NCBI GenBank assembly: GCA_949289145.1
Contig: CASEML010000064.1
Location: 1-39,920 of the forward strand
Reading direction: 5' to 3'
DNA from: an uncultured Eubacteriales bacterium
GTDB taxonomy: Bacteria > Bacillota > Clostridia > Lachnospirales > Lachnospiraceae
DNA length: 39,920 bases
Shown: in pieces, positions 1-39,920 of the stretch
Layout: every line of letters begins with the position of its first letter
Position numbering within the stretch: the first letter of the stretch is position 1
The notes under the pieces: generated by a model
What the model was told of the DNA's origin: nothing
What the model saw: the letters and a program-made list of their open reading frames with translations, nothing else
The model's database searches: none
Program-made: the position numbers and the translations under genes

Positions 1-434
1 TTACTTTAGCACCTATAAAAGTTCGTCATATGTCAAAAGAAGACGCTGAAAAGGTTGCAATGGAGCTTTTGACAAAGGTCGGTCTTGCAGATAAAGCATC
101 AGCTTACCCTCGTGAATTATCCGGTGGTCAGCAGCAGCGAGTGGGAATTGCCAGAGCACTGGTGATGGAACCGGATTTGCTGCTGTTTGATGAACCTACC
201 TCAGCATTAGATCCTGAGTTGGTAGGGGAAGTGCTAGAAAGTATTCGACAGGTGGCAAAAACCGGAATCACTATGGTGATCGTGACTCACGAGATTGCTT
301 TTGCCAAGGAAGCAGCTACCAGAGTAATTTTTATGGAAGGCGGCGTAGTAGTAGAGGACGGCACACCGGAGCAGGTCATTGATCACCCAAAACAGGAAAG
401 GACACAGGAATTTTTGTCCCGTATTAACGGTTAA
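1..434 (+). CDS. Amino acid ABC transporter ATP-binding protein (5' truncated by window edge)
   Basis: Energises uptake by a polar amino acid type ABC importer. The reading frame is open to the left edge (first full codon at position 3), so only the C-terminal part is present and the Walker A motif lies outside the window. Visible are the ABC signature LSGGQQQRVGIARAL, Walker B with catalytic Glu (LLLFDEPTSALDPE) and the switch His (VTHEI). The residues just before the in-frame ATG at 30 (TLAPIKVRH) match the conserved region of GlnQ/HisP-type ATPases, so that ATG is internal and not the start. The substrate-binding protein and two permeases follow on the same strand, separated from it by a MITE. 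Family assignment is secure; the substrate is unknown. Confidence 0.93.
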   Translation, partial: TLAPIKVRHMSKEDAEKVAMELLTKVGLADKASAYPRELSGGQQQRVGIARALVMEPDLLLFDEPTSALDPELVGEVLESIRQVAKTGITMVIVTHEIAFAKEAATRVIFMEGGVVVEDGTPEQVIDHPKQERTQEFLSRING

Positions 435-453
435 GGGTGATTTGACATAAGAA

Positions 454-632
454 ACTAAGAGGTAACAGTTCAGCCATGATATGTCATACAAGTGCATTAT
501 GTTTACATAAAATGCACTTGTATGACATATCATGAGCGGAACGCCTGTATATGAGCAAAAGCAGCTGCGAAGCGGCGGAAAGCACGTAGTGCGGTTTTGC
601 GAATGGCGTGTGCTGAACTGTTACACTAAGAG
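454..632. mobile_element. IS66-type MITE (462-624) with 8-bp target site duplication
   Basis: A 163-bp non-coding element at 462-624 has perfect 13-bp terminal inverted repeats, GTAACAGTTCAGC at 462-474 and its reverse complement at 612-624. It is flanked by a perfect 8-bp direct repeat, ACTAAGAG, at 454-461 and 625-632. Ends beginning GTAA with 8-bp duplications are characteristic of the IS66 family, so this is probably a non-autonomous derivative. Inside are a 24-bp-arm perfect hairpin (475-498 with 511-534) and a GC-richer segment whose ACGCC/GGCGT and GCAAAA/TTTTGC pairs can form a second stem. No ORF is supported. Removing the element and one repeat leaves a normal short operon spacer before the binding-protein gene. 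Confidence 0.85.
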
Positions 633-656
633 CATCACAACAAGGAGGTAATTGAC

Positions 657-1643
657 ATGAGAAAGAGAAGATTTAGTAAGAAGATGGCAACAGTGACAGC
701 TGCAATAATGATTGCAGGAGTATTGACAGCATGTGGAGGCTCTAACGCAGAAACAGCAGATACCACAGATACAATAGATACATCAGAAAGTACCGAGGCA
801 GAAAATACAAGTTCTTCCGAAACAAGCATTGCAGGAGTGAAGGAGAATGGAGATGGTACTTATGAAGTGACCGTAGCAGTATTAGACGGAATGGCACCAT
901 ACACTTACACCGATGAAAATGGTGAAATGCAGGGATATGATTATGAATGGATGCTGGCAGTGGATGAGAAGCTGGAAAATTACACCTTTAAATATGTATC
1001 TGTCAGTGCAGATGCGGCGGCAGCAGCAATTCAGGCAGGAACCTATGCGTTTTCAGCCTCCGCTCATTTTGTAACTCCGGCAAGAATGGAGAACTATATT
1101 TTAAGTATTCCACAGTCCTATTATCCGGTCAATTTAGTATCCCGGACAGAAGATAGTTTTACCAGCTTTGAAGAACTAGACGGTAAAGTGTTAGTTCCCA
1201 ATCCGCCAAACGATGGACTTTCTATTGTATTAAATCAGATGGCAGAAGAATATCCTGATGTACATTATACACAAGAGCCCACCTCAGAATATATTCCCTA
1301 TCTGGACGGTTTACAAGATGTAATTAAGGGAAGATACGACTGTTGGTTTGGCGGAGAAACCATGTACAATGATCTGATCGCAGCAGATCCTACTTTGGCA
1401 GAAAGCAGCTTTTGCTCAGAGCCGATTACAACAGCCAGCTGTGTAGCTGTGATCAACAGCAATCTGACAGATTTAAGAGAAGCGATTAATCAGGCAACCT
1501 GTGAGTTGTATGCAGAGGGTACACTGGCTGAATTATCAGAAAAGTGGCTGGGAAAAGATTATTTTAAGGTAGCAGAAGATACCAATTCCTTATTTGATTA
1601 TGCAAATTATTCAGCAGATCAGGCTGACTGGTATAAGGAATAG
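657..1643 (+). CDS. ABC transporter substrate-binding lipoprotein (SBP family 3)
   Basis: Extracytoplasmic solute receptor of the importer. A lipoprotein signal peptide is visible: basic N-terminus, hydrophobic core and lipobox LTAC with Cys26, followed by a Ser/Thr/Glu-rich linker. The mature part has the layout of family 3 binding proteins (APYTYTDENGEMQGYDYEW near the start, a TLAELSEKWLG-type C-terminal helix). A strong AAGGAGG lies about 10 nt before the ATG. The two permeases follow directly, completing the importer with the upstream ATPase. The ligand cannot be read from sequence; amino acids are typical for the family, but the linked dehydrogenases would also allow an oxidised or hydroxy-acid relative. 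Confidence 0.9.
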   Translation: MRKRRFSKKMATVTAAIMIAGVLTACGGSNAETADTTDTIDTSESTEAENTSSSETSIAGVKENGDGTYEVTVAVLDGMAPYTYTDENGEMQGYDYEWMLAVDEKLENYTFKYVSVSADAAAAAIQAGTYAFSASAHFVTPARMENYILSIPQSYYPVNLVSRTEDSFTSFEELDGKVLVPNPPNDGLSIVLNQMAEEYPDVHYTQEPTSEYIPYLDGLQDVIKGRYDCWFGGETMYNDLIAADPTLAESSFCSEPITTASCVAVINSNLTDLREAINQATCELYAEGTLAELSEKWLGKDYFKVAEDTNSLFDYANYSADQADWYKE

Positions 1644-1677
1644 AGTTTGTATATAGGCAAAAGCGGAGGTGAGCACA

Positions 1678-2400
1678 GTGACGGAATCATTACAAATTAT
1701 CTGGCATTATCTGCCGGCACTTTTAAAGGCATTGCCAACCACATTTTATCTATTAATCGTATCTGTGTTAATAGCAGCAGTTTTAGGATTTTTCTTAGCT
1801 TGGGCTAAGATTGGAAAAAACAAAATAACAAAAGCATTATCCAGTATATTTATTTCTTTTATGCGGGGAACCCCAATGATGGTGCAAATTTTGCTGGTGT
1901 TTATAATGATTCCGGTTTTTGCCAGTAATCATAACATTGATACCAGCACTTGGAGCCCTTCCGTTTATGCAATCATTGCTTTTTCGCTGAATATGGCAGC
2001 ATTTTTTGCAGAAATTTATCGTTCCGCATATATTTCACTGGACTACAGGCAGATTGAGGCAGCACAAAGCCTTGGTATGGGAAAAGTTCAAATTTTTCGC
2101 AGGGTGATCCTGCCACAGGGGGCGGCTACAGCCCTCCCCAATCTGACTAATATGTCACTGGAGTTAATGAAAAACACTTCCATTGCAGCAGTAATTGGCG
2201 TGTATGACATTTTAGGACGTGCCAGCCAGCTGGCGAAAAACAATTACGGCGTGGGGCAGATGGAGCTTTATATGACGGTGGCAGTACTGTTCTGGCTGAT
2301 TGGGCTAATTATTTTAAGTATTTCCAATGCAGTTACTGCAAGATTGAATCGTGGAAATCCCGCAAACAGAAAGCGCAGCCTGTTTGGTGCGAGAGGTTAG
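1678..2400 (+). CDS. Amino acid ABC transporter permease (HisM/GlnP family)
   Basis: First inner-membrane permease of the importer, 240 residues with about five hydrophobic segments. The EAA loop that contacts the ATPase is present as EAAQSLGMGKVQIFRRVILPQ. I chose the GTG at 1678 because GGAGG (1665-1669) lies 8 nt upstream; the in-frame GTG at 1669 overlaps that Shine-Dalgarno sequence and would add three residues. It ends with TAG overlapping the AGGAGG of the next permease, so the two are tightly linked in one operon. Family assignment is firm; the substrate is not determined. Confidence 0.92.
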   Translation: MTESLQIIWHYLPALLKALPTTFYLLIVSVLIAAVLGFFLAWAKIGKNKITKALSSIFISFMRGTPMMVQILLVFIMIPVFASNHNIDTSTWSPSVYAIIAFSLNMAAFFAEIYRSAYISLDYRQIEAAQSLGMGKVQIFRRVILPQGAATALPNLTNMSLELMKNTSIAAVIGVYDILGRASQLAKNNYGVGQMELYMTVAVLFWLIGLIILSISNAVTARLNRGNPANRKRSLFGARG

Positions 2401-2412
2401 GAGGAATCAGAT

Positions 2413-3180
2413 ATGTATCTAGTCACATGTTTTGAAAAAATATTTACAGGCTTACCTGTTACGCTGGGGTTGACCATAGACTCTATTCTTTTGGCATTGG
2501 CAGGCGGTATTTTACTCAGCTTAGGGGTAATATGCAGATTTCGCATTGTAAATATCATTTTTTCCATCGTTAATTCCTTTTTAAAAGGAATTCCCATTTT
2601 AGTATTTCTATATATGTTTAGTTCCGCTATGGATGATATTATGGGAACCTTGGCGGAAGTATTGAATTTTACTTATGATATCCGAAATCCGCCCACCTTT
2701 GCCTTTGCGGTAATTGCCATAACATTGTCCTATGCCCCTTATATGTGTGACATGATTGTGACGGCTATGGATACGGTACCGAAGGGACAATGGGAAGCAT
2801 GTGAGGCGTTTGGGTACACAAAATTGCAGACCATGACAAGGATTATTATTCCACAGTTTATTGTGATAGCCATTCCAAATTTCGGAAATCATTTTGTTAA
2901 TGTATTAAAAGCCACATCTTTAGCATGTATGGTTACGATTATGGAAATGATGGGAGTTGCAAGAAACTTTGCAACCTTAAATCAGAATTTTTTAGTGACC
3001 TATTTTGCATGTGCATTGCTTTACTGGGCAGTGTTTGTAATATTTGAACAGTTGTTCCGTCTGTTGGAAAAGCGGCTGGGAAGATACTTACAGCCTGGAG
3101 CTACGGTAACAAAAAAGAAAAGATTTCCGTTCAAATTTGTGAAGCATCAGACAGGAACTTTGGCAGAGGAGGGCAGATAG
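2413..3180 (+). CDS. Amino acid ABC transporter permease, second subunit
   Basis: Second inner-membrane permease, 255 residues, presumed to pair with the preceding one as a heterodimer. It carries an EAA-loop sequence (WEACEAFGYTKLQTMTRIIIPQ) and several hydrophobic helices. AGGAGG at 2399-2404 precedes the ATG by 8 nt. The C-terminus has a basic tail (KKKRFPFKF). The stop is 3 nt before the iron-type dehydrogenase gene, so import and metabolism appear to be co-transcribed. Confidence 0.92.
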   Translation: MYLVTCFEKIFTGLPVTLGLTIDSILLALAGGILLSLGVICRFRIVNIIFSIVNSFLKGIPILVFLYMFSSAMDDIMGTLAEVLNFTYDIRNPPTFAFAVIAITLSYAPYMCDMIVTAMDTVPKGQWEACEAFGYTKLQTMTRIIIPQFIVIAIPNFGNHFVNVLKATSLACMVTIMEMMGVARNFATLNQNFLVTYFACALLYWAVFVIFEQLFRLLEKRLGRYLQPGATVTKKKRFPFKFVKHQTGTLAEEGR

Positions 3181-3183
3181 AAA

Positions 3184-4359
3184 ATGAGAACAGAATTTGA
3201 ATTTTTCTCACCGGTAAAATTAGTAACCGGCGTGGGAGCATCCCAAAAGATGGACCAATGGGTAAAAGCCTTTGGAGCGGACAGGATTTTGGTAGTTACC
3301 GGAAGTCATGTGGTGAAAAGCCACTCATTTGAAGTGTTTGCGGAGGCAATGAAGGAACAGGGAATATCTTTTGAAGTATATTCCAAAGTCAGGCCGGAAC
3401 CGCCTATGCATATGGTAGATGAACTGGCAAAATATGTCCGAAACGAAAATTTCGGGCTGGTGGTGGCAGTGGGGGGCGGAAGCCCCATGGATACTGCAAA
3501 GGCAGTTTGTATGTTGAAAAACAATGAAGGAAGTATCAAAGATTATCTTTTTGGCGGAAGCAAAGTTCCAAAGGAACCATCACTGCCGTTAATATGTATA
3601 CCTACCACAGCTGGCAGCGGTTCTGAGGTGACAGCCTCCAGCGTGATTGAAGATTCAGACAATCATATCAAATTATCCTGCACCCATCCGAATCTGCTGC
3701 CTAAGATAGCAATTTTAGATCCCTTAATACAGAAGGATATGCCCCCTGCCATCACGGCGGGAACAGGAATGGACGCCATGACCCATGCAGTTGAGGCGTA
3801 TACCTCTAAAAATTCCAGTGTATTTAGTGATATTTATGCGAGGCGCGCCATTGAGCTGATTGGTGAGCATTTACCTAAGGTAATGGATGAGCCGGATAAT
3901 TTAGAGAGCCGTATGATGATGGCTCAGGCCAGCTCCATGGCTGCCATTGCCTTTGTAAACGGCGGGCTTGGAGCGGTTCACGGTATTTCTCAATCCATAG
4001 GCGGAATCGCACACACCCCTCATGGAGTTACCAATGCCATCCTGCTGCCGAAGGTAATGAAATATAATTATCAGGGTAATCTGGAAAAATTTGCTGATAT
4101 TGCTTTACTGTTAGGCGTGGATACCAGCCGGCTGACCTTAGAAGAGGCAGCAAAGGCGGCAGGAGAAAGGATTGCCCGGCTAAATCAGCAAATTGGCATA
4201 CCGGATAACATAGCATGTCTTAATGTGACGAGAGATATGTTTCCGGAGATTATCAAAGGAGCCATGGGATATCGGCTGTTGTGGATGAATCCTGTGGATT
4301 TTACACAAGAATTGGCAGAGAAAATTTTAACGGAAAGTCTTTTGGGACAGGAAGGGTGA
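3184..4359 (+). CDS. Iron-containing (group III) alcohol dehydrogenase
   Basis: NAD(P)-dependent oxidoreductase of the Fe-ADH superfamily (391 residues, usual length). The nucleotide-binding motif GGGSPMDTAKAV is near residue 97. Metal-ligand motifs are intact: Asp and His in GMDAMTHAVEAYTS, then His in GAVHGIS and His in HTPHGVTNA. It starts 3 nt after the permease stop and is followed closely by the kinase-like gene, so it is part of the transporter operon. The substrate is unknown; the context suggests it reduces or oxidises a compound derived from what the importer brings in. Confidence 0.9.
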   Translation: MRTEFEFFSPVKLVTGVGASQKMDQWVKAFGADRILVVTGSHVVKSHSFEVFAEAMKEQGISFEVYSKVRPEPPMHMVDELAKYVRNENFGLVVAVGGGSPMDTAKAVCMLKNNEGSIKDYLFGGSKVPKEPSLPLICIPTTAGSGSEVTASSVIEDSDNHIKLSCTHPNLLPKIAILDPLIQKDMPPAITAGTGMDAMTHAVEAYTSKNSSVFSDIYARRAIELIGEHLPKVMDEPDNLESRMMMAQASSMAAIAFVNGGLGAVHGISQSIGGIAHTPHGVTNAILLPKVMKYNYQGNLEKFADIALLLGVDTSRLTLEEAAKAAGERIARLNQQIGIPDNIACLNVTRDMFPEIIKGAMGYRLLWMNPVDFTQELAEKILTESLLGQEG

Positions 4360-4365
4360 AGAAAT

Positions 4366-4980
4366 ATGGAAAAACGTTATGTGATCACAATATCAAGACA
4401 GTTTGGAAGTCTGGGACGTCCTATTGCCAAACGTTTAGCGGAACTGTTAAATATTAATTTTTATGACCGTGACATTGTAGAACAGGCGGCAAAGAATTTA
4501 GGACTTCCGGTTACGGTAATTAAGGATAACGAAGAAACCATCAAAAACCGTTTTTCTTTTATGAGTTATCCTTTAGGAACTGAGGCTACAGAGCAGCAGG
4601 ATGCTATTTACAATGAACAGACAAAAATTGTACGTGATCTGGCAGACAAAGGTTCCTGTATCATTGTAGGACGGTGTGCGGACTATATTCTTGGAAATGA
4701 GAAAAATTGTCTCAGAGTATATATTTATGCTCCATACGAGGAACGGTATCGAAACTGCGTAGATATTTTACATATGGACCAGGAGTCGGCAAAGAAGATG
4801 ATTCGGAAAGTAGATAAGGCAAGAAAAGCATATCATCTCCACTATGCAGGTTATGTACCGGAAAATCAGGATCATCAGGATGTGCTGATCAATAGCAGTA
4901 TTCTGGGAATCAACGGAACAGCAGAAGCACTGGCGGCTATGGTGAAAATACGTTTTTGTTTATCAGAGTTTGAAGCTTAG
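4366..4980 (+). CDS. Cytidylate kinase-like family protein
   Basis: A 204-residue protein of the cytidylate-kinase-like family (PF13189 type). The N-terminus ISRQFGSLGRPIAKRLAELL followed by FYDRDIVEQAAK matches the family's degenerate P-loop region and LID-proximal helix; the usual GSGGR is GSLGR here. CIIVGRCADYIL in the middle is also typical. Family members commonly occur beside transporters or metabolic genes in clostridia, with no settled substrate. It starts 6 nt after the dehydrogenase stop with a GAAGGGTGAAG-type ribosome site. True CMP kinase activity is doubtful. Confidence 0.82.
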   Translation: MEKRYVITISRQFGSLGRPIAKRLAELLNINFYDRDIVEQAAKNLGLPVTVIKDNEETIKNRFSFMSYPLGTEATEQQDAIYNEQTKIVRDLADKGSCIIVGRCADYILGNEKNCLRVYIYAPYEERYRNCVDILHMDQESAKKMIRKVDKARKAYHLHYAGYVPENQDHQDVLINSSILGINGTAEALAAMVKIRFCLSEFEA

Positions 4981-4992
4981 GAGGGAAAAGGA

Positions 4993-5979
4993 ATGGCAAA
5001 AGTATTATATTTTAATATTGATGATACATTGGATTACGAGAAAGAACTGTTACAGCAATGGGGCATCCGGGACATGGAACTTATAGAAATTAAGGATAAA
5101 GAATATAAAAAGACCTTTGGAGAGTATCTGAGAGATAGCGGGGCAGAAGGATTGGTAGTGGAATATGACAAGGTCACAAAAGAAGTTATGGATATGTGTC
5201 CGGAGCTGAAAATTGTATCTTTGCAGAGTATTGGCTATAATAATGTGGATATCCTGGCAGCTACAGACCATCATATCTGTGTTACCAATATACCGGGCTT
5301 TTGCGCAGATGAAGTAGCATTACATTCCGTAGGATTTGCCATCGATCTGGCAAGAAAGATTACTTATTTTGACCGGACTGTTCAGGCAGGTAAATGGGAT
5401 CCGCTGTTAGGCTATAAAACATACCGCATGCAGGATAAAGTTTTTGGCATGGTATTTTTTGGAGAGATTCCAAAACGTATGGTGCCTATGTTAAAAGCCA
5501 TGGGTCTTACCATTCTTGTGTATGCACCCACCAAGACGGCAGAATATCTGAAAGAATTTGGGTGCGAAAAAGCAGAAACCCTGGATGAATTGTTGGAAAG
5601 AGCGGACTTTGTTTCCATGCACTGTCCATTAATTGAGGGAGTAACTGATCATATGATGGGGGAAGAACAGTTTAAGAAGATGAAGAAAACAGCATTTTTT
5701 ATCAATACTGCAAGGGGCTCCGTGGCAGATGAAAAAGCCTTGGTAAAGGCATTGAAGGAAGGCTGGATTCAGGCGGCAGCGGTGGATGTGATCGAAGATG
5801 AAATGACAGAGCAGAGTGAACTTTTTGGTTTGGATAATTGTATTTTAACACCTCATGCAGCATTTATGTCGGAGGATTCCTTTTATGAAGGAAGGAGACG
5901 CTCCTTAGAGCATTTGGTACAGCGCCTGTCTAAGAAAGAACGCCCTACTAATTTAGTAAATTCTGATGTGGTTTTTTAA
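4993..5979 (+). CDS. D-2-hydroxyacid dehydrogenase family protein with degenerate dinucleotide motif
   Basis: A 328-residue protein of the D-isomer-specific 2-hydroxyacid dehydrogenase family (lactate/phosphoglycerate type). The catalytic Arg (NTARGSVADEKAL), Glu (VDVIEDEMTE) and His (LTPHAAFMSED) are all present in order. The Rossmann glycine motif, normally GxGxxG as in GLGRIG, reads FFGEIP here, so two of three glycines are lost. That may mean altered cofactor binding or a non-catalytic role. An AGGAGGG site overlaps the preceding stop, placing it as the last clear gene of the importer operon. The family is firm; activity and substrate are open. Confidence 0.85.
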   Translation: MAKVLYFNIDDTLDYEKELLQQWGIRDMELIEIKDKEYKKTFGEYLRDSGAEGLVVEYDKVTKEVMDMCPELKIVSLQSIGYNNVDILAATDHHICVTNIPGFCADEVALHSVGFAIDLARKITYFDRTVQAGKWDPLLGYKTYRMQDKVFGMVFFGEIPKRMVPMLKAMGLTILVYAPTKTAEYLKEFGCEKAETLDELLERADFVSMHCPLIEGVTDHMMGEEQFKKMKKTAFFINTARGSVADEKALVKALKEGWIQAAAVDVIEDEMTEQSELFGLDNCILTPHAAFMSEDSFYEGRRRSLEHLVQRLSKKERPTNLVNSDVVF

Positions 5980-6016
5980 AAGCATATAGTTGTTAAAACA
6001 TCACCAAAAATCCTTT

Positions 6017-6045
6017 GTGACAAACGGCAGGAAATCAGTTATAAT
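6017..6045 (+). promoter_or_regulatory. Predicted sigma-A promoter of the GntR/AEC unit
   Basis: GTGACA at 6017-6022, a 17-nt spacer, then a consensus TATAAT at 6040-6045, 37 nt before the regulator start codon. It separates this unit from the importer operon. Confidence 0.6.
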
Positions 6046-6081
6046 AGAACAAATGGATTTTAGGAGTAAGGAGGAGGGTTT

Positions 6082-6744
6082 ATGGCTGAAATGTTATATA
6101 TGAAGGTTGCCGACAATATTATTGAGCGTATTCAGAATGGTGCTTTGCAGGTAAATGCAAAGCTGTCTGAAAGAAAGCTGGCGGCAGAATATGAGGTCAG
6201 CCGTACCGTTATCCGGGAAGCAATTAAGCTTTTGAACGAAAAAGGTTTGGTACATACCATATACGGAAAGGGAAGTTATGTGAACATTCCTGACGATAAG
6301 GCTTTGATCAGCAAGTTTGAAGATGCCATGGATATAAGTCAGGTGGAACAGGAAGATGTGGTGGAAGCTAGAGAACTTTTGGAAATTGCCATGTCAAAAC
6401 TGATTTTGCAGCGTGTAAATGAGCGTGATATTCAGGTTCTCGAAGAGTTATATGAAAATATGGAAAATTGTATGGATGATGGAAGAACCTATGTAGACTA
6501 CGATGCAAAGTTCCATCTGGCCATGTCTATCTGTACTCATAACAGAGTGCTCAGCATAATGACAGGAACGCTGAATAATATGGCAAACCGGGAACTGCTT
6601 TTAAAGAGCAGAGAAGTGCGCAGCCGGGCAAATAAGGAACATAAGAAGATTATAGAAGCCTTAAAGGCACAGAATGAAAAAGGATTATTAGATGCGATCG
6701 GAGTACATATCAGATGTATCCGATCCCATATCGGAGAGGAATAA
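6082..6744 (+). CDS. GntR-family transcriptional regulator, FCD (FadR-like) subfamily
   Basis: DNA-binding regulator of 220 residues. The N-terminal winged helix is clear (ALQVNAKLSERKLAAEYEVS, then RTVIREAIKLLNEKGLV), ending in the wing GKGSYVNIP. The remaining all-helical C-terminal part, with YVDYDAKFHLAMSICTHN, is the FCD ligand-binding domain, which usually binds small carboxylates, often through a metal. GGAGGAGGG precedes the ATG. It has its own promoter and lies directly before an AEC carrier gene. It probably controls that carrier, the upstream importer operon or both; this is inferred from position only. Confidence 0.9.
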   Translation: MAEMLYMKVADNIIERIQNGALQVNAKLSERKLAAEYEVSRTVIREAIKLLNEKGLVHTIYGKGSYVNIPDDKALISKFEDAMDISQVEQEDVVEARELLEIAMSKLILQRVNERDIQVLEELYENMENCMDDGRTYVDYDAKFHLAMSICTHNRVLSIMTGTLNNMANRELLLKSREVRSRANKEHKKIIEALKAQNEKGLLDAIGVHIRCIRSHIGEE

Positions 6745-6749
6745 ACAGT

Positions 6750-7664
6750 ATGAGTACGTTAATTATTTTGCAGCAGATGGCAGTGATCGCAATTTTAGTA
6801 GGAATTGGGGTTATGCTGTGCAAAAGAGGCATGGTAGATGAGGCTGCATCAAAAAGATTGTCTGCTATTGTTATTGATATATGTAATCCTGCACTGGTGA
6901 TGTCTTGTATCCTCACTGGAGATATGAAAGCTACCCACAAAGAGCTGCTGACAGCGGTTGGGGTAGCTGTTATTATTTATGGGTTGCTTTGTGTGTTAGG
7001 TATATTGATCCCTAAACTGATTGGCGTTTCAGATATAGAGCAAAAATACTATAATCTGATGACCGTATATACCAATGTAGGATTTATCGGTATTCCTGTG
7101 GGAAAGGCAGTACTCAGCGATACTGGAATGCTTTATGTTATTGTGTTTAATATAATGTTTTGCCTGTTTTTTTATACACATGGAGTACAGGTACTTGGCG
7201 AGAAAAAGGAAAAAATTCAATTTTCAAAACTGCTGAATCCCGGAACCATCATGTCGCTTCTGGCATTGGCGGTATTCTGGTTTGACATTACTCTGCCGGA
7301 TATTTTTGCAGACAGTATTATTTATGTGGGTAATGCTACGGTATTTTTGTCTATGAGTTTGCTGGGCATATCGTTGGCTAAGGCAGCTTTCAGGGAAGGC
7401 TTTCAAGAAAAAAGTATTTGGCCCTATATTTTAGTGAGGATGCTTTTGCTTCCTATTGTGTTGGCATATGTTCTGCGGGCTCTGCGTTTTTCTGAGGATA
7501 TGGTGCAGGCATTCTGTCTGATGGTATCCATGCCGGCAGCCAATCTGCCATTGATTCAGGCGGAAAAAACCGGAGAAAATACACAGCTTTTATCTCGGGG
7601 AATCATGGTCACCACGGTAGTGTCTTTTGTGACAATTACGGTTGTGATGAGTGTAGTATTTTAA
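6750..7664 (+). CDS. AEC (auxin efflux carrier) family transporter
   Basis: Integral membrane carrier of the AEC/bile-acid-like permease family, 304 residues with about ten hydrophobic segments. The family motif around NVGFIGIPVG in the first half is intact, as is ICNPALVMSCIL near the N-terminus. Bacterial members often export or import organic acids such as malate. I chose ATG 6750, which has GGAGAGGA about 9 nt upstream; an earlier in-frame ATG at 6714 would overlap the regulator gene and lacks a ribosome site. Expression is probably coupled to the GntR gene 5 nt upstream. Confidence 0.88.
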   Translation: MSTLIILQQMAVIAILVGIGVMLCKRGMVDEAASKRLSAIVIDICNPALVMSCILTGDMKATHKELLTAVGVAVIIYGLLCVLGILIPKLIGVSDIEQKYYNLMTVYTNVGFIGIPVGKAVLSDTGMLYVIVFNIMFCLFFYTHGVQVLGEKKEKIQFSKLLNPGTIMSLLALAVFWFDITLPDIFADSIIYVGNATVFLSMSLLGISLAKAAFREGFQEKSIWPYILVRMLLLPIVLAYVLRALRFSEDMVQAFCLMVSMPAANLPLIQAEKTGENTQLLSRGIMVTTVVSFVTITVVMSVVF

Positions 7665-7726
7665 AAAGAGAGCGCAGTAACAGTTTAGAATGATACAATT
7701 CTTTAGAAACTCTATTACGAAGCATA

Positions 7727-7755
7727 TTGAAATAAAAGAAGATAGATGTTAAAAT
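7727..7755 (+). promoter_or_regulatory. Predicted sigma-A promoter of the aminotransferase gene
   Basis: TTGAAA at 7727-7732, 17-nt spacer, TAAAAT at 7750-7755; the expected transcription start is about 45-50 nt before the chosen ATG at 7812. This placement makes the earlier in-frame ATG at 7746 (inside the promoter) unlikely as a start. Confidence 0.55.
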
Positions 7756-7811
7756 ATACTGGTTACACAGATGCGCAGGCATACATAAATAGGAATAGGA
7801 GAGATTATAGG

Positions 7812-9095
7812 ATGAAAGCATACAAGAACATGAGCCGCGATGAACTCTTGACATTAAAGGAGAGTTTAGAAAAAGAATTTAAAGTAGAAGAGGCAAAAGG
7901 ACTTTCTATGAACATGGCAAGAGGTAAGCCAGGGGCTTCTCAGCTAGTACTGTCCATGCCAATGTTGGATTGTATTAATAGTAAATCAGACATGAATACT
8001 TTGTTGGGAAATGATACCAGAAATTATGGAGATTTGGATGGTATTGGTGAATGCAGACAGTTAATGGCAGATATGATGGAAGTAAAGAAAGAGAATGTGA
8101 TCGTATGTGGTAATTCTAGTTTGAATATTATGTATGATACAGTATCTCGCTCTATGACACAAGGGGTCAACGGTTCTACCCCATGGTGTAAGCTGGACAA
8201 GGTTAAATTTTTATGTCCGGTTCCGGGATATGACAGACATTTTAAAATTACTGAATTCTTTGGAATTGAGATGATCAATATTCCAATGAACGAAGACGGA
8301 CCGGATATGGATTTAGTAGAGGAATATGTAAATAATGACGCAGCGGTAAAGGGAATCTGGTGCGTACCGAAATATTCAAATCCAACAGGGATATCATATT
8401 CGGATGAAGTAGTAAAGCGGTTTGCAAATCTAAAGCCGAAAGCAGAAGATTTTCGAATTTTCTGGGACAATGCGTATTGTATTCACCATATTTATGATGA
8501 TGTTCAAGATGAAATTCTTAATATTCTTGATGAGTGTGAGAAGGCTGGTAATCCAGACATGGTGTATATTTTCGCTTCAACTTCAAAGGTAACTTTTCCA
8601 GGTTCCGGTGTGTCGGCAATTGCCACCTCTAAGGAAAATATGAAGTACATTATGAAGCAGATGACAGTTCAGACCATTGGACATGATAAGATCAATCAGC
8701 TGCGTCATGTGAGATTTTTTAAAGATATAGATGGGTTAAAAGTTCACATGAAGAAACATGGAGAGCTTCTTCGTCCAAAATTCGAGGCTGTACTTGACAT
8801 ATTGGATTCTGAGCTTGCTGGACTTGAAATTGGAAGCTGGATTAAACCAAGAGGCGGATATTTCATTTCCTTTGACGCAATGCCAGGATGCGCAAAGTCT
8901 ATTGTTGAAAAATGTAAAAAACTGGGTGTAGTCCTTACTGGTGCAGGTGCAACATATCCTTATGGAAATGATCCTGAGGATTCCAATATTCGTATCGCTC
9001 CTTCTTTCCCAACACCGGAAGAAATGGTAGAAGCAACGAAGATATTTGTTCTGTGTGTAAAACTTGCTGCAGTAGAGAAATTATTAGGTCAGTAA
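7812..9095 (+). CDS. PLP-dependent aminotransferase (subgroup Ic aspartate aminotransferase-like, PF12897)
   Basis: Cytosolic class I/II-fold aminotransferase, 427 residues from the chosen start. The N-terminal signature NMARGKPGASQL is typical of the PF12897 group, which includes the atypical aspartate aminotransferases of actinobacteria and clostridia. The PLP-anchoring lysine is K259 in ASTSKVTFPGSG. The substrate-carboxylate region is IRIAPSFPTPEEM. ATG 7812 is supported by an AGGAGAG sequence about 9 nt upstream. It is monocistronic with its own promoter. Aspartate is the likeliest amino donor by family, but not proven by sequence. Confidence 0.88.
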   Translation: MKAYKNMSRDELLTLKESLEKEFKVEEAKGLSMNMARGKPGASQLVLSMPMLDCINSKSDMNTLLGNDTRNYGDLDGIGECRQLMADMMEVKKENVIVCGNSSLNIMYDTVSRSMTQGVNGSTPWCKLDKVKFLCPVPGYDRHFKITEFFGIEMINIPMNEDGPDMDLVEEYVNNDAAVKGIWCVPKYSNPTGISYSDEVVKRFANLKPKAEDFRIFWDNAYCIHHIYDDVQDEILNILDECEKAGNPDMVYIFASTSKVTFPGSGVSAIATSKENMKYIMKQMTVQTIGHDKINQLRHVRFFKDIDGLKVHMKKHGELLRPKFEAVLDILDSELAGLEIGSWIKPRGGYFISFDAMPGCAKSIVEKCKKLGVVLTGAGATYPYGNDPEDSNIRIAPSFPTPEEMVEATKIFVLCVKLAAVEKLLGQ

Positions 9096-9225
9096 ATAAT
9101 GCAATTAAAAAAGAACGTGCCCTTCGGGGAGTTATCTATAAAACAGTACAAGAATGTTCTGGGAAACGGCATAGCTTTGGTTATGTCGTTTCTGCGTTTT
9201 GTAAGCCCTTCATACAGGAAATAGC

Positions 9226-9254
9226 TTGTACAATCCTTTATAAAACGATATAAT
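9226..9254 (+). promoter_or_regulatory. Predicted sigma-A promoter of the PEP-synthase-like gene
   Basis: TTGTAC at 9226-9231, 17-nt spacer, consensus TATAAT at 9249-9254. AAAGGAGGGG lies just upstream of the ATG at 9290. Confidence 0.6.
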
Positions 9255-9289
9255 TTATGGTATATTAGGATTATAAAGGAGGGGTATCT

Positions 9290-11845
9290 ATGGGGCTGGA
9301 TAGAGTAAGCACGGGTATTGCAGGATTAGATCAGACCATAGACATGCTGCGGCTTGGGGATAACGTAGTATGGCAGGTGGAAAATATGGCAGAATACCGT
9401 CGGGTGCTTTTGCCATATGTAAGGCAGGCTTTAAGTGAGGAACGGACTTTTATCTATATCAGATTTGGTAAGGGCGAACCGGTGTTGGAGAAGCATGAAC
9501 AGATTTGTGTCTGCAAGGTGGATCCTTCCGGTGGTTTCGAAAGTTTTGCAACCCAGATAAATCATATTATTGAAACTTATGGAAAAAGAGCATTTTATGC
9601 TTTTGACTGTCTGACCGATTTATTGGATAGTTGGTATTCGGATCTGATGATTATGAATTTTTTCAAAGTTACCTGTCCTTATCTGTATGAATTAGAAACC
9701 ATTGCGTATTTTGCTTTAATTCGTAATGCACATACCTTTGATACTATTGCAGGTATTCGTGAAACTACACAGCTTTTGCTGGATATTTATACCATTGAAG
9801 ATGAAATCTACGTACATCCACTCAAGGTATGGCAGAGATATTCACCTACAATGTTTTTTCCGCACCGTATCAGAGAAAATAAGGCAGAGCCTATTACCGC
9901 CAGCGCAAAAGCGGCAGAGTTATTTTCGAATTTTAATTGGGAAGGGGAGCGGGTGGACTTTTGGCATAGCACGATTGCAGCGGCGAAACGTAAGCTGGAG
10001 GCGCCTATAGAGGAGCAGGAAAGTATAAAAGAGTGTCTGCTGAACTGTCTGGTGGGAAATGAATCTAGAATGAAAGAACTGTGCATGAAATATTTCAAAC
10101 TGTCGGACGTTGTAAAGATAGCTTCCAGAGAAATCGGAACCGGTTATATTGGCGGTAAAAGTGTAGGTATGCTTTTGGCAAGGCGTGTGATTACCAGAGA
10201 GGAAGAAAATAAGCAATATTTTAGACCAAAGTTTGAGCCTCATGACTCCTTTTATCTGGGGGCAGATGTATATTATACTTATGTGGTGGAAAATGGACTT
10301 TGGAAGCTTCGTATGAAGCAGAAGACAAAAGAAGGGTATTTTAAGTATGCCGGGCCGTTAAAGGAAGCACTTCGTCATGGCAGTTTCCCTCCAATGATCA
10401 AAGAAGAATTTGTACATATGTTGGAATACTTCGGACAGTCTCCTATAATTGTCCGTTCCAGTTCTCTTTTGGAGGATAATTTCGGAAATGCTTTTGCAGG
10501 AAAATATGAAAGTGTTTTTTGCGTAAATCAGGGAACACCAGAGGAACGTTTAGAAAACTTTATGGAGGCGGTGCGGATCGTATATGCCAGCACCATGCAG
10601 GAGGATGCTCTCCAATATCGTGTAAATAGAAATCTGGCAGACCGGGATGAGCAGATGGCGATTTTGATTCAGCGAGTGTCGGGAGACTATTATGGTCATT
10701 ATTTTCTGCCTCATGCAGCGGGAGTAGGAAACTCTTCTAATCTTTATGTGTGGGACAGCAGTGTGGATATGGATGCAGGGATGTTGCGGCTGGTGTTTGG
10801 ACTGGGTACTCGTGCGGTTGATCGTGTTATCGGAGATTATGTAAAGATTGTAACATTAGATGATCCTTCCAGAATGCCCATGATCAATTATGGAGAAGAA
10901 CAAAAATTTTCTCAACATAAGGTGGATGTACTAAATTTACGGGAAAATCAATGGCAGACGGTAGATATTTTAGAATTTAAAAACCTAAATATTCATACAG
11001 ATAAGAGTTTGTTCTGGCAGAGAGATGTGGAAACAGAGCGTGCTTTTAGGGAAAGTGGCAGATCTACAGATAAAGTGCCGCCCATCGTAAATTTTAAGAA
11101 GCTTTTGGAAAATACAGAATTTCCTATGTATATGAAAAAGCTTTTGGCAGTGCTGTCAAAAGCATACAATTATCCCGTAGATATAGAATTTACCGTAAAT
11201 TTTGATGAGCAGGGAGAATTTAAGGTAAATGTGTTACAGTGCCGTCCTTTGCAGACCAGAGGTCTGGGCCGCACAATTCCCATTCCGGAAAAGGCAGACG
11301 CACAAAACTGCCTGTTTTATAGCAAAGGTAATTTTATGGGCGGAAATGTAAGGCTTCCAATCGACTATATTGTGTTTGTATCTGTAGAAGAATATTTAAA
11401 ATTGCCGGAACAGGACAAATACGGTATTGCAAGACAGATTGGTATGCTGAATCAGGCATTAAAGGGAAAAAATGCTATGTTGATGGGACCGGGAAGATGG
11501 GGGACCACCACGCCATCCTTAGGGGTGCCGGTGCATTTTACGGAAATCTGCCATATGACATGTATCTGTGAAATATCCTACGCAGACCGGGGAATCATGC
11601 CGGAGCTTTCCTATGGAAGCCATTTCTTTCAGGATTTAGTGGAAAGCGGTGTGTTTTATGTGGCATTGTTTCCGGAACACACAGATTATGTGGTATTTAA
11701 AGAAGAAAATTTGCAACAAATGGAAAATATTGTGGAAAGTATTGTGGGAAATGGAGTCATAAATAAAGAAGTGATTCGTGTTTATGGCAGTGCTGGTTGT
11801 CAGTTATATTCTGATATTTTAAGTCAGAGAATTGTACTGCTATAG
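9290..11845 (+). CDS. KaiC-like/PEP-synthase-type multidomain protein (PEP/pyruvate-binding domain)
   Basis: A large 851-residue protein. Residues 1 to about 230 resemble a RecA/KaiC-like domain (STGIAGLDQTI, then GDNVVWQVEN), but no Walker A GxxxxGKT is present. From about residue 277 there is a PPDK/PEP-synthase nucleotide-binding region: GYIGGKSVGM, then SPIIVRSSSLLEDNFGNAFAG near 385-405, and EFTVNFDEQGEFKVNVLQCRP near 650. The usual phosphohistidine swivel and PEP/pyruvate TIM-barrel domains are not recognisable. Instead there is a C-terminal extension with GPGRWGTTTPSLGVP and ELSYGSHFFQDLVESG. A complete PEP synthase reaction is therefore unlikely; a phosphotransfer or signalling role is possible. 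It is monocistronic with its own promoter. The function is not known to me. Confidence 0.8.
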   Translation: MGLDRVSTGIAGLDQTIDMLRLGDNVVWQVENMAEYRRVLLPYVRQALSEERTFIYIRFGKGEPVLEKHEQICVCKVDPSGGFESFATQINHIIETYGKRAFYAFDCLTDLLDSWYSDLMIMNFFKVTCPYLYELETIAYFALIRNAHTFDTIAGIRETTQLLLDIYTIEDEIYVHPLKVWQRYSPTMFFPHRIRENKAEPITASAKAAELFSNFNWEGERVDFWHSTIAAAKRKLEAPIEEQESIKECLLNCLVGNESRMKELCMKYFKLSDVVKIASREIGTGYIGGKSVGMLLARRVITREEENKQYFRPKFEPHDSFYLGADVYYTYVVENGLWKLRMKQKTKEGYFKYAGPLKEALRHGSFPPMIKEEFVHMLEYFGQSPIIVRSSSLLEDNFGNAFAGKYESVFCVNQGTPEERLENFMEAVRIVYASTMQEDALQYRVNRNLADRDEQMAILIQRVSGDYYGHYFLPHAAGVGNSSNLYVWDSSVDMDAGMLRLVFGLGTRAVDRVIGDYVKIVTLDDPSRMPMINYGEEQKFSQHKVDVLNLRENQWQTVDILEFKNLNIHTDKSLFWQRDVETERAFRESGRSTDKVPPIVNFKKLLENTEFPMYMKKLLAVLSKAYNYPVDIEFTVNFDEQGEFKVNVLQCRPLQTRGLGRTIPIPEKADAQNCLFYSKGNFMGGNVRLPIDYIVFVSVEEYLKLPEQDKYGIARQIGMLNQALKGKNAMLMGPGRWGTTTPSLGVPVHFTEICHMTCICEISYADRGIMPELSYGSHFFQDLVESGVFYVALFPEHTDYVVFKEENLQQMENIVESIVGNGVINKEVIRVYGSAGCQLYSDILSQRIVLL

Positions 11846-11954
11846 GAATTACAAATTAAAGGTGTTGATTAGAAGAAATGCAATGAAAGATTATAGTCTT
11901 GCAGTACTGTAATAATAGATAAAAAATTATCAACGAAATAAGTACATTTGCCAC

Positions 11955-11983
11955 TTGAAAAATGTGGTGTTATATATTAAAAT
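11955..11983 (+). promoter_or_regulatory. Predicted sigma-A promoter feeding a short terminated leader
   Basis: TTGAAA at 11955-11960, 17-nt spacer, TAAAAT at 11978-11983. The expected start near 11990 lies just ahead of the terminator hairpin, so this promoter may drive an attenuated gdhA leader or a very short RNA. Confidence 0.5.
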
Positions 11984-12006
11984 TTTATAGAGTGGACAAC
12001 GGTGTC

Positions 12007-12042
12007 AAAAAAGGTACAGGAAGAAAAGTCCTGTACCTTTTT
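12007..12042 (+). terminator. Intrinsic terminator
   Basis: Perfect 9-bp stem GGTACAGGA/TCCTGTACC flanked by A6 and T5, so it can work in both directions. It ends the PEP-synthase-like unit and lies between promoter 11955-11983 and gdhA. Confidence 0.85.
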
Positions 12043-12147
12043 GTGCGAACAAAGACAGAGAAACTGTTTGAGGGTTAAAATCCATGATAATTTGTGGAAG
12101 GAATATCATGGTGGTTCATGTTCACAATTAAATTATAAGGAGGATGA

Positions 12148-13485
<1,338 letters not shown>

Positions 13486-13498
13486 AAAATAAAATTTT

Positions 13499-13529
13499 CC
13501 CCGAAACCCTTGAGTTTCGGGGATTTTTA
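13499..13529 (+). terminator. Intrinsic terminator of gdhA
   Basis: Perfect 9-bp stem CCCCGAAAC/GTTTCGGGG with a 6-nt loop, followed by ATTTTTAA, starting 14 nt after the gdhA stop. Confidence 0.92.
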
Positions 13530-14262
13530 ATTGTCTGAATATTCGCAAAACGGAAGAAAACAGAGGTAAAATCGGGCATGATAGTTACAGGTGAGCGACA
13601 AGCGAGCTACAAAAAAGTAACGGGTAATTTATTTACCTCAGCCACTAATTCGGGTATAGTTTTCTCCGTATATATATCTCTTGTTACGTCGGCGTTTCCG
13701 CCTGTTTTAAAAGCAGTGCCAGCCTTGTTAGCTAATGCGTGCCCCATAATTAGTTTTTTGCATATTTCGCTGATACCAGCATTGTCAGCCAGGGCGGCAA
13801 AGGTATAGCGGTAGTCATGCGGGGAATGATTCAAATTTAGCTTTTCCATACATGTGTTGAAATTACTATTATGGTAAACTGCACGCGAATACTGGTTGCC
13901 ATTAAGCAGTTACAACGTAAACCGTTATTATTCTGTCATTGCTGATAAGAATTATGACTCCAAGTTGGAGCAGGAAATTTAGTGTTCATGTGAGAAAAAA
14001 GGAATTAGGCGTGGTGTAGGCCATCGGAATGTCAGACAGACAGCTCCATAAGATGCTGCAGATGGAAGGAGCTTTTTATACATTTGGCACCTTACTAGTT
14101 TCTGTTGGAATTGGAAGGCGGCAGGATACCCGGTTTTTGTTTATGCAAGGGAGAATGGGATGTTTAGTATTAGGGAATATCTCTATCCTTATGAAGCAGC
14201 TATCCAATTAAAAAATTGTACACTTTTAAATAAAATATCATATGGAACAACATTTTCCAAAG
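13530..14262. other. Gene-poor region with decayed mobile-element DNA
   Basis: Apart from the integrase remnant at 13607-13909 I find no supported gene. The stretch 13910-14262 has only short, stop-interrupted frames with no ribosome sites. It looks like the scar of an excised or degraded integrative element next to gdhA. Confidence 0.5.
13607..13909 (-). pseudogene. C-terminal remnant of a tyrosine recombinase (phage/ICE integrase)
   Basis: On the minus strand an open frame of about 100 codons, limited by a stop at 13910-13912, encodes the end of a tyrosine integrase. It shows the catalytic box HSPHDYRYTFAAL (H-x-x-R form), the second box IMGHAL, and a likely nucleophile Tyr in VTRDIYTEKT. 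The homology clearly continues upstream of the first Met (NQYSRAVYHNSNFNTCMEKL), so this is a truncated gene and not an 80-residue protein. The N-terminal core-binding and first-Arg regions are missing. No partner excisionase or attachment site could be recognised. Confidence 0.8.
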
Positions 14263-14291
14263 TTTACAATTACCTTGTAATTTGCTATAGT
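14263..14291 (+). promoter_or_regulatory. Promoter of the Crp/Fnr gene with overlapping inverted repeat
   Basis: TTTACA at 14263-14268, 17-nt spacer, extended -10 (TGC then TATAGT at 14286-14291). An inverted repeat TTACAA (14264-14269) / TTGTAA (14275-14280) overlaps the -35 and spacer, a position that would suit autorepression. Confidence 0.6.
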
Positions 14292-14385
14292 ATATATAAA
14301 TGTTATTAGATAAAATACTGTTGAGTAAGAGAAATGTAAAGGAAACTTTGCAATCTGCTGATATGAAAAAGGCAGGAGGATGGAC

Positions 14386-15060
14386 ATGGTAAAGAAATTG
14401 GAAGAGACCGGTTTGTTTCATGAAATAAATAAAACGGAAATAGAACGGATGTTAAAATGTTCCAAATCTTATGAAAGACATTATAAAGCAGGAGAGTATA
14501 TTTTTAGACAGGGAGACAAACCTACAAAAATTTACCTTTTGCTAAATGGGTACATACATATTGCCAAAGATTTTGCTTCCGGAAAACGGGATGTGCTTTA
14601 CATGGTAGAAGAGGGAAATGTCTTTGGGGAAATGTTTCTCTTTGCCGATATGGATAACTATTGGTATGATGCAATTGCAGCAGTAGATGTGGATGTACTG
14701 GAGATACCTTGGGACTTCTTTTACCATTTCTGCGAAAATGCATGTAAGCATCATCAGATGTTAACCAAAAATATGTTGGAAATGCTTTCAAAAAAAGAAT
14801 TTAATATAACAAAGAAGCTCCATATAGTAAGTACGGCGTCCTTAAGAGAGAGGATCGCCATTTGGCTGATTGATTCAATGGACAGTGAAGGAAAAGTAGA
14901 GATTCGTATGAAAAGGGAAGAACTGGCTGATTTTCTTGGCGTGGCAAGACCCTCTTTGTCTAGAGAATTGATGCGGATGCAGGCGGACGGGTTGATTGAA
15001 GTATCTAAAAAATATATTTATATTAAGGATCAGAATGCGGTCGAGATGTTATATGGATAA
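14386..15060 (+). CDS. Crp/Fnr-family transcriptional regulator
   Basis: One-component regulator of 224 residues. The N-terminal cyclic-nucleotide-like beta-barrel is seen in YKAGEYIFRQGDKPTKIYLLLNGYIHI and GNVFGEMFLF. The C-terminal winged helix includes REELADFLGVARPSLSRELMRMQADGLIEV. Cys residues occur at LKCSK near the N-terminus and in FCENACKHH, but there is no classical four-Cys FNR iron-sulfur pattern, so the sensed signal is unknown. ATG 14386 is preferred because AGGAGG (14374-14379) would overlap the earlier ATG at 14380. The next gene is a glycyl-radical repair protein with a palindrome ideally placed for activation, so it is the probable target. Confidence 0.9.
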   Translation: MVKKLEETGLFHEINKTEIERMLKCSKSYERHYKAGEYIFRQGDKPTKIYLLLNGYIHIAKDFASGKRDVLYMVEEGNVFGEMFLFADMDNYWYDAIAAVDVDVLEIPWDFFYHFCENACKHHQMLTKNMLEMLSKKEFNITKKLHIVSTASLRERIAIWLIDSMDSEGKVEIRMKREELADFLGVARPSLSRELMRMQADGLIEVSKKYIYIKDQNAVEMLYG

Positions 15061-15071
15061 AATTCAAAAAC

Positions 15072-15113
15072 GTAACCATGGTTACATACAAGAAAAATTT
15101 TATCTGCTATGCT
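15072..15113 (+). promoter_or_regulatory. Predicted Crp/Fnr-type operator and extended -10 promoter of grcA-like gene
   Basis: GTAACCATGGTTAC at 15072-15085 is a perfect 14-bp palindrome. Downstream is an extended -10, TGC followed by TATGCT at 15108-15113, with no good -35. With a start near 15120 the palindrome centre (15078.5) falls at about -41.5, the class II activator position for Crp/Fnr proteins. Confidence 0.6.
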
Positions 15114-15163
15114 ATAACCATAAAGAGATAACAATTTGAAAGAATAAATTGGAGGTAGATATT

Positions 15164-15403
15164 ATGGAAAACAAACAGCAGGTAGATAACTTAGTAAATC
15201 TTTTGGATGGATATGCACAAAAAGGCGGACATCATCTAAACGTTAATGTGCTCAACAGAGATACCTTGGTAGATGCGCAAAAGCATCCGGAAAAGTATCC
15301 GCAGCTTACCATTAGAGTTTCCGGTTATGCAGTTAATTTTATTAAACTTACACCAGAACAGCAGGCGGATGTAATCTCACGTACATTCCACGAATCTGTA
15401 TAA
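15164..15403 (+). CDS. grcA: Autonomous glycyl radical cofactor GrcA-like protein (79 aa)
   Basis: A stand-alone copy of the C-terminal glycyl radical domain of pyruvate formate-lyase: [19 protein letters not shown], then [14 protein letters not shown] with radical Gly54, and [16 protein letters not shown]. In E. coli the equivalent (YfiD/GrcA, about 127 residues) replaces the oxygen-cleaved end of PFL; this one is shorter, with almost no N-terminal extension. ATG 15164 has GGAGG at 15151-15155; an upstream in-frame TTG at 15149 overlaps that site. It has its own promoter with a palindromic operator and a terminator after it. The role in repairing oxygen-damaged glycyl radical enzymes is inferred from the family. 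Confidence 0.88.
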
Positions 15404-15408
15404 GAATC

Positions 15409-15437
15409 TTGACACCTTTAAATAATTAGAGGATAAT
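15409..15437 (+). promoter_or_regulatory. Strong predicted sigma-A promoter just before a terminator
   Basis: Consensus TTGACA at 15409-15414, 17-nt spacer, GATAAT at 15432-15437. The start would be near 15444, only about 8 nt ahead of the terminator hairpin at 15452-15485, suggesting an attenuated leader for the downstream redox operon. Confidence 0.6.
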
Positions 15438-15451
15438 AAGGCATAGGAAGG

Positions 15452-15485
15452 AAAAACAGGCAGCCCTTTTGGGAGGCTTGTTTTT
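15452..15485 (+). terminator. Intrinsic terminator / possible attenuator
   Basis: AAAAACAGGC (15452-15461) pairs with GCTTGTTTTT (15476-15485) with one G-U pair; an inner CCC/GGG stem closes the loop and the 3' arm ends in a T run. Confidence 0.75.
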
Positions 15486-15523
15486 CTGCAAATAAATGAG
15501 AAAATACAGATGTGTGGAGAATT

Positions 15524-16516
15524 ATGAGGAAAATAGAGAGAAATACGTTAGTGATTGGAACCAAAATTACAATAGCCGCCATACTGGCAATTTTAGTGGC
15601 AGAGGGTATGGAACTGCAATTTTCCTCAACCGCCGGAATTATTACGATACTCAGTATACAAAAAACCAAAAAAGAAACGTTGAAAACGGCAGCACGAAGG
15701 GGGATGGCGTTTTGTATTGCATTGCTGATTTCCTTTGCCTGTTTTTATTTGGCAGGATTTCGGGTTTTCTCTTTTGCAGTTTATTTGCTGGTTTTTTCCA
15801 TGGTGTGCTTATATTTTGGCTGGACAGAAGCCATAGCTATGGACTCTGTATTAATTACTCATTTCTTGACAGAAGGAAGTATGAGTGGGGCTGTTTTGGT
15901 AAATGAAATTCTCTTATTTGCCATTGGTACCTGCTTTGGAGTACTTGCTAATTTACATCTTAGAAATAAAAGGGAAGAATTTGAAACTCTGGCAGCTAGT
16001 GTGGATTTGGAAATCAGAGGAATTCTCAAAAGAATGGCAGAACGGCTTGTAAAAGAAGATAAAAGCGATTATAATAGTAAGTGTTTTGACAAACTTGATA
16101 TAGAGGTGGAGTATGCAAAACAAAGTGCTTTCAGGAATTATAATAACCAGCTTATTCATGCATCTTATTATGAAATTGATTACATTAAAATGCGGGAAAA
16201 CCAGATTGAAGTCTTAAAGCATGTTTATGAAAGCATAAAAATGGTGGAAATGATACCAAGTCAGACAAAAAAGATTGCAGACTTAATTATGAAAATTGAA
16301 GAAGGGTATCATAAGAATAATACAGTTAAGACTTTTTTGAAAGAACTAGCCGACCTTTTTAAAGAAATGGAAAATGAGGAACTTCCTTCCAACCGGGATG
16401 AATTTGAAGCCAGAGCAGTGCTTTTTTATATTATGAAACAATTGGAAGAGTTTTTGACATTAAAAGAAAAATTTATGGAAAGATACCAGGTAAAAGGAGG
16501 AAACTTAGGTGAATAA
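15524..16516 (+). CDS. Aromatic acid exporter (ArAE/FUSC) family membrane protein
   Basis: A 330-residue membrane protein matching the ArAE_1 layout: an N-terminal block of about five or six hydrophobic helices (residues 8-145, with TAGIITILSIQKTKKETLKTAARR) followed by a long soluble helical C-terminal domain (ArAE_1_C type). Related proteins are putative exporters of aromatic or other organic acids; no member of this subgroup has a firm substrate to my knowledge. ATG 15524 has GTGGAG 5-6 nt upstream, better than the ATG at 15512. Its 3' end overlaps the flavodiiron gene by 8 nt, tying it to the oxygen-stress operon. Confidence 0.82.
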   Translation: MRKIERNTLVIGTKITIAAILAILVAEGMELQFSSTAGIITILSIQKTKKETLKTAARRGMAFCIALLISFACFYLAGFRVFSFAVYLLVFSMVCLYFGWTEAIAMDSVLITHFLTEGSMSGAVLVNEILLFAIGTCFGVLANLHLRNKREEFETLAASVDLEIRGILKRMAERLVKEDKSDYNSKCFDKLDIEVEYAKQSAFRNYNNQLIHASYYEIDYIKMRENQIEVLKHVYESIKMVEMIPSQTKKIADLIMKIEEGYHKNNTVKTFLKELADLFKEMENEELPSNRDEFEARAVLFYIMKQLEEFLTLKEKFMERYQVKGGNLGE

Positions 16517-17693
16517 AGTAAAAGTTACAGATGAGATTTTCTATATTGGAGCAGATGATGAAACCATAGATCTTTTCGAAAGCCAGTATAAAGTTCCAGA
16601 GGGAGTTTCATACAACTCCTATATCATTATGGATGAAAAGATTGCAGTGATGGACACCATTGATAAAAGAAAGACAAAAGAATGGCTGGAAAATTTAAAG
16701 ATGGTGTTGGAAGACAGAACTCCGGATTATTTGATTATCTCACATTTGGAACCGGATCATGCTGCAAGTATTCAGGTGTTGGCAGAAAAATATCCGGATA
16801 TGCAGCTAGTTGGAAATGCAAAAACCTTTCAAATGATCTGTAACTTTTTTGATATGAATCTGGAAGGCAGAACCCTTACAGTAAAAGAAGGGGATGTGCT
16901 TTCTTTGGGAAAGCATGAGCTTTCCTTTTACATGGCACCAATGGTTCATTGGCCTGAAGTTATGGTAGAGTATGAAAAGACAGAAAAAATATTATTTTCC
17001 GCGGACGGATTTGGAAAGTTTGGTGCGTTAAGAATCAAAGAAAATCCGGCTGAGGCAAAATTAGAAGATTGGACATGCGAAGCCAGAAGATATTATTTTA
17101 ATATTGTAGGAAAATATGGAGCTCCGGTACAGACTCTTTTGAAAAAAGCATCGGGACTGGATATTCAAATAATCTGTCCTCTCCATGGGCCTGTATTAAA
17201 AGAAAATTTAGAATACTATATAGGAAAGTACAATGTATGGAGCAGTTATGAACCGGAAGATAAGGGGATTTTTATTGCTTATGCTTCTATTTATGGAAAT
17301 ACAAAAGAGGCAGCATTGAAGCTGGCAGAATGTATAGGGAAGGGGGAAAAAGTAGTATTGTCAGATCTTTCAAGAGAAGACATGTCCGAAGCCATAGAAA
17401 ATGCATTCCGATATGACAGAATGGTAGTGGCAGCACCAACCTATGACGGAGGTATTTTTCCAGTTATGGAGGATTTTTTACAGCACTTAAAGTCCAAAGC
17501 GTATCAAAAACGCAAAGTAGGCATAATCGAAAATGGTTCTTGGGCACCTATGGCAGGGAAGCTTATGAGTGGACTGTTGAAAGAAATGAAAGATATTGAA
17601 CTTATGGAACCATGTGTTACTGTTAAGTCTGCACTAAACAGTGACAGCATAAGAGCTATTGAGGACTTGGCAAAGGCTTTAACAAGCAGATAA
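16509..17693 (+). CDS. FprA-family A-type flavoprotein (flavodiiron protein)
   Basis: Reduces O2 to water and/or NO to N2O, using electrons from rubredoxin. The N-terminal metallo-beta-lactamase-like domain has all the diiron ligands expected for the family: H79, E81, D83, H84, H147, D166 and H226. The C-terminal flavodoxin domain begins near residue 255 (IFIAYASIYGNTKEAA). 394 residues is the standard length of the class A enzymes. Start is GTG at 16509 with AGGAGG 7 nt upstream, overlapping the exporter gene. The following gene encodes a flavin reductase-rubredoxin that could be its electron donor. O2 versus NO preference cannot be read from sequence. Confidence 0.95.
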   Translation: MNKVKVTDEIFYIGADDETIDLFESQYKVPEGVSYNSYIIMDEKIAVMDTIDKRKTKEWLENLKMVLEDRTPDYLIISHLEPDHAASIQVLAEKYPDMQLVGNAKTFQMICNFFDMNLEGRTLTVKEGDVLSLGKHELSFYMAPMVHWPEVMVEYEKTEKILFSADGFGKFGALRIKENPAEAKLEDWTCEARRYYFNIVGKYGAPVQTLLKKASGLDIQIICPLHGPVLKENLEYYIGKYNVWSSYEPEDKGIFIAYASIYGNTKEAALKLAECIGKGEKVVLSDLSREDMSEAIENAFRYDRMVVAAPTYDGGIFPVMEDFLQHLKSKAYQKRKVGIIENGSWAPMAGKLMSGLLKEMKDIELMEPCVTVKSALNSDSIRAIEDLAKALTSR

Positions 17694-17742
17694 AGATGCA
17701 TGTAGGGTAAGAAAAAACTGTATAAATAATAGGAGGAATAAA

Positions 17743-18348
17743 ATGGACAATAAAGCAATGTACAAACTTGGGTATGGTTTATATGTGTTAACAGCGTGTA
17801 CAGAGGAAGATAACGGCTGTATCATTAATACGGCAATGCAGGTAACTACTGCGCCCAACCGTATTTCAGTAACAGTAAATAAAAACAACAAAACCCACGA
17901 TATGATTATGGAAAGTGGAAAATTCAATATTTCAATCATATCAGAAAAAGCGGATTTTGGACTTTTTAAACATTTTGGCTTTCAAAGTGGAAAAGAGGTA
18001 AATAAGTTTGAAGGATATGAACATGCAAATCGTTCCGAAAATGGAATTTACTATGTAACAGAGGGAACCAATGGTTACATTTCAGGTTCTGTTGTGAATA
18101 AATTGGATTTGGGGACACATACTATGTTTATTGCAGATGTAACAGATGCTGAAGTTTTCGATGATGCAAATTCAGTTACTTATGCATATTATCAGGAGAA
18201 TATCAAACCAAAGCCGGAAGCAAAAGAGGAGAAAAAGAACGGTTATCGCTGTGTTATTTGTGGATATATTTATGAAGGGGACGAACTTCCAGAGGATTTT
18301 GTGTGTCCGATCTGTAAGCATGGGGCAGCAGATTTCGAAAAAATATAA
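17743..18348 (+). CDS. Flavin reductase-rubredoxin fusion (high molecular weight rubredoxin)
   Basis: A 201-residue electron carrier. Residues 1 to about 150 form a flavin reductase-like FMN-binding domain ([35 protein letters not shown]). After a charged linker ([11 protein letters not shown]) a rubredoxin domain follows with [10 protein letters not shown] and CPICKHG, giving the four Cys iron ligands. Such Hrb proteins pass electrons from NAD(P)H-linked partners to flavodiiron proteins. AGGAGG precedes the ATG. It lies between the flavodiiron protein and rubrerythrin genes, in keeping with shared oxygen/peroxide detoxification. Confidence 0.92.
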
Positions 18349-18377
18349 GTCTGGAAAAGAAAAAGGAGGAATTTTTT

Positions 18378-18911
18378 ATGGATTTAAAGGGAACAAAAAC
18401 AGAGGCTAACTTACTGGCAGCTTTTTCTGGGGAAAGCCAGGCAAGAAACAAGTATACTTATTTTGCCAGTGTGGCTAAAAAGGAAGGCTATGAACAGATT
18501 GCAGCTATTTTTCAGCGCACAGCAGACAATGAAAAAGAACATGCAAAAATGTGGTTCAAGGCATTGGGAGAGTTGGGGGATACTGCCGCTAACCTTGCAT
18601 CTGCAGCAGAAGGCGAAAATTATGAATGGACAGATATGTATGAAACATTTGCCAAAGAGGCTGAGGAAGAAGGATTTACGGAGCTTGCTAAAAAATTTCG
18701 CATGGTAGGTGCCATCGAAAAAGCTCATGAAGAAAGATTCAAAGCACTTCTTAAGAATGTGGAAATGCAGAAAGTATTTGAAAAAAGCGAAGAAACCATG
18801 TGGGAATGCCGTAACTGCGGTCATTTGGTAATTGGGAAAAAAGCCCCGGAAGTATGCCCGGTTTGCAACCATCCGCAAAGTTATTTTGAAGTAAGAGCAG
18901 AAAATTATTAA
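18378..18911 (+). CDS. Rubrerythrin
   Basis: Non-haem diiron peroxidase that reduces hydrogen peroxide, protecting anaerobes. The N-terminal ferritin-like four-helix bundle carries the expected Glu/His ligands ([46 protein letters not shown]). The C-terminal rubredoxin-like domain has CRNCGH and CPVCNHPQ. 177 residues is the standard length. AAGGAGG precedes the ATG, and a bidirectional terminator follows, ending the redox operon. Confidence 0.96.
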
Positions 18912-18926
18912 TAATTATTAATAGAT

Positions 18927-18960
18927 AAAAGACTCTTCCCTAATAGGGTGGAGTCTTTTT
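18927..18960. terminator. Bidirectional intrinsic terminator between rubrerythrin and carbamate kinase
   Basis: GACTCTTCCC/GGGTGGAGTC stem (one mismatch, one G-U) with a 5-nt loop, flanked by A4 and T5. It serves the two convergent genes. Confidence 0.85.
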
Positions 18961-18972
18961 GAATAAAATCAT

Positions 18973-19905
18973 TTATTTTGTAATTACGGTACCGGTCCTT
19001 CCATATAAAGCATCTTTTGCTTTAGATAAAGAAGTGATGATTGCTTTTCTATTATCCTTGGAAGAAACAAAATCTACACATGCCTGAATTTTTGGAAGCA
19101 TGGTTCCTTCGGAAAACTGGCTTTCTGCACTGTATTTTACAGCATCTGAACAGGAAAGCGTATCGATAGGCTCTTCATTTTCTTTCTTGTAGTTTAAGCA
19201 TACTTTATCTACATTGGTAAGTATCATAAAAATATCTGCATCTACCATTTCTGCCAGTTTTGCTGCGGCAATATCTTTCTCAATGACTGCGCTGGCGCCT
19301 TTTAACAGATGGTTTTGTTCCATAACAGGAATACCGCCGCCGCCGCAGGCAATAACAATATGCCCGGCATCGGAAAGTGTATTGATAGAATCAATTTCCA
19401 CAATATCCAATGGCTTAGGAGAGGCTACGATTTTTCTGTATCCTGCCTCTGTTTCGATCACAAAATTTCCCTTTTCATTTTCTATTTCAGCTTCTTCTTT
19501 GGACATAGGTCTGCCAATTGCTTTTGTTGGCTCAAAGAAGGCATCGTCATAGGGATCCACCTGTACTTGAGTAATAATAGTACATACAGGACGAAGGATA
19601 CCACGTTTCACCAGCTCTGCGCGAATGGCATTTTGTAAATCATATCCGATATAACCCTGGCTCATGGCATCGCAGATTGCCAAAGGTGCTACGGTATACT
19701 CTGGATTTGATTTACTTAAGTCACGGATAGCAGCATCGATCATTCCCACCTGAGGACCGTTGCTGTGTGTAATGATAAGCTGATGCCCTTCTTCTATTAA
19801 ATCAGCAATAGCCACTGCTGTATACTCTACTGCTTTTTTCTGTTCCGGAAGATTTTTTCCTAATGCATTTCTCCCCAAAGCAATTACAATCTTTTTCTTT
19901 TCCAT
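18973..19905 (-). CDS. arcC: Carbamate kinase
   Basis: Makes ATP and carbamate (then NH3 and CO2) from carbamoyl phosphate and ADP, the last step of the arginine deiminase and related pathways. It is 310 residues, the usual length. Conserved segments are IVIALGRNALG at the N-terminus, THSNGPQVG, IACGGGGIPV, and KDIAAAKLAEMVDADIFMILTNVD. The start Met 6 of the longer frame is preferred because GGAGGT lies just upstream and overlaps the earlier ATG at 19920. It stands alone: no arginine deiminase or carbamoyltransferase gene is in the window. A TATAAT-like -10 lies on the minus strand near 19949-19954. Confidence 0.95.
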   Translation of the reverse strand: MEKKKIVIALGRNALGKNLPEQKKAVEYTAVAIADLIEEGHQLIITHSNGPQVGMIDAAIRDLSKSNPEYTVAPLAICDAMSQGYIGYDLQNAIRAELVKRGILRPVCTIITQVQVDPYDDAFFEPTKAIGRPMSKEEAEIENEKGNFVIETEAGYRKIVASPKPLDIVEIDSINTLSDAGHIVIACGGGGIPVMEQNHLLKGASAVIEKDIAAAKLAEMVDADIFMILTNVDKVCLNYKKENEEPIDTLSCSDAVKYSAESQFSEGTMLPKIQACVDFVSSKDNRKAIITSLSKAKDALYGRTGTVITK

Positions 19906-20023
19906 ATAAAAGACCTCCATTCATTATATACATCACGAAATAAATAATATTATACCATAAAATACAAATTATGAAAGTAGGAATTTTAAGTAATTTACAG
20001 CTTCATAAAATGCAGGGAAAATA

Positions 20024-20053
20024 TTGACTGATTTTGTTCTTATGGAATATAAT
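20024..20053 (+). promoter_or_regulatory. Predicted sigma-A promoter of the TPR lipoprotein
   Basis: TTGACT at 20024-20029, 18-nt spacer, consensus TATAAT at 20048-20053, in the divergent spacer with arcC. Confidence 0.6.
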
Positions 20054-20099
20054 GAGCATACGGGAAGAGTAGAATTAAATTTAGAAAGAGGAAAGAATC

Positions 20100-21149
20100 T
20101 TGAAGAAAACAATAACAACAGCCTGCTGCATATTGGCAGCAATGACTTTTTTGAGCGGATGTTCAGGAAAAGAAAGTAAAAATCAAGGAAATATTGCTTT
20201 GGGAATGCAGGCAATAAATGAAGCATCTTATGAAGCAGCAGCAGAATATTTTAATAAATCCATAGAAGAAGGAAAAGAACTGGAATTGGCTTATCGAGGG
20301 CTTGGAATGGCTTATATGAATACAGGAGAATATGAAGCTGCCAAGGAAGCTTTTATTTTGGCACTGCAAAATGGAAGTTTTTTTGTGGGCGACTTAGAAG
20401 AGGATATATCCTGTTATCTGGCGTCGGCCTATTATAAACTGGGAGATTATGATAATGCTATCACAACCTATACAAATGTGCTGGAGGTGTCAAAGAAGAA
20501 TGACGATATATATTTTTTAAGAGGAGTGGTTCGGCTAGAGGCGGGGGATTTAGAAGCTGCCATACAGGATTTTGACAAAGCAGTATCTTTAGATACTAAG
20601 GATTATGACCGCTATATCAATATATATATAGCACTATCGCAGGCTGGTGAAGAAGAAAAAGGTAAAACCTATTTGGAACAGTCGGCCTCCCTTTTGAGTG
20701 ATAAGCAGGCATATGAAAAGGGAAGAATTTTATATTATATGGAAGATTACAATGGAGCGGTCAGTATTTTGGAAGAATTATCGGAAGCCGGAGATAATGG
20801 CGCAACATTATATCTTGGAAAATCCTATGAAGCACTGGGAGACATGAATTACGCCGCTTCCCTTTATGAAAAATATCTTCAGACCGATGAAAGTAATGGA
20901 GAAGTGTATAACCAATTGGGATTGTGCAAATTAAATATGGGAGAATATGAAAATGCTTTAAGTTGTTTTCAGAAAGGAATTGCCACAGGTCAAACGGAAG
21001 TTATGCAGGAATTACTGTTTAATGAGGCTTCCGCTTATGAATATATTTCCGATTTTTCTACGGCAAAAACCAAGTTCTCAGAATATCTGGCAAAATATCC
21101 AAATGATGAAAATGCCAAAAGGGAATATGAATTTTTAAAAACAAGATAA
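20100..21149 (+). CDS. TPR-repeat lipoprotein
   Basis: A 349-residue predicted lipoprotein: signal peptide with lipobox LSGC (Cys21), then tandem tetratricopeptide repeats for most of its length, for example EAAAEYFNKSIEEGKELELAY, GDYDNAITTYTNVLEV, and GEYENALSCFQKGIATGQ. TPR domains mediate protein-protein contacts; the partner is unknown. The start is TTG with GAGGAAAG upstream, and no in-frame ATG gives a complete signal peptide. It is monocistronic between its own promoter and a strong terminator. Confidence 0.85.
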   Translation: MKKTITTACCILAAMTFLSGCSGKESKNQGNIALGMQAINEASYEAAAEYFNKSIEEGKELELAYRGLGMAYMNTGEYEAAKEAFILALQNGSFFVGDLEEDISCYLASAYYKLGDYDNAITTYTNVLEVSKKNDDIYFLRGVVRLEAGDLEAAIQDFDKAVSLDTKDYDRYINIYIALSQAGEEEKGKTYLEQSASLLSDKQAYEKGRILYYMEDYNGAVSILEELSEAGDNGATLYLGKSYEALGDMNYAASLYEKYLQTDESNGEVYNQLGLCKLNMGEYENALSCFQKGIATGQTEVMQELLFNEASAYEYISDFSTAKTKFSEYLAKYPNDENAKREYEFLKTR

Positions 21150-21274
21150 GAAAAGATTGTACAATATTGATGTAGACAACAAAAGTCAATTGTAGAAAAC
21201 AGAAAAAAAAGAAGACAATAATTAGAAAAATTGAATAGGAAATAGAAAGTAAATAGGATTTAGGTACTAAAGGG

Positions 21275-21331
21275 AAAAACACTATATCTTGTTATTGGCA
21301 TGTGGAAAACAAGGAAGATATAGTGTTTTTT
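21275..21331 (+). terminator. Intrinsic terminator of the TPR lipoprotein gene
   Basis: A 16-bp perfect stem (21275-21290 with 21315-21330; AAAAACACTATATCTT and its complement) with an inner CTTGTT/AACAAG pairing and a T-rich 3' arm. It is over 120 nt after the stop codon. Confidence 0.85.
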
Positions 21332-21334
21332 ATA

Positions 21335-21363
21335 TTGACTGGTAAAAAAATATCTGATACAAT
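21335..21363 (+). promoter_or_regulatory. Predicted sigma-A promoter of nrdD
   Basis: TTGACT at 21335-21340, 17-nt spacer, TACAAT at 21358-21363. It begins immediately after the upstream terminator. Confidence 0.6.
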
Positions 21364-21393
21364 CTGTCTAACAGATAAAGAGCCTGTAACAAA

Positions 21394-23826
21394 ATGAGGA
21401 AATACTGTACAGGAGTAAGTGAAAGGGTGAGAGATTTGTTTCAGGTAATTAAACGAGATGGAGCATCGGCAGAATTTGATTTAAGTAAAATCAGCGCTGC
21501 CATCACAAAAGCATTTGAGGCAACAAAGAAATCATATAATAATGATATTATTGAGCTGCTTGCTTTGCGTGTAACTGCAGATTTTAATGAAAAGGTAAAG
21601 GATAATTTGATTAATGTAGAAGATATCCAGGACAGTGTAGAAAAGGTATTAGAGCAGGCCGGCTATACAGATGTGGCAAAGGCATATATTTTGTACCGGA
21701 AGCAGCGGGAGAAAATGAGAAATATGCGTTCCACCATTCTGGATTACAAAGAAATTGTAAACAGCTATGTGAAGGTGGAAGACTGGAGAGTGAAAGAAAA
21801 CTCTACAGTGACTTATTCGGTGGGGGGATTAATCTTAAGCAATTCTGGTGCTGTGACAGCCAATTACTGGTTATCAGAAATATATGATGAGGAAATTGCA
21901 AGTGCCCATAGAAATGCAGAGATACATATACATGACCTGTCTATGTTGACAGGCTACTGCGCAGGCTGGTCTTTAAAACAGCTGATTCAGGAAGGGCTAG
22001 GCGGAATTACAGGGAAAATTACTTCTGCACCGGCTTCACATTTATCAGTACTGTGCAACCAGATGGTAAATTTTCTGGGAATCATGCAAAATGAATGGGC
22101 AGGAGCCCAGGCCTTTTCTTCTTTTGATACATATTTGGCACCGTTTGTTAAAGTAGATCACCTGTCCTATAGGGAGGTAAAACGGTGCATTGAGACCTTT
22201 ATATATGGAGTAAATACGCCGAGCCGCTGGGGAACACAGGCACCATTTTCCAACATTACTTTGGACTGGACGGTACCGGCAGATTTGGCGGAATTACCTG
22301 CAATCGTAGGCGGTAAGGAAATGGATTTCTGTTACAAGGACTGTAAAAAGGAAATGGATATGATCAATAAGGCATTTATCGAAACCATGATTGAAGGAGA
22401 TGCCAACGGAAGGGGATTCCAGTATCCGATCCCAACCTATTCCATTACGAAGGATTTTGACTGGTCCGATACAGAGAATAACCGACTGCTGTTTGAAATG
22501 ACAGCAAAATACGGTACACCATATTTTTCCAACTATATCAATAGTGATATGGAGCCCAGCGACGTGCGCAGTATGTGCTGCCGTTTGCGTCTTGATTTAA
22601 GAGAACTTCGGAAAAAGACAGGAGGTTTCTTTGGTTCAGGGGAAAGTACCGGTTCTGTGGGCGTGGTAACCATTAATATGCCAAGGATTGCATATTTGGC
22701 AGAGAATGAGGAAGATTTCTATAAACGTTTAGACAAATTAATGGATATTTCCGCTCGTTCGCTGAAGATAAAGCGTGAAGTGATTACAAAACTGTTGGAG
22801 GAAGGTTTGTATCCATATACCAAGAGATATTTAGGAACCTTTGAAAACCATTTTTCCACCATTGGTTTAATCGGAATGAACGAGGTGGGACTGAATGCAA
22901 AATGGCTTCGAAAGGATTTGACAAGCTGGGAAACACAGGAATTTACCAAAAATGTATTGAATCACATGCGTGAACGTTTGTCTGATTATCAGGAAATGTA
23001 TGGCGATCTATATAATCTGGAGGCCACACCGGCAGAATCTACCACTTATCGCCTTGCAAAGCATGACAAATCAGAGTTTCCTGATATTATTACTGCGGGT
23101 CATGATGGAGATACTCCCTACTATACCAACAGTTCCCATTTGCCGGTGGATTATACGGCAGATATTTTTGATGCACTGGATATTCAGGATGAGCTGCAGA
23201 CCCTATATACATCTGGAACTGTGTTCCATGCATTTCTTGGAGAAAAGCTGCCGGATTGGAAGGCAGCAGCATCACTGGTACGTAAAATAGCAGAAAATTA
23301 CAGACTTCCATATTACACCATATCACCTACTTATTCTATCTGTAAGGAACATGGTTATATCGCAGGAGAACATTTTACCTGTCCTACCTGTGGGGAAAAA
23401 GCTGAGGTATATAGCAGAATTACCGGATATTACCGTCCGGTGCAGAACTGGAATGAAGGAAAAACGCAAGAATATCGGAACAGAAAGCTTTATGAACCGG
23501 AACATTCTAAGATGAATAAAGTAAAGAAAAATATTGTTACCATATCTAAAGATAAGGTGGTGATTCGTCCGGCGGAGGATGTGAAATACTTGTTTACCAC
23601 TAAAACCTGCCCAAACTGTAAAGCAGCAAAAGAATATTTAAAGAAAGAAAAATATCAGCTGATTGATGCAGAAGAAAATGCAGAATTGGCAGAAAAATAC
23701 GGCGTAATGCAGGCTCCCACTTTAGTGGTAGTAGAAAACGGAGCGGCTAGGAAGTATGTGAATGCTTCCAATATAAAGCGGTATGCAGAGACTGTGGTTA
23801 ATGAAAAGGAAGAAACAGTAATATAA
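21394..23826 (+). CDS. nrdD: Anaerobic (class III) ribonucleoside-triphosphate reductase with C-terminal glutaredoxin domain
   Basis: Makes deoxyribonucleotides anaerobically with a glycyl radical. An N-terminal ATP-cone (FQVIKRDGASAEFDLSKI) is followed by the catalytic barrel, then the zinc-site Cys C650, C663 and C666, and the glycyl radical region SRITGYYRPVQNWNEGKTQEY with Gly678. Beyond the normal C-terminus there is a glutaredoxin/thioredoxin-like domain with C739-PN-C742 and a QAPTLVVVENG cis-Pro strand. The fused redoxin suggests thiol-dependent rather than formate-dependent reduction. The start is uncertain: ATG 21394 has no ribosome site; GTG 21427 (11 nt after AGGAG) or TTG 21436 would begin at the ATP-cone. 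The activase gene nrdG is not adjacent. Confidence 0.93.
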   Translation: MRKYCTGVSERVRDLFQVIKRDGASAEFDLSKISAAITKAFEATKKSYNNDIIELLALRVTADFNEKVKDNLINVEDIQDSVEKVLEQAGYTDVAKAYILYRKQREKMRNMRSTILDYKEIVNSYVKVEDWRVKENSTVTYSVGGLILSNSGAVTANYWLSEIYDEEIASAHRNAEIHIHDLSMLTGYCAGWSLKQLIQEGLGGITGKITSAPASHLSVLCNQMVNFLGIMQNEWAGAQAFSSFDTYLAPFVKVDHLSYREVKRCIETFIYGVNTPSRWGTQAPFSNITLDWTVPADLAELPAIVGGKEMDFCYKDCKKEMDMINKAFIETMIEGDANGRGFQYPIPTYSITKDFDWSDTENNRLLFEMTAKYGTPYFSNYINSDMEPSDVRSMCCRLRLDLRELRKKTGGFFGSGESTGSVGVVTINMPRIAYLAENEEDFYKRLDKLMDISARSLKIKREVITKLLEEGLYPYTKRYLGTFENHFSTIGLIGMNEVGLNAKWLRKDLTSWETQEFTKNVLNHMRERLSDYQEMYGDLYNLEATPAESTTYRLAKHDKSEFPDIITAGHDGDTPYYTNSSHLPVDYTADIFDALDIQDELQTLYTSGTVFHAFLGEKLPDWKAAASLVRKIAENYRLPYYTISPTYSICKEHGYIAGEHFTCPTCGEKAEVYSRITGYYRPVQNWNEGKTQEYRNRKLYEPEHSKMNKVKKNIVTISKDKVVIRPAEDVKYLFTTKTCPNCKAAKEYLKKEKYQLIDAEENAELAEKYGVMQAPTLVVVENGAARKYVNASNIKRYAETVVNEKEETVI

Positions 23827-23949
23827 ATATAATAGAAAAATTAAACTTATTGGTTGCTAGGGCGCCCATGATAGTTTTCTGAGAACAATTCATAGGGGAA
23901 TTCTCTCTCCCTTGATACTTACTGTTTTCAATTACATCTCTAAATGAAA

Positions 23950-24098
23950 AAATTCTTTTTGGACACTTATGGGTTCGAAGTACAGCTCATAGGCGGGACA
24001 ACTTCTTCCTTGGAAGGCAATTTAATGGCACTTTGCTTTCCAAGGAAGAAGTTGTCCCGCCTATGAGCGTCTTCTACCCAATAAGTTCAAGAAATATT
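23950..24098. repeat. Long palindromic element (36-bp near-perfect arms plus decayed outer arms)
   Basis: A perfect 31-bp inverted repeat (23985-24015 with 24038-24068; outer end GCTCATAGGCGGGACAACTT) continues inward by 5 bp with one G-U pair around a 12-nt loop. Outside, ACTTATGGGTTCGAAG on the left matches, with gaps, the complement of CTTCTACCCAATAAGT on the right, extending the symmetry to about 150 bp. No target duplication was found and there is no T tract next to the stem, so it is neither a clear MITE nor a simple terminator. Confidence 0.75.
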
Positions 24099-24105
24099 TC
24101 TCCTC

Positions 24106-24134
24106 TTGTATTTTTCGAGACAATCCATTATAAT
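24106..24134 (+). promoter_or_regulatory. Predicted sigma-A promoter of the que operon
   Basis: TTGTAT at 24106-24111, 17-nt spacer, consensus TATAAT at 24129-24134. The resulting leader of about 130 nt contains structured sequence. Confidence 0.6.
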
Positions 24135-24140
24135 CATAAA

Positions 24141-24271
24141 GCAAACCTTTAAATGTGGACAGTTCGAAACCATCCTGTCCGAGCCGGTGACGGTTCAAAA
24201 CAAAACTAGGGACGACAATTGTAATTGTAACAAATTAAATTGTATCGTTGTGTAACATTGGAGGTGGACAT
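24141..24271 (+). promoter_or_regulatory. Candidate preQ1-type riboswitch leader of queT-queF-queC
   Basis: The leader has a stem GGACAG/CTGTCC (24157-24162 with 24175-24180), a second stem GAGCCG/CGGTTC with a GTGA tetraloop (24181-24196), then an A-rich tail AAAACAAAACTAGGGACGAC. That tail resembles the A-rich, CTA(A/G)G-containing 3' segment of preQ1-I aptamers before queuosine operons. A repeat CGACAATT ... AATTGTATCG lies between it and the ribosome site and could be the expression platform. The class cannot be assigned by eye; assignment rests partly on the genes it precedes. Confidence 0.45.
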
Positions 24272-24772
24272 ATGAAAAAGAATTTTAGTAAAACCCAAAA
24301 GCTTACAATTTCCGCCATGATCATGGCAATTTACATTGTAGTGCTTTATTTTACCCAGAGTTTTTCATTCGGGGCATATCAGATTCGCATTGCGACAACA
24401 TTGTATGCCTTAGCATATTTTTGTCCGTTCTTAGTTTTACCCCTTGGTCTTGCAAATTTTATAGCCAATGCTTTGTTTGGTGGTTTAGGTATTCTGGATA
24501 TGGTAGGAGGCTGTCTGGTAGGAATAGCAGCATCTGGCTGTATTGCAGGTATCCGTAGATTCAAATTGCCAAAACTTTGTATTGTGCCGGTGATTACTCT
24601 GATACCAGGACTTGGAGTGGCAACCTGGCTTTCCTATTGCCTGAACCTGCCTTATGGAGCATTAGCTTTCAGTCTTTGTATCGGACAGTTTGTACCGGCA
24701 GTGTGCGGCTGTACTTTAGTGACAGTTATGGAAAAGCGTTGGAATCCGCAAAAACAGCTGACAGAAGCATAA
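24272..24772 (+). CDS. queT: Queuosine precursor transporter QueT family protein
   Basis: A 166-residue membrane protein of the QueT family (formerly COG4708/DUF988), the likely S-component of an ECF-type importer for queuosine precursors such as preQ1. About five hydrophobic helices are visible; family-like segments include [18 protein letters not shown] and [22 protein letters not shown] 24272 is preferred because GGAGGTGG lies 6-8 nt upstream; the longer frame from 24248 overlaps that site. It precedes queF and queC in one operon, so salvage and synthesis are co-regulated. No energising ATPase is nearby, consistent with a shared ECF module elsewhere. Confidence 0.9.
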
Positions 24773-24786
24773 GAAAGGAAAGAACA

Positions 24787-25287
24787 ATGAGCAGTGGAAG
24801 AAACAAAACAGAGTTAGAATCTGTAACAATGCTTGGGAACCAGAAAACAATTTATAAGGACGATTATGCACCGGAAGTATTGGAATGGTTTCCCAATAAA
24901 CATCCTGACAATGATTATTTTGTGAAATTTAATTGTCCCGAATTTACCAGTTTATGTCCCATTACCGGACAGCCTGATTTTGCAGCCATCTACATTTCCT
25001 ATGTACCAGCAGAGAAAATGGTGGAAAGCAAGTCGTTAAAGCTATATTTGTTCAGTTTCCGTAACCATGGAGATTTTCATGAAGACTGTGTAAATATTAT
25101 AATGAAAGATTTGATTCGGTTAATGGAACCAAAATATATTGAAGTATGGGGAAAGTTTACTCCAAGAGGCGGAATTTCCATTGATCCATACTGCAATTAT
25201 GGAAAGGCGGGTACTAAATGGGAAGAAGTGGCCTGGAAACGCTTGGCAGAACATGATATGTACCCGGAAAAGGTGGATAATCGATGA
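24787..25287 (+). CDS. queF: NADPH-dependent 7-cyano-7-deazaguanine reductase
   Basis: Reduces preQ0 to preQ1 in queuosine biosynthesis. 166 residues is the size of the short (type I, single-domain) QueF. The catalytic Cys57 is in [14 protein letters not shown], and the NADPH-binding QueF motif [16 protein letters not shown] follows, then the Glu/His-containing FHEDCVN. ATG 24787 has AAAGGAAAG upstream and lies 14 nt after queT; the longer open frame upstream is out of context. Its stop overlaps the queC start (ATGA). Confidence 0.95.
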
Positions 25288-25970
25288 GTGAAAAATCATT
25301 AGTGTTATTTAGTGGAGGTGTAGACAGTAGCACCTGTTTAGGACTTGCCATAGAACGGTTTGGCAAGGAAAATGTGGAGACGTTGAGTATCTTTTATGGA
25401 CAGAAGCATAAAAAAGAGATGGAAGCTGCTGCTAAAGTACTGGAATACTATGGAATTAAGGGACAAAGCATAGATTTAACAGAAATGTTTGTCTATAGTA
25501 ATTGCTCTTTATTAAGCCATTCCAAAGAGGAAATTCCCAAATCTTCTTATGAGGAACAGCTTAAGGACAGGGAAGGCAGACCTGTGACTACTTATGTGCC
25601 CTTTCGCAATGGTCTGTTTCTTTCAGCGGCTGCCAGTATTGGTCTTTCCAAAGGATGTTCTTATTTGTATTATGGAGCTCATAGGGATGATGCAGCGGGA
25701 AATGCATATCCGGACTGCAGTGAAGTTTTTTACAATGCAATGAATGAGGCGATGATAGAAGGCAGCGGGCATCAGATTCATCTGGAGGCCCCATTTATTC
25801 ACAAAAATAAGGCTCAGGTAGTAGCAGAAGGACTGCGCTTGAACGTACCCTATGAGCTTACTTGGAGCTGTTATGAAGGCGGCGGAAAGCCATGCGGCAC
25901 TTGCGGAACCTGTATAGACCGGCGGAAAGCCTTTGAAGCTAACGGGATACAAGACCCGGCAATGAAATAA
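25284..25970 (+). CDS. queC: 7-cyano-7-deazaguanine synthase
   Basis: ATP-dependent conversion of 7-carboxy-7-deazaguanine to preQ0. The N-terminal PP-loop [13 protein letters not shown] binds [21 protein letters not shown] is a family segment; the C-terminal zinc site has four Cys ([20 protein letters not shown]). 228 residues is the normal length. It overlaps queF by 4 nt, implying translational coupling. queD and queE are not in the window, so the earlier steps are encoded elsewhere or the cell depends on imported precursors. Confidence 0.96.
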
Positions 25971-25986
25971 TAAATATGAAACATTT

Positions 25987-26034
25987 AAATCTCTCCTGAC
26001 GGTACAGAGAAAAAAGAAAGTCAGAGGAGATTTT
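25987..26034 (+). terminator. Hairpin after queC (terminator or ribosome-site sequestering)
   Basis: AAATCTCTCCTGAC (25987-26000) pairs with GTCAGAGGAGATTT (26020-26033) at 13 of 14 positions with one G-U, followed by only four T. The 3' arm contains AGAGGAG, a good ribosome site for the short ORF at 26035, so the stem could instead control its translation. Confidence 0.5.
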
Positions 26035-26148
26035 ATGTTTTTAGAAAATCAGGGAGTGAAAGCAGTCAATAATATGAATGAGTATGCTGTAGAAATTGAA
26101 AAATGGTTGATTATGCAGCCAAAGTTCGATGATAACAGTCAAGTCTGA
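26035..26148 (+). CDS. Hypothetical 37-aa peptide, 3' end altered by a short insertion
   Basis: A short frame with a good AGAGGAG site 5 nt before its ATG. The peptide starts MFLENQGVKAVNNMNEYAVE and has no recognisable family. Its last codons and stop come from the 25-bp IS66-type scar at 26132-26156; without the insertion the frame would end seven codons after MQP with KFDVTE and stop at 26172-26174. It could be a real small protein, the remains of a larger gene, or a chance frame. Confidence 0.3.
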   Translation: MFLENQGVKAVNNMNEYAVEIEKWLIMQPKFDDNSQV

Positions 26149-26164
26149 ACTGTTACGTTCGATG
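26124..26164. mobile_element. 25-bp IS66-type insertion scar with 8-bp target duplication
   Basis: A 25-bp insert at 26132-26156 begins ATAACAGTC and ends CTGAACTGTTAC, so its ends are inverted copies (TAACAGT/ACTGTTA). It is bracketed by a perfect 8-bp direct repeat GTTCGATG (26124-26131 and 26157-26164). The right end matches 12 of 12 bases of the MITE end at 613-624. It looks like a minimal internally deleted derivative of the same family. Confidence 0.7.
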
Positions 26165-26184
26165 TGACCGAGTAAAAGTAATAG

Positions 26185-26234
26185 TTGACAATTAATCGAA
26201 CATATGTTACCATAAAAATACGAACAAACATTCG
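26185..26234 (+). promoter_or_regulatory. Promoter with two LexA-box-like sites before the radical SAM repair genes
   Basis: Consensus TTGACA at 26185-26190, 17-nt spacer, TACCAT at 26208-26213. CGAACATATGTTAC (26197-26210) overlaps the spacer and -10, and CGAACAAACATTCG (26221-26234) lies at the start site. Both resemble the Gram-positive LexA/DinR box CGAAC-N4-GTTCG: the first has an intact left half and GTT of the right, the second differs by one base in the right half. This predicts SOS repression. Confidence 0.65.
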
Positions 26235-26254
26235 AGACGGAGCAAGGTGGTTAT

Positions 26255-27547
26255 ATGGAAATCAGGATATCAAATCATGAAATGGATATTATGGAGAAGC
26301 TGGCAATTCTTACAGATGCGGCCAAATATGATGTGGCGTGTACCTCTAGCGGAAATGACCGTAAGAATAGGGGAGATGGATTGGGAAATTGTGTGCAGGC
26401 GGGAATTTGTCATTCCTTTTCGGCAGACGGAAGATGTATTTCTCTATTGAAGATTCTTTTTACCAATGAATGTATTTACGATTGCAAATATTGTATCAAC
26501 CGTTCCTCCAATGATGTGAAACGTGCTTCTTTCACTCCGGAAGAGGTGTGCTTTCTTACCATGAATTTTTATAAACGAAATTATATTGAAGGGCTTTTCT
26601 TAAGCTCCGGAATTCTCTATAGCCCGGATTATACCATGGAATTAATTTATCAGACCATTTATAAATTACGTACAGAATATAAGTTTAACGGTTATATCCA
26701 TGTTAAGGCAATTCCCGGTGCAGATCCCAAATTAATTGAAAAAACTGGTTATCTTGCCGACCGAATGAGTATAAATTTAGAACTTCCCACAAAAGAGGCA
26801 TTATCTAAGCTGGCACCTCACAAGAACCGGAAAAATATATTGACACCTATGCGCTTAATTCAGAACGGAATTACAGAAAATAAAAACGAACTGGTGGTGT
26901 ATAAGCATGCCCCTTCCTTTGTGCCTGCAGGGCAGAGCACTCAAATGATCTTAGGGGCAGCAGGGGAAACGGATTATCAAATGCTTATGGTGGCACAATC
27001 TTTATATAAAAAATTTGACTTAAAAAGAGTGTTTTATTCAGCCTTTGTGAAGGTTAACGAGGACAAAGATTTGCCTGCACTGCCTGGAGGACCGCCCTTG
27101 CTGCGGGAACACAGAATGTACCAGGCAGACTGGCTTATGCGTTTTTATGGATTTAAAGCGGAAGAACTGCTTAGTGAAAGCCGGCAGAATTTTAATATTT
27201 TAATGGATCCTAAGTGTGATTGGGCATTACGTCATTTGGAATTGTTTCCTATTGAAATTAATCGTGCAGATTATGCTACTCTTTTGCGGGTGCCGGGAAT
27301 AGGTGTGAAATCGGCCAGGAGAATTGTGGCTGCCAGAAGAACTGCAATTCTCGATTTTGATGATTTAAAGAAAATTGGTGTCGTATTGAAAAGGGCTGTT
27401 TTTTTTATTACCTGCAATGGGAAGAACCGTTATCCCTTCAAATATACAGAAGAATTTATCAGCAGCAATCTGATAGATCAAAAAGAAGTATACCAATATA
27501 GCGATGGTATGGTATATCGACAGATGAATCTGTTTGAAGATGTGTAA
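26255..27547 (+). CDS. Putative DNA modification/repair radical SAM protein (TIGR03916 family)
   Basis: A 430-residue radical SAM protein. The [4Fe-4S]/SAM motif is C73-x3-C77-x2-C80 (NECIYDCKYCINR). Upstream Cys residues in YDVACTSSGND and GNCVQAGICHSF are typical of this family. A helix-hairpin-helix DNA-binding motif is near residue 346 (RVPGIGVKSARRI). The last residues contain Q423-M-N-L-F427, matching the bacterial sliding-clamp binding pentapeptide. This family is consistently paired with the DUF4130 protein, encoded next here, and elsewhere with a uracil-DNA-glycosylase-like domain. LexA-like boxes lie in the promoter. The chemical reaction is unknown; a spore photoproduct lyase-like lesion repair is only an analogy. 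Confidence 0.88.
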   Translation: MEIRISNHEMDIMEKLAILTDAAKYDVACTSSGNDRKNRGDGLGNCVQAGICHSFSADGRCISLLKILFTNECIYDCKYCINRSSNDVKRASFTPEEVCFLTMNFYKRNYIEGLFLSSGILYSPDYTMELIYQTIYKLRTEYKFNGYIHVKAIPGADPKLIEKTGYLADRMSINLELPTKEALSKLAPHKNRKNILTPMRLIQNGITENKNELVVYKHAPSFVPAGQSTQMILGAAGETDYQMLMVAQSLYKKFDLKRVFYSAFVKVNEDKDLPALPGGPPLLREHRMYQADWLMRFYGFKAEELLSESRQNFNILMDPKCDWALRHLELFPIEINRADYATLLRVPGIGVKSARRIVAARRTAILDFDDLKKIGVVLKRAVFFITCNGKNRYPFKYTEEFISSNLIDQKEVYQYSDGMVYRQMNLFEDV

Positions 27548-27563
27548 GAAAGAGGTGATATTT

Positions 27564-28343
27564 GTGGAAAACATACAGAAAAAGAGAATACTGTGTGAAG
27601 ATTCCATTGAAGGTATTTTTTCCGGTGTTTATTATATTTATGAAAAAAAATATGAGAAAAGAGGTATAGAACTAAAGGTTGAAGGCAATAATCAAAATTA
27701 TGAATTGTTTATAATTGACGAATTTGTACCGGTAGATATGGAAAATGCTGTCAAAGTTGCTAGAACGGTTCAAAACAAATTCGGGCAGGAAGTATACTAT
27801 ACTCTATTAAGAACGGCTCTGTCCAAAGAAAAAGATTACAAAGCTCAGGCAATATTTGGAACAATTCAGTATGGAATCAGCAACAATGTGGCAACAGATT
27901 TGTTAAATTATCTTAAAAGAAAAGAAATTTATCAGGTGTTTCAGTTAAACCGAACAGTAGCTAATGAAGCCAATAAATTTCTTCAATTTATACGGTTTCA
28001 GGAACTGTTCAATGGGGTGCTGTACGCTAAAATCGCACCGGAAAACAATGTGTTGCCGCTGCTTGCAGAACATTTTACAGACAGATTAAAGAATGAGAAT
28101 TTTATGATCTACGATGAAAACAGAAAGATGGCATTAGTTTACAATAGGGAGAAACACTGGGAAATATATGAAAATATCATAGTAGAAGAAGAACAATTAC
28201 AAATGGCAGAATGTGAAGAAAATATGAAAAAGCTTTGGAAAACATTTTATGAATCTATTGCCATTAAGGAAAGAAGTAATTTAGAATTACAAAGGCAGCT
28301 TTTACCGTTAAAATTCCGAAAATTTATGACGGAATTTGTCTAA
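27564..28343 (+). CDS. TIGR03915/DUF4130 putative DNA metabolism protein
   Basis: A 259-residue protein of the DUF4130 family, the regular partner of the preceding radical SAM protein. Family-typical segments include FLQFIRFQELFNGVLYAKIAPENNVLPLLAEHF, FMIYDENRKMALVY and the C-terminal LWKTFYESIAIKERSNLELQRQLLPLKFRKFM. In some bacteria this domain is fused to a uracil-DNA glycosylase-type domain, which is absent here. GTG 27564 is chosen because GAGGTGAT lies 5 nt upstream and the start then follows the radical SAM stop by 16 nt; the ATG at 27534 overlaps that gene without a ribosome site. Function unknown; DNA repair inferred from pairing and SOS-like promoter. Confidence 0.88.
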   Translation: MENIQKKRILCEDSIEGIFSGVYYIYEKKYEKRGIELKVEGNNQNYELFIIDEFVPVDMENAVKVARTVQNKFGQEVYYTLLRTALSKEKDYKAQAIFGTIQYGISNNVATDLLNYLKRKEIYQVFQLNRTVANEANKFLQFIRFQELFNGVLYAKIAPENNVLPLLAEHFTDRLKNENFMIYDENRKMALVYNREKHWEIYENIIVEEEQLQMAECEENMKKLWKTFYESIAIKERSNLELQRQLLPLKFRKFMTEFV

Positions 28344-28487
28344 AAATTACATGAAAAATAAAAAAATATTACAAAAAAATTAAGCAATGTGGAGAAAATA
28401 TAAAATTCCAACAAAATAGGACAATGTTATTGGTAAAAATGCACAAAAACACAGGAAACTGGAAAAAGAAATGAGTTTCCACGGGGA

Positions 28488-28515
28488 TTGACATTTGTAA
28501 TAAACGGTGTATAAT
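28488..28515 (+). promoter_or_regulatory. Strong sigma-A promoter of the HPr-like gene
   Basis: Consensus TTGACA at 28488-28493, 16-nt spacer, consensus TATAAT at 28510-28515. A hairpin GGAAACT/AGTTTCC (28454-28460 with 28474-28480) lies just upstream. The leader is about 85 nt, ending in AAAGGAGAG. Confidence 0.7.
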
Positions 28516-28607
28516 ACAAACATAGTTAAATTATTATGAAGTCAAAGTAAAAACAAAGTAAGAAACATACGTGATAAACGGATTGTTATTAAAAAGGAGA
28601 GTTTATT

Positions 28608-28835
28608 ATGCAGGAACGTAAAATTAAGTTAAATGAGTTACAGGATGTAAAGGAGTTTGTATCAGCAGCAGGTAAATGTGATTTTGATATTGATATCTTC
28701 TACAACAGAGTAACCATTGATGCAAAATCAATTCTTGGTGTTTTAAGCATGGATTTAACACATGATCTTACAGTACAGTACTTTGGAGAAGATACAAGTT
28801 TTGAATCTGTATTAAGCAAATATGCAGTTGCCTAA
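28608..28835 (+). CDS. HPr-like protein lacking the phospho-histidine segment
   Basis: A 75-residue small protein whose second half follows the HPr fold: FDIDIFYNRVTIDAKSILGVLSMDL lines up with HPr up to the regulatory Ser46 region (KSIMGVMSL). The N-terminal strand is present, but the GLHARPA loop carrying the phosphorylated His15 is missing and replaced by LQDVKEF. It therefore cannot be an ordinary PTS phosphocarrier; a regulatory role like Crh is possible. It stands alone behind a near-perfect promoter and before a strong terminator, which suggests high expression. Confidence 0.82.
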   Translation: MQERKIKLNELQDVKEFVSAAGKCDFDIDIFYNRVTIDAKSILGVLSMDLTHDLTVQYFGEDTSFESVLSKYAVA

Positions 28836-28869
28836 TAGGTGAAAGGAACTTTTTATTGTTATTAACTGG

Positions 28870-28902
28870 AAACCCCTCTTTAACTTTTAAAGAGGGGTTT
28901 TT
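28870..28902 (+). terminator. Intrinsic terminator of the HPr-like gene
   Basis: 12-bp perfect stem AAACCCCTCTTT/AAAGAGGGGTTT with a 7-nt loop, running into TTTTT. Confidence 0.93.
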
Positions 28903-28931
28903 GGTGTTTAAGAAATAGTGAGAGAGAACAT

Positions 28932-31307
28932 ATGCAGATAGAAAATGAAATACTGGTAAGAGTTTCTGTTCGGAATTTTGTGGAATTTTTACTTCGCAGT
29001 GGGGACATAGACCAGAGGCGAGGGGCTTTTAAGGAGCGGGACGCCATGGCAGAAGGCAGCAGGCTTCATAGAAAAATTCAAGGGAAAATGGGCGTGGAAT
29101 ATAAGGCGGAAGTAAGTTTAAAGCATGAAGTGCAGTTAGATGACATTATCTTGTCCATTGAAGGAAGGGCAGATGGGATTATTACGCCTTTGAAAGAGGA
29201 CAGTCCTATTGTTATTGATGAAATTAAATGCGTATATAAAAATCTTCGTTATATAAAGGAAGCGGAAGAAATACATCTGGCACAGGCAAAATGTTATGCC
29301 TATATCTACGCTGTACAGAATGATTTGAGTGAAATACAGACTAGAATCAGTTATTGCAACATAGAAACGGAAGAAATGAAATATTTCCATGAAACGCATA
29401 CAATTTTTCAACTGAGCAGATGGTTCGAGGAACTGGTGTTCGAATATGAAAAATGGATAGATAATTATACGCAGTGGAGAAAGGTAAGAAATACATCGAT
29501 TGAGAAAATGGTGTTTCCCTTTGCTTATCGAAAGGGACAAAAGGAACTGGCAGCCTTTGTTTATCAGACCATAGAGCAAGGAAAAAGGCTATATATTCAG
29601 GCACCTACAGGTACCGGAAAAACGCTGATCTCATTATATCCCGCAATCAAATCGGTGGGGAAGGGCAGAGGGGAAAAAATATTTTATTTGACGGCAAAGA
29701 CCATTACCAGAACTGTGGCAAAGAATACCATGGAAATGTTAGGAAAACACGGTTTGAACTATCGTGTACTGGTATTAACTGCCAAAGAGAAAATATGTTT
29801 TCTGGAGGCAATGGAGTGCAATCCGGTAACTTGTCCTTATGCAAAAGGTCATTATGACCGTGTGAATAACGCAGTATATGATATGATTACTCATGAAACT
29901 ATGTTCGACAGAGAAAAGATAGAAGAGTATGGGAAAAAGCATCAAGTTTGTCCCTTTGAATTAGGACTGGATATTTCTCTATGGGCAGACTGCATTATTT
30001 GTGATTATAATTATGTCTTTGATCCTAACGTATATTTAAAGCGTTTTTTTCAGGAAGGAGTAAAGGGAGATTATATTTTTCTGGCCGATGAGGTACATAA
30101 CTTGTTAGAACGAGGCAGAGAGATGTACAGTGCCACATTATATAAAGAGGATTTTTTAGAAGTTAAGAATTATGTGAAGAACAACAGCAAACGTCTTGCA
30201 AGCCGTTTAGAAACCTGTAATAAACATTTGTTGGAATTTAAGCGGGAATGTGAAAACTGTCAGGTAGTGGAGAACATTGCAGGATTCACCATGAGCCTTT
30301 TGCGGTTGCAAAGCGAGATCGAGAAGTTTTTAGATAACGATGATATCTTAGAGGATAAGCAGGTTGTTGTTGAATTGTATTTGAATATAAGGCATTTTCT
30401 GAATATGTATGAACTGGCTTCGGAAAATTATCTTGCTTATGCAGAGCACACAGAGAATGGAAAGTTTAAGATAAAATTATTTTGTGTGAATCCTGCCGCA
30501 AATTTGAAAGAATGTATGGAGCGGGGCAGGGCTTGTGTATTGTTTTCGGCCACATTACTTCCTATCAAATATTATAAATCCCTGTTAACGGAAGAAAGTG
30601 ATAATGCGGTATATGGTATTTCGCCCTTTGATTCTGCGAAACGATGTGTGGCAGTAGCAACGGATGTAAGTTCCAAGTATACAAGAAGAAACAAGAATGA
30701 ATATGAAAAAATAGCATTTTATATCAAAGCAGCTTCCAAAGCAAAACAGGGAAATTATTTAGTGTTTTTTCCATCTTATGCATTTATGGAGCAGGTTTAT
30801 GATATTTATGTACAGGATTTTTTGAGTCAAGATGAAAAAATCCTGATGCAGTCAAATCAGATGACAGAGGAAGAACGGGAAAAATTTCTTAACGAATTTG
30901 AGCAGACAGATAGAACACTGATAGGATTTTGTGTTATGGGTGGCATTTTCAGCGAAGGCATCGACTTAAAGGCAGAACGACTGATTGGAAGTATTATTGT
31001 GGGAACCGGTTTGCCGGGCATTAGCAACGAAAAGGAATTGCTGAAAGCTTACTTTGACCAAGAGGGCATGAATGGTTTTGATTATGCCTATCGTTTTCCG
31101 GGGATGAATAAAGTGCTGCAGGCAGCAGGCAGAGTTATCCGGACAATGGAGGATACCGGTGTGGTACTTTTACTGGATGAACGCTTTGCGACCCGGGAAT
31201 ACCGCATGATGTTTCCAAGAGAATGGCAGGAGATAAAATATTGCAATCAGAAAACGGTGGAGCAGGTATTAGAAGAATTTTGGCGCAGCAATAAAAATTT
31301 TTTATAA
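28932..31307 (+). CDS. Rad3/XPD-like DNA helicase with N-terminal PD-(D/E)XK nuclease-like domain
   Basis: A 791-residue DinG/XPD-family helicase. Residues 1-170 resemble a RecB/Cas4-type nuclease fold, with the pattern GRADGII, then VIDEIKC (E-x-K) and AQAKCYAYIYA (Q-x3-Y). Walker A is QAPTGTGKTLIS near residue 224; the DEVH box is near 385. Between them are Cys residues (KICFLEAMECNPVTCPY and VCPFELGL) fitting the XPD iron-sulfur cluster. C-terminal helicase motifs include VLFSATLLP, FSEGIDL and QAAGRVIR. It probably acts in DNA repair or restart, translocating 5' to 3' if it follows XPD. It follows the HPr terminator with no clear promoter; a GAGAGAG site precedes the ATG. Confidence 0.88.
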   Translation: MQIENEILVRVSVRNFVEFLLRSGDIDQRRGAFKERDAMAEGSRLHRKIQGKMGVEYKAEVSLKHEVQLDDIILSIEGRADGIITPLKEDSPIVIDEIKCVYKNLRYIKEAEEIHLAQAKCYAYIYAVQNDLSEIQTRISYCNIETEEMKYFHETHTIFQLSRWFEELVFEYEKWIDNYTQWRKVRNTSIEKMVFPFAYRKGQKELAAFVYQTIEQGKRLYIQAPTGTGKTLISLYPAIKSVGKGRGEKIFYLTAKTITRTVAKNTMEMLGKHGLNYRVLVLTAKEKICFLEAMECNPVTCPYAKGHYDRVNNAVYDMITHETMFDREKIEEYGKKHQVCPFELGLDISLWADCIICDYNYVFDPNVYLKRFFQEGVKGDYIFLADEVHNLLERGREMYSATLYKEDFLEVKNYVKNNSKRLASRLETCNKHLLEFKRECENCQVVENIAGFTMSLLRLQSEIEKFLDNDDILEDKQVVVELYLNIRHFLNMYELASENYLAYAEHTENGKFKIKLFCVNPAANLKECMERGRACVLFSATLLPIKYYKSLLTEESDNAVYGISPFDSAKRCVAVATDVSSKYTRRNKNEYEKIAFYIKAASKAKQGNYLVFFPSYAFMEQVYDIYVQDFLSQDEKILMQSNQMTEEEREKFLNEFEQTDRTLIGFCVMGGIFSEGIDLKAERLIGSIIVGTGLPGISNEKELLKAYFDQEGMNGFDYAYRFPGMNKVLQAAGRVIRTMEDTGVVLLLDERFATREYRMMFPREWQEIKYCNQKTVEQVLEEFWRSNKNFL

Positions 31308-31312
31308 AATTT

Positions 31313-31338
31313 TGTAACAAATCCCAAAAAAAACGAAC
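31313..31338 (+). promoter_or_regulatory. Possible ECF-type autoregulated promoter
   Basis: TGTAAC at 31313-31318 and CGAAC at 31334-31338 with a 15-nt spacer resemble the -35 (TGwAAC) and -10 (CG-rich start) of ECF sigma promoters; no sigma-A promoter is seen here. Confidence 0.35.
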
Positions 31339-31371
31339 AAAAGAATTAGAACACACAAAGGAGGGGGAGCA

Positions 31372-31869
31372 GTGCAGGATATGGGAGGGGCATATGAAGA
31401 ATATTACCAGATAGTATATAAGTTTTTAATGGGATTGACTTCAGGGAATCATGAACTTGCAGAAGAACTTACTCAGGAAACATTCTATCGTGCCACTAAA
31501 AATGTTAGTAAATTCAGAGGGGAATGTAAAATGTCTACCTGGCTGTGTCAAATTGCAAAATATGCTTTTTACCAATATATTGATAAGAAAAACAAAAGAA
31601 GGGAAGTTCCCTTGGAAACAGTTGTGGATATTGCACTTGAGGAAGAGGTAGAGAAAAATTATATTCAAAACGAAAGAAAAATATTTCTCTACAAAAAAAT
31701 TCAGCAATTACAAAGTCCTATGAAAGATGTGGTTATGCTTCGGTTAACAGGGGATTTAAGCTTTCGGGAAATCGGAGATATTTTAGGGAAAAGCGAAAAC
31801 TGGGCGAGAGTTACCTTTTACCGGGGTAAACAGATCTTAGGAAGAGGGGTAAAAGATGATGCTAAGTAA
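31372..31869 (+). CDS. ECF-type RNA polymerase sigma factor (sigma-70 family)
   Basis: A 165-residue sigma factor with region 2 (YYQIVYKFLMGLTSGNHELAEELTQETFYRA, MSTWLCQIAKYAFYQYI) and region 4 (SPMKDVVMLRLTGDLSFREIGDILG, then WARVTFYRGKQIL); regions 1 and 3 are absent. It starts with GTG, with GGAGG 8 nt upstream. Its 3' end overlaps the next gene, a zinc-finger membrane protein that is the likely anti-sigma factor. The signal sensed is unknown. Confidence 0.92.
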   Translation: MQDMGGAYEEYYQIVYKFLMGLTSGNHELAEELTQETFYRATKNVSKFRGECKMSTWLCQIAKYAFYQYIDKKNKRREVPLETVVDIALEEEVEKNYIQNERKIFLYKKIQQLQSPMKDVVMLRLTGDLSFREIGDILGKSENWARVTFYRGKQILGRGVKDDAK

Positions 31870-32158
31870 AAAAGAAGAATGTGATATTATGACAGATCTC
31901 CTGCCGTTATATGTTGACCATCTGACACAGAAAGATACGAACCAATGGATACGAGAACATCTTTTAGAATGTCAACAATGTAGGCAGACTTATGAATTAA
32001 TGAAAGATTCTTTTACAGAAGTATTGAGAGAAGGGGAAAAGAAGAAAAAGGTAAAATTATTTAGGAAGGTGAAAATTCGCCTGTTTTTGTATGGTTATGT
32101 ATTGCTGCTGACAGTCATATGGCTGTATTGTATGTTAGATTTCATTTATTCTTTTTAG
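31856..32158 (+). CDS. Zinc-finger (ZAS-type) membrane anti-sigma factor, small
   Basis: A 100-residue protein with an N-terminal zinc-binding H-x3-C-x2-C (EHLLECQQC), a basic stretch and one transmembrane helix near residues 75-98, with almost nothing outside. This is the layout of ECF anti-sigma factors, which hold the sigma at the membrane. It overlaps the sigma gene by 14 nt, implying coupled translation; ATG 31856 or 31859 are both possible. With so little extracellular sequence it probably needs a partner for sensing. Confidence 0.82.
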   Translation: MMLSKKEECDIMTDLLPLYVDHLTQKDTNQWIREHLLECQQCRQTYELMKDSFTEVLREGEKKKKVKLFRKVKIRLFLYGYVLLLTVIWLYCMLDFIYSF

Positions 32159-32170
32159 AGGGGAACAGTT

Positions 32171-33004
32171 ATGAAAGAAAAACAGAAGTGTGCTGTTGTG
32201 GAAGATTTATTTGGCTCTTATTTGGAGAATCTGACAAATAGCACCACCAGTCGGAAAATAGAAGAACACATGAAAGAGTGTAACAGGTGTCAGAGGAAGT
32301 ATGAAGCATATTTATTTCAAATAGAAGAAAAAAATATACAGGAAAAAAAGAAAGGCCAGAAATTTTATTGCAGATTATCCCGATATCACTGCCAAATGAT
32401 AGGAATGGTATTGGGAATTGTGTTGGCTTTTTTGGTAATGATAGGCGGCATTACACTTACCGTTGTTTATCTGCAGAAAGTAAATAGGACCAACAGCTAT
32501 ACGGAAGAAATAGAAGATTATGGAATATTTCAGGATTACGCAGGGATTTCTAAACTATATTTATTTCCTTCCAAAAAAGAAATGGACACAGAAAATGTAG
32601 GTTTGGAAAAGTATGTATATGAATGTTACGGAAACAGAATGTTTCAGACTTGTCAGATTTATTTGGAGTGTACCTATTCTAAGGAAGCCTATATGGCAGA
32701 AAAAGAAAGACTAAAAAATGTGAAAGATCAGGAAACGGAGAAGTCAATACAAAGCAGTGAAGAGGAGTTTGCTTATCCTGGTATATATGCTATGTTAAAT
32801 AGTGAAAGTTGTTATGAGTATGTGCTTTTTATAGAAGAAGAACAGAAAATGATTTATATATATTTACAGGGATTGGTGGACAGAAGGGATTTAAAGTTTC
32901 CGGAAAAATATCTTCCGCTGGCATATGGGCAGAATGGTAATTCCTTCGAAAAGGAAAGAGAGTATAGTATCTATTCCGTAGAAGTGGAAGAAGTTGTGAA
33001 GTAA
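32171..33004 (+). CDS. Zinc-finger membrane protein, second putative anti-sigma/sensor
   Basis: A 277-residue protein: N-terminal H-x3-C-x2-C (EEHMKECNRC), one transmembrane helix near 75-100, and an extracytoplasmic domain of about 170 residues with no recognised family. That outer domain shares a clear pattern with the next protein (IYLECTYS, AEKERLKN, YEYVL, KFPEKYLP). It could be a second anti-sigma factor or the sensor partner of the small one. GAGGGG precedes the ATG, 12 nt after the previous stop. Confidence 0.75.
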   Translation: MKEKQKCAVVEDLFGSYLENLTNSTTSRKIEEHMKECNRCQRKYEAYLFQIEEKNIQEKKKGQKFYCRLSRYHCQMIGMVLGIVLAFLVMIGGITLTVVYLQKVNRTNSYTEEIEDYGIFQDYAGISKLYLFPSKKEMDTENVGLEKYVYECYGNRMFQTCQIYLECTYSKEAYMAEKERLKNVKDQETEKSIQSSEEEFAYPGIYAMLNSESCYEYVLFIEEEQKMIYIYLQGLVDRRDLKFPEKYLPLAYGQNGNSFEKEREYSIYSVEVEEVVK

Positions 33005-33017
33005 GGGGAGGAGAGTT

Positions 33018-33950
33018 ATGCAGAAGTTTCAAAGAAAAAAGTTGTGGAAAGGTATTTTGATTGGAGCGGTACTTACGTTTTTTACAGTGTTTGTATTGAT
33101 TACGGTGTTCTTGTGGTTATTTTTTACCGGTGGACCGGCAAAAACAACGAAAGATCTGAAACGTTACGAAGAGATATTTGAACTGTCCATGAACAGCGGT
33201 CTGATCATATTTCCGGAACATATTTCAGACAAAGCGGTGCAGACCGATTTTTATTCTTACTATAGGGATATGTTTGGCTCTCCAAGTTATGAGATTTATT
33301 TGCAATGTACTTACGAACCGGAAGAATATCAGGCAGAAATAGAAAGATTGGAAAATACCTATAAAAAATATGCAGGTACGGAGAGAAGACTATTGAAGGA
33401 TACAGAGGGGAAATACAATTATCCCGCATATATTGCCATTGAAAATCATCATTACAGTTATGAGTATGCTTTGATAACCGGTGAAAATCAAATTACCTAT
33501 ATCAGTGTTTCAGGCAGAGATAAAGAAAAGGTGAAGTTTTCAAAGGATTATTTACCGGAAGATTTTATGACAGAGGCAGGAAGAAATTTTACCAGCGGCT
33601 ATTCTATTTACATTAGCTCCATCAGTTCAGACCATATCAGTTATGATACAACCAGAGCACAAACAGTAACTGTTAGGGACGCCCATATGGAACAGATTGA
33701 GGACAGCTATTTTGTGGTTCATGTGGAGTTGGATGAGGAAAATCGTGAAATTATTACAGAATGTAATTTTGAGCACTATGAAAGTCAGCATGATGAAGAA
33801 GCTGATATTACAGTATATTCGGAATTAAATGGAATGATATATAAAGACTTAAGGCTGAATGAAGACAGAACAAAAGCAATTATTGTTTATTACGAAGATA
33901 AAGAGCAAAAACAGGAAAAAGAATTTGTGGTGGAGCTACCGTTGCCATAA
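33018..33950 (+). CDS. Membrane-anchored protein paralogous to the preceding sensor
   Basis: A 310-residue protein with a short basic cytoplasmic tail, one transmembrane helix near residues 12-37 and a large outer domain. Its middle part matches the outer domain of the upstream protein (IYLQCTYEPEEYQAEIERLEN, YEYALITGENQITYI, KFSKDYLPEDF), but it has no zinc finger and adds about 90 C-terminal residues. GGGGAGGAG precedes the ATG. It probably arose by duplication and may serve the same sensing system. Function unknown. Confidence 0.75.
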   Translation: MQKFQRKKLWKGILIGAVLTFFTVFVLITVFLWLFFTGGPAKTTKDLKRYEEIFELSMNSGLIIFPEHISDKAVQTDFYSYYRDMFGSPSYEIYLQCTYEPEEYQAEIERLENTYKKYAGTERRLLKDTEGKYNYPAYIAIENHHYSYEYALITGENQITYISVSGRDKEKVKFSKDYLPEDFMTEAGRNFTSGYSIYISSISSDHISYDTTRAQTVTVRDAHMEQIEDSYFVVHVELDEENREIITECNFEHYESQHDEEADITVYSELNGMIYKDLRLNEDRTKAIIVYYEDKEQKQEKEFVVELPLP

Positions 33951-33992
33951 GGAATTTTCCGAAAATTAAGAGCTTTATACCCCAGAAGAATA

Positions 33993-34021
33993 TTGACTTT
34001 TAAAGGAAGAATGCCTATAGT
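33993..34021 (+). promoter_or_regulatory. Predicted sigma-A promoter of the M14-like pair
   Basis: TTGACT at 33993-33998, 17-nt spacer, TATAGT at 34016-34021. The start would be about 22 nt before the chosen ATG at 34052; the earlier in-frame ATG at 34031 lies at the expected transcription start and is unlikely. Confidence 0.6.
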
Positions 34022-34051
34022 AAATGTAGTATGCAATTTGGAGGAATAGCA

Positions 34052-34987
34052 ATGATTGAAACAGTGGTATCGGCGGATCTGCCAATCGATGAAAAATTAA
34101 TAATACAGAAAAACCGCCTGCAGCCCAAAGAGACAACAGGAACCCAAAAACGTATATCCATTGTGACCGGACTTTATGGTGATGAATTGGATGGGCAGTA
34201 TATTTGTTATGAATTGATCCGAAGAATCAGCGCCAATAAAAAATATTTAAAGGGAATTGTGGATATTTTCCCCGCGTGTAATCCTTTGGGGTTAGCATCT
34301 ACTACCCGTGGTGTTCCCATGTTTGAACTGGATATGAACCGTATTTTTCCCGGTTCAGAAAAAGGAACTACTATAGAATATGTGGCGGCCCGGCTGATCG
34401 ATGAAATCATAGGTTCAGATCTTTGCATTGATATCCATTCCAGTAATATTTTTCTAATGGAAACGCCGCAGGTGAGAATTTCAGAAGTTACAGCCCAAAA
34501 GCTGGTTCCCATAGCAAAGAAAATTAACGCTGATTTTGTATGGGTACATGCTTCTGCAACCGTATTGGAATCTACTTTGGCGCACAGTTTAAATACCATG
34601 GGAGTACCTACACTTGCAGTAGAAATGGGAGTGGGCATGAGAATACATAAATCATACGGTGACCAGTTGGTGGCGGGAATTCTTTATATCATGCATGAGA
34701 TGGGAATGTGGGATGGACCGGTGGAAACGCCGAAGGAGCCAATCGTATCTACAGATGGTTCGGTTAGTCTGATCCATGCAGGGGTATCAGGAGTGTTTGT
34801 TCCCGAAGTCCAGCATGGGGAAACGGTGGTAAAGGGACAGCCTATAGGCAGTATTATAGATTCCCTGACCGGAGATGTAAATGAAATTGTAGAAGCACCG
34901 GAAAGCGGTTTTTTGTTTACTTTAAGGGAATATCCTATCGTATATGAGGGTTCATTGATTGCGCGTATACTGGGAGGTGCAAAATGA
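34052..34987 (+). CDS. Succinylglutamate desuccinylase/aspartoacylase (M14-like) family protein
   Basis: A 311-residue protein of the AstE/AspA family, zinc enzymes that remove acyl groups from amino acids. Of the usual HxxE motif only the Glu remains: GLYGDELDG has Tyr42 in place of His and Glu45. MNRIFPG and the later ligand region CIDIHSS with His129 are present. The C-terminus (DGSVSLIHAGVSGVFVPEV) is the typical beta-barrel extension. ATG 34052 has GGAGG 9 nt upstream. It overlaps its divergent paralogue by 4 nt, so the two may form a complex. Substrate and activity unknown. Confidence 0.82.
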   Translation: MIETVVSADLPIDEKLIIQKNRLQPKETTGTQKRISIVTGLYGDELDGQYICYELIRRISANKKYLKGIVDIFPACNPLGLASTTRGVPMFELDMNRIFPGSEKGTTIEYVAARLIDEIIGSDLCIDIHSSNIFLMETPQVRISEVTAQKLVPIAKKINADFVWVHASATVLESTLAHSLNTMGVPTLAVEMGVGMRIHKSYGDQLVAGILYIMHEMGMWDGPVETPKEPIVSTDGSVSLIHAGVSGVFVPEVQHGETVVKGQPIGSIIDSLTGDVNEIVEAPESGFLFTLREYPIVYEGSLIARILGGAK

Positions 34988-35919
34988 AAAAAGAGATAAT
35001 CTATTCAATGAAAGGGCCTTTTCGGGATGAGATGCGGGTGACCGGTTTTAAGTTTGGAGAGGGGGAGAAGTCAGCCTGTATTGTGGGAGCTATTCGCGGA
35101 AATGAAATCCAGCAGTTATATGTATGTTCCCAGCTGGTCAAAGTTTTAAAGGAATTGGAAAGCAAAGGTGCTATTAATTCAAATAACGAGATTATGGTGA
35201 TTCCTTCGGTTAATTCATATTCTATGAATATCGGAAAGCGTTTCTGGCCCGGCGATGAGAGCGATATTAACCGTATGTTTCCGGGAAAAGTAAGCGGAGA
35301 AACTACAGAGCGTATTGCGTCAGGAATCTTTGAAAAAACTCAAGGGTACAGCTATGGAATACAGTTTGTCAGCTTTTACAGGCCGGGAGATTTTGTTCCC
35401 CACATTCGAATGATGGAAACAGGTTATCAGAGTCCGAGCCTTGCAAATTTATTTGGTATGCCTTATGTGGTGATACGAAAGCCAAAGCCATATGACACCA
35501 CCACGTTAAATTATAACTGGCAGTTATGGAAAACCAATGCTTTTTCGGTTTACACAAAGGAGACAGATGAAATAGATGAAAAGTCTGCCAAACAGGCAGT
35601 GGCGGCAGTGCTTCGATTTCTTACTCGTATGGGCATAATTAAATACAACAGTCACAGCGGCTATATTGCCAGTGTGATTGCAGAGCAGGACTTAATGCCG
35701 ATTTGTGCTCACAAGGCGGGAATCTACCGCAGATATAAGCTGGCAGGCGATGAAATTGCAAGGGGTGAGGTGTTGGCAGATATTATTGATCCGTATGACG
35801 GAAAAGTATTAGAAGAGATAACAGCACCAATTGAAGGGATTATTTTTTTCTCTCACAAGGCACCGTTAGTAAACCAAAACGAAATCGTATATGAGATTAT
35901 CAAACGATTCCATGAATAA
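34984..35919 (+). CDS. Divergent M14-like paralogue of the preceding protein
   Basis: A 311-residue relative of the AstE/AspA family. The HxxE region reads GAIRGNE (Arg38 for His, Glu41 kept), NRMFPG is conserved, and the DxH region is replaced by YGIQFVSF, so zinc binding is probably lost. The C-terminal barrel is recognisable (SGYIASVIAEQDLMPICAHKAG). Start ATG overlaps the previous stop (ATGA), arguing for stoichiometric production. It may be an inactive partner subunit of the first protein. Confidence 0.8.
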   Translation: MKKEIIYSMKGPFRDEMRVTGFKFGEGEKSACIVGAIRGNEIQQLYVCSQLVKVLKELESKGAINSNNEIMVIPSVNSYSMNIGKRFWPGDESDINRMFPGKVSGETTERIASGIFEKTQGYSYGIQFVSFYRPGDFVPHIRMMETGYQSPSLANLFGMPYVVIRKPKPYDTTTLNYNWQLWKTNAFSVYTKETDEIDEKSAKQAVAAVLRFLTRMGIIKYNSHSGYIASVIAEQDLMPICAHKAGIYRRYKLAGDEIARGEVLADIIDPYDGKVLEEITAPIEGIIFFSHKAPLVNQNEIVYEIIKRFHE

Positions 35920-36017
35920 AAGGTAGAATAAGCACTGAAAATGTGCTATGATGAATAATAGCGTGATACTCGAAGGGAAGCATCGGAAGGCGCACTTAAG
36001 AAAATGGAGGTACGTAA

Positions 36018-39000
36018 ATGAGCAGCGTAAAAAGAATTTATGTTGAAAAGAAAACACCATATGCAGTACAGGCAAAGTCTTTATCCAAGGAAATTAAAAG
36101 CTATCTGGGCATTGATACTGTAACAGGTGTACGTGTTTTGATTCGTTATGATGTGGAAAATATTTCAGAAGAAACATACAAGAAGGCGTTAGGGACTGTT
36201 TTTTCCGAACCACCGGTAGATGATGTGTATGAAGAATCCTTTGACAGCAAAGGCGGTAGCGTATTCAGCGTGGAATATTTGCCGGGACAGTTTGATCAGA
36301 GAGCAGATTCAGCCGAACAATGTATGAAGCTTTTGAAAGAAGATGAAATGCCGGTCATCCGTACAGCCACAACTTATGTGATCAGCGGTGAAGTAAGTGC
36401 GGAGCAGTTAGAAGCCATCAAAAACTTTTGTATTAATCCGGTAGATTCCAGAGAAGCGGAGGAAAGTAAACCTGCTACTTTAGTGCAGGAGTTTGAGGAG
36501 CCGGAAGATGTTAAGATTTTTGAAGGCTTTCAGAATATGACGGAAACAGAATTAAAAGCATTGTATGACTCTTTAGGGCTTGCCATGACTTTTAAGGATT
36601 TCCTTCATATTCAGAATTATTATAAAAATGAGGAAAAAAGAGATCCAAGTGTAACAGAAATCAGGGTGCTGGATACTTATTGGTCTGATCATTGCCGTCA
36701 TACTACGTTTTCCACGGAATTAACTGATGTGAAATTTGACGATGGTTTCTACAAGAAGCCTATGGTAGATACTTACGAAAGATACTTAGCAGATAGAGAG
36801 GAAATCTTTCAAGGCAGAGAGGATAAATTTGTATGTCTTATGGACTTAGCGCTGATGGCAATGCGCAAATTGAAAAAAGAAGGAAAATTACAAGATCAGG
36901 AAGAATCCGATGAGATTAACGCATGTTCTATCGTGGTACCAGTAGATGTGGATGGTGTAGAAGAAGAATGGTTAATTAATTTCAAAAACGAAACCCACAA
37001 CCATCCCACAGAAATCGAACCATTTGGTGGCGCGGCAACATGCCTTGGGGGAGCCATCCGCGATCCGCTGTCAGGACGTACTTATGTATATCAGGCAATG
37101 CGTGTTACCGGTGCAGCAGACCCGACAGTATCTGTAAAAGATACGATGAAGGGAAAACTCCCCCAGAAAAAGATTGTAAGAAGTGCAGCCAGCGGTTACA
37201 GTTCTTATGGTAATCAGATTGGTCTTGCTACTGGCTTGGTAAAGGAAATATATCATCCTGATTATGTGGCAAAACGTATGGAAATCGGTGCGGTACTTGG
37301 CGCAGCTCCAAGAAGAAGTGTGATTCGTGAAACTTCTGATCCGGGCGATGTGATCATCTTACTGGGCGGCAGAACAGGACGTGACGGCTGCGGTGGTGCC
37401 ACAGGCTCTTCCAAGGTGCATACAGAGGAATCCATTGAAACCTGCGGTGCAGAAGTACAGAAGGGTAATCCGCCTACAGAACGTAAGATTCAGAGATTGT
37501 TCCGCAGAGAAGAAGTAAGTAAATTAATTAAAAAATGTAATGACTTTGGTGCCGGCGGTGTGTCTGTGGCCATCGGTGAGCTGGCAGACGGACTTCAGGT
37601 AAATCTCGACAAAGTACCAAAGAAATATGCAGGTTTGGACGGAACGGAAATTGCCATTTCTGAATCTCAGGAACGTATGGCGGTGGTGATAGACCCCAAA
37701 AATGTAGCAGAGTTTATGGGTTATGCGAAGGAAGAAAATCTAGAGGCAGTAGAAGTTGCCGTAGTTACAGAAGAACCGAGACTGGTATTAAACTGGAGAG
37801 GAAAGGAAATTGTAAATCTTTCCAGAGCATTCTTAAATACCAACGGTGCTCATCAGGAAACTAAGGTAGAAGTGGAAATTCCGGAGAAAGAAGAAAACTA
37901 CTTTGTGAAAGAAGAAGTAGCAGATATTAGAGCAAAATGGTTAGATACATTAAAAGACTTAAATGTATGCTCTCAGAAAGGCTTAGTAGAAATGTTTGAC
38001 GGTTCCATCGGTGCAGCCAGCGTATATATGCCTCATGGCGGAAAATACCAGATGACAGAAACGCAGGCTATGGTGGCAAAGGTTCCAATGTTAAAAGGAA
38101 AGACCACAACCGTTACCATGATGAGTTATGGATTTGATCCATATTTGTCTTCATGGAGTCCATACCACGGTGCAGTTTATGCAGTAGTGGAATCTGTGGC
38201 TAAAATTGTAGCAAACGGTGGAGATTACAAGAAAATCCGTTTTACTTTCCAGGAATATTTCCGTCGTATGAGCGAAGATCCAAAGAGATGGAGTCAGCCA
38301 TTTGCAGCTTTGCTGGGTGCTTATGATGCACAGATGGGATTTGGTCTGCCATCTATTGGCGGTAAGGATAGTATGTCAGGTACTTTCAACGATATTGACG
38401 TACCACCCACTTTAGTATCTTTCGCGGTGGATATTGCTAAGGATAAGGATATTATTACTCCGGAATTCAAGAAGGCAGGAAGTAAGATTGTACTTATGGA
38501 AGTGCCGAGAAATGAGTATGATTTGCCGGAATATGATAAAATCATGGAAGCATACGAGAAATTCCATGCAGATGTACAAGCAGGAAATATTATTTCTGCT
38601 TATGCATTAGACAGCAAGGGTATTGCGGCCGCAGTAAGTAAGATGGCATTTGGTAACGGATTGGGTGTTAAGATAGAACACAATATTGCACCGGAAGATT
38701 TATTTAGCATAGGATTTGGTAATATTGTTGCGGAAGTTCCCGATGGAAAAGTGGGCTCTCTTTCCATTCCTTATACTGTAATCGGTGAAGTAACAGATAA
38801 GGCAGCTATTGAATACAAAGATATAATAATTTCTTTACAGGAAGCAGAAGAAGCATGGGCATCTACTTTAGAAAAGGTGTTCCCAACACGTTCTAATGTG
38901 GAACAGACTAAGATCAATACGGGACTTTACAAGGCAGACAGCATCTATGTATGTAAAAACAAGGTTGCAAAACCAACTGTATTTATCCCGGTATTTCCTG

Positions 39001-39767
39001 GTACCAACTGTGAATACGACAGCACCAGAGCCTTTGAACGTGCAGGTGCCAATGTCATCACAAAGGTGTTTAAGAATTTAGACGCAGAAGATATCCGTGA
39101 TTCTGTAAGAATTTTTGAGGAAAATATTAATCAATCACAGATTATTATGTTCCCGGGCGGATTCAGTGCCGGTGATGAACCGGAAGGCTCCGCAAAATTC
39201 TTCGCAACTGCATTCCGCAATGAAAAGATCAAGGAAGCAGTGAACAAGTTGTTAAATGAGAGAGACGGTCTTGTTCTGGGCATCTGTAACGGATTCCAGG
39301 CTTTGATTAAGTTAGGTTTAGTGCCATATGGACAGATTACAGAGCAGAAACCGGACTCACCTACACTTACTTACAACACCATTGGACGTCATATCTCAAA
39401 AATGGTTTATACTAAGGTAGTTACCAACAAGTCCCCATGGCTTGCAGGAGCAGAATTAGGCGGCATATATGTGAATCCTGCTTCCCACGGTGAAGGACGT
39501 TTTGTGGCACCGAAGGAATGGTTGGATAAATTATTTGAAAATGGTCAGGTGGCAACTCAATATGTGGATGCCGATGGAAATCCTACCATGGATGAGGAGT
39601 GGAATCCTAATGGTTCTTACTTTGCAATAGAAGGTATTACCAGCCCGGATGGACGTGTGCTTGGTAAGATGGCTCACAGTGAGAGAAGGGATTCTTCTGT
39701 GGCAATCAATATTTACGGAGAGCAGGATATGAAGCTGTTTGAATCTGGTGTGAAGTATTTCCAGTAA
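36018..39767 (+). CDS. purL: Phosphoribosylformylglycinamidine synthase (single-chain)
   Basis: Fourth step of purine synthesis: FGAR to FGAM, using glutamine and ATP. At 1249 residues it is the long form with synthetase and glutaminase in one chain. The ATP/substrate segments include NETHNHPTEIEPFGGAATCLGG and the second AIRS-like half around GGKDSMSGTF. The C-terminal glutaminase begins near residue 990 (VFIPVFPGTNCEYDS) with nucleophile Cys1090 (GICNGFQA) and His1157/Glu1159 (SHGEGRF). TGGAGG precedes the ATG. An extended -10-like TGCTATGAT lies about 70 nt upstream. It is followed by a strong terminator; no other pur gene is adjacent. Confidence 0.97.
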   Translation: MSSVKRIYVEKKTPYAVQAKSLSKEIKSYLGIDTVTGVRVLIRYDVENISEETYKKALGTVFSEPPVDDVYEESFDSKGGSVFSVEYLPGQFDQRADSAEQCMKLLKEDEMPVIRTATTYVISGEVSAEQLEAIKNFCINPVDSREAEESKPATLVQEFEEPEDVKIFEGFQNMTETELKALYDSLGLAMTFKDFLHIQNYYKNEEKRDPSVTEIRVLDTYWSDHCRHTTFSTELTDVKFDDGFYKKPMVDTYERYLADREEIFQGREDKFVCLMDLALMAMRKLKKEGKLQDQEESDEINACSIVVPVDVDGVEEEWLINFKNETHNHPTEIEPFGGAATCLGGAIRDPLSGRTYVYQAMRVTGAADPTVSVKDTMKGKLPQKKIVRSAASGYSSYGNQIGLATGLVKEIYHPDYVAKRMEIGAVLGAAPRRSVIRETSDPGDVIILLGGRTGRDGCGGATGSSKVHTEESIETCGAEVQKGNPPTERKIQRLFRREEVSKLIKKCNDFGAGGVSVAIGELADGLQVNLDKVPKKYAGLDGTEIAISESQERMAVVIDPKNVAEFMGYAKEENLEAVEVAVVTEEPRLVLNWRGKEIVNLSRAFLNTNGAHQETKVEVEIPEKEENYFVKEEVADIRAKWLDTLKDLNVCSQKGLVEMFDGSIGAASVYMPHGGKYQMTETQAMVAKVPMLKGKTTTVTMMSYGFDPYLSSWSPYHGAVYAVVESVAKIVANGGDYKKIRFTFQEYFRRMSEDPKRWSQPFAALLGAYDAQMGFGLPSIGGKDSMSGTFNDIDVPPTLVSFAVDIAKDKDIITPEFKKAGSKIVLMEVPRNEYDLPEYDKIMEAYEKFHADVQAGNIISAYALDSKGIAAAVSKMAFGNGLGVKIEHNIAPEDLFSIGFGNIVAEVPDGKVGSLSIPYTVIGEVTDKAAIEYKDIIISLQEAEEAWASTLEKVFPTRSNVEQTKINTGLYKADSIYVCKNKVAKPTVFIPVFPGTNCEYDSTRAFERAGANVITKVFKNLDAEDIRDSVRIFEENINQSQIIMFPGGFSAGDEPEGSAKFFATAFRNEKIKEAVNKLLNERDGLVLGICNGFQALIKLGLVPYGQITEQKPDSPTLTYNTIGRHISKMVYTKVVTNKSPWLAGAELGGIYVNPASHGEGRFVAPKEWLDKLFENGQVATQYVDADGNPTMDEEWNPNGSYFAIEGITSPDGRVLGKMAHSERRDSSVAINIYGEQDMKLFESGVKYFQ

Positions 39768-39853
39768 AAAGAAGTATCTTATTCCCAGGCACCCCTATTT
39801 ATCCTGAAAAGGCAAAAAGGAGCAGGCTGAAAGAAATTAAAAACGAGAGAAAG

Positions 39854-39897
39854 AAAGACCTTGTAGAGAGGGAAGCCCCCTATCTATGAGGTCTTTT
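39854..39897 (+). terminator. Intrinsic terminator of purL
   Basis: AAAGACCT/AGGTCTTT stem with an inner TAGAGAGGG/CCCTATCTA pairing (one mismatch) and a TTTT tail, about 85 nt after the stop codon. Confidence 0.8.
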
Positions 39898-39920
39898 GTA
39901 TTAGAGAAAAGCCTTGAAAA

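Follow-up and report, generated by a model that had tools for sequence, protein, structure and literature searches.

Conserved LexA boxes point to SOS control of a radical-SAM/DUF4130 gene pair in Lachnospiraceae

The two adjacent genes considered here encode a DUF4130 protein and a radical-SAM protein with a helix-hairpin-helix, from the NCBI family TIGR03916, which we take to be COG4277; their current annotation reads 'putative DNA modification/repair'. An initial annotation of the window (the whole stretch of 39,920 nucleotides that was analysed) noticed two LexA-box-like sites in front of the pair and read them as a sign of SOS control. The locus raises the question of whether the pair is indeed regulated by LexA and, if so, what such regulation would say about its function. 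The window's contig (C64) comes from a 2.93-Mb genome that is 88% complete, and the nearest named relatives at the radical-SAM gene are Lachnospiraceae with at most 75% protein identity, a value given with the caveat that records very close to the window's genome may be missing. Lachnospiraceae are anaerobes.

The SOS link is not wholly new, because published predictions already cover one Clostridium and relatives bearing a uracil-DNA glycosylase (UDG). LexA control of the Clostridium acetobutylicum pair CAC3343-CAC3344 was predicted from footprinting and expression data (PMC3828012); the accessible part of that paper deals with one species and leaves DUF4130, UDG and the relatives unnamed. 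A COG1573-COG4277 UDG operon belongs to the predicted SOS network of Bacteroidetes and is read, in the excerpts available, as UDG-based, uracil-related repair (PMC8565304), with earlier reports cited there for Verrucomicrobia and Alphaproteobacteria. Judging from those excerpts, it resembles the window's pair in being a predicted SOS-regulated two-gene operon and differs from it in having a UDG and other LexA motifs, whereas the window's pair shows the Gram-positive motif and no TIGR03914 match over cut-off. Radical-SAM genes are also placed under LexA, as here, in a Gram-positive core regulon (PMC7739468) and in Streptomyces (vnz_31145; PMC9380542), but the available passages leave the radical-SAM family unspecified. 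According to the sections at hand, SplB is SOS-regulated in several species (PMC8565304) and DUF4130 is a predicted mutagenesis-related enzyme associated with SplB-like proteins and UDG (PMC3765255). SplB, the spore photoproduct lyase (SPL), performs radical-SAM DNA repair, and the window's protein differs from it by a cysteine trio and a helix-hairpin-helix. Our literature search returned no functional test of the radical-SAM/DUF4130 pair, and an earlier report may exist in subscription papers. New here are the scale of box conservation, the UDG-free form of the pair, the promoter layout, the cysteine trio and a fold lead for the DUF4130 protein.

Promoter and LexA-like boxes of the pair

The layout of the locus is collected in Table 1. 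The letters bear out where the initial annotation had placed the two boxes, as well as the -35 hexamer TTGACA (26185-26190) and the -10 hexamer TACCAT (26208-26213), and the boxes depart from the exact palindrome CGAAC-N4-GTTCG at two positions (box 1) and one position (box 2). Box 1 covers spacer and -10, and box 2 sits just downstream. In the scan that scored this core promoter, the region had 15 promoter-like sites, compared with 11.0 in shuffles. Read by eye, the right half of box 1 (GTTAC) is poor because its bases are shared with TG-N-TACCAT.

Table 1. Coordinates of the pair, its promoter and the boxes (positions in the window)
Feature	Position	Strand	Basis or remark
Core promoter TTGACA / 17-base spacer / TACCAT, TG before -10	26185..26213	+	10/12 consensus letters
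LexA box 1, CGAACATATGTTAC	26197..26210		in spacer and overlapping -10; 13.4 bits
LexA box 2, CGAACAAACATTCG	26221..26234		about presumed transcription start; 14.4 bits
Ribosome-binding-site-like AAGGTGG	26244..26250	+	by eye; precedes ATG 26255
Radical-SAM protein, TIGR03916, 430 aa, C-terminal helix-hairpin-helix	26255..27547	+	profile scores
Codons C29 through C52 to C61, three extra near-invariant cysteines	26339..26437	+	174-row alignment
Radical-SAM motif C73-x3-C77-x2-C80	26471..26494	+	100% conserved, 174 aligned rows
Helix-hairpin-helix, residues 333-374	27251..27376	+	PF12836, 29.8 bits (cut-off 27)
DUF4130 / TIGR03915 protein, 259 aa from GTG	27564..28343	+	profile scores; start by eye

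Simple pattern counts do not set these sites apart. The loose pattern (up to two mismatches) has 8 matches in the window, where 6.81 are expected, and at least as many as 8 are found in 38 of 100 shuffles. Allowing one mismatch to a tighter consensus yields 6 forward and 7 reverse hits in the genome, no enrichment over the 7 and 8 hits of the control pattern. The exact palindrome is found at one place in the whole genome and its reversed control pattern at four. That sole copy (L001 1501-1514, G000:C71:15243-15256; 18.6 bits) is flanked by the 3' ends of the convergent ORFs 1-1461 (+) and 1529-2611 (-) and is therefore probably no operator of either.

With the counts indecisive, we built the motif from classic LexA-target promoters. 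Thirty lexA loci of the same family were collected, of which 29 had upstream sequence (L070, with 22 bases, was dropped); the genome's own lexA promoter was among the 29, and radical-SAM promoters were absent from the training set. The resulting matrix, with the consensus CGAACATATGTTCG from 121 sites, finds at least one site above 9 bits in all 29 lexA promoters. At least four such sites occur in 23 of the 29, more than the few usually present at lexA elsewhere. In the window's genome, lexA scores 247.6 bits, over the family cut-off, and has five boxes upstream, while the box of recA (572.7 bits) ends 17 bases before the ORF start; the genome has a LexA with the same motif at lexA and recA. 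This matrix gives the two window boxes their scores in Table 1, and three other sites in the window reach at least 13 bits (3044, 14765 and 29787), all within ORFs. Taken alone, each box is mediocre.

Conservation of the boxes in genus, family and phylum

Of 200 family genomes, 112 have a TIGR03916 match over cut-off. The family set comprised 110 loci, one per genome and the window's own included (L153 is a partial gene below cut-off), and 109 were scanned from -250 to +15 with a threshold of 12 bits, after dropping L140 with its 33 bases upstream. A box of at least 12 bits precedes the radical-SAM gene in 106 of these 109 loci, and 80 have two or more. Dinucleotide shuffles, on the other hand, gave a mean of 1.3 loci, with at most 4 in any of ten runs; a box turned up in 1 of 433 coding windows and in 1 of 590 windows further upstream in named relatives. 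As for the three misses, L117 reaches 11.4 bits at best, while a post hoc look found a 15.4-bit site at -292 in L125 and a 15.0-bit site at -253 in L146, both just beyond the scanned stretch. A set of 80 named loci showed a box in 70, although this set overlaps in kind with the family set and is not independent of it.

Within the genus, four of five genomes have the radical-SAM gene, and all three other orthologs keep at least one box. L356 and L357 preserve TTGACA and both boxes, which stand 24-25 bases apart, with box 1 again over the -10; L358 keeps box 2 and has lost box 1, so that a box stands at the box 2 position in all three (15.7-17.7 bits). Recurrence upstream of the pair in relatives was the test proposed by the initial annotation, and its outcome is strongly positive at both levels.

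At the level of the phylum, 65 of 299 genomes, our own included, carry TIGR03916 over cut-off. The phylum set consisted of 64 loci, all outside the family (L225 falls just below cut-off), of which 63 were scanned, L191 being dropped with 88 bases. Forty-nine of the 63 have a box of at least 12 bits, compared with 0-2 in ten runs of shuffles and 4 of 192 coding windows. Three of the 14 loci without such a box score below zero, so control through the Gram-positive motif is not universal in the phylum. Three TIGR03916 matches (L173, L183 and L225) have neither a DUF4130 gene found nearby nor a LexA box, and offer a natural test of whether the two go together.

The position of the boxes was also informative. 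In 82 of the 109 family loci, a sigma-70-like promoter match accompanies the box, and in 76 of these 82 a box overlaps the stretch from -35 to +20, against 31 by random placement. The two best boxes of a locus tend to lie 27-30 or 55-61 bases apart. The peaks of this spacing, at 57 bases (13 loci) and about 28, correspond to about one and two 28-base steps. Such a layout suggests a repressor that blocks the polymerase. Taken globally, the promoter comparisons indicate that the pair is almost certainly under LexA control, and the SOS control put forward in the initial annotation is supported by the family (106/109) and phylum (49/63) counts together with the motif at the genome's own lexA and recA.

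The two proteins and their neighbourhood

Profile searches agree with the families named initially for both proteins. The radical-SAM protein scores 698 bits against TIGR03916 (cut-off 343.5), with PF04055 and PF12836 also over cut-off, and the DUF4130 protein scores 219.1 bits against TIGR03915 (cut-off 112.25) and 157.8 bits against PF13566 (cut-off 27). The 174 aligned rows that show full conservation of C73, C77 and C80 also show 99-100% conservation of C29, C52 and C61, a trio that might hold a second Fe-S cluster. This possibility is read from conservation, because the predicted model falls below pLDDT 50 around C29 and C52 (residues 30-34 and 48-60). In the helix-hairpin-helix, the same alignment shows conserved P347, G348 and G350, a pattern typical of DNA binding. 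The closest solved folds of the radical-SAM part, among the matches listed, are lipoyl synthase, MqnE and HydE, none of which is known to act on DNA; MiaB and RlmN are listed too. Profile matches in the PDB (18 up to E = 1) include no SPL chain, and there is none in the 50 structure matches listed for the model, where absence excludes nothing.

In 108 of 110 family loci, the DUF4130 gene lies behind the radical-SAM gene and on its strand, and both exceptions lie at or near contig ends (L081 is cut off by the end of its contig, and the partial gene L153 is close to one); a profile search finds DUF4130 nearby in 59 of 64 phylum loci. By eye, the gene probably starts at the GTG at 27564 and not at the mechanical ORF start at 27534. 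Foldseek relates the DUF4130 model to DHH/DHHA1 proteins (RecJ, Cdc45, NrnA and PAP phosphatase) with a low TM-score of 0.34 on the query and an rmsd of 11.4. The likeness is confined to predicted structure: the DHH metal-binding motif was not found in the DUF4130 consensus of 55 sequences. Profile comparison gave no signal of kinship to RecJ, NrnA or GdpP, with hhalign reaching at best 1.0% probability against DHH proteins versus 0.7% for an unrelated radical-SAM control; its sensitivity here is low, because NrnA and AlaRS, which share DHHA1, reach only 1.2%. By sequence, no PDB chain was matched up to E = 1. On this model-based evidence, we would give even odds to a RecJ-like DUF4130 partner.

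Behind the pair lies a Rad3/DinG-type helicase (28932-31307; TIGR00604, 176.2 bits, below the cut-off of 246.95). Among 75 family loci with at least 1 kb behind DUF4130, out of 79 inspected, such a helicase is the same-strand neighbour in 17, in 8 of them within 100 bases of the pair, and stands on the opposite strand in one more; being next to the pair on the same strand in only 17 of 75 loci, it is an optional neighbour. We rejected the helicase as a LexA target of its own, with no site above 0.5 bits at 28344-28950 and a 12-bit box in 0 of 17 relatives. A perfect TTGACA-16-TATAAT stands upstream of it at 28488-28515. No Pfam model matched helicase residues 1-200, and by eye we suspect a PD-(D/E)XK nuclease in this N-terminal part. 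On the other side, the pair adjoins a queuosine set (24248-25970) made up of QueC, a QueT transporter and an ORF that looks QueF-like by eye. A tblastn search for QueC in the surroundings of the radical-SAM gene in relatives gave no hit in any of 159 stretches, 79 of which reach only about 800 bases upstream.

Mechanism, alternatives and meaning

The best overall explanation, to which we assign a probability of roughly 0.83, is a LexA-repressed two-gene operon for damage-induced radical-SAM/DUF4130 repair or processing. In undamaged cells, LexA on the two sites, over the -10 and the transcription start, would shut the promoter; upon DNA damage, RecA would become active, LexA would cleave itself and both proteins would be made, as expected from the way the SOS circuit is known to work. 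The radical-SAM protein, probably with two Fe-S clusters (C73/C77/C80 for SAM and C29/C52/C61 for the second), would bind DNA through its helix-hairpin-helix and use radical chemistry to repair or process a damaged base or sugar. Its DUF4130 partner, which may be a RecJ-like fold with altered catalysis, would present or clear the DNA end or lesion. A role of the pair in handling DNA damage is very probable in our view, while radical repair of the lesion by a two-cluster enzyme could equally well turn out true or false. Regulation does not prove lesion repair, because SOS genes need not be repair enzymes.

This last point leaves room for a reading in which the boxes are LexA operators and the pair modifies tRNA, nucleotides or protein during the SOS response, not DNA. 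The closest listed folds (lipoyl synthase, MqnE and HydE, with the RNA enzymes MiaB and RlmN) would suit it, but it has to account for a helix-hairpin-helix over cut-off with P347, G348 and G350 conserved, for regulation together with lexA and recA and for the same-strand helicase in 17 of 75 loci, and we regard it as improbable. That the boxes arose by chance, or serve another regulator, is the least credible of the alternatives; the pattern is indeed at chance level in window and genome, yet the conservation in 106 of 109 loci, set against shuffled, coding, further-upstream and helicase windows, leads us to reject a chance origin, and the same motif stands at lexA and recA.

SOS control could also serve the UDG that accompanies the family in other phyla, an idea put forward for Bacteroidetes, where the available text names uracil-related repair for the COG1573-COG4277 operon (PMC8565304). 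Separate UDGs do exist in some family genomes: 12 of 200 have sub-cut-off TIGR03914 matches, six of these at 105-140 bits, and the two of the six that were tested, both in pair-bearing genomes, are family-4 UDGs over that family's cut-off. No TIGR03914 match over cut-off, however, occurs in any of the 200 family genomes, in keeping with the pathway without a fused UDG proposed initially; the window's own genome (88% complete) gives no match either, and in the phylum set the DUF4130 ORFs run no more than about 30 residues past their DUF4130 match, too little for a C-terminal UDG. Since the boxes are kept where this UDG is missing, SOS control goes with the two-gene core; we reject the TIGR03914 UDG as the reason for it in the family and hold the UDG-serving account to be very unlikely overall.

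Near-universal LexA boxes in this one family, without a TIGR03914 UDG, place the SOS-induced activity in the radical-SAM/DUF4130 core. A broader picture, tentative and as a whole rather unlikely, is that anaerobes have an inducible lesion-repair pathway whose ancestral core is the UDG-free pair. In this pathway, a two-cluster, DNA-binding radical-SAM enzyme would reverse or excise a lesion for which no other repair enzyme is known, and DUF4130, as a RecJ/Cdc45-like DHH fold that has lost its metal site, would read DNA ends; the UDG of other phyla would be a later addition and the reading as SOS-induced uracil repair would be wrong. The residues to mutate would be C29, C52 and C61 beside C73, C77 and C80, together with R144, R174 and R237 of DUF4130, for which a RecJ-like fold is the thing to look for. 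The SOS link itself provides a simple genetic handle for finding which damaging agent makes the pair necessary.
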